A stretch of 64,000 nucleotides of DNA from a bacterium (lineage in GTDB: Bacteria > Arandabacterota > Arandabacteria > Arandabacterales > Arandabacteraceae), in contig JAOZOU010000004.1 of the NCBI GenBank assembly GCA_029933125.1, forward strand, positions 280,133 through 344,132, in the 5' to 3' direction. Positions 1 through 64,000 of the stretch are shown here, piece after piece; positions within the stretch are counted from its first letter, which is position 1; each line of letters begins with the position of its first letter. The notes under the pieces are model-generated. The model saw nothing but the letters and a program-made list of their open reading frames with translations. It made no database searches and was not told where the DNA came from. A program made the translations under genes and the position numbers.

Positions 1-2
1 AA

Positions 3-530
3 TCAATCGAAGCTCGTCAGACCATCCACGATATAATGGATAACACGATTTCTGCACCGCGATCCGAGATTTCAATGTATGCGCCCCGGATAGTAGCTAT
101 AAGGATCGACAGGGACAAGATAAGAGACATCATTGGCCCTGGAGGCAAGACAATCCGCAAGATTATTGACGAGACAGGAGTGGTCATTGACATTGGGGAT
201 GATGGTGAAGTAAAGATAGCATCACCTGATGGGAGAGCTCTCGATAAGGCTCTCGGTATGGTAAATGCTCTCATTGAGGAGCCGGAGGTTGGCAAGGTAT
301 ACAATGGAACTGTTAAACGTATTGTTGACTTTGGAGCTTTTGTTGAAATCTTGCCTGGCAAGGAAGGGTTACTGCACATTTCAGAGATAGAGCACCACAG
401 GATAAACAGTGTTCGCGATGTGCTGAAAGAGGGCGAGCAGGTTCTGGTGAAGGTGATAGGCACTGAGAGGGATGGCAAGATCAGGCTCAGCAGAAAGGCC
501 TTGCTAAAACCGAAGGCCCGTAAGAGATGA
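3..530 (+). CDS. pnp: Polyribonucleotide nucleotidyltransferase, C-terminal part (5' truncated by window edge)
   Basis: This is the last 175 codons of PNPase, the phosphorolytic 3'-5' exoribonuclease of the RNA degradosome. The reading frame is open from base 3. It shows the end of the second RNase PH domain, then a KH domain with the GPGGKTIRKI loop, then an S1 RNA-binding domain (GTVKRIVDFGAFVEILPG ... GLLHISEI). The order RNase PH-KH-S1 is specific to PNPase. The stop overlaps the next ATG by four bases (ATGA), so the M16 peptidase gene is translationally coupled. PNPase followed by an M16 peptidase is a common bacterial arrangement, which supports both calls. Confidence 0.95.
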   Translation, partial: SIEARQTIHDIMDNTISAPRSEISMYAPRIVAIRIDRDKIRDIIGPGGKTIRKIIDETGVVIDIGDDGEVKIASPDGRALDKALGMVNALIEEPEVGKVYNGTVKRIVDFGAFVEILPGKEGLLHISEIEHHRINSVRDVLKEGEQVLVKVIGTERDGKIRLSRKALLKPKARKR

Positions 531-1789
531 GCTTTACCTACCGCAAGGATGTCCTCGAAAACGGAATAAGAATTGTCAGCGAAACCAGTAACGATGCCAA
601 TTCAGTAGCTCTGGGTTTCTGGGTTGGTGTGGGTTCGAGATCCGAGCCTCAGGATCTCAGCGGAATCTCCCACTTCATTGAGCATCTTCTCTTCAAGGGA
701 ACACGCAGACGCAGCGCTTTCGAGATTGCCCATACCCTCGAATCTGTCGGCGGAAGTCTCGACGCCTTTGCCGGCAGGGAAAGCACGGCTTTTGTTGGAA
801 GATGTCTTCCTGAACATCTGCGCCGTGCGATTGACGTTCTCAGTGATATGCTGTGTCATCCAGCGATGAAAGATGAGGCGATTAGGCTCGAGAAGCAGGT
901 GGTAATAGAAGAGATCCGTAATTTTGAGGATACACCTGAGGAGATTGTGCACGAGCTTTTGGGCAGGTCGGTATGGAGGACCAAGCCCATTGGGAATTCT
1001 GTTCTCGGAACGGTAGAATCAGTCAGCAACCTGCGAAGGGATGTCATCAGACGATTTTTTCGTGAGCACTATGTGGCTTCCAATACGATAGTTGCCGCAG
1101 CTGGCAGGGTTGACCACGCAAAGCTCGTCGAGTACGTCGCCAAGATGCTCAAGTTGCCTCGTAATGGTCGTCCTGTTGAAGAACCCGAGGGCAAGCCCTT
1201 ACCAAGAGTTCACCATGAGGCAAGAGAGGTAGCTCAATGCTATATAACTATGGGCGTTGAAGCACCATCTTACGTCGATAAAAGGCGTTACGCAGCAATT
1301 TTGTTATCCCTTATCGTTGGCGGTGGGATGACCTCAAGGCTTTTCCAGGAAGTCAGGGAAAGAAAGGGTTTGGCATATTCGGTTTATTGCAGCTGCGAAT
1401 TCTACAGGGAAACTGGAATTCTCACCATATTTCTTGCAGTAGATCCGAAAAAGGCGCGTAAAGCAGTCAGAAGTGTTTCGACTGAGCTCTCCAGGCTTCT
1501 GAAGGATGGCTTAGCCAGAGGTGAATTGAAAAGTGCAAAGCAGCAGCTTAAAGGTAATCTGATTTTGGGTCTGGAAAGTACAGCTGCCAGAATGAGTCGC
1601 ATTGCCAGGCATGAATTCTATCTTGGTGAGTACATCTCTGTGGAGAAGTCGCTCGAAGAGGTTATGGGGGTAACTGCCGATAAGGTTATGGCTGAAGCCA
1701 AGCGCCTTTTCAAACCTCAAGCATTCTCACTTGTGGTGGTGGGGCCGCCCAGCACGGATTTTCCGCAGGAAACCGATCTTGATTTCTAG
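527..1789 (+). CDS. M16 family zinc metallopeptidase (processing-protease type)
   Basis: The product is a 420-residue insulinase-family peptidase. The inverted zinc motif HxxEH is visible as HFIEH at residues 49-53, in the usual context GISHFIEHLLFKGT. The first half carries the active M16 domain and the second half the inactive M16_C domain with the R/Y-type motif GGGMTSRLFQEVRERKGLAYSV. The length fits single-chain bacterial YmxG/PepR-type proteins. It has no signal peptide and is probably cytoplasmic. It overlaps pnp by four bases and its stop overlaps the stop of convergent dapL. The substrate cannot be told from sequence. Confidence 0.93.
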   Translation: MSFTYRKDVLENGIRIVSETSNDANSVALGFWVGVGSRSEPQDLSGISHFIEHLLFKGTRRRSAFEIAHTLESVGGSLDAFAGRESTAFVGRCLPEHLRRAIDVLSDMLCHPAMKDEAIRLEKQVVIEEIRNFEDTPEEIVHELLGRSVWRTKPIGNSVLGTVESVSNLRRDVIRRFFREHYVASNTIVAAAGRVDHAKLVEYVAKMLKLPRNGRPVEEPEGKPLPRVHHEAREVAQCYITMGVEAPSYVDKRRYAAILLSLIVGGGMTSRLFQEVRERKGLAYSVYCSCEFYRETGILTIFLAVDPKKARKAVRSVSTELSRLLKDGLARGELKSAKQQLKGNLILGLESTAARMSRIARHEFYLGEYISVEKSLEEVMGVTADKVMAEAKRLFKPQAFSLVVVGPPSTDFPQETDLDF

Positions 1790-2964
1790 ATCAGACCTGA
1801 ATCGACCATTCTCGTAACGGCTTCCTCAAGCCTGAGTCTGTCTTCGATGAGCGAGATGCGAACATAACCTTCTCCGAAGGTTCCGAAACCGATTCCCGGA
1901 GCCAAGACAACGCCCGCCTTCTCAAGTACAGCCTTTGAAAATTCCATAGAGGAGGTAAAGGCTTTTGGAATAGCTGCCCACACATAAATAGTGGCAAGGG
2001 GTTTGATTGCTCGTAGGCCTGTGCCAGCAAGTTTTTCAATAAGTACGTCTCTACGTTCCCTATAGTGCCTGCGGGTTGGTTCTATAAGGCGGTCTCCAGC
2101 ATCGAGCACACGGGCCCCAGCCTTTTGCATTGCCATAAAAACCCCAAAATCCATATTTGTCTTTATCTTTAGCAGGTTTGCCAGGAGATCTGCGTTGCCA
2201 GCTGCGAAACCCAACCGCCAACCAGGCATCGAATATGTCTTCGAGAACGAGTAGAATTCAATGGTTCTTGCCTTTGCACCTGGTATTTCGAGAAAGCTCA
2301 TTGCCCTATATGTAGGTTCGAGATTAAGTTCTGCATAGGCTATATCGGAGATGACAATGAGATCAAAGCGCTCTGCCACTTCCAGAATCTCTTCGTAAAG
2401 TTCCTGTGTCTCAACAGCTCCAGTTGGATTGTTGGGGTAGTTGATAAGAATAAGCACTGCTCTTTCGAGAACTTCTTGCGGTATCTCCTTAAGGTCAGGT
2501 CTAAACCCGTTGGTTTCACGCAAAGGCAATTCGTAGAGATCACCATCGGATATACCTATAGCACCAAGATAGGCGGGATAGCATGGTGACGTGATGATTG
2601 CAATGTCACCTGGATCAAGATGGGCAAGGAAAAACTTCGCGATTCCTTCTTTTGACCCAATCAATGGAAGAATTTCGCGCTCGGGGTCTACAGTAACCTT
2701 GAAACGACGTCTATACCATCTGCTGGCTGCTTCTCTAAGCTCCCTTAATCCGTGAAAGGGTGGATACCTGTGGTATTGCGTTGTTTGATCATCAAGAGCT
2801 TCCTTAAGAAATTGAGGGATGGGGGCAGGTGGCCTGAGATCAGGATTGCCAACACCCATGTCGATCACATCAATGCCAGCCTGAATAGCCTTATCACGAG
2901 CTTGGTTGACTTCGGCAAAGGGATAAGGTTTTAGCGAGAGAAGTCGCTTGCTTCCTTTCTTCAC
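1786..2964 (-). CDS. dapL: LL-diaminopimelate aminotransferase
   Basis: This is a class I/II fold-type I PLP aminotransferase of 392 residues. It resembles DapL, which makes LL-diaminopimelate directly from tetrahydrodipicolinate for lysine and peptidoglycan. Visible signatures are DMGVGNPDLRPP near the N-terminus, the PLP-binding stretch SFSKTYSMPGWRLGF with the Schiff-base Lys near residue 242, and YVRISLIED near the C-terminus. I place the start at a GTG (2964-2962), because AGGAGGT lies at 2977-2971, seven bases upstream. A longer frame reaching an ATG at 2994 would include that ribosome site and is rejected. Another aminotransferase specificity (for example AlaC-like) cannot be excluded. 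Confidence 0.85.
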   Translation of the reverse strand: MKKGSKRLLSLKPYPFAEVNQARDKAIQAGIDVIDMGVGNPDLRPPAPIPQFLKEALDDQTTQYHRYPPFHGLRELREAASRWYRRRFKVTVDPEREILPLIGSKEGIAKFFLAHLDPGDIAIITSPCYPAYLGAIGISDGDLYELPLRETNGFRPDLKEIPQEVLERAVLILINYPNNPTGAVETQELYEEILEVAERFDLIVISDIAYAELNLEPTYRAMSFLEIPGAKARTIEFYSFSKTYSMPGWRLGFAAGNADLLANLLKIKTNMDFGVFMAMQKAGARVLDAGDRLIEPTRRHYRERRDVLIEKLAGTGLRAIKPLATIYVWAAIPKAFTSSMEFSKAVLEKAGVVLAPGIGFGTFGEGYVRISLIEDRLRLEEAVTRMVDSGLI

Positions 2965-2997
2965 AATTGACCTCCTTTTGTTGGAAAGGCTCAATCT

Positions 2998-3025
2998 ATT
3001 GTAACAAAAAGCTTGGCAGTGTCAA
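2998..3025 (-). promoter_or_regulatory. sigma70-type promoter for dapL
   Basis: On the minus strand TTGACA (3025-3020) is followed after 16 bases by TACAAT (3003-2998). It points to the GTG start of dapL about 34 bases downstream. It is back to back with the promoter at 3044-3073. Confidence 0.75.
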
Positions 3026-3043
3026 TCCAGAGCACAATTTGGT

Positions 3044-3073
3044 TTGACACGCCTAGGTCATTTCGATTAGTCT
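3044..3073 (+). promoter_or_regulatory. sigma70-type promoter, leaderless-type spacing to the Cys-rich gene
   Basis: TTGACA (3044-3049), an 18-base spacer and TAGTCT (3068-3073). Only ten bases separate the -10 box from the ATG at 3084, and there is no Shine-Dalgarno sequence, so the transcript would begin at or next to the start codon. Confidence 0.55.
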
Positions 3074-3083
3074 AGAAGATGTT

Positions 3084-3380
3084 ATGGAGATACTTGAAAC
3101 TGGAAGACGCATCGGAGGTACTGAACCTAGCACCTTAGAAGGTGAAAGCCTGACCAGCAGAGTCGCCCCAAGGCAGCACGTATGTGAAGCTTGCAAGTGC
3201 TGCTCCTGTGTCAGGGATTGTATGAAATGCAGACAGAACTGCGAGCCCAGGGAGGATAGCTTCATTCCTGTTGTTGCGTGCCCTGACTTTGAGGATATAC
3301 GTTCAGCTCCCAGGATTCGATACCTTTACCGAAGTGATTATACCTGTGTCTACAGGTTACATCTGCCTAACAACCGGTAG
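3084..3380 (+). CDS. Small Cys-rich protein, possible metal or Fe-S binding, unknown function
   Basis: I do not recognise this 98-residue protein. Between residues 34 and 66 it has nine cysteines in the pattern CxxCxCCxCxxxCxxCxxxC followed by VVACPDF. This density suggests a zinc or Fe-S site. It has no signal peptide or membrane segment. A TTGACA/TAGTCT promoter sits exactly where a leaderless transcript would need it, and dut starts 12 bases after its stop, so it appears to be the first gene of the dut operon. The alternative is a spurious reading frame; the placed promoter and clustered cysteines argue against that. Confidence 0.5.
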   Translation: MEILETGRRIGGTEPSTLEGESLTSRVAPRQHVCEACKCCSCVRDCMKCRQNCEPREDSFIPVVACPDFEDIRSAPRIRYLYRSDYTCVYRLHLPNNR

Positions 3381-3392
3381 AGAACCTACCCC

Positions 3393-3857
3393 ATGTCGCT
3401 CGAACAAAGCAACAAAGTATCCATCAGAATTCGGAGGTTACCGAAAGCCAGGGATATACCTTTGCCATCGAGGGCCAGCGATGGGGCATCGGGTGTTGAT
3501 CTTATCGCCTGTGTTCAAGAAGACGTAACCATCCTTCCTGGTGATTGGAAACTCATTCCTACTGGCATTGCACTTGAGATCCCTGCTGGTTGCGAAGCAC
3601 AGGTTAGACCTAGATCTGGTCTGGCATTAAGGTATGGGGTTACAACTCTCAATTCTCCAGGAACTATAGATTCCGACTACCGCGGTGAGGTTGGTGTTAT
3701 CTTGATCAACCATGGCAGGAAGCCCTTCGTTGTTAAGCGTGGCGATAGAATTGCTCAGCTTGTTTTCGCGAGAGTTATGGAAGTCGAATTCGAGGAGGTT
3801 GATCGACTTGACGATAGCGCTCGTGGTGATGGGGGCTTTGGTCACACCGGTCTATAG
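3393..3857 (+). CDS. dut: Deoxyuridine 5'-triphosphate nucleotidohydrolase
   Basis: This 154-residue protein is a trimeric all-beta dUTPase, which hydrolyses dUTP to dUMP and pyrophosphate to keep uracil out of DNA. All five family motifs can be read: [34 protein letters not shown] with the catalytic Asp, [10 protein letters not shown], and the C-terminal [10 protein letters not shown] arm. Length is typical. It is followed three bases later by a polysaccharide deacetylase gene, with which it is probably cotranscribed. Confidence 0.95.
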
Positions 3858-3860
3858 GGA

Positions 3861-4619
3861 ATGCAGGCTATACTCACATATCACCATATTGGCAGTAGCC
3901 TTGGGTTGGGAATTGGAAGTGTTAAACCCAAGGCTTTCATAGAACATGTCCATCTACTTCGCAGATTGGGCCTGCGTAGCGTTCCAGTGACACAGGTCCT
4001 GGAGAACGATGACGATACCTTGATCTCAATCACTTTCGATGATGGTTATGCATCGGTTTACGAGATAGCGTTGCCCGTAATGCTCTCGGCTGGGTTCAAG
4101 GGGTCGGTATTCCCGGTGGTTGGGGCAATAGGTGGAACCAATAGCTGGGATGTCAGGCTCAGTCTGAATTCTCTTAAACATCTTGGATGGGATGATGTAC
4201 GCTATCTGGCTGAGCATGGATTCGAAATAGGTTCACATACGGTGACCCATAGCGATCTTACGCGCCTCAGTCGGAAGAGGTTGCGTTGGGAACTTCGAGT
4301 TTCGAAGGCTATGCTTGAGGATAAGCTCGGAATCCCAGTCACTGCGATAGCCTATCCATTCGGTAAGTGCTCACAAGAGGTCATTGAGGAGGCACTTGAT
4401 GCTGGCTACACTTACGGCTTTCTAAGCTATTTCACAGGTTCAAGTGAACCAATGAGGCTGGGTAGATTCTCTGTTTATTCTATCGATACACTTTCAACGC
4501 TCCGAAGCAAACTTGGTCTGGGCAGAGGTCGTAGGATTGAGATCCTTAAGTGTCGTGTCATATCGTGGCTCTCACGTGGCACCCCACTTGTCAAAAGGGG
4601 GCAGCATCTTGTCTTCTAA
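3861..4619 (+). CDS. Polysaccharide deacetylase (NodB/CE4 family)
   Basis: A 252-residue carbohydrate esterase 4 protein. The NodB motifs are present: ITFDDGY (motif 1, catalytic and metal Asp pair) and IGSHTVTHSDLT (motif 2, metal-binding His pair); AYPFG fits motif 3. Such enzymes remove N- or O-acetyl groups from peptidoglycan or surface polysaccharide. There is no clear signal peptide, so the site of action is uncertain. The gene follows dut by three bases, and its end overlaps the TTG start proposed for the prenyltransferase. Confidence 0.85.
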   Translation: MQAILTYHHIGSSLGLGIGSVKPKAFIEHVHLLRRLGLRSVPVTQVLENDDDTLISITFDDGYASVYEIALPVMLSAGFKGSVFPVVGAIGGTNSWDVRLSLNSLKHLGWDDVRYLAEHGFEIGSHTVTHSDLTRLSRKRLRWELRVSKAMLEDKLGIPVTAIAYPFGKCSQEVIEEALDAGYTYGFLSYFTGSSEPMRLGRFSVYSIDTLSTLRSKLGLGRGRRIEILKCRVISWLSRGTPLVKRGQHLVF

Positions 4620-5538
4620 GAGTGTAAAGACCAAGATCCTTGATCTCATCTTCCTTGTGAGACCGCCTTTGCTCTGGGCTTCGGCTGCTTTCTTCTTTGC
4701 AGGTGTGACGTCTGGCTTTAAAGGTAGGAGTCTTGTTCAGCCTCTGAGAGAAATTCCCCTTATGCTACCCAATCTGGGGTTGTTCTTACTCATCACTGCT
4801 GCAGCTTTCATAGTGAACCAGGCTTTTGACATAAAGGGTGACACCTTGAATCGTAAGGCTTTCATATTGCCAAGGGGTCTGATCAAGCTGCGTGAGGCAC
4901 TCCTCTTCGGCTCAGGTATCTATATCGTAACCTTCTGGCTAAGTTTGAAGCTAGCACCGTTTAAGCAATATCTTGTCTGGTCGGGCCTCGCTCTCGGTCT
5001 GCTTTACTCTTTACCACCGGTGAGGCTCAAGGCAAGAGCAATTTGTGATTTGATAGCTAATGTTGTCGGATTCGGTGTCATCGGTTTTCTTCTTGGTAGC
5101 TTGACCTATATGAAACCGAGCAAGGGTATGATTATCTCTGCACTTCCATACACTGTAGGGATGGCAGCCATATTTCTTAACACATGCATTGGAGATGAGG
5201 AGGGTGATCGCCAGGCTGGTGACAGGACAATCTGTGTTGCCTTTGGGAAGCGAAGGGTTGGGTTGATAGCATTCTTATCACTTGTCTTCACAGTATTTCT
5301 TGCTGCCCTGAGAGGCGAGATAGTGCTCTGGCTTGCAGCAGCGGGTGCCTTACCTGCATTTGTAGCACTCGGTATTGAGCCAAGCAGGGAAAGCTCGACC
5401 ATTGCTAGCCACCTGGCAGGTTGGCTTTTGATTTTGCTTATCAGTATCAAGATACCCGTCTATGGTATCACGGCGATCGGTATCTACTTGGGCTCACGCT
5501 GGTACTATGGTAAGCGTTTTGATCTTTCCTATCCTTGA
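4609..5538 (+). CDS. UbiA-family prenyltransferase
   Basis: An integral membrane protein of about 309 residues with some eight hydrophobic segments. The two Asp-rich motifs of UbiA enzymes are present: NQAFDIKGD in the first half and GDEEGDRQAGD in the second. They bind Mg2+ and the prenyl diphosphate that is transferred to an aromatic or other acceptor. I choose the TTG at 4609, preceded by AAAGGGGG (4594-4600), rather than an upstream ATG at 4513, which would add 32 atypical residues inside the deacetylase gene. It overlaps that gene by 11 bases. The acceptor (quinone, lipid or other) cannot be assigned. Confidence 0.8.
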   Translation: MSSKSVKTKILDLIFLVRPPLLWASAAFFFAGVTSGFKGRSLVQPLREIPLMLPNLGLFLLITAAAFIVNQAFDIKGDTLNRKAFILPRGLIKLREALLFGSGIYIVTFWLSLKLAPFKQYLVWSGLALGLLYSLPPVRLKARAICDLIANVVGFGVIGFLLGSLTYMKPSKGMIISALPYTVGMAAIFLNTCIGDEEGDRQAGDRTICVAFGKRRVGLIAFLSLVFTVFLAALRGEIVLWLAAAGALPAFVALGIEPSRESSTIASHLAGWLLILLISIKIPVYGITAIGIYLGSRWYYGKRFDLSYP

Positions 5539-5555
5539 CTGATCCCGAATACGGG

Positions 5556-6614
5556 TTAGGGTAGGAGAACGTAGGTAGTTTCAGCCGAAGATTGCCAGTA
5601 GGTAAAGCGAGCTCCTCGTAACGACTGGATTTCATTCTGACTTATCAAACCCTCTTCAACAAGCTCTTCTAGACTGTCGGGGTAACATCCTTTCACCAAT
5701 TTATAGGCTTCGAGTGCAAAGTTCAGATCATCTATCCTCCGCTGTTCGACAAATGAAGCCATGGTTTCGGTAAGATGTTTCATGGATGCCTTTGAATCTG
5801 TGTTGATAATAGCAAACCTGATTGCGGTTGAGATGGCGACGATTACCAGAGCTAAGATCCATGAACGCAGATGTGTGACTTTTGGCCTGGATACAACATC
5901 CTCGCTTTGCCCTTCAACTATTGCAACTATCCCGAGCGCGAACAGGCGTTCAAGGCAATCAAGAGTCTCGATCTCCTCACACTGGCTGATCTCAAGGATC
6001 TCGTCAATTGTTCGCTCGCCATCTACCAGTTGTAGGACCTGCTTATCCACGTCTTCGAGTGCCAGCTCCTCGAGATTCGAGACTGCGACGCGAATCTTGG
6101 TGTCGAAGGATGGTAGGAATCTCCTTATCTCATCGACTTCATCCTTTCGGCGCAGGGCCTCCATGAGGATTGGCTCCAAACGCATGGGTTTGACCACATT
6201 TTTCTCCGGTGGAGAATCGGTTGTGGAGATGAATTCAAAAGTTCCCGTTTCCCATTTCACCACCGTCTCAAGTGTTTCGACGACGTATTCGGAAAGCAGG
6301 CTTGCAAGCTTGGATTTATCAAGTAAGTTTCGATTGAGAATTATCTCTATTGTATCGCCACCCTGGTTTTGTTTGAGTTCACTAATTTGATTGGCGGTTT
6401 CAATATCTATTGCTCCCTTTTCTCTGAGGTAGCTAAGGAAAGTGTCTCGGCCACTCTGACGACGATCGCGGGTAGATACTACCTTACCGCTTTCAAAGAA
6501 TATGCTTGCCGATCTTCCACGACTTCTGAGATGCAATATCCCTGTCTTCTCTTGCATGGCAATCATCTGCAGGATTTCTGCGATGCTGAAGGATCCAATT
6601 TCACCCTTAAGCAT
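5556..6614 (-). CDS. DUF4388 (PATAN-like) domain protein with one membrane segment
   Basis: A 352-residue protein. The first 110 residues form a DUF4388 domain (LKGEIGSFSIAEILQMIA ... KTGILHL ... GKVVSTRD), found in regulatory proteins of gliding and signalling systems. A winged-helix-like section follows (VDGERTIDEILEIS). A single hydrophobic segment (WILALVIVAISTAIRFAII) at about residues 250-268 precedes a small C-terminal domain, which suggests a cytoplasmic N-terminus with a tail outside the membrane. Its ATG overlaps the end of the TPR protein gene by eight bases, so the two are cotranscribed and probably work together. The precise role is unknown. Confidence 0.75.
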   Translation of the reverse strand: MLKGEIGSFSIAEILQMIAMQEKTGILHLRSRGRSASIFFESGKVVSTRDRRQSGRDTFLSYLREKGAIDIETANQISELKQNQGGDTIEIILNRNLLDKSKLASLLSEYVVETLETVVKWETGTFEFISTTDSPPEKNVVKPMRLEPILMEALRRKDEVDEIRRFLPSFDTKIRVAVSNLEELALEDVDKQVLQLVDGERTIDEILEISQCEEIETLDCLERLFALGIVAIVEGQSEDVVSRPKVTHLRSWILALVIVAISTAIRFAIINTDSKASMKHLTETMASFVEQRRIDDLNFALEAYKLVKGCYPDSLEELVEEGLISQNEIQSLRGARFTYWQSSAETTYVLLP

Positions 6615-8355
6615 TTGAGTGCTCCTCTCTGGCTTTCTTCAGTGTCACTCGAAACATTCGCCAGACATAGAAGGCATAGCAGATTGCTGAGAGAGGTAGC
6701 AGCCACCCATTAAAGCTCGCTGCTCTCAGATTCGGAAGTGGCTTGATGAGGGGACCGTTTGCCACGAGCAAGAGTAGCAGAGATGAGAAGCAGGCTGTGA
6801 TCAGCAAGCCCTTGAAGCGCTTTCCAGTCATGTGGTACAGCGTACCGGGCAGGAGAAGCCCAAAGATGATGGTTAGCCACCTGCTTCGCCGTTCGAGCTC
6901 AAGAATTCTTTGGTTATATCGAAATTCCAATTCGCGATGCTCATGGTGGGCACTGGCGATCGTGGCACAGGCCTTGCAAAGGAGTTGCTTGCCACGGCGT
7001 CTCGTTACCGGCAAGGGAATTGGTTCGTCACATATGTCGCAAGTCGCGGGTATGCGCAACCTGTAAGCCCCATAACCGAAGGCAAGGGCAACTACAACCA
7101 GAATTATAGAGCCCAGCGGTCCCGATTCCACTGGATGATAGGTCATTCTTAGATAGTCATTATCGGGGCTCAGGGCCAGCTGCCAAAGGACACGAGTCTG
7201 CAAGTTCATGGGGACAGGCCCAGGTTCTTGAGCAGTCAACAGTGTACGTATAGTGCCGAAGTCAAGGGCTGATGCCTTTGCTAGCTCCTCCTCTGCGAGA
7301 TCATATTCAAGAAGTGCATTGAGGACCTGAGAATAGTTGTAGTGAACGATGGCGGCTCGCTGTCCATACTTAAGAGCTGTTTCAAACATGCGCTTAGCTT
7401 GCTTGAGGTTTCCAAGTTCGTAATAGGCCACGCCAATGTTATTGAACACAGCTGCATTGGACGGACTGAACTTTGTAACCAGATTGAAATGGTCGATGGC
7501 TTGGCGATATTGCTTGGATTTAAGGCTAAGGAGGCCTGTTATGAACTGTCCGACGGGATCGAATTTCTTTTGGGATCTGTTGGTTGCGTAAGCTCTTACG
7601 AGCCATGTCTTGTCAACCTTGTCAGCGAGGGATGCGAGGCGTACTGTAGAATGGGGCAGCTGTGTCGAAAGTATCCTGCCCGTCAAAGTGAGAACACCTC
7701 CGATGAGCAAGAGATAGACTGCAAACACAACTATAATGCGTCTTTCCCCGGAGCCAGCAAATCTCCAGACGCCTGCTGCACCGATTACACATATCCACGT
7801 CAACATAACAACAGGGCCACGGCTTGAGGTGACGAGGATGAGACCTGCAACGAGTGCATACATTACTGCCTTGCCATTTTTCCCCAGGAGCCATTCAGGC
7901 AAGCTGATCTGAAGCGAAGCCCAAATGAGTCGGGCATATCGGAGAAGTATAAAGACGATTGCGATGTAGATAGCAACACTGACTGCAATAACACCTACTG
8001 CAACTGTGTTTGATAACAAAACTGCCTGATAGAAGAAGTTCGAGAAAAGAAGCTTTACCCCTATCGCAAATTCTAGGAATGCATCCATTATCGATCTTCT
8101 GGCATAGACCTGAGCGAGAGCAAAATGGGGTTCGGGTGCATCCCGCATGTAGGTTGAAGCCTCAAGATAGCTTTTGATAGCTCCCTCAACGTCACCTTGC
8201 TCAAGTTGCCTGTCACCCTTCCAGAGACTGACCTTAGCCTCAAGAAGCGGACTCGAATGCATCTTGTTTTCCTGGAGCGGTTGGCCCCAGATAGGCATAG
8301 CAAACCCCAGAAAGACGGCAATGCTAAGTGCAAGACTTTTGGCGGTCAAGCTCAT
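6607..8355 (-). CDS. Membrane TPR protein with a C-terminal zinc-ribbon segment
   Basis: A 582-residue protein with an N-terminal signal or membrane segment (LALSIAVFLGFAMPIWGQ). A first TPR-like pair (LEQGDVEGAIKSYLEAS) comes next, then a cluster of four or five membrane segments (about residues 105-250). TPR repeats follow (QAIDHFNLVTKFSPSNAAVF, AYYELGNLKQAKRMFETALK). Near the C-terminus are another membrane segment, a CxxC...CxxC ribbon (CDICDEPIP ... LLCKACA) and two or three more membrane segments. AAGGGG precedes the ATG. It is first in a two-gene operon with the DUF4388 protein. I do not recognise a named family; the layout suggests a scaffold or assembly factor. Confidence 0.75.
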   Translation of the reverse strand: MSLTAKSLALSIAVFLGFAMPIWGQPLQENKMHSSPLLEAKVSLWKGDRQLEQGDVEGAIKSYLEASTYMRDAPEPHFALAQVYARRSIMDAFLEFAIGVKLLFSNFFYQAVLLSNTVAVGVIAVSVAIYIAIVFILLRYARLIWASLQISLPEWLLGKNGKAVMYALVAGLILVTSSRGPVVMLTWICVIGAAGVWRFAGSGERRIIVVFAVYLLLIGGVLTLTGRILSTQLPHSTVRLASLADKVDKTWLVRAYATNRSQKKFDPVGQFITGLLSLKSKQYRQAIDHFNLVTKFSPSNAAVFNNIGVAYYELGNLKQAKRMFETALKYGQRAAIVHYNYSQVLNALLEYDLAEEELAKASALDFGTIRTLLTAQEPGPVPMNLQTRVLWQLALSPDNDYLRMTYHPVESGPLGSIILVVVALAFGYGAYRLRIPATCDICDEPIPLPVTRRRGKQLLCKACATIASAHHEHRELEFRYNQRILELERRSRWLTIIFGLLLPGTLYHMTGKRFKGLLITACFSSLLLLLVANGPLIKPLPNLRAASFNGWLLPLSAICYAFYVWRMFRVTLKKAREEHSNA

Positions 8356-8443
8356 CTGACCCCTTCAACAAGAAGCAATTCCGAATGTAAACATTCTTAT
8401 CAAGAGTTTCGGCATCTCTTATGGCATACTTGAGACTGGCTTA

Positions 8444-8467
8444 GGCACGCTTTGCAGAAAGCGTGCC
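8444..8467. repeat. Perfect 10-bp inverted repeat (hairpin) between divergent genes
   Basis: GGCACGCTTT, loop GCAG, AAAGCGTGCC. It lies between the divergent TPR gene and Na/Pi transporter gene, so it is not at the 3' end of either. It could be a bidirectional terminator insulating the promoters, an operator, or a structure in an upstream transcript. Confidence 0.6.
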
Positions 8468-8493
8468 TTATTTGAGTATGGTTACCTTTTGGG

Positions 8494-8522
8494 TTGACAG
8501 AGGCACAAACACGAGCTTAACT
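8494..8522 (+). promoter_or_regulatory. Promoter for the Na/Pi cotransporter gene, leaderless-type spacing
   Basis: TTGACA (8494-8499), 17 bases, TTAACT (8517-8522). The ATG at 8533 is ten bases after the -10 box and no Shine-Dalgarno sequence precedes it. Confidence 0.55.
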
Positions 8523-8532
8523 ATAAAGACCA

Positions 8533-10596
8533 ATGGAAGCGACCAAACGACATAGGTGCCTTATTGGAGCCATCTTCCTGGCTTTGGTTGTGCTGGTGTG
8601 GATGGGACCTGCGGCATGTCAGGGTGAGGAGATTGTCAAACTCCAGTTTGCCAGAGGAGTCGATGGTCAGGACATATCTGGAAATGGCCAGATAGGGACA
8701 GCCGGCGAAGAGCTTGCCAGACCCTTAAGAGTGTTTGTCAGTGACCCTCAGGGGAGACCAGTTCCAGGTGTTCTCATTGAGTTCAAGCTTGTCGAGAAGG
8801 GAAGTAAGTTCTATAAGCACGGACTGCCCACAATCGAGCCCAGGCAGATACGCACATCTGAGGCAGGTATTGCTGCCACCAAGATACACTTCGGGAAACT
8901 TGACGGGACATTTCACATTCTGGCTTCCCCCAAATCGCATGAGGGTAATTTTCTCATATTCACTGTCAAAGCATATAAGCAACACTGGCTTGCCTTCATG
9001 TTGCTTGGCTTGGCTGGTGGTCTTGCCATATTCCTCTTTGGCATCAAATTCGGCGGACGGGGACTCCAGAAAGCGGCCGGTAGCAAACTTCGTGAGACCA
9101 TGTGCACTCTGACAAACAATAGATTCCTGGGTCTCATTACAGGAATTGTTGTTACGGTCATAATTCAGAGCAGTAGTGCAACGACCGCCATGCTAGTAAG
9201 CTTTGCCAATGCCGGGATAATCATCCTTCAGCAGGCACTTGGGGTCATACTCGGGGCCGACATTGGCACTACTCTTACTGTGCAGCTCATAGCCTTTAGA
9301 ATCTTCGACTATGCTCTCCTCATTGTTGCCGTAGGATTCGTCATCTTTATGTCGAGCACCGAGAGGTATTCAAGGCTTGGTCAGATAATCATGGGTTTTG
9401 GTCTGCTTTTCTTTGGTATGAGTGTAATGTCAGGAGCTGTTGACCCAGTTAAGGATCACCCGGCCTTCATAAAGTTCATGCTAGGAGTTGAAAGGAGTCC
9501 AGTCTTTGCAATAGTTGCATCTGCGATTTTTACAGCCATTATTCAGAGCAGTGCGGCTACAATAGGGCTTGTTCTGACGCTCGCTTTTCAGGGAATCATC
9601 CATCTTGAAACAGCCATACCCCTTGTTCTTGGAGCGAATATTGGAACATGTGCAACCGCCCTCTTGGCAAGTTTGGGGAGCACAGCCGAAGGTAGAAGGA
9701 TCGCGTGGGCTCACATCTTCTTTAAGGTTGCGGGTGTACTTTTGCTCTTGCCTTTCCTAGGGCCATTTACGCGATTTGTTGCCGGAACCTCGCCCGTGCT
9801 GACGCGGCAGATAGCTAATGCTCATAGTCTTTTCAACATTGGCGCTGCTTTTGCCTTTATTCCTTTCGTCAAACCCTGGGCTAAGCTTTTTAGATTCCTC
9901 GTCAAAGAGGAGGAGATAAAGATCAAGACCTTTAGACCCGTCTATCTTGACTCGAGAGTCCTCGACACACCAGCACTCGCTCTAGGGCAAGCAACTCGCG
10001 AGACCCTGAGAATGGCGGATATTACCTACAATATCTATTCCAATGCTATCAATGTCTTTCTCAATGACGATGAGGGACTGAGAGAAAGACTCATAGAGGA
10101 AGATGACAAGATCGATACGCTTGAGGAAGCAATAACGCCTTACCTGACCATGCTATCGCAGAAGGAGATGTCGGACGAAGAGGCTCAGAGGGCAGTTTCA
10201 TTACTCTTCATTGTCAAGAATCTTGAGCTAATTGGCGATATCGTAACGAAGAGTCTTATGGATCTTGCACTCAAGAAGATAACCGTTTCTCCGAGGTTCT
10301 CAAAGGAGGCGCTGGCACGCATTGAGCAGTACCACGGCGAGATTGAAAAGACTTTCCAGATGGCAATTGATTCCTTTGCTTCACAGGATAGAAGGTTAGC
10401 TGAAGAGGTGATACGTCGCAAGAGTGAAATGAATAAGCTGGAGCGAGAGCTTCATAAGGAACATCTTGCCCTGCTGCATGGCAGGAAGGAAGAGGTGACG
10501 GAAACAAGCACCATCTACCTAGACGTGATCAGCGACCTTAAGCGCATCAACTCGCTTGCTTCAGGCATAGCCTATGCGGTGCTCGGTAGACTCTAA
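8533..10596 (+). CDS. Na+/phosphate cotransporter with N-terminal Ig-like and C-terminal PhoU-like domains
   Basis: A 687-residue protein. It begins with a signal or anchor segment, then an extracytoplasmic Ig-like (Big-1 type) domain (about residues 30-150; DPQGRPVPGVLIEFKLV). The NptA/PNaS transport core follows, with its two inverted repeats marked by QSSSATTAML and QSSAATIGLV, each followed by GADIGTT or GANIGTC. The last 200 residues are PhoU-like helices that probably sense phosphate in the cytoplasm. The fused Ig domain is unusual for bacterial NptA proteins, which usually start at the first membrane helix. A trkA-type gene follows after 15 bases. Confidence 0.88.
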   Translation: MEATKRHRCLIGAIFLALVVLVWMGPAACQGEEIVKLQFARGVDGQDISGNGQIGTAGEELARPLRVFVSDPQGRPVPGVLIEFKLVEKGSKFYKHGLPTIEPRQIRTSEAGIAATKIHFGKLDGTFHILASPKSHEGNFLIFTVKAYKQHWLAFMLLGLAGGLAIFLFGIKFGGRGLQKAAGSKLRETMCTLTNNRFLGLITGIVVTVIIQSSSATTAMLVSFANAGIIILQQALGVILGADIGTTLTVQLIAFRIFDYALLIVAVGFVIFMSSTERYSRLGQIIMGFGLLFFGMSVMSGAVDPVKDHPAFIKFMLGVERSPVFAIVASAIFTAIIQSSAATIGLVLTLAFQGIIHLETAIPLVLGANIGTCATALLASLGSTAEGRRIAWAHIFFKVAGVLLLLPFLGPFTRFVAGTSPVLTRQIANAHSLFNIGAAFAFIPFVKPWAKLFRFLVKEEEIKIKTFRPVYLDSRVLDTPALALGQATRETLRMADITYNIYSNAINVFLNDDEGLRERLIEEDDKIDTLEEAITPYLTMLSQKEMSDEEAQRAVSLLFIVKNLELIGDIVTKSLMDLALKKITVSPRFSKEALARIEQYHGEIEKTFQMAIDSFASQDRRLAEEVIRRKSEMNKLERELHKEHLALLHGRKEEVTETSTIYLDVISDLKRINSLASGIAYAVLGRL

Positions 10597-10611
10597 AAGA
10601 GGTGATAGGTT

Positions 10612-11298
10612 TTGGCTACACAGATGTTTGCTGTAATCGGTTTGGGCAGGTTTGGTTACACAGTTGCAAGCCACCTTGTTAAGAGTGGGGCTGAGGTAAT
10701 CGCTATCGATTCCGATGAGAACATCATAAACGACGTCAGCAAGCAGATACCTGTTGCAATCTGTATGAACTCGACGGATAAGGATGCTCTTCTTGCTCAT
10801 GGGGTCGAGAAAGTGGATGCGGCAGTTGTTGCCATCGGACAAAATTTCGAAGCCAACCTGTTAACAACCGCACTTCTCAAGGAGATCGGTGTACCTAAGG
10901 TTGTTGCACGCGCAAGCAATGATACGCAGAAGCGTATCCTTGAGTTGATAGGTGCTGATCAGGTCATCTTTCCTGAAGATGCTATCGGTATAAGAGTGGC
11001 TCAGAGCCTCTTGAGCTCACGTATCGTTGACATAACCTCACTCTTTGAGGGTCTCAGTGTCGCACAGGTTGTTGCTCCGAAAGAGCTCGTAGGCAAGAAG
11101 ATTGGAGAAACCAAGTTCAGGCAGAAGTACAAATGCAACATAGTGGTCATAAAGCGGAAAGCGAACAAGTCAGACATAACGGGAGAATCGCCAAGATATA
11201 ATGTCTTGCCCGGTCCTGATGATACCATACATGTCGGCGATATACTCGTTGTAATTGGCCACGAAAAGGACATCGAGAAGCTGGCAAGCAGCCTTTGA
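10612..11298 (+). CDS. TrkA/KtrA-type K+ channel regulatory subunit (RCK)
   Basis: A 228-residue protein made of an RCK_N Rossmann domain (MFAVIGLGRFGYTVASHLV, followed by the acidic end of beta-2, VIAIDSD) and an RCK_C domain (about residues 140-225). Such proteins bind NAD(H) or ATP/ADP and gate a TrkH/KtrB membrane partner; one is encoded at 13975-15741, 2.7 kb away on the same strand. I accept a TTG start at 10612, preceded by AGAGGTGATAG; an ATG four codons later is the alternative. It is in an apparent operon with the Na/Pi transporter and asnS. Confidence 0.88.
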   Translation: MATQMFAVIGLGRFGYTVASHLVKSGAEVIAIDSDENIINDVSKQIPVAICMNSTDKDALLAHGVEKVDAAVVAIGQNFEANLLTTALLKEIGVPKVVARASNDTQKRILELIGADQVIFPEDAIGIRVAQSLLSSRIVDITSLFEGLSVAQVVAPKELVGKKIGETKFRQKYKCNIVVIKRKANKSDITGESPRYNVLPGPDDTIHVGDILVVIGHEKDIEKLASSL

Positions 11299-11308
11299 GG
11301 CATAATCC

Positions 11309-12598
11309 ATGAAGTGGGTTTATGTGGAAGACATAGGCAAGCATGTCGGTGAGGAAGTATGCATTAAGGGCTGGGTCTATCATCTGCGCTCAATCGGCAA
11401 GGTTTGCTTTGTCGTCGTGCGTGATGGAACTGGAATCATTCAGTGCGTAGTAACCCAGGCAGATTCCCCTGAGGCCTTTGCCGCTTTTGATAGTCTTACC
11501 CTTGAGACTTCATGCGAGGTAACGGGTGTCGTGAGGGAAGATAGGCGTGCTCCAGGCGGCTATGAACTGCTCACAGGGTCCCTGAAGATCGTCCACAGGA
11601 GCGAGGACTATCCAATTACACCTAAGGAACACGGTATAGCATTTCTTATGGAGCGCCGCCACCTCTGGCTACGGTCGTCGAGACAGAATTCGATCTTGAG
11701 GATTAGAGCTGAGGTGATGAGAGCATGCCGTGATTACCTTGACGAACGGGGATTTGTTGAGGTTGATGCTCCAATCCTTACGCCGGCCTCTGTCGAAGGT
11801 ACAACAACGCTTTTTGAGACAGATTACTTTGGTGAGCGAGCTTTCCTCTCGCAGAGTGGTCAGCTCTATAATGAAGCTGCGTGCATGGCACTTGGGAAGG
11901 TCTATTGCTTTGGTCCGACCTTTCGAGCAGAGAAGTGTAAAACCAGGAGGCATCTCACCGAATTCTGGATGCTTGAGCCTGAGATAGCTTTCGCCAACCT
12001 TGAGGATATCTTCCAGGTGGCAGAGGGTCTTGTCTGCTATATAGTTGAGCGTGTGCTTGAGAGGCATATGAGGGAACTTGAGAATCTGGGGCGTGATATT
12101 GCTAGGCTTGAGGCAATAGAGTCCCCATTTGTGAGAATAACCTATGACGAAGCCCTTGAGATACTAGCTCAAGAAGGACATAGAATTGAGTGGGGGGAGG
12201 ATTTTGGGGGTGATGAGGAGACCATCCTTTCCTCGGCTTATGAGAAACCTGTTTTCATCCACAGGTATCCTGTTAAGGCAAAGGCCTTCTATATGCAACC
12301 CGATCCAGAAAACCAGGAGCTTGCAATGTGTACAGATATGCTGGCTCCCGAGGGCTACGGTGAGATCATCGGTGGGAGTGAGCGTATCCATGATCTTGGG
12401 CTTCTTGAGCGCAGGCTTGAGGAATTTGGGCTTCCACGCGAACCGTTTGAGTGGTATCTTGATCTGCGCAGATATGGCTCGGTACCCCATGCTGGCTTTG
12501 GATTGGGTATCGAAAGAACAGTGGCCTGGATCTGTGGTATAAGACATGTGAGGGAGGCAATACCTTTCCCGAGGTTGATTTATCGGGTCTATCCATAG
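11309..12598 (+). CDS. asnS: Asparaginyl-tRNA synthetase
   Basis: A 429-residue class IIb synthetase that charges tRNA-Asn. The N-terminal OB-fold anticodon-binding domain ([19 protein letters not shown]) is followed by the YPITPKEHG linker, typical of AsnRS rather than AspRS. Motif 2 is [19 protein letters not shown] and motif 3 [15 protein letters not shown]. The length is close to the usual 430-465. It lies ten bases after trkA. A strong hairpin at 12602-12625 follows its stop. Confidence 0.95.
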
Positions 12599-12601
12599 AG
12601 A

Positions 12602-12625
12602 AGGGGAGGTCGTGTGACCTCCCCT
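12602..12625. terminator. Bidirectional terminator hairpin between asnS and hsp20
   Basis: A perfect 10-bp stem AGGGGAGGTC / GACCTCCCCT with loop GTGT sits between the two convergent stop codons, four bases after asnS and nine bases from the hsp20 stop. It lacks a long T-run on either side, so efficiency is uncertain. Confidence 0.7.
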
Positions 12626-12634
12626 ATCCCGTTC

Positions 12635-13081
12635 TTAGGAGACCTGGACGGGGATCTCCTTGGCTTTCTTCTCCTCGAGCTTGGGCATCGTGACCTTGAG
12701 AACACCGTCTTTGTAGACAGCTTTGACTTTATTGGCGTCGACCTCAACCGGCAGCGCTACAGAGCGCTTGAAGTAGCCATAAGCCCGCTCAACCCTGTGT
12801 ACATTCTCGTTCTCTTCAGTCTTCTCCTGCTTCTTCTCACCACTGATCGTAAGAACATCGTTGTTGACGCTGACCTTGATGTCGTCTCGCTTGAGACCCG
12901 GCAGCTCGAGGGTTGCGATTACTTCGTTGTCAGTCTCAGTGATGTCCATTGCCGGATACCAATCCCCCTCATAGGTCTCCGTCGAAGGTAGCGTTCTCCC
13001 ATAGAATTCGTTGAAGAGTCTATCAATTTCATCTCGAAGACTCAGCATGCTCCTAAACGGCGTCCATCTGATGATCGCCAT
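12635..13081 (-). CDS. Small heat-shock protein Hsp20 (alpha-crystallin family)
   Basis: A 148-residue ATP-independent holdase chaperone. The alpha-crystallin domain runs from about residue 40 to 135 and includes MDITETDNEVIATLELPGL and the conserved AYKDGVLKVTMPK-like element (VYKDGVLKVTMPK). The start at 13081 has a perfect AGGAGGT seven bases upstream (13095-13089); a longer reading to 13168 would run through that site. Upstream are both a sigma54-type and a sigma70-type promoter, which points to dual control of a stress chaperone. Confidence 0.93.
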   Translation of the reverse strand: MAIIRWTPFRSMLSLRDEIDRLFNEFYGRTLPSTETYEGDWYPAMDITETDNEVIATLELPGLKRDDIKVSVNNDVLTISGEKKQEKTEENENVHRVERAYGYFKRSVALPVEVDANKVKAVYKDGVLKVTMPKLEEKKAKEIPVQVS

Positions 13082-13123
13082 TTGAATCACCTCCTTTTCT
13101 CGTGATTCCACCTGATTCCATTC

Positions 13124-13138
13124 GCAAAGAGTGTGCCA
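13124..13138 (-). promoter_or_regulatory. sigma54 (-24/-12) promoter upstream of hsp20
   Basis: The minus strand reads TGGCAC (13138-13133), five bases, TTGC (13127-13124), an exact match to the sigma54 core TGGCAC-N5-TTGC. The predicted start near 13113 leaves a leader of about 32 bases carrying the AGGAGGT site of hsp20. No rpoN gene is in the window, but an AAA activator is encoded at 16841-19882. Confidence 0.65.
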
Positions 13139-13167
13139 GGCTCGAGCTCCTGAAGATCTGAGCGCCA

Positions 13168-13196
13168 ATTCTTTGAAAAATCAGCAATTACGTCAA
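13168..13196 (-). promoter_or_regulatory. Second, sigma70-type promoter upstream of hsp20
   Basis: Minus strand TTGACG (13196-13191), 17 bases, AAGAAT (13173-13168). Matches are 5/6 and 4/6. It lies upstream of the sigma54-type element and could supply basal expression. Confidence 0.4.
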
Positions 13197-13220
13197 TGCA
13201 TCTTTGGAGACACGCTGTTT

Positions 13221-13279
13221 CCATAGCTTGCCAACTTGGCTTAACTCTGCCGCTATGGACGTCCTCGTAGCAAGAGGAC
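13221..13279. promoter_or_regulatory. Cluster of inverted repeats between hsp20 and pdaD, possible activator sites
   Basis: CCATAG (13221-13226) and CTATGG (13253-13258) flank the palindrome GCCAACTTGGC (13230-13240). Next to them is the hairpin GTCCTC-N7-GAGGAC (13261-13279). The palindrome is about 117 bases upstream of the predicted sigma54 start of hsp20, where enhancer sites commonly lie. Assignment is inference. Confidence 0.3.
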
Positions 13280-13306
13280 TGTCAGTCTGGCAAATTCTAT
13301 TAGGGC

Positions 13307-13376
13307 TTGACAAAACCCGGGTCGTGTTAAATCATTAGCGGTCGGCGAAGCTAATGACTGGAGGTGTAGTCTCCAG
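13307..13376 (+). promoter_or_regulatory. pdaD promoter region with two tandem hairpins
   Basis: TTGACA at 13307-13312 is followed by only weak -10 candidates (for example TAAATC at 13328). Two inverted repeats follow at once: CATTAGC (13333-13339) with GCTAATG (13350-13356), and CTGGAG (13358-13363) with CTCCAG (13371-13376). The first overlaps the expected transcription start and the second would lie in the leader. They could be operators or an RNA control element for the arginine decarboxylase. Confidence 0.4.
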
Positions 13377-13425
13377 GTAGCTCCGATAAAGCATCAGCTC
13401 TCCTATGAAGCGACGGAGGGTCGTC

Positions 13426-13971
13426 ATGATACCTAAGAAGATGTTCTTGACCAAGGGGGTTGGTCGCCACAGGGATAGGCTGACGAGTTTTGAGCAGGCA
13501 CTCCGAAATGCTGGCATCGCCCATCTCAATCTCGTAAGGGTTTCGAGCATTTTCCCCCCTAGATGCAAGCTCATCTCACGCGAGCAAGGACTCAAACAGC
13601 TGGCACCTGGGCAAATCACCTATGCCGTTCTGAGTGAGAATGCTACTCAAGAGCCACATCGTCTCATGGCAGCCTCTGTTGGCGTGGCCATCCCCAAGGA
13701 CCCTGAGCAGTACGGCTACCTCTCTGAGTATCACAGTTTTGGTGAGACAGAGCAAAAAGCTGGTGACTACGCAGAAGATCTCGCTGCCTCAATGCTGGCA
13801 ACCATCCTCGGTGTGGATTTCGATCCAGATGCCAGCTATGATACTAAGCGTGAGATTTGGAAGATCTCTGGGAAAATAGTAAGAACAACAAATGTTACCC
13901 AGTCAGCGATCGGCGACAAGCGGGGACTCTGGACAACTGTGCTCGCCGGTGCTATTTTCATCTGCACTTAG
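13426..13971 (+). CDS. pdaD: Pyruvoyl-dependent arginine decarboxylase
   Basis: A 181-residue proenzyme that makes agmatine for polyamine synthesis. Family members cleave themselves at a Ser-Ser bond to create the pyruvoyl group; the matching site here is VRVSSIFPPRC. Further signatures are GQITYAVLSENAT and GYLSEYHSFGETEQKAGDYA. This form is best known from archaea and also occurs in some bacteria. I choose the ATG at 13426, with GGAGGGT just upstream, over an ATG at 13405 that lacks a ribosome site. The K+ transporter gene begins three bases after its stop. Confidence 0.9.
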   Translation: MIPKKMFLTKGVGRHRDRLTSFEQALRNAGIAHLNLVRVSSIFPPRCKLISREQGLKQLAPGQITYAVLSENATQEPHRLMAASVGVAIPKDPEQYGYLSEYHSFGETEQKAGDYAEDLAASMLATILGVDFDPDASYDTKREIWKISGKIVRTTNVTQSAIGDKRGLWTTVLAGAIFICT

Positions 13972-13974
13972 GAT

Positions 13975-15741
13975 TTGGGCCGGGAATGGTCTTCTATGAG
14001 AGAGTTCGTTGATAAGCTCGTTGGCCGATTGTTAATCGGGGCTGCCTTCCTAGCTGCTGCTTCCCTTATTGCTCAATACGGATTTTTCATGCCTGCTTCC
14101 TATCTGCAGTATCTTTTCAAGGTCGATGTGCTCATCATAATCCTCTTTGTAAGCGAGAACTTCATAAGGCTTGCCCTGGCCAGGGATCGCAGAGGTTATC
14201 TCAAAGCCCATTGGCTCGACTTCACACTCATAGGCCTCTTCGGTGTTCAGATTATCTCGTTGAGGTTTTTTTCCGAGTCAAGGATTGTCGCAGCTTTTCT
14301 TGCAAAGCTGGACATCAGATCGCTCACAAAAGCTTACATAATAGCAGCCCAAATCTATATCGGATCTGTGCTCTTCATCAAAACGGTGGATGCAAACAGA
14401 GTCATAGCTAAGCTTCGTCTGACTGCACCACAGCTCGTGCTTTTGACATTTGCTTCGGCAATAGGCATTGGTACCCTACTTCTGCTCTTACCCCGAGCTA
14501 CAGCCACAGGACAGTCAATGCCCATTGTCGATGCTCTTTTTACCGCGACTTCCGCTACGTGCGTTACAGGACTGATAGTTGTCGATACAGGTTCCTATTT
14601 TTCAGGATTCGGTCAGGGGATCATCCTCTTCCTTATCCAGCTTGGCGGTATCGGAATAATGAGTCTCGTTGCATTTTCGGCGACCGTCATGGGTAGGGGA
14701 ATTGGTGTGAGGCAGAGAGCCCTCCTCAAAGATGTGCTGAGCTCTGATTTCTTTGGTGAGGTGACCCCCCTTATCCGAAACATTATCTTGATCACGATGA
14801 GTTGCGAAGCAGTTGGTGTTCTTATCTTGTCTCGTGTCTGGGCTAGCGATTTTGTTTCGCCTTTGACGACCTTCTATTATGCCCTCTTCCACTCAGTCTC
14901 GGCCTTTTGCAACGCTGGTTTCTCACTGTTCGATGATAGCCTGGTGCGCTTCTCGCGAAGACCTGATGTAGTATTCACATTCGCAGGCCTGATAATAATA
15001 GGTGGACTGGGCTTCATGGTAATCTCTAATCTTGCCTCGGCTGGTTACAGGAGGATACGCGGCGATCGTGTCGGAAGCAGGCTTACTCTTCACACAAGGA
15101 TTGTTCTGGTGATGTCGCTGACTTTGCTTGTGCTCGGAGCTGTCGCTGTGCTCTTCCTCGAGGCTGGTGGTTCTCCGCTTGGGGAGCGTGAGCAGCTCTT
15201 GACAGCGTTTTTCACTTCAGTTACCGCAAGAACTGCAGGCTTTAGCACAATCAGTATGGCTTCCCTTAGTGCGCCTACTGCTCTTGTCGTTATCCTTTTG
15301 ATGTTCATAGGTGCTTCACCTGGCGGCACAGGAGGAGGTACCAAGACAAGCACCATAGCGGTTCTGCTTGCCACAATTCGGTCTATTCTGAGGGGAAGAC
15401 CAAATGTCGAGCTTTTTAAGCGGACAATCCCGACCGACATTGTTAACAAGGCCATATGCGTTGTTTTGCTTTCGCTCGGCCTGATTTTTCTTAGTTCCGT
15501 TGCGATTTCAGCCCTCGAGCACCAGCCTTTGACTGAAGTTCTCTTCGAATGCGTCTCTGCTTTCGGAACGGTTGGGTTATCGCGCGGACTGACCCAGCAC
15601 TTGACTATCGCGAGCAAGTTGATAATAATAACAACAATGTTCTTTGGCAGAATTGGACCTCTCACCCTTGGACTTGCAATAGGTCAAAGGAGTAGGGAGA
15701 CTGCTTATGCATATCCAAGCGAAAGAGTAGTCATTGGATGA
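13975..15741 (+). CDS. TrkH/KtrB-type K+ transporter with a voltage-sensor-like N-terminal extension
   Basis: A 588-residue protein. The C-terminal 430 residues are the TrkH/KtrB pore with four P-loops: SATCVTGLIVVDTG, SAFCNAGFSLFDDS, TARTAGFSTIS and SAFGTVGLSRG. About 150 residues precede the core and include three or four hydrophobic segments. FVSENFIRLALARDRRGYLK ahead of HWLDFTLIGL resembles S2-S3 of voltage-sensor ion channels. The start may be TTG 13975 or ATG 13996. An RCK gating subunit is encoded at 10612-11298. The gene is three bases after pdaD, so polyamine synthesis and K+ uptake appear cotranscribed. Confidence 0.88.
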   Translation: MGREWSSMREFVDKLVGRLLIGAAFLAAASLIAQYGFFMPASYLQYLFKVDVLIIILFVSENFIRLALARDRRGYLKAHWLDFTLIGLFGVQIISLRFFSESRIVAAFLAKLDIRSLTKAYIIAAQIYIGSVLFIKTVDANRVIAKLRLTAPQLVLLTFASAIGIGTLLLLLPRATATGQSMPIVDALFTATSATCVTGLIVVDTGSYFSGFGQGIILFLIQLGGIGIMSLVAFSATVMGRGIGVRQRALLKDVLSSDFFGEVTPLIRNIILITMSCEAVGVLILSRVWASDFVSPLTTFYYALFHSVSAFCNAGFSLFDDSLVRFSRRPDVVFTFAGLIIIGGLGFMVISNLASAGYRRIRGDRVGSRLTLHTRIVLVMSLTLLVLGAVAVLFLEAGGSPLGEREQLLTAFFTSVTARTAGFSTISMASLSAPTALVVILLMFIGASPGGTGGGTKTSTIAVLLATIRSILRGRPNVELFKRTIPTDIVNKAICVVLLSLGLIFLSSVAISALEHQPLTEVLFECVSAFGTVGLSRGLTQHLTIASKLIIITTMFFGRIGPLTLGLAIGQRSRETAYAYPSERVVIG

Positions 15742-15756
15742 GAGGGGGAGACGGTT

Positions 15757-16416
15757 TTGGTGGTGAAGACCCGCAAGAAAAGCTCTACGCCTAAGCGCAA
15801 GAAGATTCGTAAGGCAACTACGAAGAAGTCTTCAAGAGCAACCAAAAAGAAGCCGGGAAAGGTAACGAGACCCAAAAAGGCAGCCAAGCCAAAGAAGGTG
15901 CGCTCGTCTTCGAAGGCAGGATCCGTCAAGAGCGGATCCAAGAAGAGCGGGATAGCGCGGAAGAAGGCGCAGACAAAAAGCTCCTCGAAGTCAAGCAAGC
16001 TAGCTGTTAAGCCTTCGCGCATTGAGGAACTTCGAGCAATGCTTGAGGCAAGGCGCGCGGAGATACTTGAGGAGATAAAGCGTGCAAGGCAGGACAGCCT
16101 TGAAATAGATAGAACAAGTTTTCCCGAGGTTGGTGATCTCGTTTCGGCTTCGGTTGAGAAGGAAAAGGCTTTTGAATATGGGGAGGCAGGGGTAAATGCT
16201 CTGCGTGAGATTGATCTTGCGCTTGAGAAACTCGAGGAAGGGACCTACGGTATCTGCGAATCCTGTGGTAAGCCAATCTCGTTGAAGCGGCTACGCATAA
16301 TGCCTTCGGCGAGGCTCTGTATACGGTGCAAAGCCAAAGAAGAGGAAATCAAGCTCTCACATGATCGCCTCAATCGCTACCCCAGTGCATTTGGTCAAGA
16401 GGGTGCGGAGGATTAG
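15757..16416 (+). CDS. DksA/TraR-type zinc-finger protein with a Lys-rich N-terminal tail
   Basis: A 219-residue protein. The last 130 residues are DksA/TraR-like: a coiled coil (RIEELRAMLEARRAEILEEI) and a C4 zinc finger (CESCGKPISLKRL ... CIRCK). The first 85 residues are almost only Lys, Ser, Ala, Thr and Arg with repeated KKSS/KK motifs, resembling histone H1 tails. This suggests binding to DNA or RNA. GGGGGAG at 15744-15750 supports a start at TTG 15757 or one of the two GTG codons after it. A link to stringent-response control of RNA polymerase is possible but not shown. Confidence 0.8.
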   Translation: MVVKTRKKSSTPKRKKIRKATTKKSSRATKKKPGKVTRPKKAAKPKKVRSSSKAGSVKSGSKKSGIARKKAQTKSSSKSSKLAVKPSRIEELRAMLEARRAEILEEIKRARQDSLEIDRTSFPEVGDLVSASVEKEKAFEYGEAGVNALREIDLALEKLEEGTYGICESCGKPISLKRLRIMPSARLCIRCKAKEEEIKLSHDRLNRYPSAFGQEGAED

Positions 16417-16437
16417 GGGCAAACCTTAGGCGATCCA

Positions 16438-16466
16438 TTGACAAAATGCGCCAATTGGGCTATAGT
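16438..16466 (+). promoter_or_regulatory. Near-consensus sigma70-type promoter
   Basis: TTGACA (16438-16443), 17 bases, TATAGT (16461-16466). It drives the small exported protein and probably the large TPR activator gene behind it. Confidence 0.8.
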
Positions 16467-16498
16467 AAAGTTGTAGGCTGGAACTGGAGGCGATGCTG

Positions 16499-16798
16499 AT
16501 GCAGGTGAGGCTCTGGGTTGCTCTCATCATCGCTTGTCTTTTGATGCTTTCCACATCCGCAATTGCTGGACCAAAGATACCCAACTGGGGCGATCCCGAC
16601 ATAGTTGAGGGAATGCGACCTACGAACCCAACCCCAGAGGATGTGACGTTTGACGAGGTTGGAGCTACGGTCACCATTTGTCCTTTCAGGCTGCCAATCA
16701 TGGTGATCGAGAAGCAAGAGCACCCGAAGGAATCTGAACTTTCGAAGAAGAATCTGCCTGCTGTTTACCGATTCTTAGGAAGAGCTGATAGCAGGTAG
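16499..16798 (+). CDS. Small exported protein, unknown function
   Basis: A 99-residue protein with a clear signal peptide (VRLWVALIIACLLMLSTS, cleavage near AIAG). The mature part is about 75 residues with no recognised domain. I choose the ATG at 16499, because GGAGG lies eight bases upstream; the ATG at 16493 is too close to that site. It follows a strong promoter and precedes the TPR-AAA activator gene by 42 bases, so it may be part of what that regulator controls or senses. Confidence 0.7.
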   Translation: MQVRLWVALIIACLLMLSTSAIAGPKIPNWGDPDIVEGMRPTNPTPEDVTFDEVGATVTICPFRLPIMVIEKQEHPKESELSKKNLPAVYRFLGRADSR

Positions 16799-16840
16799 CT
16801 ATTGGAACTGCGCCCTTCTTGAAAGCGGGGAAAGGGTGAC

Positions 16841-19800
16841 ATGGAAGATCCATGTGGTGGGCCTGGCGAGCGAGAAGACGAAGATCCCAAGCCTGAAAAC
16901 ATTCGTTCTTCAACAGAAGACCTAGGCAATTTCTGTCTTGCCACTGGCGAGTTTAGTACGGCCATAGAGTATTTCACCCGAGTTCTTTGCACCTGCAATG
17001 CTGATGCCTCCCCATCGAAGAAAGCCTCCCTCCTCAGGAAGTTGGCCATCTGTTATTGCAAGATGGGCAAGTGCGATCATGCTCTTGAGCTTCTTGACAA
17101 GGCTTTTGCTCTTGTTGCTGACGGCGAAGATCCATTCGAACTGGCACGCATAATAGGGGAGCGGGGCTGGGTGCACTTCAAACGTGGTGAGTATGAGCTC
17201 TCTGAAGCAGACTTGCAAGCCGGTTTGGATATCCTCATCGGTGAAGAAAGAGGGAAGGTGATTGGTCGCTTCTACAACCGTCTGGGTGGTGTCTTTTACC
17301 GCAGGGGTGAGATCGATAAGGCTATGGATTTCTACCGAGCAGCTCTGGGTGTAGCGAGATCGCTTGACGAACGTGAGCTTGTCGGTGTGTGCCTCAATAA
17401 TCTGGGTCTAGTCTGCAAGAGCCAGGGTCGCTGGAACGAGGCAAAGGCATTCTTCGAGGATGCCCTGGCGATTGCTGAGGAAGTAGGGCAGCATTTTGAG
17501 AAGGGAACAAGACTCAACAATCTCGGTATTGTTTATTCCAAGCTGGGTGATTGGAAGAAGGCATATCGCTACTGGAGTGAGGCTCTCAACATTTTCGTCA
17601 GCATAGGTAATCGCTGGGAACTCGTCTTGGTTTATATAGCACTCGGCAACTATTATCTCACCTATCGCGATTTTGACCGTGCAGAGGAGTACTATGTGCG
17701 GGCTATGAGGGAAAGTTCCGACAACGGGGATGCGCGTACTGCTGCCTTGAGCTTCGAGGCTATGGGCGATCTTCATCAGGCATGTGGGAGATTTGACTCG
17801 GCTCTAAGGTGCTACCATGAGGCGCTGGAGATAGCGGCGGAGATAGCCCCAACGAGCGATATTGTTGCCGAAGTGAAAAGACGTCTGGCCGACCTCGAAG
17901 TCAAGCGAGGTAATTACAAGGAAGCCCTCGATCTGAGTAAGCAGGCCGTTGAGACGTCGAGTAAAATCGGTGATGTTTTCGAGCACGCGTGTGCGATTCG
18001 GTCTCGCTCGTGTGCTTTGCATTACCTTGGTGAGTGGGAGCAGGCAAGAAATGGTTTCGAGAAGGCAATTGATATTTTCTCGAGCCTTGGCAGTAAAAAG
18101 GAGCTTGCGACTACATATCTCATGGCAGGCGAGCTCATGCTATCTGAGGATGCTCACAGAAAGCTGGCTGCATCGTATCTTTCCTTGGCTGCCTCCCTCT
18201 TTGATGAGATGGGAATGACCTACGAAGCAGGCCTCGCTTCGCTGGGGCTTGGCAAGATCGCAGCGGCAAAAGGTGATGTTGAGTTCTGCTATGAGCTTCT
18301 TGATAGGGTTGCCAATGCGCTTGACGAACAAGCGCCCGAGGAGCTTCGTGAGATGATTCGGAGGATAGGGCTTGAGGCCGATGAAAGCGTTGCAAGGCTA
18401 TCGGTAAGCGATTCAAACGATCTGGCAAGCTTCAATGAGATTGTTGGCAAGATTCTGGCAACCCATGGCGACGGTGAGAGAATGCAACTAGTGCTAAACG
18501 GTTGTCTCGATCGGACAGTTGCGGAGCGAGGCGCTATACTTGTGGGGACTCGTGACCATCTGGAGGCAGTTGCAAGCTCCAATTTCGAGAGCCAGGATAT
18601 CGAAACAATCGGGGTACTGGTCAGGCGTCTTGCTGAAGCATCTGGCTCTTCACTGAGACCGATTGTGACCACTTGCCTCAAGGATGACATGCGCTTTGGC
18701 TTTAGCGCCCAGAATGGTGTCCCGGAGCGCGCAGCTCTATGTGTCCCCTTAAAAATCAGCGACAGCGAGTATGCTTTCATTTATCTTGATTCACCATCCA
18801 AGAGTGTTTTTGGAAAATCACAGGTTGAATTCGTGGTAGCAATGGCTGGCATCCTCAAGACGGTGATATCCGAGGCTAAACTTGGAAGGTACGTTGAGGA
18901 AACTCGGTATCTAAGAAGCAAGCTCAAGGACAGCAAGCGCATAGGTGGCCTCATCACTCAGAATCGTAAGATGCTCGAGATAGTAGACGCTATTCAATTC
19001 CTTTGTCGTACATCGACGACTGTGCTGATTGAAGGTGAGACGGGTACAGGGAAGGAGATGTTGGCAAGGGCTATCCACATGTGTGGCGACAGGAAGCGAA
19101 AGCCATTTGTAACGATCGATTGTTCAGCGCTTGCAAACGATATAATCGAGAGCGAGCTCTTCGGTCATGTCAAGGGTGCCTTCACTGATGCCAAGGCGGC
19201 CAAGAAGGGCTTGTTTGAGGAGGCACATGGAGGGACGGTCTTCCTTGACGAGATTGATAAGACATCTCAGAAGTTCCAGCAGCGACTCCTGCAGGTGGTT
19301 GACAAGCGAGAGTTCAAACCAGTGGGATCGACAACCTCACGGAGAGTTGACTTCCGCCTGATATGTGCAACCAATAGGGACCTGGCAGAGCAAGTGCGGA
19401 CAGGTCATTTCCTTGAGGATCTCTATTACAGATTGAAGGTGATCTCTCTTAAGATTCCGCCGCTGAGGGAAAGACGGGATGATATACCCCTTCTAGCCGA
19501 ACACTTTCTCGAAGTTTACAATGAACGTCTTGGTAAGTCTGTGGTCGGTTTCACCTCAGGAGCAATGGATCTCCTCGTAAGCTATTATTGGCCTGGTAAC
19601 GTAAGGCAGCTGGAGCATGAAATCGAACGAGCTGTCACTTTCTCTAGAGATGGTGACCTCATTGTTCCAGATCTCTTTTCCGAAGAGGTGAGGGGGTGGA
19701 ACATGCCCCTTGGGGAGACCAAGGTGAAGCCCATAGCCCAGGCTGTAGAGGAGGTCGAGAAAGCCCTAATAAGGGAGGCTATGAGAAGATTTGGTGGAAA

Positions 19801-19882
19801 TAAAACTAAGGTCGCAAAGAGCCTCGGCCTGAGCCGAAGGGGACTCCTCAACAAGCTTCATCGTTACCGCATAAAGGCGTAA
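16841..19882 (+). CDS. TPR-GAF-AAA+-Fis transcriptional activator (sigma54 activator-like)
   Basis: A 1013-residue regulator. Residues about 15-500 are a long TPR array (for example RFYNRLGGVFYRRGEIDKAM, LNNLGLVCKSQGRWNEA). A GAF-like domain follows at about 530-690. The AAA+ domain has Walker A GETGTGKE near residue 731, Walker B GTVFLDEID near 798, and a C-terminal Fis helix-turn-helix (NKTKVAKSLGLSRRGLLNKL). The sigma54-contact loop reads GAFTDA rather than GAFTGA (about residue 779). There is no receiver domain, so TPR and GAF sensing probably control it. GAAAGGGTGAC precedes the ATG. A sigma54-type promoter lies 3.7 kb away at hsp20. Confidence 0.9.
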   Translation: MEDPCGGPGEREDEDPKPENIRSSTEDLGNFCLATGEFSTAIEYFTRVLCTCNADASPSKKASLLRKLAICYCKMGKCDHALELLDKAFALVADGEDPFELARIIGERGWVHFKRGEYELSEADLQAGLDILIGEERGKVIGRFYNRLGGVFYRRGEIDKAMDFYRAALGVARSLDERELVGVCLNNLGLVCKSQGRWNEAKAFFEDALAIAEEVGQHFEKGTRLNNLGIVYSKLGDWKKAYRYWSEALNIFVSIGNRWELVLVYIALGNYYLTYRDFDRAEEYYVRAMRESSDNGDARTAALSFEAMGDLHQACGRFDSALRCYHEALEIAAEIAPTSDIVAEVKRRLADLEVKRGNYKEALDLSKQAVETSSKIGDVFEHACAIRSRSCALHYLGEWEQARNGFEKAIDIFSSLGSKKELATTYLMAGELMLSEDAHRKLAASYLSLAASLFDEMGMTYEAGLASLGLGKIAAAKGDVEFCYELLDRVANALDEQAPEELREMIRRIGLEADESVARLSVSDSNDLASFNEIVGKILATHGDGERMQLVLNGCLDRTVAERGAILVGTRDHLEAVASSNFESQDIETIGVLVRRLAEASGSSLRPIVTTCLKDDMRFGFSAQNGVPERAALCVPLKISDSEYAFIYLDSPSKSVFGKSQVEFVVAMAGILKTVISEAKLGRYVEETRYLRSKLKDSKRIGGLITQNRKMLEIVDAIQFLCRTSTTVLIEGETGTGKEMLARAIHMCGDRKRKPFVTIDCSALANDIIESELFGHVKGAFTDAKAAKKGLFEEAHGGTVFLDEIDKTSQKFQQRLLQVVDKREFKPVGSTTSRRVDFRLICATNRDLAEQVRTGHFLEDLYYRLKVISLKIPPLRERRDDIPLLAEHFLEVYNERLGKSVVGFTSGAMDLLVSYYWPGNVRQLEHEIERAVTFSRDGDLIVPDLFSEEVRGWNMPLGETKVKPIAQAVEEVEKALIREAMRRFGGNKTKVAKSLGLSRRGLLNKLHRYRIKA

Positions 19883-20008
19883 ACTGCCTTCACGTTGGAC
19901 TGTTACCTTGTTTACCACTGTAATCGTTTGCAACATAAAGAGTTAGCGTATATCGAGATCCACTGTGAACCTTCTTCACGTTTAAACCCTGCCCTTGGCC
20001 GTTATCGG

Positions 20009-20038
20009 TTGCCTCACAAGAATCATGAATCTTGTAAT
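20009..20038 (+). promoter_or_regulatory. Promoter with palindromic operator upstream of the sigma factor gene
   Basis: TTGCCT (20009-20014), 18 bases, TGTAAT (20033-20038). The spacer holds an 18-base near-perfect palindrome, CAAGAATCATGAATCTTG (20017-20034), a likely repressor or activator site. The rest of the 221-base gap after the AAA regulator shows no gene. Confidence 0.45.
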
Positions 20039-20103
20039 ACGTTGTGATCCAATAAGTTAATCTGGCAGGAAACGATTCAACTTTGGGGCTTTCGGCACGA
20101 TGA

Positions 20104-21081
20104 TTGCATTTTGCAAGGAGTGAGAAGCCTCTCGTCCAGAGGCAGTGTCGACAGGACCTGGAGATGTGGTGCCAAGACCCGATGGAAGACAACACGCAAG
20201 CTGATTCCGTCGCATATTCGCGTTCGATCGAGAGGGGCGCTTCTGGGCAATCCTCGGAGGGTGATCTTGCAGCTTATATGCGAGCGATCAGTCGTATCCC
20301 TTTGCTCACCAAGCAGCAGGAACGCCAGCTTGCTCAACGGGTTCGCCGCGGGGACGCTAAGGCTAAGGAGCAAATGATCCTGGCAAACCTGAGGTTAGTA
20401 GTTTCGATAGCTCGGAAGTATCAAGGGATGGGGTTACCCCTTGCAGATCTCATTAGTGAGGGCAACGTAGGTCTCATGAAGGCAGTGGAGAGGTTTAGAC
20501 ACGAAAAGGGATTCAGATTCAGCACCTACGCTTCAAAGTGGATACGTCAAGCCATCACCAAGACACTTGCTAATCATGGCAGGACGGTTAGACTACCGGC
20601 AAATGTACTCGAGATGCTTAGGCGAGCTCGTGATGTTGAGGACGAATCTTTGCGCAGCCATGGCTCCGAAGCCAATGATCTCGAAATTTGTGACAGGCTG
20701 AGGGTTTCACGGAGAAGGTATGCACAGGTCGCCAATGCTTCGGTTACCTTCTCACTTGATTCCCCATATGCTCTCGATAGCGATCTCAATCTTCATGATG
20801 TGCTTCCTGATACATTGCACAAGGCACCTGATGAAGCTGCATTTAGCAGGATAAATGCTCACACGCTTGAGTCTCTGTTGGCGCATCTTTCTCGGCGCGA
20901 ACGAAGCATACTCTCATACAGATTTGGTCTTGAAGATGGAACAAAACGGTCGCTCGCTGAAACAGGCAAGATTGTTGGAATAACACGTGAGCGTATCCGC
21001 CAAATTGAAAAGCGAGCGATTGAGAAAATGAGGAAGGCGCTTCGCAAACGACGCATGCAGAAGCTCGTCAAAGGTGGCTAA
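20104..21081 (+). CDS. RNA polymerase sigma70-family factor (group 1/2-like)
   Basis: Up to 325 residues, with region 1.2 (DLAAYMRAISRIPLLTKQQE), region 2 (NLRLVVSIARKYQGMGLPL, the -10 recognition part GFRFSTYASKWIRQAI), region 3, and region 4 with the -35 helix-turn-helix (GITRERIRQIEKRAIEKMRK). It lacks the long region 1.1 of a housekeeping RpoD, so an alternative factor of RpoS/SigB-like size is likelier. The start is unclear: TTG 20104, ATG 20164 and ATG 20182 are in frame and none has a convincing ribosome site. It stands next to the TPR-AAA regulator. Confidence 0.88.
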   Translation: MHFARSEKPLVQRQCRQDLEMWCQDPMEDNTQADSVAYSRSIERGASGQSSEGDLAAYMRAISRIPLLTKQQERQLAQRVRRGDAKAKEQMILANLRLVVSIARKYQGMGLPLADLISEGNVGLMKAVERFRHEKGFRFSTYASKWIRQAITKTLANHGRTVRLPANVLEMLRRARDVEDESLRSHGSEANDLEICDRLRVSRRRYAQVANASVTFSLDSPYALDSDLNLHDVLPDTLHKAPDEAAFSRINAHTLESLLAHLSRRERSILSYRFGLEDGTKRSLAETGKIVGITRERIRQIEKRAIEKMRKALRKRRMQKLVKGG

Positions 21082-21089
21082 TTTTCCTC

Positions 21090-21131
21090 GGGATTGTGCC
21101 TTCGTTTTCCCCGCGGCGGGGGCACAATCCC
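21090..21131 (+). terminator. Hairpin terminator after the sigma factor gene
   Basis: GGGATTGTGCC (21090-21100) pairs with GGCACAATCCC (21121-21131), an 11-bp perfect stem with a GC-rich inner hairpin. No T-run follows. Confidence 0.6.
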
Positions 21132-21210
21132 CACGCTTCTTGACATTTGCCCTTCCAGCCTTTACCAATTAGGTAGAATAAATCATACCCGATCTTAAGA
21201 GAGCTACACA

Positions 21211-22317
21211 ATGGATCGTCGTGAATTTATCCAAGCGCTCTGTCTTGCTACTGCAGGAATCTGTGTGTCTGGCAGTGTAATTCAAGCAGGCAATGACAAG
21301 AGGTTTATAACCGAAGCCCGCTTTTATGAGAAGCTCAGCGACAATAGCATCCGCTGCCTTATCTGTCCGCGTCAGTGCATCGTCAGTCCGGGAGGACGCG
21401 GCTTTTGCAGGGTGAGGGAGAATGATGACGGCAAATACTTTTCGCTTGTCTACGGTAGAGTCTGCACATATCATATCGATCCAATTGAGAAGAAGCCTCT
21501 TTTCCATTTCCTTCCTGGAACGACAGCTTTCTCGATTGCCACGGCCGGATGCAACCTTGGTTGTAAGTTCTGTCAGAACTGGGAGATATCCCAGCAGCGA
21601 CCGGAGGATATCGATGCTGTAAATCTGCCGCCCAAGAAGGTGGCCGGGGTTGCTGAGAAGTATAAATGTCCAACGATAGCTTATACTTACAATGAGCCAA
21701 CGATTTTCTTTGAGTTTATGGTCGACTGTGCTCTCGAGGGCAAGAAGAAAAAGATCCGCAGTGTCATGATATCTGCTGGTTACATAAACAAGCAACCATT
21801 GCTTCAGTTGATTAAAGCGTTGGATGCCATCAAGATAGATCTCAAAGGATTCAGAGATGACTTCTATTCCCAGATATGCCTGGGTTCACTCAAACCGGTG
21901 CTCGATACTATAGTGACAATAAAGGAGCATGGGCGGTGGTTGGAGATCGTCAACCTTGTCATCCCGACGCTCAATGATGATCCCAAAGATATCGAAAAGA
22001 TGTGCAAGTGGATCATTGACAATGTCGGCGACGACGTTCCTATCCACTTTACACGGTTTTATCCTACTTATAAGCTTAAGAACCTTCCTGTGACACCTGT
22101 CGCTTCAGTTGAGAAAGCCCGCGACATCGCCCTTTCCAAGGGTATTAAGTTTGCCTACGTCGGTAACGTACCGATAGGTCATCCTGGGGAATCAACCTAT
22201 TGCCCCTCGTGCCACAAGCGTATAATTGATCGTTGGGGCTATTCAATTCGCAGTATCAGGCTAAAGGATGGAAAGTGTGAGTACTGCGGTGAACCAATTC
22301 CTGGTATCTGGTCTTAG
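21211..22317 (+). CDS. amrS: AmmeMemoRadiSam-type radical SAM enzyme with a Tat-like leader
   Basis: A 368-residue radical SAM protein of the AmrS/PflA-like family. The SAM-cluster motif CxxxCxxC is CNLGCKFCQNW. An upstream CLICPRQC ... GFCRVRE cluster and a C-terminal ribbon (CPSCHKRI ... CEYCGEP) are also present, as usual in the family. The N-terminus, DRREFIQALCLATAGICVSG, resembles a twin-arginine leader, which is odd for an enzyme that needs cytoplasmic SAM and reductant. AMMECR1 and Memo partners are not in the window. Its substrate is unknown. Confidence 0.85.
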   Translation: MDRREFIQALCLATAGICVSGSVIQAGNDKRFITEARFYEKLSDNSIRCLICPRQCIVSPGGRGFCRVRENDDGKYFSLVYGRVCTYHIDPIEKKPLFHFLPGTTAFSIATAGCNLGCKFCQNWEISQQRPEDIDAVNLPPKKVAGVAEKYKCPTIAYTYNEPTIFFEFMVDCALEGKKKKIRSVMISAGYINKQPLLQLIKALDAIKIDLKGFRDDFYSQICLGSLKPVLDTIVTIKEHGRWLEIVNLVIPTLNDDPKDIEKMCKWIIDNVGDDVPIHFTRFYPTYKLKNLPVTPVASVEKARDIALSKGIKFAYVGNVPIGHPGESTYCPSCHKRIIDRWGYSIRSIRLKDGKCEYCGEPIPGIWS

Positions 22318-22323
22318 GCCGGC

Positions 22324-22352
22324 TTGACACCCCACTTTCACAATGATAGGCT
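22324..22352 (+). promoter_or_regulatory. moeA promoter, leaderless-type spacing
   Basis: TTGACA (22324-22329), 17 bases, TAGGCT (22347-22352). Nine bases separate the -10 box from the ATG at 22362, with no ribosome site. Confidence 0.6.
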
Positions 22353-22361
22353 TGCCTGCAA

Positions 22362-23582
22362 ATGACAGTACCTTCGCTTGTTAGCACAGAAGAAGCTATT
22401 GCCTTCATAGCAGAAAGACTTAGGAAGCCACGAAGAGACATCTGCTCCCTTGATGAGGCGCTGGGCAGGATAACGGCCAAGGATGTAAGGGCTCCGTTTG
22501 ACTATCCTCAATATCCCATATCTCAAATTGATGGCTTCTGCCTTGTAACAGATGACGAGAAGTCTGCAGGAGTGTCAATGCCTTGCCGACTCCAGATTGT
22601 GGGAGAGGTTCACATAGGTGAGAGATCCGATCTCAAAATAGGCAAAGGTGAATGTGCAGTAATCTCAACTGGCTGCATCTTGCCCAGTGGAGCAAATGCT
22701 GTTGTGCCGCGTGAAGAAGTTGGGATCGAAGGTAACAAGATTGCTCTGCAAGGTGAGATAGCTCGTGGACAAAATATTGCAGCAAGCGGTGAAGTTTTCA
22801 GAAAGGGTGATATTGTGGTCCCGGAGGGAACACTTATCAATGGTGCGGTGATAGCGGTTCTGGCTGGTCTTGGGCTAAGCAGGATAGAGGTTAAGGAAAG
22901 ACCCCGAGTGGCGATCGTGGTAACTGGGGAGGAGCTCCTCCATGATGCAGGTGAGTTGAAGACCTTCGAGTCGAACGCCTATCTCCTGAGAGGTCTTTTG
23001 CATCCGGTTTGCGAAGTGGTTGGTGAGTTCGCTGTTGGCAGTGATTTTGACGCCTTCGAAGGTGTCCTACGATGCCTTGGCAAGTGCGATTTGGTGATTA
23101 TGACAGGTGGAACTGGATTGGGATCGACAGATTTCACAAGGGCCTGGCTGAGAAAGATCTCAGCAGAGATTGTTTTCAATGGGATACACTCTGCTCCTGG
23201 CTGCCATGTCATGTTTGCGAGTGCTTGTGGATTTTGTTTGCTTTGCCTACCGGGCAAGCCTGTGGGTTGTTTTATTCTTTTCAACACACTCCTAAGGCCG
23301 GTATTGGCCAGATTTTTCAATTCGCCGTCCCTTGATCTTTATAGGATTCAGGCAAGATTGAAGGATGAAGTCACCGGGAGGCACGAAACGCCGACATGGA
23401 TGCTTGGCAGCCTGGGCGAGAATCTTGAGGTCAAATCGTTAGCGTATTCTTCGGGTTTGGATTTCACTGCTCCCATGAATGCCAATTGCATTTTGCGCAT
23501 ACCGGCGGGTAAAGGTATTATGAGGAAGGGTGAAAGCATCGAGGTTCGGCTACCGGTTCAGGGGTTTGGGTTTTTGAAATAG
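22362..23582 (+). CDS. moeA: Molybdopterin molybdenumtransferase
   Basis: A 406-residue MoeA, which inserts molybdate into adenylylated molybdopterin. Visible elements are the N-terminal ALGRITAKDVRAPFDYP, the metal-proximal YPISQIDGFCLV (usually S.MDGYA), the central MogA-like domain with VVTGEEL and MTGGTGLG, the CLPGKPVG loop, and a C-terminal domain IV. Moco is needed by the molybdenum hydroxylase encoded at 37527-39797. A promoter abuts its start. recD2 follows after 35 bases. Confidence 0.93.
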   Translation: MTVPSLVSTEEAIAFIAERLRKPRRDICSLDEALGRITAKDVRAPFDYPQYPISQIDGFCLVTDDEKSAGVSMPCRLQIVGEVHIGERSDLKIGKGECAVISTGCILPSGANAVVPREEVGIEGNKIALQGEIARGQNIAASGEVFRKGDIVVPEGTLINGAVIAVLAGLGLSRIEVKERPRVAIVVTGEELLHDAGELKTFESNAYLLRGLLHPVCEVVGEFAVGSDFDAFEGVLRCLGKCDLVIMTGGTGLGSTDFTRAWLRKISAEIVFNGIHSAPGCHVMFASACGFCLLCLPGKPVGCFILFNTLLRPVLARFFNSPSLDLYRIQARLKDEVTGRHETPTWMLGSLGENLEVKSLAYSSGLDFTAPMNANCILRIPAGKGIMRKGESIEVRLPVQGFGFLK

Positions 23583-23617
23583 CAATAGAGGCTCAAGATA
23601 CCAAGGCGAGGCTGTTC

Positions 23618-25753
23618 TTGAACGAGAATAAGGAGACAATTGAGATTAAGGGGGTAGTCAAGCGGATTACCTTTCGGGCTGATGATGGCTACACAGTAAT
23701 GCGCCTTCAGGCCGATTCTGGCGGAATGCTAACTTGCGTGGGCTATTTTATAAGAATTGGTGAGGGTGATCACATAATATGCAAGGGGAGATGGGTATCC
23801 CATCCGAGGTACGGACCGCAGTTAAGTGTTGAGTCCTATCGCATAACTGCTCCTGAAACGACTGACGGAATTATCAGATACCTTTCCTCGAACCTAATTG
23901 CAGGAATAGGGGAGAAGATGGCTGAGCGCATAGTCAAGCGCTTCGGCAGGAAAACCATGGAGATCATTGACAAGGAACCCAACAGGCTGAAGGAGATCCC
24001 CGGAATAGGGGAGAAGCGCATAGCTGCTATCAAAGACGCCTGGCGCGAACACCGTGAAGTCAGTGAGCTGGTAGTTTTCCTCGAGTCTCATGGAGTTGCG
24101 GCGAGCACGGCTTTGAGAATCTACAAACACTACGGTCCCGAAGCCATCAAGATCGTCAAGGACAACCCATACAGACTTGCATCTGAAGTCTGGGGTATCG
24201 GCTTCACTACGGCTGATCGGATCGCATCGAAAATTGGCATCCCACCTGATTCGCCTGTGCGCGTTAGAGCAGCAGTCGAATATGCGCTTTCTCAGGGTGT
24301 CGAAGCGGGTCATGTTTTCCTGCCCCTTGACTTCCTTAAGACGAGGTGTTGTGCTCTTCTCGGAGCGGATGAGGACAGACTTGATGATTCACTCAAGGTT
24401 TTGGAGAGCGAAGGGCGCGTCATCCGTGAAAATGACCGCCTCTATCTGCCCGCTCTATTCCATGCTGAGAATATAGTAGCTTCCAAGATTGGCGAGCTAA
24501 TCAGCACGCACGTTAGTTTTTCACCCGAGCTGGATTCAGGTTTTCTAGAAGCTGTCCAGGTTGAGCAGGGGATTGAACTCCACACATCCCAGGTGGATGC
24601 CGTGCTTGAGAGTCTGCAATCAAAAGTCATGGTGATAACAGGTGGACCTGGGACAGGTAAGACAACAATTGTACGCGCTCTTCTCCATCTCTTCGAAAGG
24701 CAGGGTCAAAAAGTGTGTCTGGCAGCACCGACAGGGCGGGCTGCAAAAAGAATGGCAGAACTGGCGGGTTCGGAGGCTAAGACCATTCACAGACTGCTCG
24801 AATATAGTCCGCAGGAGGGGCTTTTTCGGCGCAATGCTAGCAATCCCCTTGATGCTGATGTTGTCATTATCGATGAGGCTTCAATGCTGGATATACTTCT
24901 TGCTGCATCTCTTCTTGAAGCTCTGGCGCCAGAAGCTTCGGTCATCTTTGTTGGTGATGTTGATCAGCTGCCGCCGGTTGGTCCGGGTAACTTTCTTGGC
25001 GATCTCATAGAGTCAGGCAGGGTCCCTGTACGCAGGTTGACTCGTATTTTCAGACAGGATGCTGGTAGCCAGATTGTCAAGAATGCCCACCGAATAAACG
25101 CCGGCGAATTTCCTGTGCTAAGCAGGCAGTCAGGTGAATTCTTTCTCATAGAGCAGGACAGTCCAGGAGAGGTGGCCGATACGATTGTTGACATCTGCAC
25201 AAGACGCCTGCCTGCTAGATTCGGTTTCGATCCCAGAAATGACATACAGGTACTTTCGCCTATGTACAAAGGAGAGGCAGGTGCGACCAACCTGAATTCA
25301 AGGCTCCAGCAGGCTATCAATCCAACCGGGAAGCGATTCCACGAAACGCGATTCAGGGTTGGAGACAGGGTCATGCAACTCCGCAACAATTATGAGAAAA
25401 TGGTCTTCAATGGAGATCTGGGTGAGATAGTTGACTACGATCTGGATGAGGACAAGCTCATCGTGAGATATGATTATGAGGTTGCCTACGATCGCTTCGA
25501 GCTTGACGAGATTACCTTGGCATATGCGATAACCGTTCACAAGAGTCAGGGGAGCGAATTCGGGTGCATTATCATGCCAGTGATCACGCAGCATTACATC
25601 ATGTTACATCGCAACCTACTCTATACGGCTGTTACACGGGCGAAAAACATGGTTGTCCTGGTCGGCACACGCAAGGCACTTGGGCTTGCCGTGCGCAATG
25701 TTCGTCATGATAAGCGCCTCTCTTCACTTGCAGAGCGCTTGAGGAATGTCTGA
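23618..25753 (+). CDS. recD2: RecD2 family ATP-dependent 5'-3' DNA helicase
   Basis: A 711-residue SF1B helicase without RecBC. The long N-terminal region contains an OB-like part and tandem helix-hairpin-helix motifs (LIAGIGEKMAERIVKRFG, EIPGIGEKRIAAIKDAW). The motor has Walker A GGPGTGKTTIVRAL, motif II VVIIDEASM, motif III GDVDQLPPVGPG, and the C-terminal YAITVHKSQGSEF and YTAVTRAK. This matches RecD2 (YrrC), involved in replication-fork and mismatch-related repair. I accept the TTG at 23618, preceded by AAGGCGAGG. The 3' end faces a minus-strand ncRNA gene. Confidence 0.93.
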   Translation: MNENKETIEIKGVVKRITFRADDGYTVMRLQADSGGMLTCVGYFIRIGEGDHIICKGRWVSHPRYGPQLSVESYRITAPETTDGIIRYLSSNLIAGIGEKMAERIVKRFGRKTMEIIDKEPNRLKEIPGIGEKRIAAIKDAWREHREVSELVVFLESHGVAASTALRIYKHYGPEAIKIVKDNPYRLASEVWGIGFTTADRIASKIGIPPDSPVRVRAAVEYALSQGVEAGHVFLPLDFLKTRCCALLGADEDRLDDSLKVLESEGRVIRENDRLYLPALFHAENIVASKIGELISTHVSFSPELDSGFLEAVQVEQGIELHTSQVDAVLESLQSKVMVITGGPGTGKTTIVRALLHLFERQGQKVCLAAPTGRAAKRMAELAGSEAKTIHRLLEYSPQEGLFRRNASNPLDADVVIIDEASMLDILLAASLLEALAPEASVIFVGDVDQLPPVGPGNFLGDLIESGRVPVRRLTRIFRQDAGSQIVKNAHRINAGEFPVLSRQSGEFFLIEQDSPGEVADTIVDICTRRLPARFGFDPRNDIQVLSPMYKGEAGATNLNSRLQQAINPTGKRFHETRFRVGDRVMQLRNNYEKMVFNGDLGEIVDYDLDEDKLIVRYDYEVAYDRFELDEITLAYAITVHKSQGSEFGCIIMPVITQHYIMLHRNLLYTAVTRAKNMVVLVGTRKALGLAVRNVRHDKRLSSLAERLRNV

Positions 25754-25840
25754 GTGAGGCAATTCACCACACCTGAGAAGGCGCGACAACCTGTAGCAGG
25801 GGACGTTTATAAGCAACATGGAAATAATTGGAAATAATAG

Positions 25841-25867
25841 AAAAACCTCCAGAACTTGTTCCTGGGG
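25841..25867 (-). terminator. Intrinsic terminator of the 6S-like RNA
   Basis: On the minus strand CCCCAGGA, a five-base loop, TTCTGGAGG (25867-25846) is followed directly by TTTTT (25845-25841). One bulged A interrupts the stem. It is the clearest T-run terminator in the window. Confidence 0.7.
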
Positions 25868-26022
25868 ACTCATCGAGGTATCACATCAAGACTATGGTCA
25901 GGCGATCAAGCCCTAAGGTGACTCCTCACTCGTGTGAACCCAGGGGCGAGCTCATAATTTGCTCACGAGTGCGATCGGTTCAGGGCGTCAGGAGCACACC
26001 ACAAAGGCGAGATGCCTGACCA
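25841..26022 (-). ncRNA. ssrS: Probable 6S RNA gene
   Basis: A minus-strand transcription unit of about 182 bases without an ORF, between recD2 and uvrA. It has its own promoter and a U-tailed terminator. The predicted RNA starts at a 9-bp closing helix (TGGTCAGGC at 26022-26014 with GCCTGACCA at 25903-25895). Inside are GCCCT/AGGGC, a central bubble, and an apical 8-bp helix (CACTCGTG/CACGAGTG). The 5' side of the bubble reads CCCTGAACCGAT. From memory, the E. coli 6S region that templates product RNA is CCCUGAGCCGAU, and it lies at nearly the same distance from the 5' end. Size, fold and this motif together suggest 6S RNA, the RNA polymerase-sequestering RNA. SRP, tmRNA and RNase P signatures are absent. 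Confidence 0.55.
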
Positions 26023-26027
26023 CTAAA

Positions 26028-26057
26028 ATTCTATACAACTTTAGTCCAGAAAGTCAA
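26028..26057 (-). promoter_or_regulatory. Promoter of the 6S-like RNA
   Basis: Minus strand TTGACT (26057-26052), then TATAGA after 16 bases (26035-26030) or TAGAAT after 18 (26033-26028). The start is predicted at about 26022, exactly at the closing helix. Confidence 0.65.
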
Positions 26058-26199
26058 CCCATGAACTTGCGGCGGGCATTGAGGGCGGGGGGTCAATCGG
26101 CTTCATTGAACTCTGCAGAGATGTATATCTTATTGTACAACAAAGTATTGGAGAGCTTATTTACAGTTTTACATGATGTGGATAAGTCGGCCACTCCAC

Positions 26200-26228
26200 T
26201 TGCGAATGGCGGCGATACTCCTTATAAT
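26200..26228 (+). promoter_or_regulatory. uvrA promoter
   Basis: TTGCGA (26200-26205), 17 bases, TATAAT (26223-26228), 41 bases before the uvrA ATG. I see no LexA-type palindrome over it. Confidence 0.6.
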
Positions 26229-26269
26229 GTGACTTCGGACCCCAAGCGAGACGACGCTGGTGACATGAG

Positions 26270-29020
26270 ATGAATGCTATAGTGGTAAAGGGTGCGCGGC
26301 AGCATAACCTGCGGAATATCAACCTCAAGATCCCTCACCGCAAGATAACGGTTATTACGGGTGTTAGTGGCTCGGGCAAATCGAGCCTTGCTTTTGATAC
26401 AATATATGCGGAGGGCCAGCGTAGGTATGTTGAATCCCTTTCAACTTACGCTCGGCAATTCCTTGAGCGGATCGCTCGTCCTGATGTTGATGAGATCCAG
26501 GGTTTACCTCCGGCTGTAGCTGTTCAACAAACAAACCCAACCAAGACATCGCGTTCAACAGTTGGTACTGCAACTGAGATCTACGATCTCCTCAGGCTTC
26601 TGTTTGCCAGGATCGGAGTTATCCATTGTGACATATGCGAAGTCCCTATCAAGCGCGGTGGTACCCAGGAAGCTGTAGAACTCGCATTTAGGGTGGCTCG
26701 AGGCGATATGATTCTCATAGGTTGTCCCTATAAGATCATCTCCCCCGAAGCCTTGAAAACAAGTCTGCTCTCCCTTGGATTTGCCCGTATCCTAAAGGAA
26801 GGCAAGGTGTCTGAGATAGATGCCATCGACGAGAAGGCTATGAAGCCTGGGGAGACAATTGTTATCATAATCGACCGCCTGACCGTCAGGGAAGATAACC
26901 GATCACGTATCGCCGAATCTGTTGATCTTGCCCTCTCAATGAGCAAAGATGGCGAGGCAAGAATTTTCACGCCAGAAGGTAAGGCACATCGCATCTTCGG
27001 AGGCCTAAGATGTCCTCAGTGCGGCCTTACGTATGAAGCCCCTTCGCCTCTTCTCTTCTCTTTCAACAGCCCACATGGTGCCTGCCCTGAGTGCCGGGGC
27101 TTCGGAAACAAGCTCGAATTTGACTTGAATCTGATTGTTCCCAATAAGGATCGCACCCTTGAGGGTGACGCCATTGAGCCCTGGGCAAGATCTCAATTCA
27201 CATATTTCAAACAGTGGATGTTGCGAACATGCCGAGCCCAAGGTGTTCCTACTACAGTAGCATTCAAAAGGCTCACCGAGGAGCAGCAAGAGCTCGTTTT
27301 ATATGGGCATGGTCGCTTTCCGGGTGTCATAGGTTTCCTTGAGCGTATGCGTGCTAAGGGCTATAAGGCATACGCTCGTTTCTTTGCGAAGAGGTATATG
27401 AGTTTGAGGGACTGCCCGAGATGTGGAGGGGCACGTCTTAGACCTGAGGCTCTCAGAGTGAAAATAAGTGGTAAGAATATAGCTGAAGTCTCTGCACTCG
27501 ATATTGCAGGACTTAGAGCCTTCTTCGATAATCTAAAGCTAAGCCAAAGCCAGCAGACAGTGGCAGCCGACATCCTCAGGGAGATAAACTCCCGCATTGC
27601 CTATCTTATCGATGTGGGTCTCGACTATCTTACTCTCGATCGACCTTCGAAGACGCTTTCAGGGGGAGAGGCCCAGCGAATCAATCTTTCAAGTGCTCTT
27701 GGAGCGGGCCTAACTGGAACGCTCTATGTGTTGGATGAACCCACAATTGGCCTTCATGCGCGTGACACTGGAAGATTGCTTGATGTCCTGCGGAAGCTAG
27801 CTTTGCATGGCAACACAGTGCTTGTTGTCGAGCATGATCCTCAGGTCATCCGTTCGAGCGACTATGTGATTGACCTTGGACCTGGAGCAGGCGCTAACGG
27901 TGGACAAGTGCTTTACAGAGGAAGACCTGATGATCTTAGCAAGTCAAGGAGGTCACTTACAGGAAAATATCTTGCTGGTAAGCTAAAGATCCGCTGCGAA
28001 AGCAGGCAAACCAAACATGGGTCAGCCTATCTCCTCATCAGGAATGCAACGGAGCACAACCTCAAAGGCATAGATGTTCGCATACCACTATATTCGCTTG
28101 TATGTGTGACAGGCGTCTCGGGATCTGGCAAGAGTACACTCGTAGAGGATGTTCTCTATAATGCCATCAAGGCGCGCTCAAGTGCAGTTGAACACATTGG
28201 AAGCCACGATGGAATCGATGGTATGGAACAGATAAGGGACGTAGTCCTCGTTGATCAATCGCCTATAGGAAAGACACCAAAAGCCAATCCTATCACTTAT
28301 GTCAAAGGATTCGATGCTATAAGGGCAGTCTTTGCGAGCACACGTGAGGCAAGATCACGTGGATACAGTCGTTCAACTTTTTCATTCAATCTCGCTGAGG
28401 GGCGTTGTGATGTCTGCGCAGGTGAGGGAGCTCTCAAGATAGAAATGCACTTCATGGCTGACATCTATGTGCCCTGTGAGGAATGTCAGGGCAAGCGCTA
28501 TAAGAAGACAGTGCTTGAGGTGACATATCGCGGAAAATCGATTAGTGACGTGCTCGATTTGACAGTCGATGAAGCCATAGAGCTCTTCAAGCACGAATCG
28601 CGTGTGCTCCCACCGCTATATCTTCTCAAGGAGGTTGGACTTGGATACATAAAGCTCGGGCAGCCGGCTAACACCCTATCTGGAGGTGAGGCACAGCGAC
28701 TCAAGATTGCTAGAGAGATTGCACGAACCGATGGCAGTCGCATCCTCTACATAATGGATGAACCTACAACCGGTCTTCATCTGCATGACATTGCCAATCT
28801 TGTCAGGGTGCTGCGGAAGCTTGTTCAAAGCGGAAATACGGTTGTCGTGATTGAGCATAATCTTGAAGTCATCAAGTGCGCCGATCACATCATTGATCTC
28901 GGACCTGAAGGTGGAGAGAAGGGTGGGGAGATAGTAGCCCAAGGTACACCTCATGAGATTGCGAAGTGCAAGTGCTCCTATACAGGTCAGCTGCTTCGCG
29001 CAGTGCTGGCTCACGCTTAG
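26270..29020 (+). CDS. uvrA: UvrABC system protein A
   Basis: A 916-residue damage-recognition ATPase of nucleotide excision repair. It has two ABC ATPase halves: Walker A GVSGSGKSSLAF near residue 31 and GVSGSGKSTLVED in the second half. The ABC signatures are LSGGEAQRINLSSALGAGL and LSGGEAQRLKIAREIA, with Walker B YVLDEPTIGLH and YIMDEPTTGLH. Zinc-finger cysteines occur at CDICEVP, CPQCGLTY, CPECRGFG, CPRCGG, CDVCAGEG and CEECQGKRY. The length is close to the usual 940. uvrB and uvrC are not in the window. Confidence 0.97.
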   Translation: MNAIVVKGARQHNLRNINLKIPHRKITVITGVSGSGKSSLAFDTIYAEGQRRYVESLSTYARQFLERIARPDVDEIQGLPPAVAVQQTNPTKTSRSTVGTATEIYDLLRLLFARIGVIHCDICEVPIKRGGTQEAVELAFRVARGDMILIGCPYKIISPEALKTSLLSLGFARILKEGKVSEIDAIDEKAMKPGETIVIIIDRLTVREDNRSRIAESVDLALSMSKDGEARIFTPEGKAHRIFGGLRCPQCGLTYEAPSPLLFSFNSPHGACPECRGFGNKLEFDLNLIVPNKDRTLEGDAIEPWARSQFTYFKQWMLRTCRAQGVPTTVAFKRLTEEQQELVLYGHGRFPGVIGFLERMRAKGYKAYARFFAKRYMSLRDCPRCGGARLRPEALRVKISGKNIAEVSALDIAGLRAFFDNLKLSQSQQTVAADILREINSRIAYLIDVGLDYLTLDRPSKTLSGGEAQRINLSSALGAGLTGTLYVLDEPTIGLHARDTGRLLDVLRKLALHGNTVLVVEHDPQVIRSSDYVIDLGPGAGANGGQVLYRGRPDDLSKSRRSLTGKYLAGKLKIRCESRQTKHGSAYLLIRNATEHNLKGIDVRIPLYSLVCVTGVSGSGKSTLVEDVLYNAIKARSSAVEHIGSHDGIDGMEQIRDVVLVDQSPIGKTPKANPITYVKGFDAIRAVFASTREARSRGYSRSTFSFNLAEGRCDVCAGEGALKIEMHFMADIYVPCEECQGKRYKKTVLEVTYRGKSISDVLDLTVDEAIELFKHESRVLPPLYLLKEVGLGYIKLGQPANTLSGGEAQRLKIAREIARTDGSRILYIMDEPTTGLHLHDIANLVRVLRKLVQSGNTVVVIEHNLEVIKCADHIIDLGPEGGEKGGEIVAQGTPHEIAKCKCSYTGQLLRAVLAHA

Positions 29021-29023
29021 GGC

Positions 29024-29050
29024 TTGACTAAGAATGAAGTAATTGATAAT
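29024..29050 (+). promoter_or_regulatory. Possible promoter for tRNA-Trp
   Basis: TTGACT (29024-29029), 15 bases, GATAAT (29045-29050). The short spacer lowers confidence. Confidence 0.35.
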
Positions 29051-29069
29051 CTCACAAATGGGAACTCGG

Positions 29070-29091
29070 GGACCCTAAGGGTGCTGGGTCC
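29070..29091 (+). repeat. Hairpin between uvrA and tRNA-Trp
   Basis: GGACCC (29070-29075) and GGGTCC (29086-29091) with a ten-base loop. It may end uvrA transcription or lie in the tRNA precursor leader. Confidence 0.4.
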
Positions 29092-29111
29092 TCAACCAGA
29101 GATGACACTGT

Positions 29112-29188
29112 AGGCGTGTAGCTCAACTGGCTAGAGCACCGGTCTCCAAAACCGGGGGTTGCGGGTTCGAGTCCTGCCACGCCTGCCA
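29112..29188 (+). tRNA. tRNA-Trp (anticodon CCA)
   Basis: A 77-base cloverleaf with acceptor AGGCGTG/CACGCCT, D-arm TAGCTCAACTGGCTAGAGCA, anticodon stem CCGGT/ACCGG with CCA at 29146-29148, and T-arm GCGGGTTCGAGTCCTGC. The discriminator is G73, the Trp identity base. The 3' CCA is encoded. Confidence 0.95.
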
Positions 29189-29219
29189 TCTTTCTTGATC
29201 CCTTCTGCCATGATAGTCC

Positions 29220-29249
29220 TTGACTCTATCGGGAAAAATGATATAGAAT
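29220..29249 (+). promoter_or_regulatory. Promoter for the subtilase gene, long leader
   Basis: TTGACT (29220-29225), then TATAGA after 16 (29242-29247) or TAGAAT after 18 (29244-29249). The start near 29256 leaves a leader of about 187 bases before the ATG at 29443. I could not identify a riboswitch class in it. Confidence 0.6.
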
Positions 29250-29442
29250 AGTGCGCGTGCGGGAGAACCTGAGCGGGGAACGGCACATCAACCCTCCAAT
29301 CTTTGTAGCCGAGCTTCTGCCGATTTGGATGTGGAGTTCCTCTCCGGTTGTTTCTGTCTCTCGCCACTCTCCGAGGGGGTGATGCCTGGCAATAATAGCG
29401 AGTTGTTTCACCAAGGTCTTCCAATCACAGGGGGGAGTGAGA

Positions 29443-31818
29443 ATGAAGACACGCACGATAGCATTTATGTTTGTTGCTACCCTGATCCTTACACAGACTG
29501 TCCTGGCGGGTGACATCGAGCAACACTTCGCTAATCACCTGGCCAGCATCGGTGATAACGATTTCGCTTCAGCCATAATCTACCTGCGCGATCGTCCTAA
29601 CATAAGGGCACTTGATAAGGAGCTCCAGAGAGAGCATGCCCCTCTTGCGGTAAGGCATATGCGCGTTATTGAGACTCTCAAACAGGCTGCCGAGAGATCC
29701 CAGCCCGCACTTCTAAACTATCTTGAGGCAAGGAAGCGAGAAGGAAGTGTGAAAGGCTATACTCCCTATTGGTTAGCAAACATGGTTGTTGTATCTGCAA
29801 CCAAGGCTGAGCTCGAGAGGATCGCCAAACGTACAGATGTTGAAGCAATCGAAGCAAACTTCAGGGCGACGCTAATTGAGCAAGCCGGCAAACCCTATCT
29901 CGGTTCCCCAACGGCTGGCATAGGTGTGACCAACAGCTTGATGGCAATCAATGCTGATCGTGTCTGGTATGAGCTTGGAATCACAGGATCTGGAACCCTT
30001 GTAGCAAATCTTGATACTGGTGTGGACGGCTCTCATCCAGCCCTCAGCGCACGATGGCGTGGTAACTGGCATCCGTGGAATGAGTGCTGGCGTGATGCCC
30101 TCGGGACAGGAACCACTTTTCCAACTGACACCCATGGTCATGGCACACACACTATGGGGACGATGTGTGGCGCAGATCATGTGACGGGCGATACGGTTGG
30201 TGTTGCCTTTGATGCCCTCTGGATCGCAGACAATGCAATAAATCAGAGTGTAGGTCCTGAGTTCGACAACGACGTTCTTGACGCTTTCCAGTGGTTTGCG
30301 GACCCTGATGGAAATCCTGAGACCACTGACGATGTCCCCGACGTCGTCCAGAACTCGTGGGGGATCGACTCCCGCTTTGGTTACGATTACCAAGACTGTG
30401 ACTATCGCTGGCAAGAAGCCATTGAGAATTGCGAAGCCGCAGGGGTTGTTGTTGTCTTTAGCGCTGGAAATGAAGGACCGTCAGCCCAGACACTCCGGTC
30501 ACCTGCCACAATTTGCAATACTCCAACGGTCAATTTTTCAGTCGGAGCTGTCGACTGTGAAAACTATGGATGGCCTTATCCCATTGCTTCCTTTAGCAGT
30601 CGCGGGCCATCTGACTGTGACGGGGTAAGCATAAAGCCAGAAGTTTCTGCTCCAGGCGTTGATGTCTATTCCACTTATCCAGGTGGGAGCTATGTTCGCA
30701 TGAGTGGAACTTCAATGGCTGGACCCCATGTTTCAGGTGTTGTTGCGTTGATGCGTCAGGCAAACCCTGATGCAGATGTGCAAACCATCAAACAGATCCT
30801 TATGGAAACGGCTCGCGATCTTGGGACCGCAGGTGAGGACAATACATACGGCTGGGGTGTAATAGATGCTTACCAGGCTGTGCTTGCCGTCATGTCACCA
30901 GATACGATCCCGCCTAGTGTGGCCGTTCTGGATCCAAATGGTGGCGAGACCCTCACAGCTGGCACAACCTATACGATTCGGTGGGATGCAAGTGACGATC
31001 GGGGTGTTGCTAGCACAAGTATCTATTACTCCTATGACGGTGGCTCGAGTTATTCCCTCATTGATAGCCTCTCAGGCAATCCTGGCTCATATGATTGGAC
31101 AGTGCCTGACACACCTTCAGCAATGTGCCTTGTAAAAGTGTTTGCCTACGATGCAGCAGCAAATCTCAGCTGGGATACCTCTGATGGCTACTTCACAGTT
31201 GAAACAGCTCCGGGCCCATATGTTTGGGTAAAGAGCATTGATCTTGTACTGGTAACCCGAGGAAAGAATACCTATGCTCAGGCGAAGGTGCTTGTCCTTG
31301 ACCAGGACAGCAGTCCCGTGGCAAGAGCCGAAGTCCACAGTCACTGGGACGGTATTACTCATGACTCGGATGTATTTACAACCAAGCGCAAAGGAACAGG
31401 TTCATGTACATCCGATAAGGTAAAACAACCAAGTGGATGGTGGTATTACTATGTGGACGATGTGGTAAAGGATGGCTATACCTTCCGCAGTGATCTTGGT
31501 GAGACATCGGATGCCATCTATGTCGGATCTGCTCTGTTTTCCCAACCAAGTGGAGAGATGCTTAGCGTCGAGAAGCCAGGCTCTGAACCTACCTTTGTCC
31601 TCAATATCGCAAGAGATTCCTACGCTTCGTTTGTTATCTATAATGTGATGGGACAGAGGGTGAGAACGCTACTTGATAGGGTTATGGTGCCAGGGCAGAT
31701 CACGGTAACGTGGGACGGAACAGATGACAATGGAAGAAGCGTACCAAACGGAATCTACTTCTATCGTGCAGTAAGCGGTGGTGAGATCGTAACAAGTAAG
31801 TTTATCCTTGCAAAGTAG
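29443..31818 (+). CDS. Exported S8 (subtilisin-like) serine peptidase with C-terminal FlgD-like domain
   Basis: A 791-residue secreted protease. After a signal peptide (RTIAFMFVATLILTQTVLAG) comes an inhibitor-like propeptide (about residues 40-150). The catalytic domain follows with Asp in LDTGVDGSHP, His in DTHGHGTHTMG and Ser in SGTSMAGPHVSG. Ig-like repeats and a C-terminal FlgD-type Ig domain (VTWDGTDDNGRSVPNGIYFY) follow. The same tail occurs in the Ig protein at 50064-51596, so it may be a surface-sorting or anchoring module in this organism. I choose ATG 29443, because GGGGGGAG lies at 29429-29436; a GTG at 29437 is too close to that site. Confidence 0.93.
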   Translation: MKTRTIAFMFVATLILTQTVLAGDIEQHFANHLASIGDNDFASAIIYLRDRPNIRALDKELQREHAPLAVRHMRVIETLKQAAERSQPALLNYLEARKREGSVKGYTPYWLANMVVVSATKAELERIAKRTDVEAIEANFRATLIEQAGKPYLGSPTAGIGVTNSLMAINADRVWYELGITGSGTLVANLDTGVDGSHPALSARWRGNWHPWNECWRDALGTGTTFPTDTHGHGTHTMGTMCGADHVTGDTVGVAFDALWIADNAINQSVGPEFDNDVLDAFQWFADPDGNPETTDDVPDVVQNSWGIDSRFGYDYQDCDYRWQEAIENCEAAGVVVVFSAGNEGPSAQTLRSPATICNTPTVNFSVGAVDCENYGWPYPIASFSSRGPSDCDGVSIKPEVSAPGVDVYSTYPGGSYVRMSGTSMAGPHVSGVVALMRQANPDADVQTIKQILMETARDLGTAGEDNTYGWGVIDAYQAVLAVMSPDTIPPSVAVLDPNGGETLTAGTTYTIRWDASDDRGVASTSIYYSYDGGSSYSLIDSLSGNPGSYDWTVPDTPSAMCLVKVFAYDAAANLSWDTSDGYFTVETAPGPYVWVKSIDLVLVTRGKNTYAQAKVLVLDQDSSPVARAEVHSHWDGITHDSDVFTTKRKGTGSCTSDKVKQPSGWWYYYVDDVVKDGYTFRSDLGETSDAIYVGSALFSQPSGEMLSVEKPGSEPTFVLNIARDSYASFVIYNVMGQRVRTLLDRVMVPGQITVTWDGTDDNGRSVPNGIYFYRAVSGGEIVTSKFILAK

Positions 31819-31847
31819 AGGTTCTCTAACTGGATCTCTAGGCCAAG

Positions 31848-31875
31848 AAGCGGGAGTTTTCATGAACTCCCGCTT
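31848..31875 (+). terminator. Terminator after the subtilase gene
   Basis: Perfect 11-bp stem AAGCGGGAGTT / AACTCCCGCTT with loop TTCATG, 29 bases after the stop, followed by a short pyrimidine-rich stretch. Confidence 0.7.
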
Positions 31876-31894
31876 TGCCCTTCTTTCGACGGAC

Positions 31895-31923
31895 TTGTTT
31901 TTCTCACTCGGCTAACGTATGCT
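31895..31923 (+). promoter_or_regulatory. Possible promoter for the aldo/keto reductase operon
   Basis: TTGTTT (31895-31900), 17 bases, TATGCT (31918-31923). Matches are modest; TATTAT just downstream is an alternative -10 box. Confidence 0.35.
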
Positions 31924-31985
31924 ATTATCACTCTGGACAGATTATCATACACCTGAAGAAACGGGATCTTGGCAGGTAAGGTGAG

Positions 31986-33011
31986 ATGGTTGAAATGAGA
32001 AGGCTGGGAAGAACAAGCCTTGAGGTTTCCCTAATCGGATTTGGCGGGATACCCATCATGCGTGTCTCCCGTGATGTGGCAACTCAAGCGATAATCCGAG
32101 CCCTCGAGCTCGGGATTAATTTCATTGACACAGCTCGCGGGTATGGCGACAGCGAGGCGAAAATAGGAGCTGCTCTCAAGCGCGCCAAAGCCAAGCCAAT
32201 CATTGCTTCGAAATCTCCCAAGCGCGATCGCAGTGGGATGCTTTCCGATTTTGCTCAAAGCCAGCGTGAGCTTGGCATGGATTACATAGATATCTATCAG
32301 ATCCATTGTGTGAATAAGTTCGATGAATATGAGAAAGCCATGGGTAAGGACGGAGCTTACGGGGCTCTTGAGAGGCTGCGTGGTGAGGGGCGTATAGGAT
32401 TCATCGGCATGACAAGCCATAATCTCGAGATCATTAGGGAAGCGATATTGTCTGAGAAATTTGACACGATCCAAATCCTTTTCAATTTTCTCGAACCCGA
32501 AGCCGCTGATGAAGTTATTCCTTTGGCTCTTAAGCATGACCTAGGCATTATAGCTATGAAACCTTTTGCTGGGGGATGCATTGAGGATTACGCATTGGCG
32601 TTGAAATTTGTTATCTCACATCCCTCTGTGGTGGCCATACCTGGTATGGCTGATGAAGGTGAAGTAAGACTTAACGTCGAGGTCGCTAGCAAGCCAGTGG
32701 TCCTATCCAGTGATGACACAAGAAGAATGGATGAGATAAAGACGAGTGTTGGGAAGCAATATTGTCGGAGATGTGATTATTGTCAGCCTTGTCCCGAGGG
32801 CATTCCAATTTCCTTTGCTCTTCACATACAAAGCATAAGAAAGCGCATAGGCGATGAGATGATGCGATCGGAAACCTATGCGGATCTCTTGTCAAAGGTT
32901 GAGGCATGTGAGCAGTGTGGTAAGTGTGAGGAGAGATGCCCCTTTGAGTTACCTGTGATGGATCTGGTGGCTAAAGCCCGTGACATCCTTTCTCAAGTTT
33001 TAGGGCAATGA
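31986..33011 (+). CDS. Aldo/keto reductase with C-terminal Fe-S cluster motifs
   Basis: A 341-residue protein. Residues 1-265 form an AKR TIM barrel, with the Asp and Tyr region NFIDTARGYGDSE, the catalytic Lys in IIASKSP and a His in MTSHN. The C-terminal 80 residues add ferredoxin-like motifs: CRRCDYCQPCPEGI and CEQCGKCEERCPFELPV. This architecture is common in anaerobes, where an Fe-S-linked electron donor may replace NADPH. The start is ATG 31986 or ATG 31995, with AAGGTGAG just upstream fitting the second better. It is first in an operon with a PP-loop ATPase and a CCA transferase. Confidence 0.85.
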   Translation: MVEMRRLGRTSLEVSLIGFGGIPIMRVSRDVATQAIIRALELGINFIDTARGYGDSEAKIGAALKRAKAKPIIASKSPKRDRSGMLSDFAQSQRELGMDYIDIYQIHCVNKFDEYEKAMGKDGAYGALERLRGEGRIGFIGMTSHNLEIIREAILSEKFDTIQILFNFLEPEAADEVIPLALKHDLGIIAMKPFAGGCIEDYALALKFVISHPSVVAIPGMADEGEVRLNVEVASKPVVLSSDDTRRMDEIKTSVGKQYCRRCDYCQPCPEGIPISFALHIQSIRKRIGDEMMRSETYADLLSKVEACEQCGKCEERCPFELPVMDLVAKARDILSQVLGQ

Positions 33012-33018
33012 GGGCAAG

Positions 33019-34017
33019 ATGGCGAAACGGAGGGTCAAAGCCGTTTGTTTGCTATCAGGCGGAGTTGACAGTTCCCTGGCAGCATTATTGTTGAAAGAGC
33101 AAGGAATCCAAGTCATAGGACTGAATTTCGTGCTGCCCTTTGAGGAGATATTCAAACTGCATGCTGAGACAGCAGCTATGAGAATTGCAACTCAGATTGG
33201 CATTCACCTTAAGATTTTGACGATGGATGAAGACTATGTCGAAATTCTTCGCAATCCTCCCCATGGTTATGGAAGTCAGGTTAATCCCTGCATCGATTGC
33301 CACATCTACATGTTTCGCAAGGCCCGAGGAGTGATGGAAGAGGAGGGTGCAGATTTTGTTGCCACAGGTGAAGTTCTGGGGCAAAGACCCATGTCCCAAC
33401 GCCGCGATGCTCTACGGGTGATTGAGAAGGAAAGTGGGCTGGATGGCTATCTCCTGAGACCCCTTTCAGCCCTTCTTCTTGAGCCAACGGTACCTGAGAA
33501 GGCAGGACTTGTTGACCGTGAAAGACTCCTTGGCTTTCGTGGAAGGTCACGTAAGGAGATTCTCAACGTAGCGCGTAGTAAGGGACTCACGCACTTCACG
33601 AGTCCTGCTGGAGGGTGTCTCTTTACGGATCCAGGTTTTGCCAAGCGCGTCAGGGATTTGATCGAGCACAACATGCTTTCGCTTAGGGAGCTTAGACGCC
33701 TTGCTCTCGGGAGACACATGCGACTCGATGGTGCCAAACTCATAGTTGGACGCAATGGGAGCGAAAATGCTTTGCTTGTCAAGCTAAGCTATCCCGGAGA
33801 CATCGTGCTTCGATCACTTAGCATTCCTGGGCCTACTGCTATCCTCACGGGCAAGGGTGCTGAGGCGAATGTCGAGATGGCTGCAGCCATTGTGGCTCGC
33901 TATAGTGATGCTCAACCTGATCAGATGGTTAAGGTTGAAATAAGGAAGGATGAGGCGAGATACGAGATTACCAGGCCACCTCTTGAGGAGTCACGAGTAG
34001 CAGAGTTGTTGATATGA
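33019..34017 (+). CDS. PP-loop ATPase, MnmA/ThiI-like, probably tRNA thiolation
   Basis: A 332-residue protein. The PP-loop SGGVDSSLAA near residue 14 binds ATP to adenylate a substrate, as in tRNA-thiolating and related enzymes. NPCIDCHIYMF and SPAGGCLFTDP provide cysteines where thiouridylases carry catalytic cysteines. The C-terminal half differs from MnmA and resembles an uncharacterised MnmA-like group found in anaerobes. The overlap by four bases with the CCA tRNA nucleotidyltransferase gene supports a role in tRNA maturation. The modified position cannot be given. Confidence 0.7.
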   Translation: MAKRRVKAVCLLSGGVDSSLAALLLKEQGIQVIGLNFVLPFEEIFKLHAETAAMRIATQIGIHLKILTMDEDYVEILRNPPHGYGSQVNPCIDCHIYMFRKARGVMEEEGADFVATGEVLGQRPMSQRRDALRVIEKESGLDGYLLRPLSALLLEPTVPEKAGLVDRERLLGFRGRSRKEILNVARSKGLTHFTSPAGGCLFTDPGFAKRVRDLIEHNMLSLRELRRLALGRHMRLDGAKLIVGRNGSENALLVKLSYPGDIVLRSLSIPGPTAILTGKGAEANVEMAAAIVARYSDAQPDQMVKVEIRKDEARYEITRPPLEESRVAELLI

Positions 34018-35387
34018 AACCTGATGCGCGCTCAAATGTCCCTCTGTCTAGCATCAAAGAGTCCCATCGGAGTCTCTTCCTGGCAATAGGTCATCATCTT
34101 GGTTGGCAACGAGGGAAGGCTTATCTGGTTGGGGGTTACATAAGGGATCTCTTGCTGGGAATCTCTCCATCTGATATTGACATCGTGGTATCACAGACTG
34201 AGCCTCGAGTCCTTGCTCAGTGGATTCACAAACAATTTGGCTTCTCACATCCAGTTCGCTTCAAGCGTTTTCGTACATTTCATATTGCAAGAGAAGATCT
34301 TGAACTCGAGATAGCTCCTATGGCCGGCAGGCTCGCGGACGATGCCAGGAGAAGGGACTTTACGATTAACTGCCTCTATGTGGATCTTGCATCGCTAACA
34401 GGGTCCTCATTCAAGGTCATAGATCCAACCGGCTTGGGTCTCTTTGATGTCAGTCACCGGGTGCTAAGAACGCCAGCACAGCCTTTGATCACATTCTACC
34501 TCGACCCCTTAAGGCTTCTCAGAGGCATTCGCTTCAAAACCACTTTGGGGATGAAAACCGAGCGAGGTCTTGAGAACCAAATAGCACGGTTGGCTTACCT
34601 TGTCACGAAGCCAGCTCCTGAGCGGATCAGAACCGAGCTGGAGAAAATTCTGCTTTCAAATCGAGTAAGCCAAGCCTTTGGTCTAATGCACCGTACTGGT
34701 CTTCTCAAAATCATATTGCCTGAGATTGATGCCATGGCCGGTTACTCGCAGCACACACCTTTTCACTCATACGATCTCCTGGAGCACACGCTGAGGACAG
34801 TTAGATACACCCCTCCAGTAATAGCCCTTCGTCTGAGCGCGCTTTTCCATGATGTTGGTAAACCGAGCACCTGCAGGAGATTGCCTGACAGAAATATCTA
34901 CTACGGTCATGCTAGAGTCTCAGCTGAGTTAGCCAGCAACAGGCTTGCGAGACTGCGTTTTCCAAAGCGCACAATTGCCAAGGTGGCCTTCCTGATATCC
35001 AATCACATGGTCAATTACTCATCCTCCTGGACTGATCGTGCCGTAAGGAGATTCATGCGAAAAATGGGTGACAATCTCAGTGACATGCTTGTGCTTCTCG
35101 AGGCTGACCGAAGGGCTCAGGTTCCTGACAGGAGTGTGACTGCAAACATCGCTGAACTGCGGAGGCGCATTGAAAAGTTGCGACACCAAGTCCCCGAGAT
35201 GAAGAAATTGCCAGTTGACGGTCACGTGATAATGGAGGTTCTTGGCATCGACCAGGGCCCACTTGTAGGAGAGGCTAAGCAATTTCTGGAGGAGGTCATT
35301 GAGAGACAAGGCCGACCTTTGGGCAGAGATGAATCCATCAGGCTTCTCATGACGTGGATGAGCAGGAGGGCAAAACAATCATATTGA
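34014..35387 (+). CDS. CCA tRNA nucleotidyltransferase / poly(A) polymerase family protein with HD domain
   Basis: A 457-residue class II nucleotidyltransferase. The head has YLVGGYIRDLLLG and the metal-binding DIDIVV, followed by RRRDFTINCLYVD and the helical region LLRGIRFKTTLG. The C-terminal half carries an HD motif (LFHDVGKPSTC), as in bacterial CCA enzymes with 2',3'-phosphodiesterase activity. Two of the three tRNA genes in this window encode CCA, but tRNA-Leu (63730-63815) does not and would need such an enzyme. Poly(A) polymerase activity cannot be excluded. The operon ends here; the next promoter overlaps the stop codon. Confidence 0.85.
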   Translation: MKPDARSNVPLSSIKESHRSLFLAIGHHLGWQRGKAYLVGGYIRDLLLGISPSDIDIVVSQTEPRVLAQWIHKQFGFSHPVRFKRFRTFHIAREDLELEIAPMAGRLADDARRRDFTINCLYVDLASLTGSSFKVIDPTGLGLFDVSHRVLRTPAQPLITFYLDPLRLLRGIRFKTTLGMKTERGLENQIARLAYLVTKPAPERIRTELEKILLSNRVSQAFGLMHRTGLLKIILPEIDAMAGYSQHTPFHSYDLLEHTLRTVRYTPPVIALRLSALFHDVGKPSTCRRLPDRNIYYGHARVSAELASNRLARLRFPKRTIAKVAFLISNHMVNYSSSWTDRAVRRFMRKMGDNLSDMLVLLEADRRAQVPDRSVTANIAELRRRIEKLRHQVPEMKKLPVDGHVIMEVLGIDQGPLVGEAKQFLEEVIERQGRPLGRDESIRLLMTWMSRRAKQSY

Positions 35388-35413
35388 CATGACGCAATCC
35401 ATCTGATTATAGT
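35384..35413 (+). promoter_or_regulatory. Near-consensus promoter for the lipoprotein operon
   Basis: TTGACA (35384-35389, overlapping the stop of the upstream gene), 18 bases, TATAGT (35408-35413). Confidence 0.75.
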
Positions 35414-35445
35414 CTATGAGGAAAATTGACGAGGGAGGGCAAACT

Positions 35446-36216
35446 GTGAGAAGAGTCAAAATGTTGCTCATTCTTGTCGGCATTGGCGCCATTGGCTGGG
35501 GCTGTATCGAGGAACTCAGCACAGGCAAGGACCTCAAGCCCAATGTTTGGTTTACGGCAGGGCCTGAGGATGGAGAGGTCATCTTTCAGAACTCGGTTGA
35601 GTTTCAGTGGATGGCAACTGACTTCGATGACGATCTGGGAATGGGCAAGATGTTTGTCAAACTTGAACCCGACTCTGTGGCATGGTTCGATGCTTGGTCC
35701 GGGTCACTGAAAGTATTCACCCATCCCGAAGGGTGGCAACGTGTTTATGAAAGACGCTATGAAATCCTCGATCTTACTGATACAAGTTATGTTTTCTCCG
35801 TCAAGGTTATCGATGGACGAGGAGCTGACAGTACGGCGACAACGCATTTTGTCGTTCGTTTTGACAATCAGCCGCCAATCATAGATTCAGTCACCTGTCC
35901 ACCAGCGAAGATTTCCCCTCAGCAATATGATCTTACGATCACCATTTATGCCCATGACGTTGCTAGAAGCCCAAGGTCAGCGACTCCAGATGATTCACTC
36001 GAATTCTATTATAAGCTTGTTGGCCCTCGAGGCTCAGGGTTTAAGACGGTTGAATCTGACCCCGAATGGTCACCCAATAATAGAACCTTCACTTATACGA
36101 TCGATGGCCAGGCTTACAAAGATAAGGGGCAATTCACCTTCTGGTACAAGGTCAGGGATCGTGCTATGAATACAACGCCACAGCTGAGTTGTAAGTTCGA
36201 ATTTGTCCAGCATTAA
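35446..36216 (+). CDS. Putative lipoprotein with Ig-like folds, unknown function
   Basis: A 256-residue protein. The N-terminus is a lipoprotein signal (VKMLLILVGIGAIGWGC), with Cys near residue 20 as the lipidation site. The rest looks like two beta-sandwich domains (NSVEFQWMATDFDDDLG; YVFSVKVIDGRGADS), of the kind seen in surface proteins. I choose GTG 35446, preceded by GGGAGGG, over an ATG at 35416 that is next to the promoter and lacks a ribosome site. It probably sits at the outer membrane. Three downstream genes may be cotranscribed. Confidence 0.7.
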   Translation: MRRVKMLLILVGIGAIGWGCIEELSTGKDLKPNVWFTAGPEDGEVIFQNSVEFQWMATDFDDDLGMGKMFVKLEPDSVAWFDAWSGSLKVFTHPEGWQRVYERRYEILDLTDTSYVFSVKVIDGRGADSTATTHFVVRFDNQPPIIDSVTCPPAKISPQQYDLTITIYAHDVARSPRSATPDDSLEFYYKLVGPRGSGFKTVESDPEWSPNNRTFTYTIDGQAYKDKGQFTFWYKVRDRAMNTTPQLSCKFEFVQH

Positions 36217-36232
36217 CCAAGAGGAGAATAGG

Positions 36233-36562
36233 ATGGAGGGAAAGGCAATTCACATCTGTGATGCTGATTTTGAATCCAAGGTTCTTAAGAGTGATAAGCC
36301 GTCGATAGTGGACTTCTGGGCTCCATGGTGCGCTCCTTGCAGGATCATTGCACCTGTTCTCGAGGAGATAGCCGAGGCATATAAAGATAAGATTAGCGTT
36401 TACAAGGTCAATGTTGACGAGTGTCCAATGACGGCTACATCTTTTGAGATAAGATCAATCCCCACTTTGATAATCTTCAAAGATGGCAAGCCGGTTACGA
36501 GGCTTGTCGGTGTTCGGCCAAAGGCGGAGATTGAAAAGCATATTGAAGCGGCTGTCACCTGA
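36233..36562 (+). CDS. trxA: Thioredoxin
   Basis: A 109-residue thioredoxin with the redox motif WAPWCAPC, where classical thioredoxin has WCGPC; the Gly to Ala change is common in anaerobes. The cis-Pro region is RSIPTLIIFKDGKP. AAGAGGAG supports the ATG at 36233 rather than an upstream TTG. Length and lack of a signal peptide indicate a cytoplasmic protein. It precedes ilvC by 17 bases. Confidence 0.92.
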   Translation: MEGKAIHICDADFESKVLKSDKPSIVDFWAPWCAPCRIIAPVLEEIAEAYKDKISVYKVNVDECPMTATSFEIRSIPTLIIFKDGKPVTRLVGVRPKAEIEKHIEAAVT

Positions 36563-36579
36563 GGGAGAGTTCCTTCCAA

Positions 36580-37530
36580 TTGCCTCAAGAACGCTTTGGC
36601 AGTCTGAGTGGGAAGAGGATTGGTATTCTTGGATATGGCTCCCAGGGTAGAGCCCAGGCACTTAACCTGCGTGACAGCGGTTTTTCACCCCTGATTGGCT
36701 CACGTCCCGGAAAATCGTGCAACATTGCATCACGCGACGGTTTTCATGTGACAAGCCTCGAGGACACGGTTTCCCAGTCAGATATCGTCATGGTGCTTCT
36801 GCCTGATGATGTACATGGGGAGGTATGCAAGGATGTGGTTTTCCCAAACCTTAAGGTGGATGCGCGCATTGGCTTCGCGGCAGGTTTTAGTGTGCATTTT
36901 GGCATGGTAAAGCCTCCGGAACCCAGGCATGTTTTTCTCGTTGCTCCCAAAGGTCCTGGTGAGATCCTTAGGAAAAGATACCTTGAGGGTTCAGGTATTC
37001 CAGCTCTTATTGCTGCCCTCGAGAATGATGAAGCCTCAATGGAGATAGCTCGGGACTATGCATGCGCAATTGGGTGCGACAGAGCAGCCATAATTGAGAC
37101 GAGTTTTGAGGAAGAGGCAACTGCTGATCTTTTCGGCGAGCAGTGTGTCCTTGTGGGCGGAATGATCGAGCTCATGAAAGCAGCATTCAAGGTGCTGACT
37201 GAGAGGGGCTATCCTCCTGAGATTGCATATATCGAATGTATTGCGGAGGTTGAATACATGGCTTCACTCATCAATAGGCTTGGAATGGAGGATCTGGCTA
37301 AGCATATTTCCTCAACCGCGTACTTTGGAGGGACAACAAGGGGAAAGGTGCTCATCAACGAAGGTGTGGTTACGAAGATGAGAAAGATTCTTGAGGAAAT
37401 AGAATCGGGAACTTTTTTTGAGGAGTTCGCTGCCTATCTCAGGACTGGTAAAAAGCTGGATGTCGATAACGAGGAGCTCGGGGAGATAGAGCGTGCTAAA
37501 AAGCGTCTTTTCAAGAGGCAGCGGTCATGA
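36580..37530 (+). CDS. ilvC: Ketol-acid reductoisomerase
   Basis: A 316-residue class I KARI of branched-chain amino acid synthesis. The Rossmann loop is ILGYGSQGRAQALNLRDSG, and GSRPGKS in the cofactor loop is compatible with NADPH. Mg2+ ligands are visible in ETSFEEEATADLFGEQCVL and ECIAEVEYM. The TTG start at 36580 is supported by GAGGGAGAG upstream. No other ilv or leu gene is nearby; it lies between thioredoxin and a molybdenum hydroxylase, whose ATG overlaps its stop. Confidence 0.92.
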   Translation: MPQERFGSLSGKRIGILGYGSQGRAQALNLRDSGFSPLIGSRPGKSCNIASRDGFHVTSLEDTVSQSDIVMVLLPDDVHGEVCKDVVFPNLKVDARIGFAAGFSVHFGMVKPPEPRHVFLVAPKGPGEILRKRYLEGSGIPALIAALENDEASMEIARDYACAIGCDRAAIIETSFEEEATADLFGEQCVLVGGMIELMKAAFKVLTERGYPPEIAYIECIAEVEYMASLINRLGMEDLAKHISSTAYFGGTTRGKVLINEGVVTKMRKILEEIESGTFFEEFAAYLRTGKKLDVDNEELGEIERAKKRLFKRQRS

Positions 37531-39797
37531 CTGGTGAGGACAAAAGATTTGTAGGTCGCACAGTTCCGAAGGTGGATGGAGCGCTGAAGGCTAGTGGCAA
37601 GCTGCTCTTTGTCGATGATATTTCCTTTCCCGGAATGGTGCATGCAGCCATGGTAATTGCCGGTCGGCCTCATGCACGCATTCTGAGCATCGATGTTTCG
37701 AGAGCAAAAGCAGCTAGCGGTGTCGTCGGGGTTGTTACTGCTGATGATGTCCCTGGTGAGAATCAAGTGGGATTGATCAAGAAAGATCAACCTCTTTTTG
37801 TTTCTGAAACTGTGAGATTTGAAGGTGACTGTCTTGCCCTGGTAGGTGCTGATAGCCCAGCAGATGCTAGGCGTGCCGCTGAGCTTGTAAAAGTCACATA
37901 TGAGAATCTGCCACACGTAGCCTCTCTCGAACAGGCGAAGGAACCCTACGCTGTTCATGTGCACGATGGGGGAAATGTTGCGGTTGAAAGGAGTATTGTA
38001 AAAGGAGACATTGAGAGAGGTAGAGCAGAAAGTGAGCATGTTGTTGAGATGCAGTTTGAAACCCCGATACAGGAGCATGCCTATCTGGAGACCATTGGGG
38101 CAATCGCAGTCCCTATCGGTGGAAAAATGGAAATATGGATTTCGGCACAGTGCCCCTTCTACGTGCGAGAAGCTGTTGCTAGATGTCTCGGGGTAAAGCT
38201 TGCTGATGTGAGAGTCATTCAATTGCCGATAGGCGGTGGTTTCGGTGGCAAAGAGGATGTCCCATCCGAGCTGGCAGCGAGAGTCGCGGTTCTGGCCAGA
38301 CGAATAGGACGACCAGCAAAACTCGTACTACGACGCGAGGAGGACATTGTATGCACTTCCAAGCGTCATCCGATAATCCTCTGGTATCGCATAGGATGTG
38401 ATGGCAGTGGCAAGCTTAAGTTTGCAGACATTCGCATTGAAGCTGATGTTGGAGCCTATGCAACCCTTTCGCCTATTGTCCTTTTCAGATCAACCGTTCA
38501 TGCAGCAGGTCCGTATGAGATTCCCAATGTTAGAATCCTCACCAAAGGCTACTACACCAACACAACACCTAAGGGTGCGATGCGTGGCTTCGGGACACCT
38601 CAGGTTGTCTTTGCCTGTGAAGCCATGATAGATGAACTGGCTGGTAAGGTTGGAATCGATCCACTTGAATTCAGAGCTTTGAACGCACTCGCCAAGGGCA
38701 AGCGAACTGCTACAAATCAGGTGCTCACCGAAAGCGTGGGCTTGCCCCAGACGCTTGAGATAGCAAAAAGATATGTGGGCAAGCGATGGGTCGAGGTGCA
38801 ATCAAATCGCATCCGCAGGGCAAAAGGTGTGGCGACAATGTTCTATGGTGTAAGCCTGGGTGCTGCGGGTCGTCATCTTGACAGAGGTAGTGCAAAGGTT
38901 GAGATACTCAAGGATAGCTCAGTCAATGTTTGGGTTGGCTGCACAGACATGGGGCAGGGAGCCCAAACTATCCTTTCGCAGATAACTGCTGAGTGCCTCG
39001 ACATTGACATCGACCAGGTCAAAGTCAATCATGTGGATACTGACATTGTCGCTGACTCAGGTCCGACGGTGGCATCCCGCACAACAGTTGTAAGCGGAAA
39101 TGCTATCCTCAATGCCTGCCAGAAGCTCAAAGAGATTCTTTATAGTGTTGCCGGGGAGATGGCAGGTTCAAAGATAGTCGGGGCAGCGGATTCGAAGCTT
39201 ATCACCGCAGATGGCAAAGAAATAGATTTTGGCGATGTCATTGCTGAGTGCTTCTCGAGACGAATAGATCTGACAGCAACAGGCTGGTATGCTATACCCG
39301 ATTGCCGACTTGACGATTCTGGTCAGGGTGATGCCTACTATGTTTATTCCTATGCCACTCATATCGCAGATGTTGAGGTGGACACGGATACGGGTGAAAC
39401 CAGGGTAAGGGATTTCGTGGCAATCCACGATAGTGGGCGCATCATAAACCCCGAGTTAGCCAGAGGACAGATTGAGGGTGGTGTTGCACAGGGTATAGGG
39501 CTTGCGATTTACGAGACTTTTGTCCAGAAGGATGGCCATGTTACAACGCGAGATCTTTCGACGTATCTTTTGCCAACTTCTCTTGATGTATGCGACACCA
39601 TAAAGGTTGAGTTTGTTGAAGCTCTTTCACAGGATGGTCCCTTCGGCGCAAAGGGCTTGGGAGAGCCCGCGATAATACCGGTGGCAGCAGCCATAGCCAA
39701 TGCTGTCTCAAGAGCCTTAGGCAGGAGAGTCAGGCGTCTGCCAATCTCAAGAGAGTGGGTCACCATGTCCCCACCAATTCCCCCTCGCCACGCCTAA
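37527..39797 (+). CDS. Xanthine dehydrogenase/aldehyde oxidase-family molybdenum-binding subunit
   Basis: A 756-residue large subunit of a molybdenum hydroxylase. Typical elements are LPIGGGFGGKEDVP, the KGAMRGFGTPQ loop, TDMGQGAQTILSQI, and the catalytic Glu in GAKGLGEPA near the C-terminus. These enzymes hydroxylate purines, aldehydes or nicotinate-like heterocycles. The usual partners, an FAD subunit and a 2x[2Fe-2S] subunit, are not encoded in this window, so it is an orphan here. It overlaps ilvC by four bases. moeA at 22362 could supply cofactor assembly. The substrate is unknown. Confidence 0.88.
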   Translation: MTGEDKRFVGRTVPKVDGALKASGKLLFVDDISFPGMVHAAMVIAGRPHARILSIDVSRAKAASGVVGVVTADDVPGENQVGLIKKDQPLFVSETVRFEGDCLALVGADSPADARRAAELVKVTYENLPHVASLEQAKEPYAVHVHDGGNVAVERSIVKGDIERGRAESEHVVEMQFETPIQEHAYLETIGAIAVPIGGKMEIWISAQCPFYVREAVARCLGVKLADVRVIQLPIGGGFGGKEDVPSELAARVAVLARRIGRPAKLVLRREEDIVCTSKRHPIILWYRIGCDGSGKLKFADIRIEADVGAYATLSPIVLFRSTVHAAGPYEIPNVRILTKGYYTNTTPKGAMRGFGTPQVVFACEAMIDELAGKVGIDPLEFRALNALAKGKRTATNQVLTESVGLPQTLEIAKRYVGKRWVEVQSNRIRRAKGVATMFYGVSLGAAGRHLDRGSAKVEILKDSSVNVWVGCTDMGQGAQTILSQITAECLDIDIDQVKVNHVDTDIVADSGPTVASRTTVVSGNAILNACQKLKEILYSVAGEMAGSKIVGAADSKLITADGKEIDFGDVIAECFSRRIDLTATGWYAIPDCRLDDSGQGDAYYVYSYATHIADVEVDTDTGETRVRDFVAIHDSGRIINPELARGQIEGGVAQGIGLAIYETFVQKDGHVTTRDLSTYLLPTSLDVCDTIKVEFVEALSQDGPFGAKGLGEPAIIPVAAAIANAVSRALGRRVRRLPISREWVTMSPPIPPRHA

Positions 39798-39911
39798 TTG
39801 AGCCTGAAATACAGACACCTTGCCTCTATAGTAATTGCGGCTTTGCAGCGCCTGGCTTCTTTCTCGTAGTCTCCATCACTCTCTCGGAATTGCCCTTGAG
39901 AGCAGATTGGT

Positions 39912-40169
39912 ATGGGTTCAGTTGCTTCGTCAGTGGCAATCATCGTTGTGAGCATACTGATACTTTTCACAGCAACCAACCCGGCAACTGCCGGCAATGG
40001 CGCGACCCCTACCATCTGGCCGGTTCGAGTACAAGGGAAGATCAGGATAGATGGGCGACTGGATGATGAGGTCTGGAGCGAGGCTCCTCGCCTGTGCGAC
40101 TCCGTGCAGCGCGAGCCAGGTGAGAGTAAAACTCTAATTGAGTCAACCTGTGACAGTGTCAGAGGTTAA
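39912..40169 (+). pseudogene. N-terminal fragment of an exported CBM9-like/DUF5916-type protein
   Basis: The frame encodes a signal peptide (VAIIVVSILILFTATNPATA) and then VQGKIRIDGRLDDEVWSEAP and VQREPGE, the start of a family 9 carbohydrate-binding-like domain. It stops after 85 codons, where relatives run for hundreds of residues, and no continuation is seen in other frames. It is the first of several remnants in this stretch. Confidence 0.6.
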
Positions 40170-40185
40170 TCCACGGAACAGGGCA

Positions 40186-40603
40186 AAAAGGATATCACTC
40201 ATCAATGACTTTAGGGATTTGCTGTGAACGACAGGCTCATTAACATGGCAGGTGGCATCATAGGCGTTGCCCTCGGAAAGGTTGTCAAGTTACTGGTGGC
40301 TGACATTATCATGCCCTAATTGGACTTACCTTTGTCAATGTCGATTTCGTAAATCTCTTTGCGGTTCTAAAAGAGGGCACCCCTCTAGGTCCGTATGCCT
40401 CGCCAGGGGATGGGCAGGCGAGTGGGGCTGTCTCAATAACGTATGGTGTCTTTGTCAACAACGTCGTAAGCTTAGTCGTTGTTGTCTTCGCGGTTTTCAA
40501 GATTGTTGAGTCAGTCAATAAGATAGAGCGCGGGACGAAGCACCAGACCCGCGGCGCCAACGACAAGAGAGTGTCCATACTCCCTTTCATCTATTCTCCT
40601 TAA
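40186..40603 (+). pseudogene. mscL: mscL pseudogene (large-conductance mechanosensitive channel), two frameshifts
   Basis: Three consecutive frames together read as MscL. The first is SLINDFRDLL (to about 40224). From 40227 comes NMAGGIIGVALGKVVKLLVADIIMP, and from 40316 IGLTFVNVDFVNLFAVLKEG and YGVFVNNVVSLVVVVFAVFK then ESVNKIERGTK, ending at TAA 40601-40603. Each junction is explained by loss of one base (near 40225 and 40316). The intact family protein is about 130-150 residues, so most of it is recognisable and the inactivation looks recent. Confidence 0.85.
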
Positions 40604-40834
40604 GGCAGGCAACTGAGCGTCTGTGGCTCGGACCTCAACCGTGGGGGCGGAGCTAAAGACCTGCAATTAGAATCGTGGCAGTCCGTGGGATTCATCGGGC
40701 TGATGTAAGTGGAGATTCACAACAAGTAGGATTGCTGTCAAGCCCTTCATCCTATAGTTTCGTTATTTCGGTTGCAGATCCCTGCGGCTTGTGCTAAACA
40801 GTCTGTGGTATGGTCTTATGAGGGAGGGGCTGCG

Positions 40835-41458
40835 ATGAGAAACTCACGCATGAGCCATGATTCGGAAGGATTGTCTCCTAAGCAAGCCTCGACGACCGAT
40901 GGGAACAGGACTGAATCGGGTCGAGATTCGAGATCTGAACCTGTGCGCCACGATCGTGACGAGGTTTCAGCGTTCATAGAAAGAAAGATTGCCCATCTCA
41001 GGGAGAGCCATGTCATGCGATGGATAACGATGGCGGGTGCGATGATAATCTTAATCGGAGCTCTCACTTTTCTTAACGACATGGTTGCGATCATTACGAC
41101 GAACTACGGTTTCTACTTTGTCGCAGGTCTGTGGTCTACATTTCTAGTGTCGGCCGGATCAGCCGAAGCCTACAGGCAGGGGTTGCCTGTCAGTCCAACC
41201 CTTGACACGGTCGCATTTGTTTTTACAATCGTTGCAGCTGGAGTCTTTGTGTTCCTCGGTGTGCTCACGATCAAAAGGCGGGTCTGGAGTTCGATAGTCG
41301 CACTCGTTCTCTATGCGATTGATACGATTGTTCTCCTCATGTTCGATCCGAAATGGGCGATTGTTCATGTTATCCTGATGTACCTGATCTATAAGGGAAT
41401 CAGGGCAACAAAGAGATATGCTGAATTGACGACCGAAAGCCAAACTGCCGACCTCTAG
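40835..41458 (+). CDS. Membrane protein of unknown function
   Basis: A 207-residue protein. A charged, polar N-terminal third (about 60 residues, rich in Ser, Arg and Asp) is followed by four hydrophobic segments (ITMAGAMIILIGALTFLND; NYGFYFVAGLWSTFLVSAGS; VAFVFTIVAAGVFVFLGVLT; IVALVLYAIDTIVLLMF). I do not recognise a family. GAGGGAGGGG supports the ATG at 40835 rather than an upstream frame start. It is one of the few intact genes in a decayed region, and its stop overlaps the antisense dsrE-like pseudogene. Confidence 0.65.
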   Translation: MRNSRMSHDSEGLSPKQASTTDGNRTESGRDSRSEPVRHDRDEVSAFIERKIAHLRESHVMRWITMAGAMIILIGALTFLNDMVAIITTNYGFYFVAGLWSTFLVSAGSAEAYRQGLPVSPTLDTVAFVFTIVAAGVFVFLGVLTIKRRVWSSIVALVLYAIDTIVLLMFDPKWAIVHVILMYLIYKGIRATKRYAELTTESQTADL

Positions 41459-41808
41459 AAGCAGATGAGCTTTTTGCTGGCAACGACCCAGTTGACGAAG
41501 TCAAGCCTTAAGCCTATTATAGCACCTTCAACCAAACTGTCCTGAGTGATGCCCCTTTAGTTAGCACACATCGCCCAGGCTCTTACTTGGGCAGCCTGGG
41601 CGATGGCTGCCCTGAGCATCTCACCATAGTTGGGCATTCGCTCGTTTATTACTCCGGGCATCTGCTGAGGTTCCTGACCTTTGGAGGTAGCATAGATCAC
41701 TTCCTTGATGAGGAAGAGTCGCATCGTGTGATCCGCGTAGATGGCTGCCAGACTGAATCGCAGTGCCGTTTAGACCCTTTCGCTCCCATAGGGTGGTTCA
41801 ACGATCAT
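41455..41808 (-). pseudogene. DsrE-family (sulfurtransferase-like) pseudogene with two in-frame stops
   Basis: The minus strand, in one unbroken frame, reads MIVEPPYGSERV-stop-TALRFSLAA, then VIYATSKGQEPQQMP, PNYGEMLRAAIAQAAQ, CAN-stop-RGITQDSLVEGA and LDFVNWVVASKKLICF-stop. This follows the DsrE family pattern (EPPYGSERVW.ALR, a Lys-Gly-Gln loop, RGI..DDLVEG, VDWV...DKVI) over its whole 118-codon length. The stops (TAA at 41772-41770 and one after CAN) are both ochre, so selenocysteine read-through is not an explanation. There are no frameshifts, which indicates recent loss. Confidence 0.8.
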
Positions 41809-41819
41809 TAGGGCGATAG

Positions 41820-43313
41820 TTGCCACTGGTTTTCACCTTGTTGTTATCTCGGTCCCGTCCCTTGAGCAGGTTGGCTCGTTTGTTCAATATGGGTTCCAGG
41901 TTTGCCGATAGACAGATTGACATGGATTCATCGAGGCATCAAGTCATTCTCATCACTATCGACACCTTGCGAGCCGATCATCTTGGCTCAAGCGGCTATC
42001 ATCGCAACACGGCACCCGCACTCAACCGCCTGGCTCTAAGTGGGATCACATTCAGCTGGGCATTCAGTCCCACCTCCTACACCGTACCTTCGCATTATTC
42101 ACTAATGACATCGAGATATCCAAGCTTCCACTCGGTTGGCTTTCACAATGGACGAGTACCGGTGCGCGATTGTGATGAGACAACGCTCGCTGAGACCTTG
42201 CAAACCAGAGGTTTTGCTACGGGAGCGTTCATCAGCTCGAGCGTGCTAAGTCTCCGCAATGCCCCTCAGATTGGGAAAGGATTTACCGAATTCGATGAAG
42301 CGATGACTCATCATGAAAGCACTCGCCAGGTTGAGCTGAGAAGATGGGCAATGTTCACTAATAAGGCAGCCCTGGCCTGGATTGAAACCAATCGATGCAG
42401 AGACTTCTTCTGCTGGATTCACTACATGGATGTGCATGGTCCATATGAAGCGCCACAGCCATATTGTGACTGGTTTCTCAATGAGATTATGGGTCTGCCC
42501 GAGCATCACCTCAAGGTTGTGCCCAATGGAGCTCTCGGTGGGATACCAAAGTACCAACTACTGACAAGGGCTTTAGCAACGAAGCCAGTTGAGCCCCAGC
42601 GCAACTTTCACTACTACGTCGCTCGGTATGATGGCGGTATCCGTTACGTCGACGCAGCGCTCGATGATCTTCTGGCTGGTCTGCGAAAAATTGGGATTGT
42701 TGACGACATTCTTCTTATCATCACATCGGATCAAGGTGAGGCACTTGGTGAGAACAGCGCCTATTTTTTCCATGGACTGACCGTTACGCTTGATCAAGTG
42801 CATGTGCCGTTGATTTTCGCTTTCCCGAAGTTATGTGGTTTCCGACCAAGATTGGTAACAACTCAGGTTAGCCTCATCGATCTTGCACCAACAATTTTGG
42901 ACTGGCTTGGACTACATGGTCCACCTACCTATCAAGGACGCTCACTCTTGGATGTTGCGCGAGGTTTGAATCCGGCCCATATGCACAATCGGGTGATCTT
43001 TGCGGAAACGCAGACTCAGGTGTGTGCGATTGGACCGATGGTGCAGTTTCTGCTGGGGAAGGGTATTCCTGAGGAACTGGAGTTCCCTTTCTACCATCCT
43101 GATGCGCCGACTGCTCAAGCGGTGGTAAGTTACCGGGATTCTGTATCATACCCTCGAGAGTCGGCGATGCAAAATCTCAGGGTTGAGGTAGAAGCCTACA
43201 TGGAGAGGGCAAGTCGAGCCCGCAGGACTATTCTTTCCCGCAAAGCTGGTCCGGCTGAGCAGCCCGATGAAGCTTTGATCTATTCTCATCTCGAAGCCCT
43301 CGGCTACGTCTAG
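41820..43313 (+). CDS. Sulfatase-like hydrolase (alkaline phosphatase superfamily)
   Basis: Up to 497 residues. The metal-binding ITIDTLRADHLG at the start, TSYTVPSHYSLMTSRYP at the nucleophile position, and TSDQGEALGE and FHGLTV near the second metal site mark a sulfatase fold. The nucleophile slot reads T-x-P-S, not C/S-x-P-S-R, so formylglycine formation is not expected; Thr is the nucleophile in phosphoethanolamine- and phosphoglycerol-transferase relatives. The start is unclear: TTG 41820, ATG 41889 and ATG 41922 are possible, and none has a good ribosome site. I see no signal peptide. Confidence 0.75.
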   Translation: MPLVFTLLLSRSRPLSRLARLFNMGSRFADRQIDMDSSRHQVILITIDTLRADHLGSSGYHRNTAPALNRLALSGITFSWAFSPTSYTVPSHYSLMTSRYPSFHSVGFHNGRVPVRDCDETTLAETLQTRGFATGAFISSSVLSLRNAPQIGKGFTEFDEAMTHHESTRQVELRRWAMFTNKAALAWIETNRCRDFFCWIHYMDVHGPYEAPQPYCDWFLNEIMGLPEHHLKVVPNGALGGIPKYQLLTRALATKPVEPQRNFHYYVARYDGGIRYVDAALDDLLAGLRKIGIVDDILLIITSDQGEALGENSAYFFHGLTVTLDQVHVPLIFAFPKLCGFRPRLVTTQVSLIDLAPTILDWLGLHGPPTYQGRSLLDVARGLNPAHMHNRVIFAETQTQVCAIGPMVQFLLGKGIPEELEFPFYHPDAPTAQAVVSYRDSVSYPRESAMQNLRVEVEAYMERASRARRTILSRKAGPAEQPDEALIYSHLEALGYV

Positions 43314-43475
43314 CGGGTCGGAGCCAAAAAGCTGCACTCGATACCAGGCCCCGTGCCCAAAATGGACTCTCATTGGGTAGTTTGTTGCGAAATCGACAGA
43401 TAGCGTTGTACATGATTCTAGCGCGACCCCTAGTTCTTGGTGTTGCGTGGGGTGAGTTGGGGGGTGGTTGTTTCG

Positions 43476-43708
43476 CCTGAGGGCTATCTCGGGAAGTCCA
43501 TAGGTTCGGACAGGTGCTAGCCGACCATCGTGAAATATGCTCCTACATTGCCTATCTCGAGTCTGTCTCATCCGCGATCGATGTTGCCGCACTGGGTAAG
43601 ACAAGTCTCAGAAATGATCTTATTATGGCCGTGGCAACCTCTCCTGAGATAGCCGAATGTGCTCAAACCTATCAAGAGATCGCCCACGCATTCTCCCGGC
43701 CTCGTCAA
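43476..43708 (+). pseudogene. N-terminal fragment of an M14 (carboxypeptidase-like) peptidase, frameshifted
   Basis: Frame one (from 43476) reads [13 protein letters not shown]. After a one-base loss at about 43514 the reading continues as [16 protein letters not shown], then [20 protein letters not shown] and [22 protein letters not shown]. This matches the start of bacterial M14 peptidases (LADW..I..YF, IGKTTEGR, SPEN, Y.EI...L..PR). The zinc-binding HxxE part and everything after it are gone. The hppA promoter begins just behind it. An apparent longer hppA frame into this fragment is an accident. Confidence 0.7.
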
Positions 43709-43715
43709 TATCCCC

Positions 43716-43745
43716 TTGACGTCTTGCAGGTTTTTTCTTTAGGAT
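43716..43745 (+). promoter_or_regulatory. hppA promoter
   Basis: TTGACG (43716-43721), 18 bases, TAGGAT (43740-43745), 47 bases before the hppA ATG. Confidence 0.6.
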
Positions 43746-43792
43746 TTGACGGCTCTTGGCCGAAACGTGAAAACCTGAGGAGGTATTACCAC

Positions 43793-45778
43793 ATGAGCAT
43801 TCCTTTGACAGGCATCATCGTTGGATTTGCCGGACTTATCTATGCTGCTATTCTTTTTGTCCTTGTGAGCCGTAATCCCTCTGGGACTGAGAAGATGAGG
43901 GAGATCTCAGAGCTCATCCATAGTGGTGCAATGGCTTTTCTCAGGAGGGAGTATTCCACCCTCATTGGATTCATAGTAATTCTCTTCGTGGTGCTCTCAG
44001 TGGCAATCTCCTACAAAACGGGAATTGCCTTTGTCAGTGGTGCTTGCTCTTCAATGCTAGCAGGTTTCCTCGGGCTGAAAGCTGCAACAAGAGCAAACGT
44101 CAGGACAGCCCAGGGTGCAACAAAGAGTCAGAGCAGAGCTCTGACAATAGCATTCTCGGGCGGGGCAGTGATGGGAATGGCTGTAGCAAGTCTTGGAGTT
44201 CTTGGCATTTCCGTCTTCTACCTAGCATTTAAGCAGGATCCTCAAATAATAAGTGGATTCGCAATGGGTGCAAGTTCGATTGCTCTGTTTGCTCGAGTTG
44301 GGGGAGGGATATACACTAAGTCGGCAGATGTTGGGGCTGATCTTGTTGGCAAGGTTGAAGCTGGTATACCCGAGGACGATCCTCGTAACCCTGCTGTAAT
44401 TGCAGACAATGTTGGCGACAATGTTGGTGATACCGCTGGCATGGGTGCTGATCTTTTTGAATCATATGTGGGCTCAGTTGTTGCAAGCATCGCAATAGCT
44501 GCAACTCTTGATCCTGCATTGCGTACATCACTTATGGCTTTGCCCATTCTTATAGTGGCTGTTGGCACTATAGCATCGTTTGTAGGGAGCCTAGCTGTCC
44601 GTATTTTTCAGTCAAGGAATCCCCAGGTGGCACTCAGATATTCGACATATGTCAGTGTTGCCCTACTTGCGATTGCCACATATGTGATAGTCGGCAAGAT
44701 GGGGCTGGGAGCGAAGTATGCATCTGCCGTGCTTTCCGGGATTCTCGCTGGTGTTGCCATAGGGGGTCTTTCCGAATACTACACTTCAGGTCCACCGATA
44801 AAGGTGATAGCAGAGTCATGCAAGACTGGTGTGGCTACGAATATCATATCCGGCCTCTCGGTTGGTATGATGAGCACCACTTTACCGATTCTGGCAATAG
44901 CTGTGGCAATTTTTGCAGCCTACCACTTCGCAGGTGTTTACGGCATAGGAATGGCAGCTGTTGGTATGCTGGCTACGATCGGTATGACAATGTCAGTAGA
45001 TGCTTATGGGCCGATTGCTGACAATGCTGGCGGAATAGCTGAGATGAGTGGACTTGGGCCAGATGTGAGAAAGATTACCGATCGCCTTGATGCACTAGGC
45101 AACACAACAGCTGCAATTGGCAAAGGATTTGCAATTGGATCAGCAGCTCTTACAGCTCTTGCGCTTTTCACAGCCTATTCGAGAACTGTTGAACTCAAGG
45201 TGATCGACATCAAGGAGCCAACCACGGTTATTGGCCTTCTCATCGGCGGCGCTCTACCCTTCCTGTTTGCAGCTCTCACTATGCGTGCTGTTGGAAGAGC
45301 TGCCTTTAAGATAGTTGAGGAGGTTCGGCGCCAGTTCAAGGAGATTCCCGGTTTGATGGAAGGTAAGGCTAAACCTGATCCAGCTACTTGTGTTGACATC
45401 AGCACGCGGGGTGCTCTTAAGGAAATGATCGCACCTGGGTTCCTGGCTGTTCTCTCGCCAGCAATTGTAGGAATAGTGCTCGGACCGGAATCCTTAGGTG
45501 GTCTCCTGGCTGGGGCGACGGTGACGGGTGTCCTCTTGGCCATCATGATGGCCAATGGTGGCGGGGCCTGGGACAATGCCAAGAAGTGGATTGAGGCTGG
45601 CAATCTTGGTGGAAAGGGCTCGGATGCTCATAAGGCAGCAGTTGTAGGCGACACTGTCGGTGATCCATTCAAGGATACCTCAGGACCTTCGATGAACATC
45701 TTGATAAAGCTCATGTCGGTTGTCTCACTCGTTTTTGGCGTTGTTTTAGCAAGAATCCACTTGCAGATCTTCGGTTAG
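43793..45778 (+). CDS. hppA: Membrane-bound ion-pumping pyrophosphatase
   Basis: A 661-residue protein with about 15 membrane segments that couples PPi hydrolysis to H+ (or Na+) export. The substrate motifs are [39 protein letters not shown] and the C-terminal [34 protein letters not shown] has Ala before Ile-Gly-Lys, where K+-dependent enzymes have ATTKG-like Ala-Lys differences, so K+ dependence is left open. GAGGAGGT at 43777-43784 fixes the start at 43793. It ends convergently with a 33-base overlap into the sensor gene. Confidence 0.95.
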
Positions 45779-47983
45779 TTCCTGAGGGTGCCCAGGATCT
45801 GAAGGTGAAGCAAGTTTTTGCCCCTCTTCACCAAGGATTGAGGTGGCAAGATTGGTTATCTTCTTGGTGACGCAAGCTATCTTGAGGGCTGCCTCTTCAA
45901 TTTGTTTGAGCCTTCCATAGGTTGGTTCATCGGTTTCTGTGTGTTGCTTGAGAAGAAGCTGAGCTTGACCAAGTATGGAAAAGAGGGGTTGATTGATTTC
46001 GTGGTTGGCTGCCACAGCTATCTCGCTGAGCATAGCCATCTTTTCCGACTGGAGAAGGCTCTCCTGAGATTGCTTGAGGCGATTGACCGTCGCTTCCAGC
46101 TCCTGATTGAGCCGAGTTATCTGTTCGTGTCTGAGCTGCATTTCCCTGTTTCTCTCAAACAGCTTCTTTTCTATGTTTTTCCTTTCAGTAATGTCGCGAA
46201 TGATTACGGAGAGAGCCTGCTCGCCACCATAATCTGATGGATAGATGGTTACCTCGACTGGCACAATTGTCCCCGATGAATGGATAAGCTTGGATTCACA
46301 CCTTATGCGTGCTTGAGGTGTTATCTTCTCTTCGAGCATGGAGCTATCGGGAAAAAGGCATCCGACTTTGTTTCCTATAACCTCATGGATGGGAAGACCG
46401 CTCAGTTCGGAGATCGATCTATTGGCATAGACAATGGTTCCGTTGGTGACGACGATATAGCCATCATCAAGCTCTTCTACAAGCTTTCTAAACTTGGCTT
46501 CGGATCTGTCTAGCTGATCCTCAAGCTTTGCCTTTTCCGTTACGTCGCTTATGATCGCAATGCCACCGATTGTTCTCCCTTCACCATCTCTGTGGGGCAG
46601 AATGCGAATGTTCTGTACGACCTCAGTGCCATCAAGATTCTTTCGGCGCCATCCATTTCTCACAAAGGGCTTACCCGATTTCACCATCTCGATAATCTCG
46701 GCGAAGCCCTGATCCAGAAGGTGGGGAAAAGCTTCAAAGAGATGCCTGCCTATGAAATCTGAAGGTTTGTAACCGTAAAGCTTCTCAAATCCCTTGCTGA
46801 ACATGGTTATTCTGAAAGAATTGTCAACCACGAGAATTGCAAGATCGACGCTGTCAACCACAGTCTCAACGTATTCCTTCAGGCTGCTCATCTGATTGAG
46901 CTGGCGTGTCGTATCTTCAAGGAGCATGAGATTTTCTATCGCAATTGATAGCATATTAGAAAGGGCAGACATGTTCTCAATCTCATCCTCGGCAAATACC
47001 CTGGGCCAGCGCTTCTCACAGACAAGTAGTACGCCAAGAACATCAGTTTTGCCCCTTAACTTAACCACCATGCCTGTCTTCAAATCGAGGGATCTGCTGA
47101 TTTCGCTGTGCCCAAACTCCGATGAGGTATCTATGATCTCGACGTCGCCCTCAGGAAGTTCGTCGATGCCAATTGCAAAGCTTTCGAAGTCCTGGGAATC
47201 GAATTTGTGCCCCCAGATACTCGACAGCTTGAAGTCTTTTTGGGGGTTATGCCTGAGAAATAGAGCAACAATCGATCCGCCAAGCAATTCGCCTGTCACC
47301 TTGGTCGCCAAAGTGGCAAGTTCCTTGAGGGTAGAACAACAAGCGAATCGGGTGCCAAGAGAAATCAGTCTGGTGAGATTCTCATTCTGTCTGCGTAGAT
47401 CCTCCATGATGTTAACAAATGAGGCTTCTGCCGCCTTGAGTTCGGTATTCTGCTGCTCAAGTTCCTGTCTTGCTCTGGTCTCACGCTGGATTGCTCTCGA
47501 TACTTCTATCACCCTTGCGACACATGAAATATAGGAAGCAAAGAGGAGTGAATCAACGCTGTCAGGCTTATCCTTAGGCTCAAGGATGGCCCAGAAAGAG
47601 ACCTCACGCTCAACATCTGCCCTGTAGACCACGTGATTTGGAGTGAGGTTTTCTTCGATCGTGCGGTCATTTAGCAGCCATATCTTTGGTATGCCCGAGG
47701 CTTCCCATGTCAACTCACCAATCCTCTCTTGAAGATCGTCCACCAGGCCAACAAGATTATCGCCGTCCCATTGCTGAAGATTGTGCCTTGCGACAAGCTG
47801 GGTACCATTCTGTCTCGTGAGGATAAGAACCCCTGTTTTGATTTCACACCTCTGGGTGAAGCTTTCGAAAGATCTTGAAATTGCAACTATGAGCCCTGGC
47901 CAGGAATCCAATCTGGCAGTGTTAAACCGGGTGATGATATCTATGAGGATTTCATGCGAATTGTGGATCTTCCTGTCTGACAC
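45746..47983 (-). CDS. GAF-PAS-PAS sensor with HisKA region but no ATPase domain
   Basis: A 745-residue cytoplasmic sensor. An N-terminal GAF-like part (to about 160), a coiled coil, a GAF domain (about 195-350), two PAS domains (about 365-480 and 490-605) and another coiled coil lead to a HisKA-like helix pair with [15 protein letters not shown]. The phospho-acceptor His is near residue 661. Only about 84 residues follow and there are no N, G1 or G2 boxes of a HATPase domain. It cannot autophosphorylate as a normal kinase; it may be trans-phosphorylated or truncated. GTG 47983 has GGAGGAT upstream. Confidence 0.8.
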
Positions 47984-47989
47984 CTTGAA

Positions 47990-48100
47990 TTATCCTCCAG
48001 CCCTGAATCCTGCTTCTCTTGAGGATGGCTTATGCGACGCTGAGGTCCAGTGATAGGCGGCGATGATGACAAATGGCTTTGCCAACCTAGATTCATCCAT
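47990..48100 (-). CDS. Short ORF (36 aa) preceding the sensor gene
   Basis: ATG at 48100 has AAGGGGGAAG at a good distance upstream. The frame encodes 36 residues (MDESRLAKPFVIIAAYHW then a Ser/Lys/Gly-rich tail) and stops seven bases before the GTG of the sensor gene. No homology is recognised. It could be a small protein, a leader peptide controlling the sensor by translational coupling, or chance. Confidence 0.35.
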   Translation of the reverse strand: MDESRLAKPFVIIAAYHWTSASHKPSSREAGFRAGG

Positions 48101-48162
48101 GAACTTCCCCCTTGTCACATAGATGCTCCCTGCTTTTGTTTCGGCTCGAAGCCAAGAATGCT

Positions 48163-49074
48163 TTAGGCAATGGGTTTGTTTAGTGGGGTTTCGTCCTGAA
48201 TCCAGCCGTGCGATATGCCGTAGCTCTCGACAAGCGAAAGGGCATATTCTCTCTCAGTACGAGATAGCTTGCGGTTCAGCGTGCTAAATTCAAATGCTCT
48301 ATTGGCTGGGAAGAACTGGAACATTAGGCTCAGTGGGGTATCCTGAGGAAGCTCCTGGGAAACATATTTCAAAATAGCTCTTGTCTCAGATAGGTGGGAG
48401 GGTAGTACAAGGTGCCTTAAAATTACTCCCCGTGTTGCTATCCCATGGTGTGTGAGAAGGCCAGATCCTACCATGCGAATGGCCTCACGCAGAGCCTTGC
48501 GATTGAAATGGGGATAATCCGCAGCGTCGGAGTAGGCGGCGGCAATCTCACAGCTCCAGTAGCGTATGTCGAAAAGATATATATCCACTATGTCCCTGAG
48601 ATTTCTTAGAGTTTCAGGCTTTTCATAGCCACTTGTATTGTAGACTATGGGGATTAGCAAACCTGTCTTGCGCGCCTTGAGGATCGCAAGGACCACTGAG
48701 GAGAGATAGTGGGTTGGGGTCACGAGATTTATGTTGTGAGCTCCCTTCCTTTGAAGATCTAGCATCATTTGTGCAAGGTCGTCTACTGAGGCAATGTTGC
48801 CATATCCGTAGTGGCTAATGGGATAGTTCTGGCAGTAGACACACCGCATGTTGCAATGGGAAAAAAAGATTGTGCCGGATCCATGCCTGCCTGAAATAGG
48901 AGGCTCTTCACCATGGTGCAGGCAATAACTTGCAACCTTTGGCTCGGCTCCTGCGCTGCAATAGCCAATCTCCCCGCGCTTGCGATTTACGCCACACTCC
49001 CTCGGGCAGAGTCGGCACTTGTCAAGGTTTTGCATGAAGTATTCTACTTGCTCTCGAGAAACTTCCTCAGCCAT
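48163..49074 (-). CDS. PflX-like radical SAM protein (COG1313 type)
   Basis: A 303-residue protein. The radical SAM motif is CNMRCVYCQNYPIS, preceded by the conserved N-terminal CRLCPRECGVNR ... GYCSAG cluster and the EPPISG motif. These resemble pyruvate formate-lyase-activating enzymes and the AmrS group; a second family member is encoded at 21211. Substrate is unknown and no glycyl radical enzyme is in the window. It lacks a clear ribosome site and lies eight bases from a candidate -10 box. Downstream are the 36-aa ORF and the sensor gene. Confidence 0.82.
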   Translation of the reverse strand: MAEEVSREQVEYFMQNLDKCRLCPRECGVNRKRGEIGYCSAGAEPKVASYCLHHGEEPPISGRHGSGTIFFSHCNMRCVYCQNYPISHYGYGNIASVDDLAQMMLDLQRKGAHNINLVTPTHYLSSVVLAILKARKTGLLIPIVYNTSGYEKPETLRNLRDIVDIYLFDIRYWSCEIAAAYSDAADYPHFNRKALREAIRMVGSGLLTHHGIATRGVILRHLVLPSHLSETRAILKYVSQELPQDTPLSLMFQFFPANRAFEFSTLNRKLSRTEREYALSLVESYGISHGWIQDETPLNKPIA

Positions 49075-49082
49075 ACATACTA

Positions 49083-49112
49083 AATTTACAGCCTGGTTGG
49101 TTCTCGAGGCAA
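49083..49112 (-). promoter_or_regulatory. Candidate promoter of the PflX-like gene
   Basis: Minus strand TTGCCT (49112-49107), 18 bases, TAAATT (49088-49083). The ATG is eight bases downstream and no ribosome site is seen. Confidence 0.4.
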
Positions 49113-49149
49113 TGCTTTAGGAACCCGACGCGACGTGTTCAGTCGAGTC

Positions 49150-50067
49150 TCAGTAGGGAGTGATAAAGGTTATGGAAAAGTGGTGACTGAGGCCAAAGGC
49201 ATCGGAATCGGATTGGAAGGCATATCTTATGGTATAGGGTTTGTGAGTAAAGCCGAAGCCTCCTGTGAAAATCGTCCTGCTTGAGGTAGATTTGCGCTCA
49301 AGAAAGCCGAGCTCCACCTCGAGACCTCTATAGGCTGGTGACTCCACTCCTAAACCTAAACGTGACTCTCCTGAGGCGAGCCACTCGGCGCCAAGGTTAA
49401 ACCTTGTCCCGTAGGGGGCATTTAGTGTGGCGGATGACGCAAGTATGAAAGGTGGTCTTTCATCTTCGGCATCTTTCCATGCAATCCTGCCCGCTATGTT
49501 CCTCAAAACCAGGCCAACAGATGTACGAGCGTTAAGCTCTATCCTTGTGCCGATGTCTAAGCCATAGCCCGATGCTGAAACATCATTTAGGTCTGAGGTG
49601 GAGAAAAGCAGTTTAGTTGTCATGCCAAATGAGACATACGGAGCAAACGCATAACCAAAACCCAGAAAGATCGTCTCACATGACCAGTCACTTCCTTCGG
49701 CAAGCTCAACTGCCCTGTGCTTCAAAGCAATGCCCAATCCCAATCGCTTTGTGTCTAACTCCTTACCTGGACACTCCAGCAATCTCCCAAATGATTTGCC
49801 AGCGACAAAGCCCATGGTTGACGCATTCAAGTTCTCAACTAGACCACCATGCTTGAAACTGATCTGGAGGCTTCCCACATGGGGGAGGCACGAAGGGTTA
49901 CTTTGAAAACCTTCTATTGTACCGGTCTCGGCAAGAGATATCGACCCTAGGGCAAGAGCATGGACAGACGGGTCAGGCTCGAGGCCAATTCCCCCCTTTC
50001 CATCATGAGCTCTCAGCGAGGTTGCACCGACAATAAGACCGATCAAGATAACACAAAGATGCTTCAT
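49150..50067 (-). CDS. PorV/PorQ-family outer-membrane protein
   Basis: A 305-residue protein with a signal peptide (KHLCVILIGLIVGATSLRAH). The mature N-terminus GLEPDPSVHALALGSISLAE ... NPSCLPH matches the conserved start of PorV/UPF0164 proteins. Alternating beta-strands run to a C-terminal aromatic-ended strand (HHFSITFITPY), as expected for an outer-membrane barrel. Relatives serve in type IX secretion or as fatty-acid-type porins. It overlaps the Ig-domain protein gene by four bases, so both are likely made and exported together. Confidence 0.82.
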   Translation of the reverse strand: MKHLCVILIGLIVGATSLRAHDGKGGIGLEPDPSVHALALGSISLAETGTIEGFQSNPSCLPHVGSLQISFKHGGLVENLNASTMGFVAGKSFGRLLECPGKELDTKRLGLGIALKHRAVELAEGSDWSCETIFLGFGYAFAPYVSFGMTTKLLFSTSDLNDVSASGYGLDIGTRIELNARTSVGLVLRNIAGRIAWKDAEDERPPFILASSATLNAPYGTRFNLGAEWLASGESRLGLGVESPAYRGLEVELGFLERKSTSSRTIFTGGFGFTHKPYTIRYAFQSDSDAFGLSHHFSITFITPY

Positions 50068-51596
50068 CTCGCTATAGCCACCGCCTTCTTCTCTATCCTT
50101 GTATCGCCATCCTCAAAAGTTATCTTGAAAATGAGCAGATAGATGCCATTTCTTACAGGTTTGCCGCTATCGTCCTCGAGATTCCACTCATATTCTCCGT
50201 ATTGCTCAGCCTTTGGCCAAGTCACTGTGACAATGTGCTCACCGTCGAGAGAATAGACATCCATGCTTATTGCTGATGGCTGCTTCGTGAGATTTATCTC
50301 TATCCTCGAATCTCTTTCAAGATGTTCGGGTACTCTTATCCCTATTGGCTCAGTATAGGTAACCAGGGATGTCTCAGATGGAGCTGAAGTGTGACCTGCT
50401 ATATCTTCTGCTATCGCATAGATGCTATTTTCACCTAATTCAAGGTTGACCTTCGCAGCGAAGGACCCCACTGCTGAGCACTCTACGCCAATCTGACTCA
50501 CACCATTTACATATATGAAAACTGAGTCAAGTGGACTTGACGTACCCGAAATCTCAAGCTCAGGAGAGTTGACCTCGCCTGGCAAGGCAGCTAAGGTCGG
50601 ACGGGCTGGTGGTGTGGTGTCAATTGTGAGTGTGAAGGTCGCATGCAAAAAGTGTCCAAGACTATCGCTGGCCACACATTCGAGATCGAAATCACCTTCC
50701 GTAAGGAGACTATCCGGCCAGGGAAGTTGCCAGTAGAAGGTATCTCTTACGACAGTCACAGCAGGTATTGTAAAATCCCCATCTGAGGTGAATCGCAAAC
50801 CAAGAGAATCCAGCCCATTGCGGTCAAAGGCGAATCCGCCAACACTATCGGGAAAAGATGTGAGAATTGAAGCTTTGGGATAGATGAATTCGATAGAAGG
50901 ACCCGAAATATCGAGATCAACAATATATGAACTTTGGGTGGAGTTACCAGCCTTGTCGAAGGCTTTTATCCAGAGGTCGTAAAGTCCATCATCTTTCTGA
51001 CGTCCGTCCCACTTGCATGTGACAACTGCGTGAACATCGAGGATCTGGGTTTGGCAAAGCGTATCTACCTGGTCGTCGAAGACAATCCATATAAGTATTT
51101 CATCATGCTCATCAGCATCGAGCGGAGTGAGCTCAATCGTGACAAGCGAATCACTTGATTCTACATCAGGAGCATAAGGATTGGGCCAGATGAGAGCATC
51201 AAAAGCAGGACTTGTATTGTCAAGGACAACACCGGCTGAGACAGGTCCAGCTGTTTGAGAATCACTCATGGCAAGGATCTCAAAGGAGTACCTTCCCTCG
51301 GGAGCAGTGGATCCGGAAGTTGTCCTCCCATTCCAGATCTTGGTTACACTTCCAGATGTGTGCTTCTCGCCATCCGCAAGCAGGCGGATAGGGATACCAC
51401 CCGAATCAACAACGCCGATCCAGACGAGTGCAGTTTCGTTATCGGTGGCAACGCTGAAGGTGAGCGTTGTAAAGTCCTGGATGCCATCACCATTTGGCGA
51501 AAAGAAAGGTGGGGTAACACTCACACCACCGATCTCTATCATGGAATGGCTTATGCCTGGAAATGCCAGGGCGATTGCTAAAATCAGCCTTACCAT
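50064..51596 (-). CDS. Exported multi-Ig protein with C-terminal FlgD-like domain
   Basis: A 510-residue protein with a short signal peptide (VRLILAIALAFPGISHS). Repeated Ig-like units follow, several with the boundary motif DTTPP or DNTSP. A final FlgD-type domain (EYEWNLEDDSGKPVRNGIYL) resembles the C-terminus of the subtilase at 29443. The start PPFFSPNGDGIQD is a recurring motif of gliding-motility-type surface proteins. It is cotranscribed with a PorV-like protein and is probably a cell-surface structural or binding protein. Confidence 0.8.
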   Translation of the reverse strand: MVRLILAIALAFPGISHSMIEIGGVSVTPPFFSPNGDGIQDFTTLTFSVATDNETALVWIGVVDSGGIPIRLLADGEKHTSGSVTKIWNGRTTSGSTAPEGRYSFEILAMSDSQTAGPVSAGVVLDNTSPAFDALIWPNPYAPDVESSDSLVTIELTPLDADEHDEILIWIVFDDQVDTLCQTQILDVHAVVTCKWDGRQKDDGLYDLWIKAFDKAGNSTQSSYIVDLDISGPSIEFIYPKASILTSFPDSVGGFAFDRNGLDSLGLRFTSDGDFTIPAVTVVRDTFYWQLPWPDSLLTEGDFDLECVASDSLGHFLHATFTLTIDTTPPARPTLAALPGEVNSPELEISGTSSPLDSVFIYVNGVSQIGVECSAVGSFAAKVNLELGENSIYAIAEDIAGHTSAPSETSLVTYTEPIGIRVPEHLERDSRIEINLTKQPSAISMDVYSLDGEHIVTVTWPKAEQYGEYEWNLEDDSGKPVRNGIYLLIFKITFEDGDTRIEKKAVAIAR

Positions 51597-51606
51597 AATG
51601 AACTCT

Positions 51607-51635
51607 ATTGTGGCCTTTTCTGACGCTTATGTCAA
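51607..51635 (-). promoter_or_regulatory. Promoter of the Ig/PorV operon, leaderless-type spacing
   Basis: Minus strand TTGACA (51635-51630), 17 bases, CACAAT (51612-51607). Ten bases separate it from the ATG at 51596, with no ribosome site. It is divergent from the promoter at 51651. Confidence 0.55.
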
Positions 51636-51650
51636 TCCCGATTGCTATGC

Positions 51651-51679
51651 TTGACTTTAGATATTCGGGAAAGTAGGAT
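51651..51679 (+). promoter_or_regulatory. Promoter of the TlpA-like gene
   Basis: TTGACT (51651-51656), 17 bases, TAGGAT (51674-51679). Confidence 0.6.
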
Positions 51680-51699
51680 AGATGAGTAAGGAGAGGCAA

Positions 51700-52206
51700 A
51701 TGGAGCGCATCTTTGCAATCAACATGGTGGCTTTGTTTGGCATTTTTTCCTTGGCCAGCACATGCACTGCGGCGAACCTTCAGACTCTTGATGGTGAGAT
51801 TGTGAGCCTCGATAGTTTGCTTGTGAAGGGTCCTGTTCTGATCAACTTCTGGGCAACCTGGTGTGGGCCATGCAGACTTGAAATGCCGCACCTTGAAGCC
51901 ATATATGCAGATCTTAGGGCCAAGGGAGTGCAGTTTGCAGCTGTTTCGCTCGACAATCCTCGCTGGAAAGATCGCGTGGAGGCGTATGTCAAGAAGCAGG
52001 GCTTTAGTTTCCCAATCTATATCGATGGCAAGGGTGAGCTCGCGCGTGCCTTCAAGGTGATGGCAATACCGACAACCATTCTGCTTAGCAAGGACGGTGA
52101 GATCGTCTTCCAGACGAGGGGATATCGTCCTGGTAACGAAATACTGCTCAAGAAAAAGATAGAAAGCTATCTTAAAGGCCGGGAAGAGCAGACCAAGAAA
52201 TCATAA
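51700..52206 (+). CDS. TlpA/ResA-like exported thiol-disulfide oxidoreductase
   Basis: A 168-residue protein. The N-terminal hydrophobic stretch (FAINMVALFGIFSLASTCTAA) is a signal peptide or membrane anchor. The thioredoxin-fold domain has the motif WATWCGPCRLEMP and the cis-Pro region FKVMAIPTTILL. It probably reduces disulfides in the periplasm, for example in exported Cys-containing proteins. AAGGAG at 51688-51693 supports ATG 51700 over the ATG at 51682. Confidence 0.88.
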   Translation: MERIFAINMVALFGIFSLASTCTAANLQTLDGEIVSLDSLLVKGPVLINFWATWCGPCRLEMPHLEAIYADLRAKGVQFAAVSLDNPRWKDRVEAYVKKQGFSFPIYIDGKGELARAFKVMAIPTTILLSKDGEIVFQTRGYRPGNEILLKKKIESYLKGREEQTKKS

Positions 52207-52212
52207 ATGTTG

Positions 52213-52241
52213 TTGACCGATTTGGTCTAAGCGATTACTAT
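52213..52241 (+). promoter_or_regulatory. Promoter of the mvhD-hyp operon
   Basis: TTGACC (52213-52218), 17 bases, TACTAT (52236-52241). It lies 46 bases before mvhD and is the only good promoter seen before hypE. Confidence 0.6.
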
Positions 52242-52287
52242 TTTGAAGGCGTTCTTGATTGAGTCCTGAGTCAGAGAGGTTACGAGA

Positions 52288-52782
52288 ATGGAAGCTAAGG
52301 GAACCGAGTTTGAGCCAAAGATCGTAGGATTCTTCTGCAAGTGGTGCACGGCGACCGGGGCTGACTTGGCTGGTACTAGTCGCATGAAATATCCACCAAA
52401 TGTCATTCCCATAAGGGTTATGTGCAGTGGGAGAGTGGATCCAACCTTTGTGCTCACAGCCTTTGCCAAAGGAGCCGATGGTGTACTGATAGGTGGTTGC
52501 CATCCAGGTGATTGCCATTATCTTGAGGGCAATTATAAAGCCCTCGGACGTTACTATATCCTTTCAAAGCTGCTGGAGCAGTTTGGCATAGAGAAGGAGA
52601 GATTTCAGCTCCACTGGATTTCTGCTGCTGAGGCAAAACGGTTTGTGGAAGTCGTTACTAAGATGACCGAAGAGGTTCGGGCTCTTGGTCCGTTGAAATG
52701 GCCTGAACTGCTCCGTCGAGTTGAACTCGAAAGTGAGGAGCTCAAGCGTCACCTCGAAGAGGCAGTGGCTGCCAAGGGTTAG
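52288..52782 (+). CDS. mvhD: Hydrogenase iron-sulfur subunit, MvhD-like
   Basis: A 164-residue protein with the MvhD pattern: FFCKWCTATGADLAG, IRVMCSGRVDP and GGCHPGDCHY. Together these hold a [2Fe-2S] cluster. In methanogens MvhD passes electrons from hydrogenase MvhAG to heterodisulfide reductase HdrA. Here the matching large and small subunits are encoded 6-8 kb away on the opposite strand, and no hdr gene is in the window. It is the first gene of a long maturation operon. Confidence 0.9.
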   Translation: MEAKGTEFEPKIVGFFCKWCTATGADLAGTSRMKYPPNVIPIRVMCSGRVDPTFVLTAFAKGADGVLIGGCHPGDCHYLEGNYKALGRYYILSKLLEQFGIEKERFQLHWISAAEAKRFVEVVTKMTEEVRALGPLKWPELLRRVELESEELKRHLEEAVAAKG

Positions 52783-52825
52783 GGCATCTGGGGTGAAAGC
52801 CTCCTTCTCAGTTTCCAGACCGTAG

Positions 52826-53284
52826 ATGACAAAGAAGTTTATCCTCATTGGACTTGGTAATCCCATCATGAGCGATGACCGTGTAGGGATCATTGTGGCA
52901 CAGGAGGTGAAGAAGAGGTTGCCAGATCTTGACCTTGATACGGCTTGCTATGGCTCTCTAGAGGTTGTGGATCGTATCTCTGGTTACGAGAAAGCGTTCA
53001 TAATTGATTCCATGGTAACAGATCGTTTCGTGAAAGGCACAGTCAGACGCGTTGACCCAGGAGTGGATGTTACGCTAAATTGCGGCGGATCCCACGGAGT
53101 CAGTTTGAGTCAAGCCATTGAAATAGCAAGAGCATGTGGAAGCGCTCTGCCTCCCACCATTCTCATCTATGGTATTGAGGTAAGTGATCCGTTTACTGTA
53201 GGGGATGCGATGTCGGAGGAGTTGAACGCAAGTCTGGATTCGATTGTTGAGAGTATAGTTGAAGACATAGGGCGTGAGGTCTAG
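52826..53284 (+). CDS. Hydrogenase maturation protease (HyaD/HycI family)
   Basis: A 152-residue peptidase that trims the C-terminal tail of the [NiFe] large subunit after nickel insertion. GLGNPIMSDDRVGI has the first nickel-binding acidic residue, and AFIIDSMV and GGSHGVSL follow the family pattern. Its likely substrate is MvhA, which ends in 26 residues after DPCLACATH. A stop codon directly precedes the ATG, so no longer start is possible. The ribosome site is poor. Confidence 0.9.
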   Translation: MTKKFILIGLGNPIMSDDRVGIIVAQEVKKRLPDLDLDTACYGSLEVVDRISGYEKAFIIDSMVTDRFVKGTVRRVDPGVDVTLNCGGSHGVSLSQAIEIARACGSALPPTILIYGIEVSDPFTVGDAMSEELNASLDSIVESIVEDIGREV

Positions 53285-53287
53285 GAT

Positions 53288-53629
53288 TTGCACGAGCTGA
53301 GCATTGCGACTCGTATCGTCGATGTTGTGAAGCAGGTTATGGATGAGCACTCGGCAAAGCGAGTTGGAGAGATAAAGGTTGAGATTGGCAAGCTTTCTTG
53401 CGTAGATCCTGCTTCGCTTCGGTTTTGCTTTGAAGCAATTACGGCTGGATCAGAGCTTGAAGGAGCGCATCTTAACATAGGGGAGAAGTATCCTCGCGCA
53501 AGGTGTCATACCTGTGGAAGTGAATATGAAGTGCGGATTGATGACTTTAGATGTCGTGATTGTGGTTCCGACGATTTCGAGTTATTATCTGGCAGTGAAA
53601 TACTGGTCACTGAGGTGGAGGTCGAGTAG
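53288..53629 (+). CDS. hypA: Hydrogenase nickel incorporation protein HypA
   Basis: A 113-residue nickel metallochaperone. It starts with TTG as M-H-E-L-S, keeping the nickel-binding His2 and Glu3. The zinc site is CHTCGSEYE ... CRDCGSDDF. It follows the protease gene by three bases and precedes hypB by two. Confidence 0.93.
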   Translation: MHELSIATRIVDVVKQVMDEHSAKRVGEIKVEIGKLSCVDPASLRFCFEAITAGSELEGAHLNIGEKYPRARCHTCGSEYEVRIDDFRCRDCGSDDFELLSGSEILVTEVEVE

Positions 53630-53631
53630 AA

Positions 53632-54306
53632 GTGAAGAAGGTAGATTTGCAACAAAAGGTTGTCACTAGAAACGATGAGATTGCAGCATACAATCGTAAG
53701 CGGTTTGACAAGCTAGGAGCCTATGTCATCAATATGGTTAGCTCACCAGGCTCAGGCAAGACAAGCCTGATTGAGGCAACTGTTGAGGCTTTAAAGGATG
53801 AGGCAAAAGTCTTTGTGATAACCGGTGACCTAATGACTGATAACGATGCTAAGAGAGTTGGCAGACATGGCGTCGAGGTCGCCCAGGTCACCACAGGGGA
53901 TGCGTGTCATCTTGATGCCAATATGATTGCAGAGAAGCTGGCAGCGTGGAAGTCACAGAGATGCGATCTCTTGTTTATCGAGAATGTGGGTAATCTTGTC
54001 TGCCCTGCATCTTTCGATCTTGGAGAGGACATAAAGGTTCTTCTCATCTCAGTAACCGAAGGTGATGATAAGCCTCTCAAGTATCCTCCCATGGTGCGTG
54101 CCTCTTCAGCTCTTGTCATATCGAAAACAGATCTTTTACCTTACATCGATAGCAATCCCCAAGTAATCGAGTCGAACGCACGCAGAATTCGTCCAGATAT
54201 GGAGGTATTCAAGGTCTCGTGCAAGACAGGGGAGGGTATTGATCGATGGATAGATTGGTTAAGATCCCAACTGGAGATGAAGAGGCAGATCCAAAACAAA
54301 TCGTAA
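53632..54306 (+). CDS. hypB: Hydrogenase nickel incorporation GTPase HypB
   Basis: A 224-residue SIMIBI GTPase that drives nickel delivery with HypA. The P-loop is SSPGSGKTSLIE; TGDLMTDNDAKR, TGDACHLDA and ENVGNLVCPA are the conserved switch and metal-site motifs. It starts with GTG. It lacks the N-terminal CCxxC nickel motif and His-rich stretch seen in some HypB proteins, so high-affinity nickel storage is not expected. Confidence 0.94.
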   Translation: MKKVDLQQKVVTRNDEIAAYNRKRFDKLGAYVINMVSSPGSGKTSLIEATVEALKDEAKVFVITGDLMTDNDAKRVGRHGVEVAQVTTGDACHLDANMIAEKLAAWKSQRCDLLFIENVGNLVCPASFDLGEDIKVLLISVTEGDDKPLKYPPMVRASSALVISKTDLLPYIDSNPQVIESNARRIRPDMEVFKVSCKTGEGIDRWIDWLRSQLEMKRQIQNKS

Positions 54307-56567
54307 GACTCAAGGTCTGCATTGGCGGCATCGTCCAGGGTGTTGGATTCCGCCCTTTTATCTACCGCCTAGCCAGACGTTACGACCTTGCAGGATATGT
54401 CCTCAACGATCCTGGGGGGGTCGAAATCGAGATCCAGGGAGAGCTTCAGAAGGTTGGGGCATTCCTTGATGCGGTCTCGAGAGAGAAGCCACCGCTTGCA
54501 CGTATCGACACCATAAAGGCCCACTTTGTGGATACCTCTGATACGTCTGAGTTTGTCATACGCCAGAGTCGTCCTTCAGCTGATAGAACTGTATTGGTTT
54601 CTCCTGACATAGCCACTTGTGAGGATTGTCTGCGTGAGCTTTTTGATCCAGATGACAGGCGCTACCATTATCCATTCATAAACTGTACAAACTGTGGGCC
54701 GAGGTTTACCATAATAAGAGACATACCCTACGATCGCAGCAACACAACTATGGATGTCTTTCCGATGTGCGCCGACTGTGAGCGCGAGTATGAGGATCCT
54801 CTCAATCGGCGATTCCACGCTGAGCCCAATGCTTGCTGGCTTTGTGGGCCAAAGGTAGTTTTGCGAGATGCTCACGGTAAGGAGATCCCGACTGAAACAC
54901 CGATCGAGGCTGCAAGGGATCTACTGAAACAGGGCAAGATCCTTGCTGTCAAAGGTTTGGGCGGGTTCCATCTGGCGGTTGATGCAACCAATGATGAGGC
55001 TGTAGCGACGCTGAGGGCAAGAAAGCATCGTGAGGAGAAGCCTCTTGCAATAATGGCCGGAGACATTGCCACAGTCAAGGAATTCGCAATTGTGAGTTCA
55101 CTTGAGGAGCAACTGCTCACCCTTCCAGCCAGACCAATCGTGCTTTTGCGCAAGCTGGCTCGAAGTGTTATTGCAGAATCAGTCGCTCCAAACAATAGGA
55201 ATCTCGGAGTAATGCTTCCTTATACTCCTCTCCATCACCTTCTCCTCGAAGGCTTCACTGCGCTTGTTATGACAAGTGGTAACCTTAGCGAGGAGCCAAT
55301 TGTCATAGATATTGAAGATGCAAAGAAGCGTCTGGAGGGGATAGCGGACTACTATCTTGATCATAATCGCGAAATACTTGCAAGGTGTGACGATTCTGTT
55401 GTCAGAGCGATTGGCGAGGATATGGTATTTCTACGGCGTTCGAGGGGATGGGTTCCCCTTCCCATCACTATCAACGAGACGCCAAGAACCATCCTTGCAA
55501 CAGGGGCTCATCTTAAGAACACCATAGCTATGACACGCGGAAGCCAGGTGTTTCTAAGTCAACACATAGGCGATCTTGAAAACCTTCCAGCCCTGCGCTT
55601 TTTTGAGCAGACCATCGCACATTTGAAGAAGATTCTGGAAGTGGAACCTGAGGTTATCGCATACGATCTTCACCCTGACTATCTTTCGACACGCTACGCC
55701 CTAGACCAGCAAGGCGTAGAAAAAATCGGCGTCCAGCATCATCATGCCCATATAGCAAGCTGCCTTGGTGAAGCTGGTGATGAGGGACCCGTGATTGGAT
55801 TTGCTTTTGATGGTACAGGTTATGGTGAAGATGGGACCATTTGGGGAGGGGAGGTGCTTGTAGCCAGGCCGAATTCCTACACAAGAGTAGGTCATATTGA
55901 GCAAGTGGGAATTCCAGGTGGGGAGATCGCAATCAGGAATCCCTGGCGAATGGCTGTAGCTCATGTTGCAAATGCATTTGGTGGCGACTTTGAGGACCTT
56001 GAATTTGAAGTCCTCTTCGGGCAATCCAGTTCTGATGTTGAGACTATCTTAGGTATGCTCAGGAGCGGTTTTAATTGTCCCTTGACTTCGAGCTGCGGAA
56101 GGCTCTTTGACGCCGTCTCGAGTCTATGCAAGGTGTGTGACAGAGTTACATACGAAGGTCAAGCCGCAATTGAGCTTGAAATGATAGCGGATGAGAGTGA
56201 GGAGAAAGCTTATCCAATTGAGATCCGAAGTGGGGATCCCTTGGTGATTAGCACCAGGAATCTCATTCGCTGTATCGTTGAGGATGTCATGAGGGGTGTG
56301 GAGCCGAGTCGGGTCAGCAAGAGGTTTCACAACTGGTTGGCTTTGACGATCCTCGAGACTGCTATGATTGTGAGGGAGGCAACTGGTATTACCAAGGTAG
56401 CATTGAGCGGCGGATGCTTCCAGAATGGGATCTTGCTTGGCTTGTCGTTGCAACTGCTGAAGGAACAGAATTTCGACGTACTCATCAATAGATCTGTACC
56501 AGCCAATGATGGTGGTATTTCCTTTGGACAGATTGTTGTTGCTTCTTCCAGACTAACTCAAAGCTAG
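54246..56567 (+). CDS. hypF: Carbamoyltransferase HypF
   Basis: A 773-residue enzyme that makes the CN ligand precursor for the NiFe centre from carbamoyl phosphate. Domains in order: acylphosphatase (GIVQGVGFRPFIYRLARRY), two zinc-finger motifs (CEDCLRELFDPDDRRY; CADCEREYEDP), a YrdC-like domain (KGLGGFHLAVDAT), and a Kae1-like carbamoyltransferase (HHHAHIASCLGE; SGGCFQNGILL). The start at 54246 has GGGGAGGG upstream and gives an unusual 61-base overlap with hypB. Confidence 0.94.
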   Translation: MDRLVKIPTGDEEADPKQIVRLKVCIGGIVQGVGFRPFIYRLARRYDLAGYVLNDPGGVEIEIQGELQKVGAFLDAVSREKPPLARIDTIKAHFVDTSDTSEFVIRQSRPSADRTVLVSPDIATCEDCLRELFDPDDRRYHYPFINCTNCGPRFTIIRDIPYDRSNTTMDVFPMCADCEREYEDPLNRRFHAEPNACWLCGPKVVLRDAHGKEIPTETPIEAARDLLKQGKILAVKGLGGFHLAVDATNDEAVATLRARKHREEKPLAIMAGDIATVKEFAIVSSLEEQLLTLPARPIVLLRKLARSVIAESVAPNNRNLGVMLPYTPLHHLLLEGFTALVMTSGNLSEEPIVIDIEDAKKRLEGIADYYLDHNREILARCDDSVVRAIGEDMVFLRRSRGWVPLPITINETPRTILATGAHLKNTIAMTRGSQVFLSQHIGDLENLPALRFFEQTIAHLKKILEVEPEVIAYDLHPDYLSTRYALDQQGVEKIGVQHHHAHIASCLGEAGDEGPVIGFAFDGTGYGEDGTIWGGEVLVARPNSYTRVGHIEQVGIPGGEIAIRNPWRMAVAHVANAFGGDFEDLEFEVLFGQSSSDVETILGMLRSGFNCPLTSSCGRLFDAVSSLCKVCDRVTYEGQAAIELEMIADESEEKAYPIEIRSGDPLVISTRNLIRCIVEDVMRGVEPSRVSKRFHNWLALTILETAMIVREATGITKVALSGGCFQNGILLGLSLQLLKEQNFDVLINRSVPANDGGISFGQIVVASSRLTQS

Positions 56568-56576
56568 GTGGTGAAT

Positions 56577-56792
56577 ATGTGTCTTGCAATACCGGCATTG
56601 ATTGTGGAGAAGAAAGGTAGTTGGGCAAAGGCCAACGTAGGCGGTATTGTTCGTGAGATAAGCCTTGAACTAATTGATCGGCCAGCCGACGTTGGTGACT
56701 ATGTTCTGCTCCATGCTGGCTTTGCTATCCACAAGCTGGAGAAGGAGGATGCAGAGGAAACCCTCAGGCTGATGCGTGAGGTCTTTGGATGA
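56577..56792 (+). CDS. hypC: Hydrogenase assembly chaperone HypC
   Basis: A 71-residue HypC. I start at ATG 56577, so that the mature protein begins M-C-L-A-I-P, because Cys2 is essential in this family. An earlier in-frame GTG would bury it. It carries Fe with HypD and binds the large-subunit precursor. It overlaps hypD by four bases. Confidence 0.93.
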   Translation: MCLAIPALIVEKKGSWAKANVGGIVREISLELIDRPADVGDYVLLHAGFAIHKLEKEDAEETLRLMREVFG

Positions 56793-57889
56793 GGTTTGCC
56801 GAGGAATTTCGCAGCCGGGAACTTGTCAAAAGCATTGCAGATCGAATCAGACAGAAGTGTCAAAAGCAATGGACACTTATGGAATTCTGTGGCACCCACA
56901 CGGTATCGATTTTCCGGCATGGTTTAAAGAGCATGCTTCCTGATGGTGTGAAGCTTGTCTCAGGTCCTGGATGCCCGGTCTGTGTAACAAGCAAAACTGA
57001 CATTGACAAGATTCTTGCCCTTTGTGACATACCCGATGCCATTGTTGCAACATATGGCGATATGATGAAAGTCCCTGGAAGCAAGTTCACGCTTGCCGAA
57101 AAAAGGGCACAAGGAGCAGATGTTCGTGTTATATATTCAAGTTACGATGCCATTGAACTTGCCAGAGAAAATCGTGGACGCAAAGTCTTCTTCATAGGCA
57201 TTGGATTTGAGACTACTGCCCCTTCCACAGCAGCAGCCGTAAGAAGGGCTAAGGAGATGGGGCTCCAAAACTTCAAGGTTCTAAGCCTTCACAAACTTAC
57301 GCCTCCCGTCATAGGAGCCCTTCTTGAGGGGGATTGTGCTGTCGATGGTTTCATATGCCCAGGTCATGTTTGTTCCATAATTGGGGCGAAACCTCTCGAA
57401 CCTATTGCCTCAGGCTATGGCAAGCCCTGCGTTGTTGCTGGATTTGAACCTGGTGATGTCATGCAGGCTATCCTTATGCTAGTAGCCCAGCTCGAGGAAG
57501 GAAGAAGTGAGGTTGAGATAGAGTACGTGAGAGGAGTAACTTACGAGGGCAACTCCAATGCGCTCAAGATAATGGAGGAGGTGTTTGATATTACCTCAAG
57601 TGAGTGGCGGGGTATCGGGGTGGTTGAGAATACAGGTCTTGTGCTTCGTGGTGAATTCGCAGACTTTGACGCTTCACCCTATGTACCGCAGCAGATCCGG
57701 AGTGAGCCTGACCCACCAGGCTGCAAGTGCGGTGATATCTTGAGAGGGGAGATGCTGCCTCCAGATTGTCCTCTCTTCGGCCGACTATGCAAGCCATCCT
57801 CGCCGATTGGTCCATGCATGGTTTCGAGCGAAGGCTCGTGTGCAACTTATTATCTCTATGCGAGAAGCGAGAAATGGATGAATTTATAA
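56789..57889 (+). CDS. hypD: Hydrogenase formation protein HypD
   Basis: A 366-residue Fe-S scaffold on which the Fe(CN)2CO unit is built with HypC. Signatures are MEFCGTHTVSIFRHG, SGPGCPVCVT, GFETTAPSTA and FICPGHVCSIIG. The C-terminal cysteines (CKCGDIL, DCPLFGRLC) hold the [4Fe-4S] cluster. It overlaps hypE by 16 bases. Confidence 0.95.
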   Translation: MRFAEEFRSRELVKSIADRIRQKCQKQWTLMEFCGTHTVSIFRHGLKSMLPDGVKLVSGPGCPVCVTSKTDIDKILALCDIPDAIVATYGDMMKVPGSKFTLAEKRAQGADVRVIYSSYDAIELARENRGRKVFFIGIGFETTAPSTAAAVRRAKEMGLQNFKVLSLHKLTPPVIGALLEGDCAVDGFICPGHVCSIIGAKPLEPIASGYGKPCVVAGFEPGDVMQAILMLVAQLEEGRSEVEIEYVRGVTYEGNSNALKIMEEVFDITSSEWRGIGVVENTGLVLRGEFADFDASPYVPQQIRSEPDPPGCKCGDILRGEMLPPDCPLFGRLCKPSSPIGPCMVSSEGSCATYYLYARSEKWMNL

Positions 57890-58881
57890 GGCTTGCTCAT
57901 GGCAGCGGTGGAGACGCATCTAAGTCCCTTATCGAGTTCCTTGTGGGGAAGTATCTTAAGAATCCTATTGTCGAGTCACTCGAGGATTCAGCTGTTCTCG
58001 AGATCGATGCCTCGAGGATTGCCTTCACTACAGATTCCTATGTTGTGCATCCAATTTTCTTCCCGGGTGGTGACATCGGATCACTTGCTGTAAACGGAAC
58101 AGTTAACGATCTTGCGATGGTTGGTGCTTTTCCTCTTGCTCTCACATTGAGCTTCATCATCGAGGAGGGATTTAGCTTCGAAGACCTCAATCGCCTCATG
58201 GAATCTATAAGCCGGACCGCCCGTGTTGCAGGTGTGGAGATTGTGGGAGGAGATACGAAGGTTGTGGAGAAGGGCTCAGTTGATCGCATCTTCATAAACA
58301 CTGCAGGTGTAGGTATGGTGCCTGAGGGTATGAGCATATCATCCGGTGGGGCAAGGCCAGGCGATGTTGTCATCCTAAGCGGCACAATCGGTGACCATGG
58401 CATCGCAGTTCTTTCACAGCGGCAAGGTTTGAGGTTCGAGACAACCATTGAGAGCGATACAGCTCCACTTAACAAGCTCGTTGAGGCTATGCTAGAGGTG
58501 ACACATGACATCCATGCAATGCGTGATCCGACGCGGGGAGGCCTTGCAACAACTCTCAATGAGATTGCCTCGAGGTCACAGGTAGGTATCGCAATAGATG
58601 AGGATAAGGTTCCAATTCGGTCTGAGGTTTTGCGTGCATGTGAGATGTTCGGACTTGATCCTTTCTATGTGGCAAATGAAGGGAAGCTTGTCGCTTTCGT
58701 TCCCGAATCGGTTGCGCCTGAGCTGCTTGAAAGCATGCGCAAGGTCGATACTGGAAAGCACGCAGCCATCATAGGAAGGGTCACTGCACAAAATGAGGGC
58801 ATTGTTCTGCTCAACACACGTGTAGGCGGCGAGCGCATCCTCGGCTCTTTATCCGGCGAGCTCCTGCCAAGAATATGCTAG
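57874..58881 (+). CDS. hypE: Carbamoyl dehydratase HypE
   Basis: A 335-residue PurM-like ATPase that dehydrates the carbamoyl group received from HypF to cyanide. AHGSGGDASKSLIEF, TDSYVVHPIFFPGGDIG and the C-terminal LPRIC, whose final Cys carries the ligand, are all present. I choose the ATG at 57874; an upstream start at 57766 would add 36 atypical residues. Its stop overlaps the stop of convergent mvhA. Confidence 0.95.
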   Translation: MDEFIRLAHGSGGDASKSLIEFLVGKYLKNPIVESLEDSAVLEIDASRIAFTTDSYVVHPIFFPGGDIGSLAVNGTVNDLAMVGAFPLALTLSFIIEEGFSFEDLNRLMESISRTARVAGVEIVGGDTKVVEKGSVDRIFINTAGVGMVPEGMSISSGGARPGDVVILSGTIGDHGIAVLSQRQGLRFETTIESDTAPLNKLVEAMLEVTHDIHAMRDPTRGGLATTLNEIASRSQVGIAIDEDKVPIRSEVLRACEMFGLDPFYVANEGKLVAFVPESVAPELLESMRKVDTGKHAAIIGRVTAQNEGIVLLNTRVGGERILGSLSGELLPRIC

Positions 58882-60389
58882 AAACGACGCTTGCTTGATA
58901 TCTTGTTCCCTTTGCTGTCATAGACAACAATCTCAAGAGGCATCTTGCCTGGCAAACTATGGGTCGCGCACGCCAGGCAAGGATCATATGCTCGGAAAGC
59001 CATCTCAACAAGATTGAGGGCTCCCTCGGTTATCTCACCATTCTTCTTGATGACTCCCTGAGCAGCCTTCTTGAGTGACATAGCGATAGGAGCATTGTTG
59101 TTTGTCGTTCCCACGATAAGATTCACATCTTTAACTATACCACGCTCGTCGGTGATGTAATGGTGGTAGAGTGTTCCTCTTGGAGCTTCAACTACACCCA
59201 CACCTTCATCAGGTGTTGCTGTCGGAATCGTCCGGATTTCCTTGGCAAGAGCTTTCTCTATGCCTTTGGTAGTAGCTTCGGAACGTGAGCCCTTAGTTAT
59301 GTCAGGATCGGTGGCGAGCTCGAGCATACGTTCGGCAGCATACATTATCTCAACGACTCTCGCCCAGTGGGTTGCAAGGGTTGCATGGATAGGCTTGCCT
59401 CCAAGGGTATCATACATGCGTTCCCAGGCCTTATGCGCTATCGGGGTTGCCATACCATCTGCAACATTGCACCTTGACAGAGGCGTGGCTTTGTAGACAC
59501 CCGAATCCTTTCCATCGACAAGACCTTTCCAGCCGACTTTCTTAAGGTAGGGAAATTTAAGATAGGTGTAAGGTTCTACATGCTCAGCTAGGTGCTCACG
59601 ATAGTCCTTAGCCTCAAACTTGGCAAATTCATTGCCAAGAGGATCGGTTACTCTGATTTTGCCATCATAGAAATTGCTATGATTGTTCTCGTCAACAAGC
59701 CCCATGTTATATGTCTTGTGAGCATAAGCATCACTCTTTATCAGCTCAACATAGTCTGAATTCTTTAGCACAATATCGTCGAAGATCTGAAGGGTAAACT
59801 TCCCGAATTCAACAGCCTCCTTCGCCACATCTTCGACTTCCCTGCGTTGTTCCTCAGTTATACCTCTGCTCACGCCGCCAGGGATTGCAAATACCGGGTG
59901 AATGCTGCGTCCGCCTAGCAGCTTGATGACTTCATGACACCTTTTGCGCATGTTTATGACTTTGAGTCCAATCTCGGCACCAACTTTACCTATGACTCCG
60001 AGAATGTTGCGTTCCTTAGGGCTTGCATCCGGTCCAACTATGAAGTCGGGTCCACCAAGAATGTAGAAATGAGTTGTGTGATCAGTGACATAGAAGGCCA
60101 TATAGAGAAGTTCACGCAGTTTCTTCGCTGTGGGCGGAGGATCAACATGGTAGACAGCATCAGTTGCTTTGGCACTAGCCATGTGATGTGCTTCAGGACA
60201 GACTCCGCATATGCGTGTAGTTATCCTCGGTAGCTCCTCAACTGGTCTGCCGATACAGAATCTCTCAAAACCCCTGAGCTCTGGCACCTGGAAGTAGACA
60301 TTTTCAACTTCGCCGTCATCATTCAGAAAAATCTCTATCTTACCATGACCTTCAAGGCGGGTGATCGGATCAATGGTAACCCTCTTCAT
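58878..60389 (-). CDS. mvhA: [NiFe] hydrogenase large subunit, group 3 / MvhA-like
   Basis: A 503-residue catalytic subunit. The nickel-binding cysteines are in RICGVCPEAHH (L1) and DPCLACATHS (L2); all are Cys, with no selenocysteine. The protein continues 26 residues beyond the L2 His, a tail the maturation protease removes. The sequence is MvhA/HoxH-like, i.e. a cytoplasmic group 3 enzyme using soluble electron carriers. It overlaps mvhG by four bases and is last in a cyclophilin-mvhG-mvhA operon. Confidence 0.93.
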   Translation of the reverse strand: MKRVTIDPITRLEGHGKIEIFLNDDGEVENVYFQVPELRGFERFCIGRPVEELPRITTRICGVCPEAHHMASAKATDAVYHVDPPPTAKKLRELLYMAFYVTDHTTHFYILGGPDFIVGPDASPKERNILGVIGKVGAEIGLKVINMRKRCHEVIKLLGGRSIHPVFAIPGGVSRGITEEQRREVEDVAKEAVEFGKFTLQIFDDIVLKNSDYVELIKSDAYAHKTYNMGLVDENNHSNFYDGKIRVTDPLGNEFAKFEAKDYREHLAEHVEPYTYLKFPYLKKVGWKGLVDGKDSGVYKATPLSRCNVADGMATPIAHKAWERMYDTLGGKPIHATLATHWARVVEIMYAAERMLELATDPDITKGSRSEATTKGIEKALAKEIRTIPTATPDEGVGVVEAPRGTLYHHYITDERGIVKDVNLIVGTTNNNAPIAMSLKKAAQGVIKKNGEITEGALNLVEMAFRAYDPCLACATHSLPGKMPLEIVVYDSKGNKISSKRRF

Positions 60390-61345
60390 CTCATCATGCT
60401 CCTTCTCAATATTGAACTGGCTAGCCCAAATCTATATCCAGTCCCGAGTGGATCGAGAACTGTCTCACATGCTTTCGCTATCTCATCAGGATCTGTTGAA
60501 TCGATTATAGATCCGAGTACTGCAACGAGCTTTGCACCCTGATCTATTATTCCCTCAGGGGGTCCATAGCATCCTCTGCATGGCATATTAACGCTTGGGC
60601 ACTGTGCTCCACAGCCAGCTCTTGTCACAACACCACAGCAGATTATTCCTTGATCGAGGAGACACTGGTCTGGATCTACAACAATCTCATGCGGACGGTA
60701 GAAGCGTTTGACCTTCTTCTCCTTACGTTCGCGTGGGCATTCCTCACAGAGAGCAGTTGTACCAGCACCAACAACTGAACCAGGAGGGGGGAGATCAGCA
60801 CCGAGGGCTTTCTCGAGAACAGCCCAGGTCTGCTCCTCGACTGGGGGACAACCAGGGACGAAATAGTCAACTTCAACAACCTGACCCAGTGTCTTAACTG
60901 TATCATAGAAAGCTGGAAGAACTAACTGACCCTCTTGTACCTCGGTAACAGTCTGAGGCTTTGTTCCTTCCGGATTGTCAACAGTAGGCACTTTCTCGTA
61001 GGCATAGGCAAAAATCTCATCGCGATATGACTGATTGGCGAGTCCCGGAATGCATCCTTCGCAGGCACAGGAACCATAAGCTACCATAACCTTTGACTTC
61101 TTTCTAAGAACCTTTGCCATATGTTCGTTTTCACTTGTTCGGATAGCTCCGTTGAAAAGGCAGATGTCGATTGAGCCATCTGGCATGGCATTGACATCCT
61201 TGTACTTGATGTCCATGGCTACTGGCCAGAAAACGATCTCTGCATTCTCAGCCACCGTAAGAAGTTTCTCGCCAATATCAAGGACTGCGATTTCACAGCC
61301 GCCGCAGCTGGCTGCCCAATAGAGGGCGATTTTGGGTTTTGACAT
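60386..61345 (-). CDS. mvhG: [NiFe] hydrogenase small subunit, MvhG-like
   Basis: A 319-residue electron-transfer subunit. The proximal cluster motif CGGCE lies at AASCGGCEIAVLD, with GSCACEGCIPG and VPGCPPVEE further on. A C-terminal ferredoxin-like part (CLLDQGIICCGVVTRAGC, CPSVNMPCRGCYG) carries the medial and distal clusters. It has no Tat signal, so the enzyme is cytoplasmic. GGAGGT is seven bases before the ATG. It follows the cyclophilin gene by 24 bases. Confidence 0.93.
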   Translation of the reverse strand: MSKPKIALYWAASCGGCEIAVLDIGEKLLTVAENAEIVFWPVAMDIKYKDVNAMPDGSIDICLFNGAIRTSENEHMAKVLRKKSKVMVAYGSCACEGCIPGLANQSYRDEIFAYAYEKVPTVDNPEGTKPQTVTEVQEGQLVLPAFYDTVKTLGQVVEVDYFVPGCPPVEEQTWAVLEKALGADLPPPGSVVGAGTTALCEECPRERKEKKVKRFYRPHEIVVDPDQCLLDQGIICCGVVTRAGCGAQCPSVNMPCRGCYGPPEGIIDQGAKLVAVLGSIIDSTDPDEIAKACETVLDPLGTGYRFGLASSILRRSMMR

Positions 61346-61369
61346 CGTGGACCTCCAGAACCTCTACGC

Positions 61370-62086
61370 CTACTTTTCTCCTATCTTCTTTGCTTCTTTC
61401 TTAAGCTCTTTTTGATCAGATTTCGTCTTTGCAGGCTCCTCGCCCAAAACGTAGGCCTTCTCTATAATCACAGGTTTGACCGGGACGTTTTTCATCTGAC
61501 CTTTTGTGGTCACCTCAACATCGGCAATCTTGTCCGCAACATCCATCCCCTTAGCAACCTTGCCAAAGACAGCATAGCCATAGCTTCTGGGATCCTCTCC
61601 ATGATGATCAAGAAATGTATTGTCTTTAAGGTTTATAAAGAAATGAGAAGTAGCGCTGTTAATAGCCGAAGTCCTTGCCATTGATACTGTCCCACGCTTG
61701 TTACTAAGGCCATTTGTGGCTTCGTTCTTGATGGGTTCGTGTTGTTTCTTCTGTACAAGATCCTTTGTCATACCACCTGCCTGTAGCACGAAACCCTTCA
61801 CGACCCTATGGAAAACTGTGTTATCATAGAAGCCTTCACGCACATACTTAAGAAAGTTCTCTACTGAGATAGGGGCTTTTTTCTTGAAGAGCTCAATGGT
61901 TATGTCACCATAGTTTGTCTTAAGTACAACCATTGGGTTTGTGCTTGCCTTGGTCTTTGTGGCCTCCTTAGATGCCTTGGTATCCTCGGACACCTTCTTT
62001 GAGGATTCCTCAGCAAGAAGATTTTGCGAAGCAAAAGCCCAAGCCACCATACCTACAATTACCACCAACAGTAAAACGTGCTTCAT
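61370..62086 (-). CDS. Exported cyclophilin-type peptidyl-prolyl isomerase
   Basis: A 238-residue protein. The signal peptide (HVLLLVVIVGMVAWAFASQ) is followed by a Lys/Ser/Thr linker and a cyclophilin domain with the active-site FHRVVKGFVLQAGG. A Lys-rich tail ends the protein. GGGGGCGG supports the ATG at 62086; an ATG at 62116 would add ten polar residues before the signal. It helps fold periplasmic proteins, so its position ahead of a cytoplasmic hydrogenase is surprising. Confidence 0.88.
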   Translation of the reverse strand: MKHVLLLVVIVGMVAWAFASQNLLAEESSKKVSEDTKASKEATKTKASTNPMVVLKTNYGDITIELFKKKAPISVENFLKYVREGFYDNTVFHRVVKGFVLQAGGMTKDLVQKKQHEPIKNEATNGLSNKRGTVSMARTSAINSATSHFFINLKDNTFLDHHGEDPRSYGYAVFGKVAKGMDVADKIADVEVTTKGQMKNVPVKPVIIEKAYVLGEEPAKTKSDQKELKKEAKKIGEK

Positions 62087-62136
62087 TTTCCGCCCCCTTG
62101 AAGAATTGCTCCCCATCGAAAAAGACTAACCAAGGT

Positions 62137-62165
62137 ATTCTCACAGATTCGATTTGTTTTGTCAA
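62137..62165 (-). promoter_or_regulatory. Promoter of the cyclophilin-mvhGA operon
   Basis: Minus strand TTGACA (62165-62160), 17 bases, GAGAAT (62142-62137), 50 bases before the cyclophilin ATG. Confidence 0.6.
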
Positions 62166-62231
62166 GCCGTTTGGGTGTTGCGATGCTTGCTAATCCTGCT
62201 GCGTGGTGATATGGTGGCGATGGAGGTCTGA

Positions 62232-62639
62232 ATGTCAACGCGTAGCAGGATAAATGTAACTTGTGAATGTGGACAGAGCTTTGAGGCCGAGGTGTGGCAA
62301 AGTGTGAATGCCACGGCTTCACCCGAACTTAAGGATGAGATACTAAAGGGTGCAATGAATGTGGTCACTTGCCCTACGTGTGGCCGTAGGTTCCACATTG
62401 AAATTCCCTTCCTCTATCACGATCTTGATGGACGTGAGTGGATTTGGGTCTATCCTTTGAGCTATGAGAAGGAAGGCTTCTCGGTCTATCAGAAGGTTCA
62501 CGAGATGTGGGAGAATCTTAAGCGATCAGTCCCACCTGGTGTTCGGGAGCGCTTCGAAAAAGAATATAAGGTGACAGTTCTTTTTGGCATGGATGCACTT
62601 GTTCATTACTTGCAATCAAAGGAAAGGGACAATCAATAG
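62232..62639 (+). CDS. CpXC-domain protein
   Basis: A 135-residue protein with paired zinc-ribbon half-sites near the N-terminus (CECGQSFEAEVWQSVNA; VVTCPTCGRRFHIEIPFLY). This is the pattern of the CpXC family, known only as a domain in diverse bacterial proteins. No signal peptide or membrane segment. GGAGGT precedes the ATG. Its end overlaps the DUF362 gene by seven bases. Function unknown. Confidence 0.8.
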   Translation: MSTRSRINVTCECGQSFEAEVWQSVNATASPELKDEILKGAMNVVTCPTCGRRFHIEIPFLYHDLDGREWIWVYPLSYEKEGFSVYQKVHEMWENLKRSVPPGVRERFEKEYKVTVLFGMDALVHYLQSKERDNQ

Positions 62640-63709
62640 CTCAAAAAGAGCTTTCCCCATTTGGTCTTGAGGGCTTCCTTAACACGCTTTCTGCCCACAA
62701 AATTATACCAGTAGACATCATGGTAAAGGATTGACGCAACATAGGACCAGGGGGTTATGACGGTTCTGAGGAGTAGCTTCTCAAAAGGCTTGAGGGGGCC
62801 CCAGTAGATAGCCTTCTGACCGCGACTCGCAAAGGTGTTGCTAGCGGCATCGAAGTGGAAGTTGACCTCTCTTATATCGTCGCCTACTATCTCGATCTCA
62901 CGCGGGTCACCGCAGCCCAATCCCTTCTCATGAGCAAGCCTTATAAAGTCGAGTTTGAGAGGATCGAAACCCATCATCTTGGCAGCGATTGCATCGATTG
63001 CAACCTGATCGCTTGAGGCAAGGATGTAATCCTTGACATGAGGGCGCATGCAACGTGGTCCAGGACCATCTCCAGCGAAAGTCCCATCCATTACAGCAAA
63101 AATACCTGGATGGATTTCTTTCTGGATGTTGAGAAGATCGACAAGGGTTTCGTGGATAACCGAGTGAGTCCAGTGCCTTCTTTCATGGAGCAAACCGCCG
63201 AAGGCATTTTTCATTGCACCTGTCATTGTCGTAAAAACATGCGTCTTCATTGTAGGAAGATGGATGATACTCGATCCTATAAGTCTCCTGGGAATGTGGA
63301 TTCCCTCGGGGAAGATGGAGTTGAGGACGAGCATCTTAGCCTTAGGTTCATATCTCACCCACTGCTCGCCTTCGTAAAGATGGATATTGCGAATGCCATA
63401 CTTTTCTAGAACGGGCTTGTGCTTATTGGCCACTTCGCCACGCTTGGCACTTACGACAACTGTGCGATTGTGAGCACCATATATCTTGTCTTTCTCATAG
63501 CCATCCTCAAGCAAAGTCCTTATCACACCCTCGAGTTGCCAGGGAGTGGTAGAGGTTGCAGGATACCAGAAATGCCATGAGATGTTGATCTTTAGTGCTA
63601 TCTCAGCATCCTTTGGAATAGTTTCACGGTAATCCGCGAGCCTCATGAGCTTGCCAATGTCCTCGAGGACACTTTCAGGGGAGGTCTTAAGAACGGCAAC
63701 TTTTGACAT
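62633..63709 (-). CDS. DUF362-family protein
   Basis: A 358-residue protein. SKVAVLKTSPESVLEDIGKL, LKINISWH, HLPTMKTHVFTTMTGAMKNAFGG (split here as HLPTMKTHVFTTMTG and AMKNAFGGLLHE) and VMDGTFAGDGPGPR are typical of DUF362. Many members also carry ferredoxin motifs; this one does not. The ATG at 63709 has GAGGTG upstream. Biochemical function of the family is not established. Confidence 0.82.
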   Translation of the reverse strand: MSKVAVLKTSPESVLEDIGKLMRLADYRETIPKDAEIALKINISWHFWYPATSTTPWQLEGVIRTLLEDGYEKDKIYGAHNRTVVVSAKRGEVANKHKPVLEKYGIRNIHLYEGEQWVRYEPKAKMLVLNSIFPEGIHIPRRLIGSSIIHLPTMKTHVFTTMTGAMKNAFGGLLHERRHWTHSVIHETLVDLLNIQKEIHPGIFAVMDGTFAGDGPGPRCMRPHVKDYILASSDQVAIDAIAAKMMGFDPLKLDFIRLAHEKGLGCGDPREIEIVGDDIREVNFHFDAASNTFASRGQKAIYWGPLKPFEKLLLRTVITPWSYVASILYHDVYWYNFVGRKRVKEALKTKWGKLFLSY

Positions 63710-63729
63710 GATCACCTCACAAATAAATG

Positions 63730-63815
63730 TGCCGGAGGTCGGATTCGAACCGACACGGACTCAAAGGCCCGGTGGATTTTGAGTCCACTGTGTCTGCCAG
63801 TTTCACCACTCCGGC
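63730..63815 (-). tRNA. tRNA-Leu (anticodon CAA)
   Basis: An 86-base class II tRNA: acceptor GCCGGAG/CTCCGGC, discriminator A73, anticodon stem GTGGA/TCCAC with CAA at 63781-63779, a long variable arm, and T-arm GTCGGTTCGAATCCGAC. The 3' CCA is not encoded (CAT follows the discriminator), so CCA addition is needed. Confidence 0.95.
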
Positions 63816-63824
63816 ATCAACACA

Positions 63825-63853
63825 ATATTATGGTCGGATGATCTCGGTGTCAA
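63825..63853 (-). promoter_or_regulatory. Promoter of tRNA-Leu
   Basis: Minus strand TTGACA (63853-63848), 17 bases, TAATAT (63830-63825), ten bases before the tRNA 5' end. Confidence 0.75.
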
Positions 63854-63884
63854 GTTGAGCTTCACCCAAACCCTACCTTTAGTG

Positions 63885-63912
63885 TTGACACTTGTCTAAG
63901 GCATGATATATT
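63885..63912 (+). promoter_or_regulatory. Promoter of tRNA-Ala
   Basis: TTGACA (63885-63890), 16 bases, TATATT (63907-63912), 12 bases before the tRNA 5' end. Divergent from the tRNA-Leu promoter. Confidence 0.75.
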
Positions 63913-63924
63913 TAATTTGCAGGT

Positions 63925-64000
63925 GGGGCTGTAGCTCAGTTGGGAGAGCACTTGTCTGGCAGACAAGGGGTCACGGGTTCGAGCCCCGTCAGCTCCACCA
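63925..64000 (+). tRNA. tRNA-Ala (anticodon GGC)
   Basis: A 76-base cloverleaf ending exactly at the window edge: acceptor GGGGCTG/CAGCTCC with the G3-U70 pair that marks tRNA-Ala, anticodon stem CTTGT/ACAAG with GGC at 63958-63960, T-arm ACGGGTTCGAGCCCCGT, discriminator A and encoded CCA. Confidence 0.95.

Follow-up and report, generated by a model that had tools for sequence, protein, structure and literature searches.

The small heat-shock gene hsp20 is preceded by an exact sigma54 box and, further upstream, by a pair of conserved palindromes, and the same enhancer-like element and box stand before dnaK elsewhere in the same genome and before chaperone genes of other families. Taken as a whole, these features are probably best explained by AAA+-activated sigma54 transcription of hsp20 as part of one chaperone regulon with dnaK, a reading that we draw from the DNA sequence. 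Positions given below are those of the window, the whole stretch of 64,000 nucleotides that was analysed. In the mechanism we propose, sigma54 RNA polymerase would transcribe hsp20 from the box at 13138-13124, and a hexameric AAA+ enhancer-binding protein, seated on the paired palindromes at 13229-13241 and 13280-13292, would loop over and melt the promoter. The dnaK gene, with its own copy of the enhancer and box, would come under joint control with hsp20, and we infer that the signal may be heat or misfolded protein. A wider model, which we offer tentatively, is that of a sigma54 heat-shock regulon (dnaK, hsp20, groESL, clpB and lon) with a single enhancer, TGCCA-W3-TGGCA, in several lineages; in the lineage of the window a fused kinase-TPR-GAF-AAA protein encoded beside dnaK would switch the genes on, with kinase input gating expression instead of sigma32 or HrcA.

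The hsp20 promoter region and its counterpart at dnaK

The hsp20 gene (12635-13081, minus strand) encodes a 148-residue protein that, from its open reading frame and a Pfam HSP20 match (E = 5.6e-26), is a small heat-shock protein of the ordinary type. On the same strand the exact sequence TGGCAC-N5-TTGC, already noted in a preliminary description of this DNA, lies at 13124-13138 (TGGCACACTCTTTGC), 42 bp from the ATG at 13081, with the GG at -24 and the GC at -12 correctly spaced for a sigma54 promoter. The predicted +1, counted from the -12 element at 13124, falls at about 13112, and the placement of leader and ribosome site described earlier is borne out by a leader of about 31 bases in which GGAGG (13090-13094, minus strand, by direct reading), retained in relatives, stands ahead of the ATG.

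The preliminary description had held that its proposal would fail if the genome lacked rpoN. One rpoN match was found in the genome of the window, G000 (E = 4.3e-63; 3.23-Mb assembly, 97% complete), so that objection does not arise. The scan for further -24/-12 boxes that had been suggested returned 29 exact copies of TGGCAC-N5-TTGC on the two strands of this genome, one of them 60 bp ahead of dnaK on contig C76. At this density the probability of an exact box within an 85-bp upstream window is about 4e-4; many of the other copies fall within coding sequence, so the box alone is little proof. In the order, hsp20 was detected in G000, G001, G004 and G006 (the orthologs of the last three being 87, 57 and 53% identical, respectively), and an exact box lies 39-66 bp ahead of the ATG in all four, while G007, of the same class, has a box with a single mismatch. 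Three-way alignment of the upstream regions of G000, G001 and G004 reveals conservation of the box, the ribosome site and two palindromic blocks and little else; the box is the main conserved block just 5' of the gene, the other flanking DNA having diverged.

Palindromes had also been described upstream of hsp20, at 13221-13279, and they are indeed present. The conserved element within them is the proximal palindrome AGCCAAGTTGGCA (13229-13241, minus strand), about 100 bp upstream of the -24 box, which has one mismatch to TGYCA-N3-TGRCA, is aligned in G001 and G004 and has copies at dnaK. A second conserved copy, the distal palindrome TGCCAGACTGACA (13280-13292, minus strand), lies just outside that interval, 51 bp or about five helical turns upstream of the proximal one; it matches TGYCA-N3-TGRCA exactly and has aligned copies in the same two relatives. 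The full 13-base consensus is not matched at both enhancer sites in the genome of the window. Palindromes of the TGYCA-N3-TGRCA form are common to the hsp20 and dnaK regions, about 100-150 bp upstream of the box, and are often paired at distances of about 30, 40 or 50 bp, near whole helical turns. Such paired and conserved palindromes have the features of a putative upstream enhancer for an AAA+ activator.

The dnaK gene carries a box in six genomes of the order, exact in G000, G001, G002 and G006 and with one mismatch (TGGCAT) in G003 and G004, at 60-102 bp from the ATG. Because the same enhancer and box precede both genes, hsp20 and dnaK would belong to one sigma54-type regulon. Upstream of the second dnaK paralog and of groES in the genome of the window, no sigma54 box was found. 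The search for CIRCE gave no match within five mismatches at the dnaK genes of the order (at least six) and at least eight mismatches at the hsp20 promoters of the class, which does not point to HrcA/CIRCE control; the hsp20 of the distant genome G014, where CIRCE is matched with four mismatches, is the exception among the promoters examined.

Search for the enhancer and box across genomes

Allowing at most one mismatch to TGYCA-N3-TGRCA, nine enhancer sites were counted in the dnaK regions of the order (6/6 regions; shuffle mean 0.20), eight in the hsp20 regions of the class (4/4; shuffle mean 0.14) and five in four regions of the distant genomes G008 and G014 (4/4; shuffle mean 0.08), and no site was present in any of five control gaps before a sigma70-family gene (0/5). 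The motif was fixed after inspection of the dnaK and hsp20 sets of the order and of G008 and G014, so these counts against shuffles describe the motif rather than test it, and independent evidence comes only from the search in other families. The exact sequence TGCCANNNTGGCA, tried as a stand-alone marker in the genome of the window, occurs six times, always within coding sequence or close to it, and is of no use alone because no copy has a box at the right distance.

To search 386 genomes we used a composite pattern, the enhancer plus the box at 86-116 bp, which is blind to gene identity, with the reversed pattern as control. The composite pattern was matched at 28 places in 21 genomes, representing 27 distinct promoters as one was counted twice, and the reversed pattern had no match in the 386 genomes. 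The genes downstream were read and then checked by profile search. Nineteen of the 27 promoters precede quality-control genes (dnaK six, hsp20 five, clpB three, lon three, groES one and an HtrA-like protease one); one cis element thus stands ahead of several chaperone and protease genes, as expected of a heat-shock regulon. The proportion is 17/23 outside the family of the window. If quality-control genes make up 1% of a genome, the binomial probability is about 1e-29, a figure that overstates the case because closely related genomes are among those matched (three from one genus, two from one family); counting each family and gene once gives, by our own count, about 12/17. The other matches precede DsrE-like genes (two), a UbiD gene (one) and CBM48/bactofilin-like genes beside a response regulator (two), lie inside a long frame (one) or are unassigned (two). 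With a looser pattern, applied to 25 genomes, the matches in the genome of the window were hsp20, dnaK and two that resemble chance, one in a tRNA region and one in coding sequence.

Since the same arrangement occurs elsewhere at dnaK, hsp20, clpB, lon and groES, the predicted regulon is not confined to this lineage. The sigma54 control of hsp20 put forward in the preliminary description is now strongly supported, at the level of sequence, by the presence of rpoN, by the conserved box and by an enhancer common to dnaK and to the chaperone genes of other families.

Relation to known heat-shock control

Heat-shock genes are classically controlled by sigma32, HrcA/CIRCE, HspR or stress sigma70-type factors. 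The Myxococcus xanthus heat-shock gene lonD uses the primary sigma factor, and its regulator HsfA is of the NtrC type. Closer to the present case, Escherichia coli ibpB, also a small heat-shock gene, is reportedly transcribed from sigma32 and sigma54 promoters and partly sigma54-dependent; the 125 bp before ibpB in K-12 MG1655 contain no good match to the box (at least five mismatches). In Chlamydia trachomatis the hrcA-grpE operon has tandem sigma66 and sigma54 promoters (PMC8762339) and so likewise combines a heat-shock operon with a sigma54 promoter, but repression through HrcA/CIRCE is the main control there, whereas here, the G014 hsp20 promoter apart, no good CIRCE match was found. A comparable case is that of M. 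xanthus, where the two-component system HsfA-HsfB turns on a gene for a heat-shock protease, lonD (Ueki and Inouye 2002, cited in PMC9548883).

The nearest precedent is a 2025 study (PMC12316311) in which sigma54 promoters predicted upstream of genes for chaperones and proteases were enriched in Planctomycetota and Bacteroidota, with GroEL, GroES, IbpA-type Hsp20, GrpE, DnaJ, DnaK, COG0542 and COG0466 among the enriched targets. Some of our distant genomes may belong to Planctomycetota or Bacteroidota. Neither upstream activating sequences nor bEBPs turned up in a text search of PMC12316311; unlike that study, we describe a shared enhancer motif, a different lineage for the window and a named candidate activator. 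Given PMC12316311, PMC8762339 and the reports on ibpB, a sigma54 promoter before hsp20 is of a kind already known. The shared enhancer appears to be new, and beyond PMC12316311 no prior account of such an enhancer, or of a regulon recognisable across families, was found in the open-licence literature. A sigma54-driven regulon, if real, would not be expressed in the absence of its activator, and chaperone synthesis would be coupled to a single ATP-driven sensor. The enhancer motif makes the idea directly testable by pointing to particular genes and sites and to a few candidate activators, and it offers a way of finding such regulons in genomes without known heat-shock regulators.

Candidate activators and alternative explanations

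The best single candidate for the activator, unproven and in our estimate somewhat short of probable, is a 1644-residue protein that combines Ser/Thr kinase, TPR, GAF, AAA and Fis domains and whose gene lies about 2 kb upstream of dnaK; another of the roughly 17 activators of the same genome is about as likely. The kinase-type gene is linked to dnaK in G000-G004, and the contig of G006 ends there. Its loop reads VATGV, and DVUA0100, with the similar loop GVATGV, is predicted to be active. Between this gene and dnaK, in all six genomes of the order that show the region, lies a gene for a 237-residue degenerate AAA protein (L093:9641-10351, plus strand), a relative of sigma54 activators that lacks both the GAFTGA loop and the DNA-binding domain and could be a partner or an inhibitor. 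In the order, dnaK is also preceded by the gene for a small conserved protein (L093:10383-10772, plus strand) for which there is a weak REase_AHJR-like match. An ortholog of the dnaK-linked activator was not found in G007, where the hsp20 box and enhancer are present, and no activator adjoins the chaperone genes of the distant genomes. Comparison of recognition helices across G000, G007, G008 and G014 revealed none common to all four. In G008 and G014 (L167 and L168) a separate Ser/Thr kinase gene adjoins that of a GAF-AAA activator whose helix, SLRWLxYxL, is unusual, and this pair is an unfused counterpart of the kinase-type activator.

Beside the other activator genes of G000, no convincing enhancer was found except at a response-regulator locus. 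An alternative, which we regard as rather unlikely, is that the chaperone enhancer is bound by this regulator, which has the helix DRANLHRKM and a neighbouring promoter of its own with TGTCA-N3-TGACA. Its gene adjoins a promoter found by the composite pattern in G001 and G004, its copies in G000 and G003 have similar sites nearby, and G007, without the kinase-type activator, has a copy with the DRANLHRKM helix. However, at positions 3 and 11 the regulator's sites carry T and A, but C and G are found there on both sides in 13 of the 19 chaperone enhancer sites. At L206, L207 and L177 the promoter adjoining the regulator gene has TGTCA-N3-YGACA together with an exact box and stands in front of a CBM48/bactofilin-like gene.

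The preliminary description had instead proposed a local circuit in which the regulator encoded from 16841 would activate hsp20 under redox or heat stress. This protein, EBP1 (16841-19882, plus strand, identified by Pfam), has the TPR-GAF-AAA-Fis architecture expected of a sigma54 activator, that is, an AAA+ domain with a seemingly usable GAFTGA-type loop and a Fis-type helix-turn-helix. The loop is GAFTDA in all orthologs, a variant held to be compatible with sigma54 activation, and DVU2106, which has GAFTDA, has assigned sigma54 targets. EBP1 also lies 3.6 kb from hsp20, within a block whose synteny is retained in G001 and G004. Against the local circuit, G002, G003 and G005 all retain EBP1 but yielded no hsp20 ortholog, and in G003 only hsp20 is missing from the block that begins at asnS and ends at the radical SAM gene. 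Moreover, EBP1 has conserved palindromes of its own that differ from those at hsp20 and are absent there, while the hsp20 motif is absent from the gaps after EBP1. EBP1 is thus an unlikely activator of hsp20, and we give the local circuit little credence.

The enhancer-like palindromes associated with EBP1 are GTAAACTGCCTTCAC (19879-19893, plus strand) and GTGAACCTTCTTCAC (19965-19979, plus strand), the former kept 86-88 bp from the latter in G000 and five other genomes of the order. The latter is exact in the same gap of G002-G005, with an exact copy in the gap of G007, and is one of only three exact GTGAA-N5-TTCAC sequences in the genome of the window; palindromes of this form are absent from the hsp20 promoters. 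They are followed by a sigma54-type box, CGGCACGATGATTGC (20093-20107, plus strand), with counterparts in G002-G005 and weaker or differently placed ones in G006 and G007, and by a gene for a group-2 sigma70-family factor of RpoD/RpoS-like type (20104-21081, plus strand; Pfam and NCBIfam), the true start codon of which lies inside the open frame. This gene directly follows EBP1 in every relative of the order and in G007. Because the palindromes and box lie in this gap and none of these palindromes is at hsp20, EBP1 most likely drives the adjacent sigma70-family gene. EBP1 and this gene (19879-21081) form a module kept across the order, in which a sigma70-family gene apparently driven by sigma54 is reminiscent of sigma cascades. 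In the EBP1 ortholog of G006 (L067, G006:C386) a single in-frame TAA interrupts the ELFG region, the mark of either a sequencing error or a pseudogene.

It is also very improbable that hsp20 is transcribed mainly from a sigma70-type site, with the sigma54 box secondary or inactive. The upstream sigma70-type promoter of the preliminary description does exist as a match, TTGACG-17-AAGAAT at 13196-13168, but it is weak (9/12) and has no aligned counterpart in G001 or G004, where the conserved blocks are the sigma54 box and the palindromes. That the hsp20 box is a chance match, as the 29 exact copies and the occurrence of several within coding sequence might suggest, is scarcely credible given that orthologs have kept the box, that the enhancer is shared, and given the outcome of the search in 386 genomes.

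Two further matches were seen in the window. A second exact TGGCAC-N5-TTGC, at 6963-6977 inside a long minus-strand frame (6607-8355), is probably due to chance, and a sigma70-type match, TTGACA-17-AATCAT at 13307-13335 (plus strand), faces the divergent gene for a pyruvoyl-dependent arginine decarboxylase.
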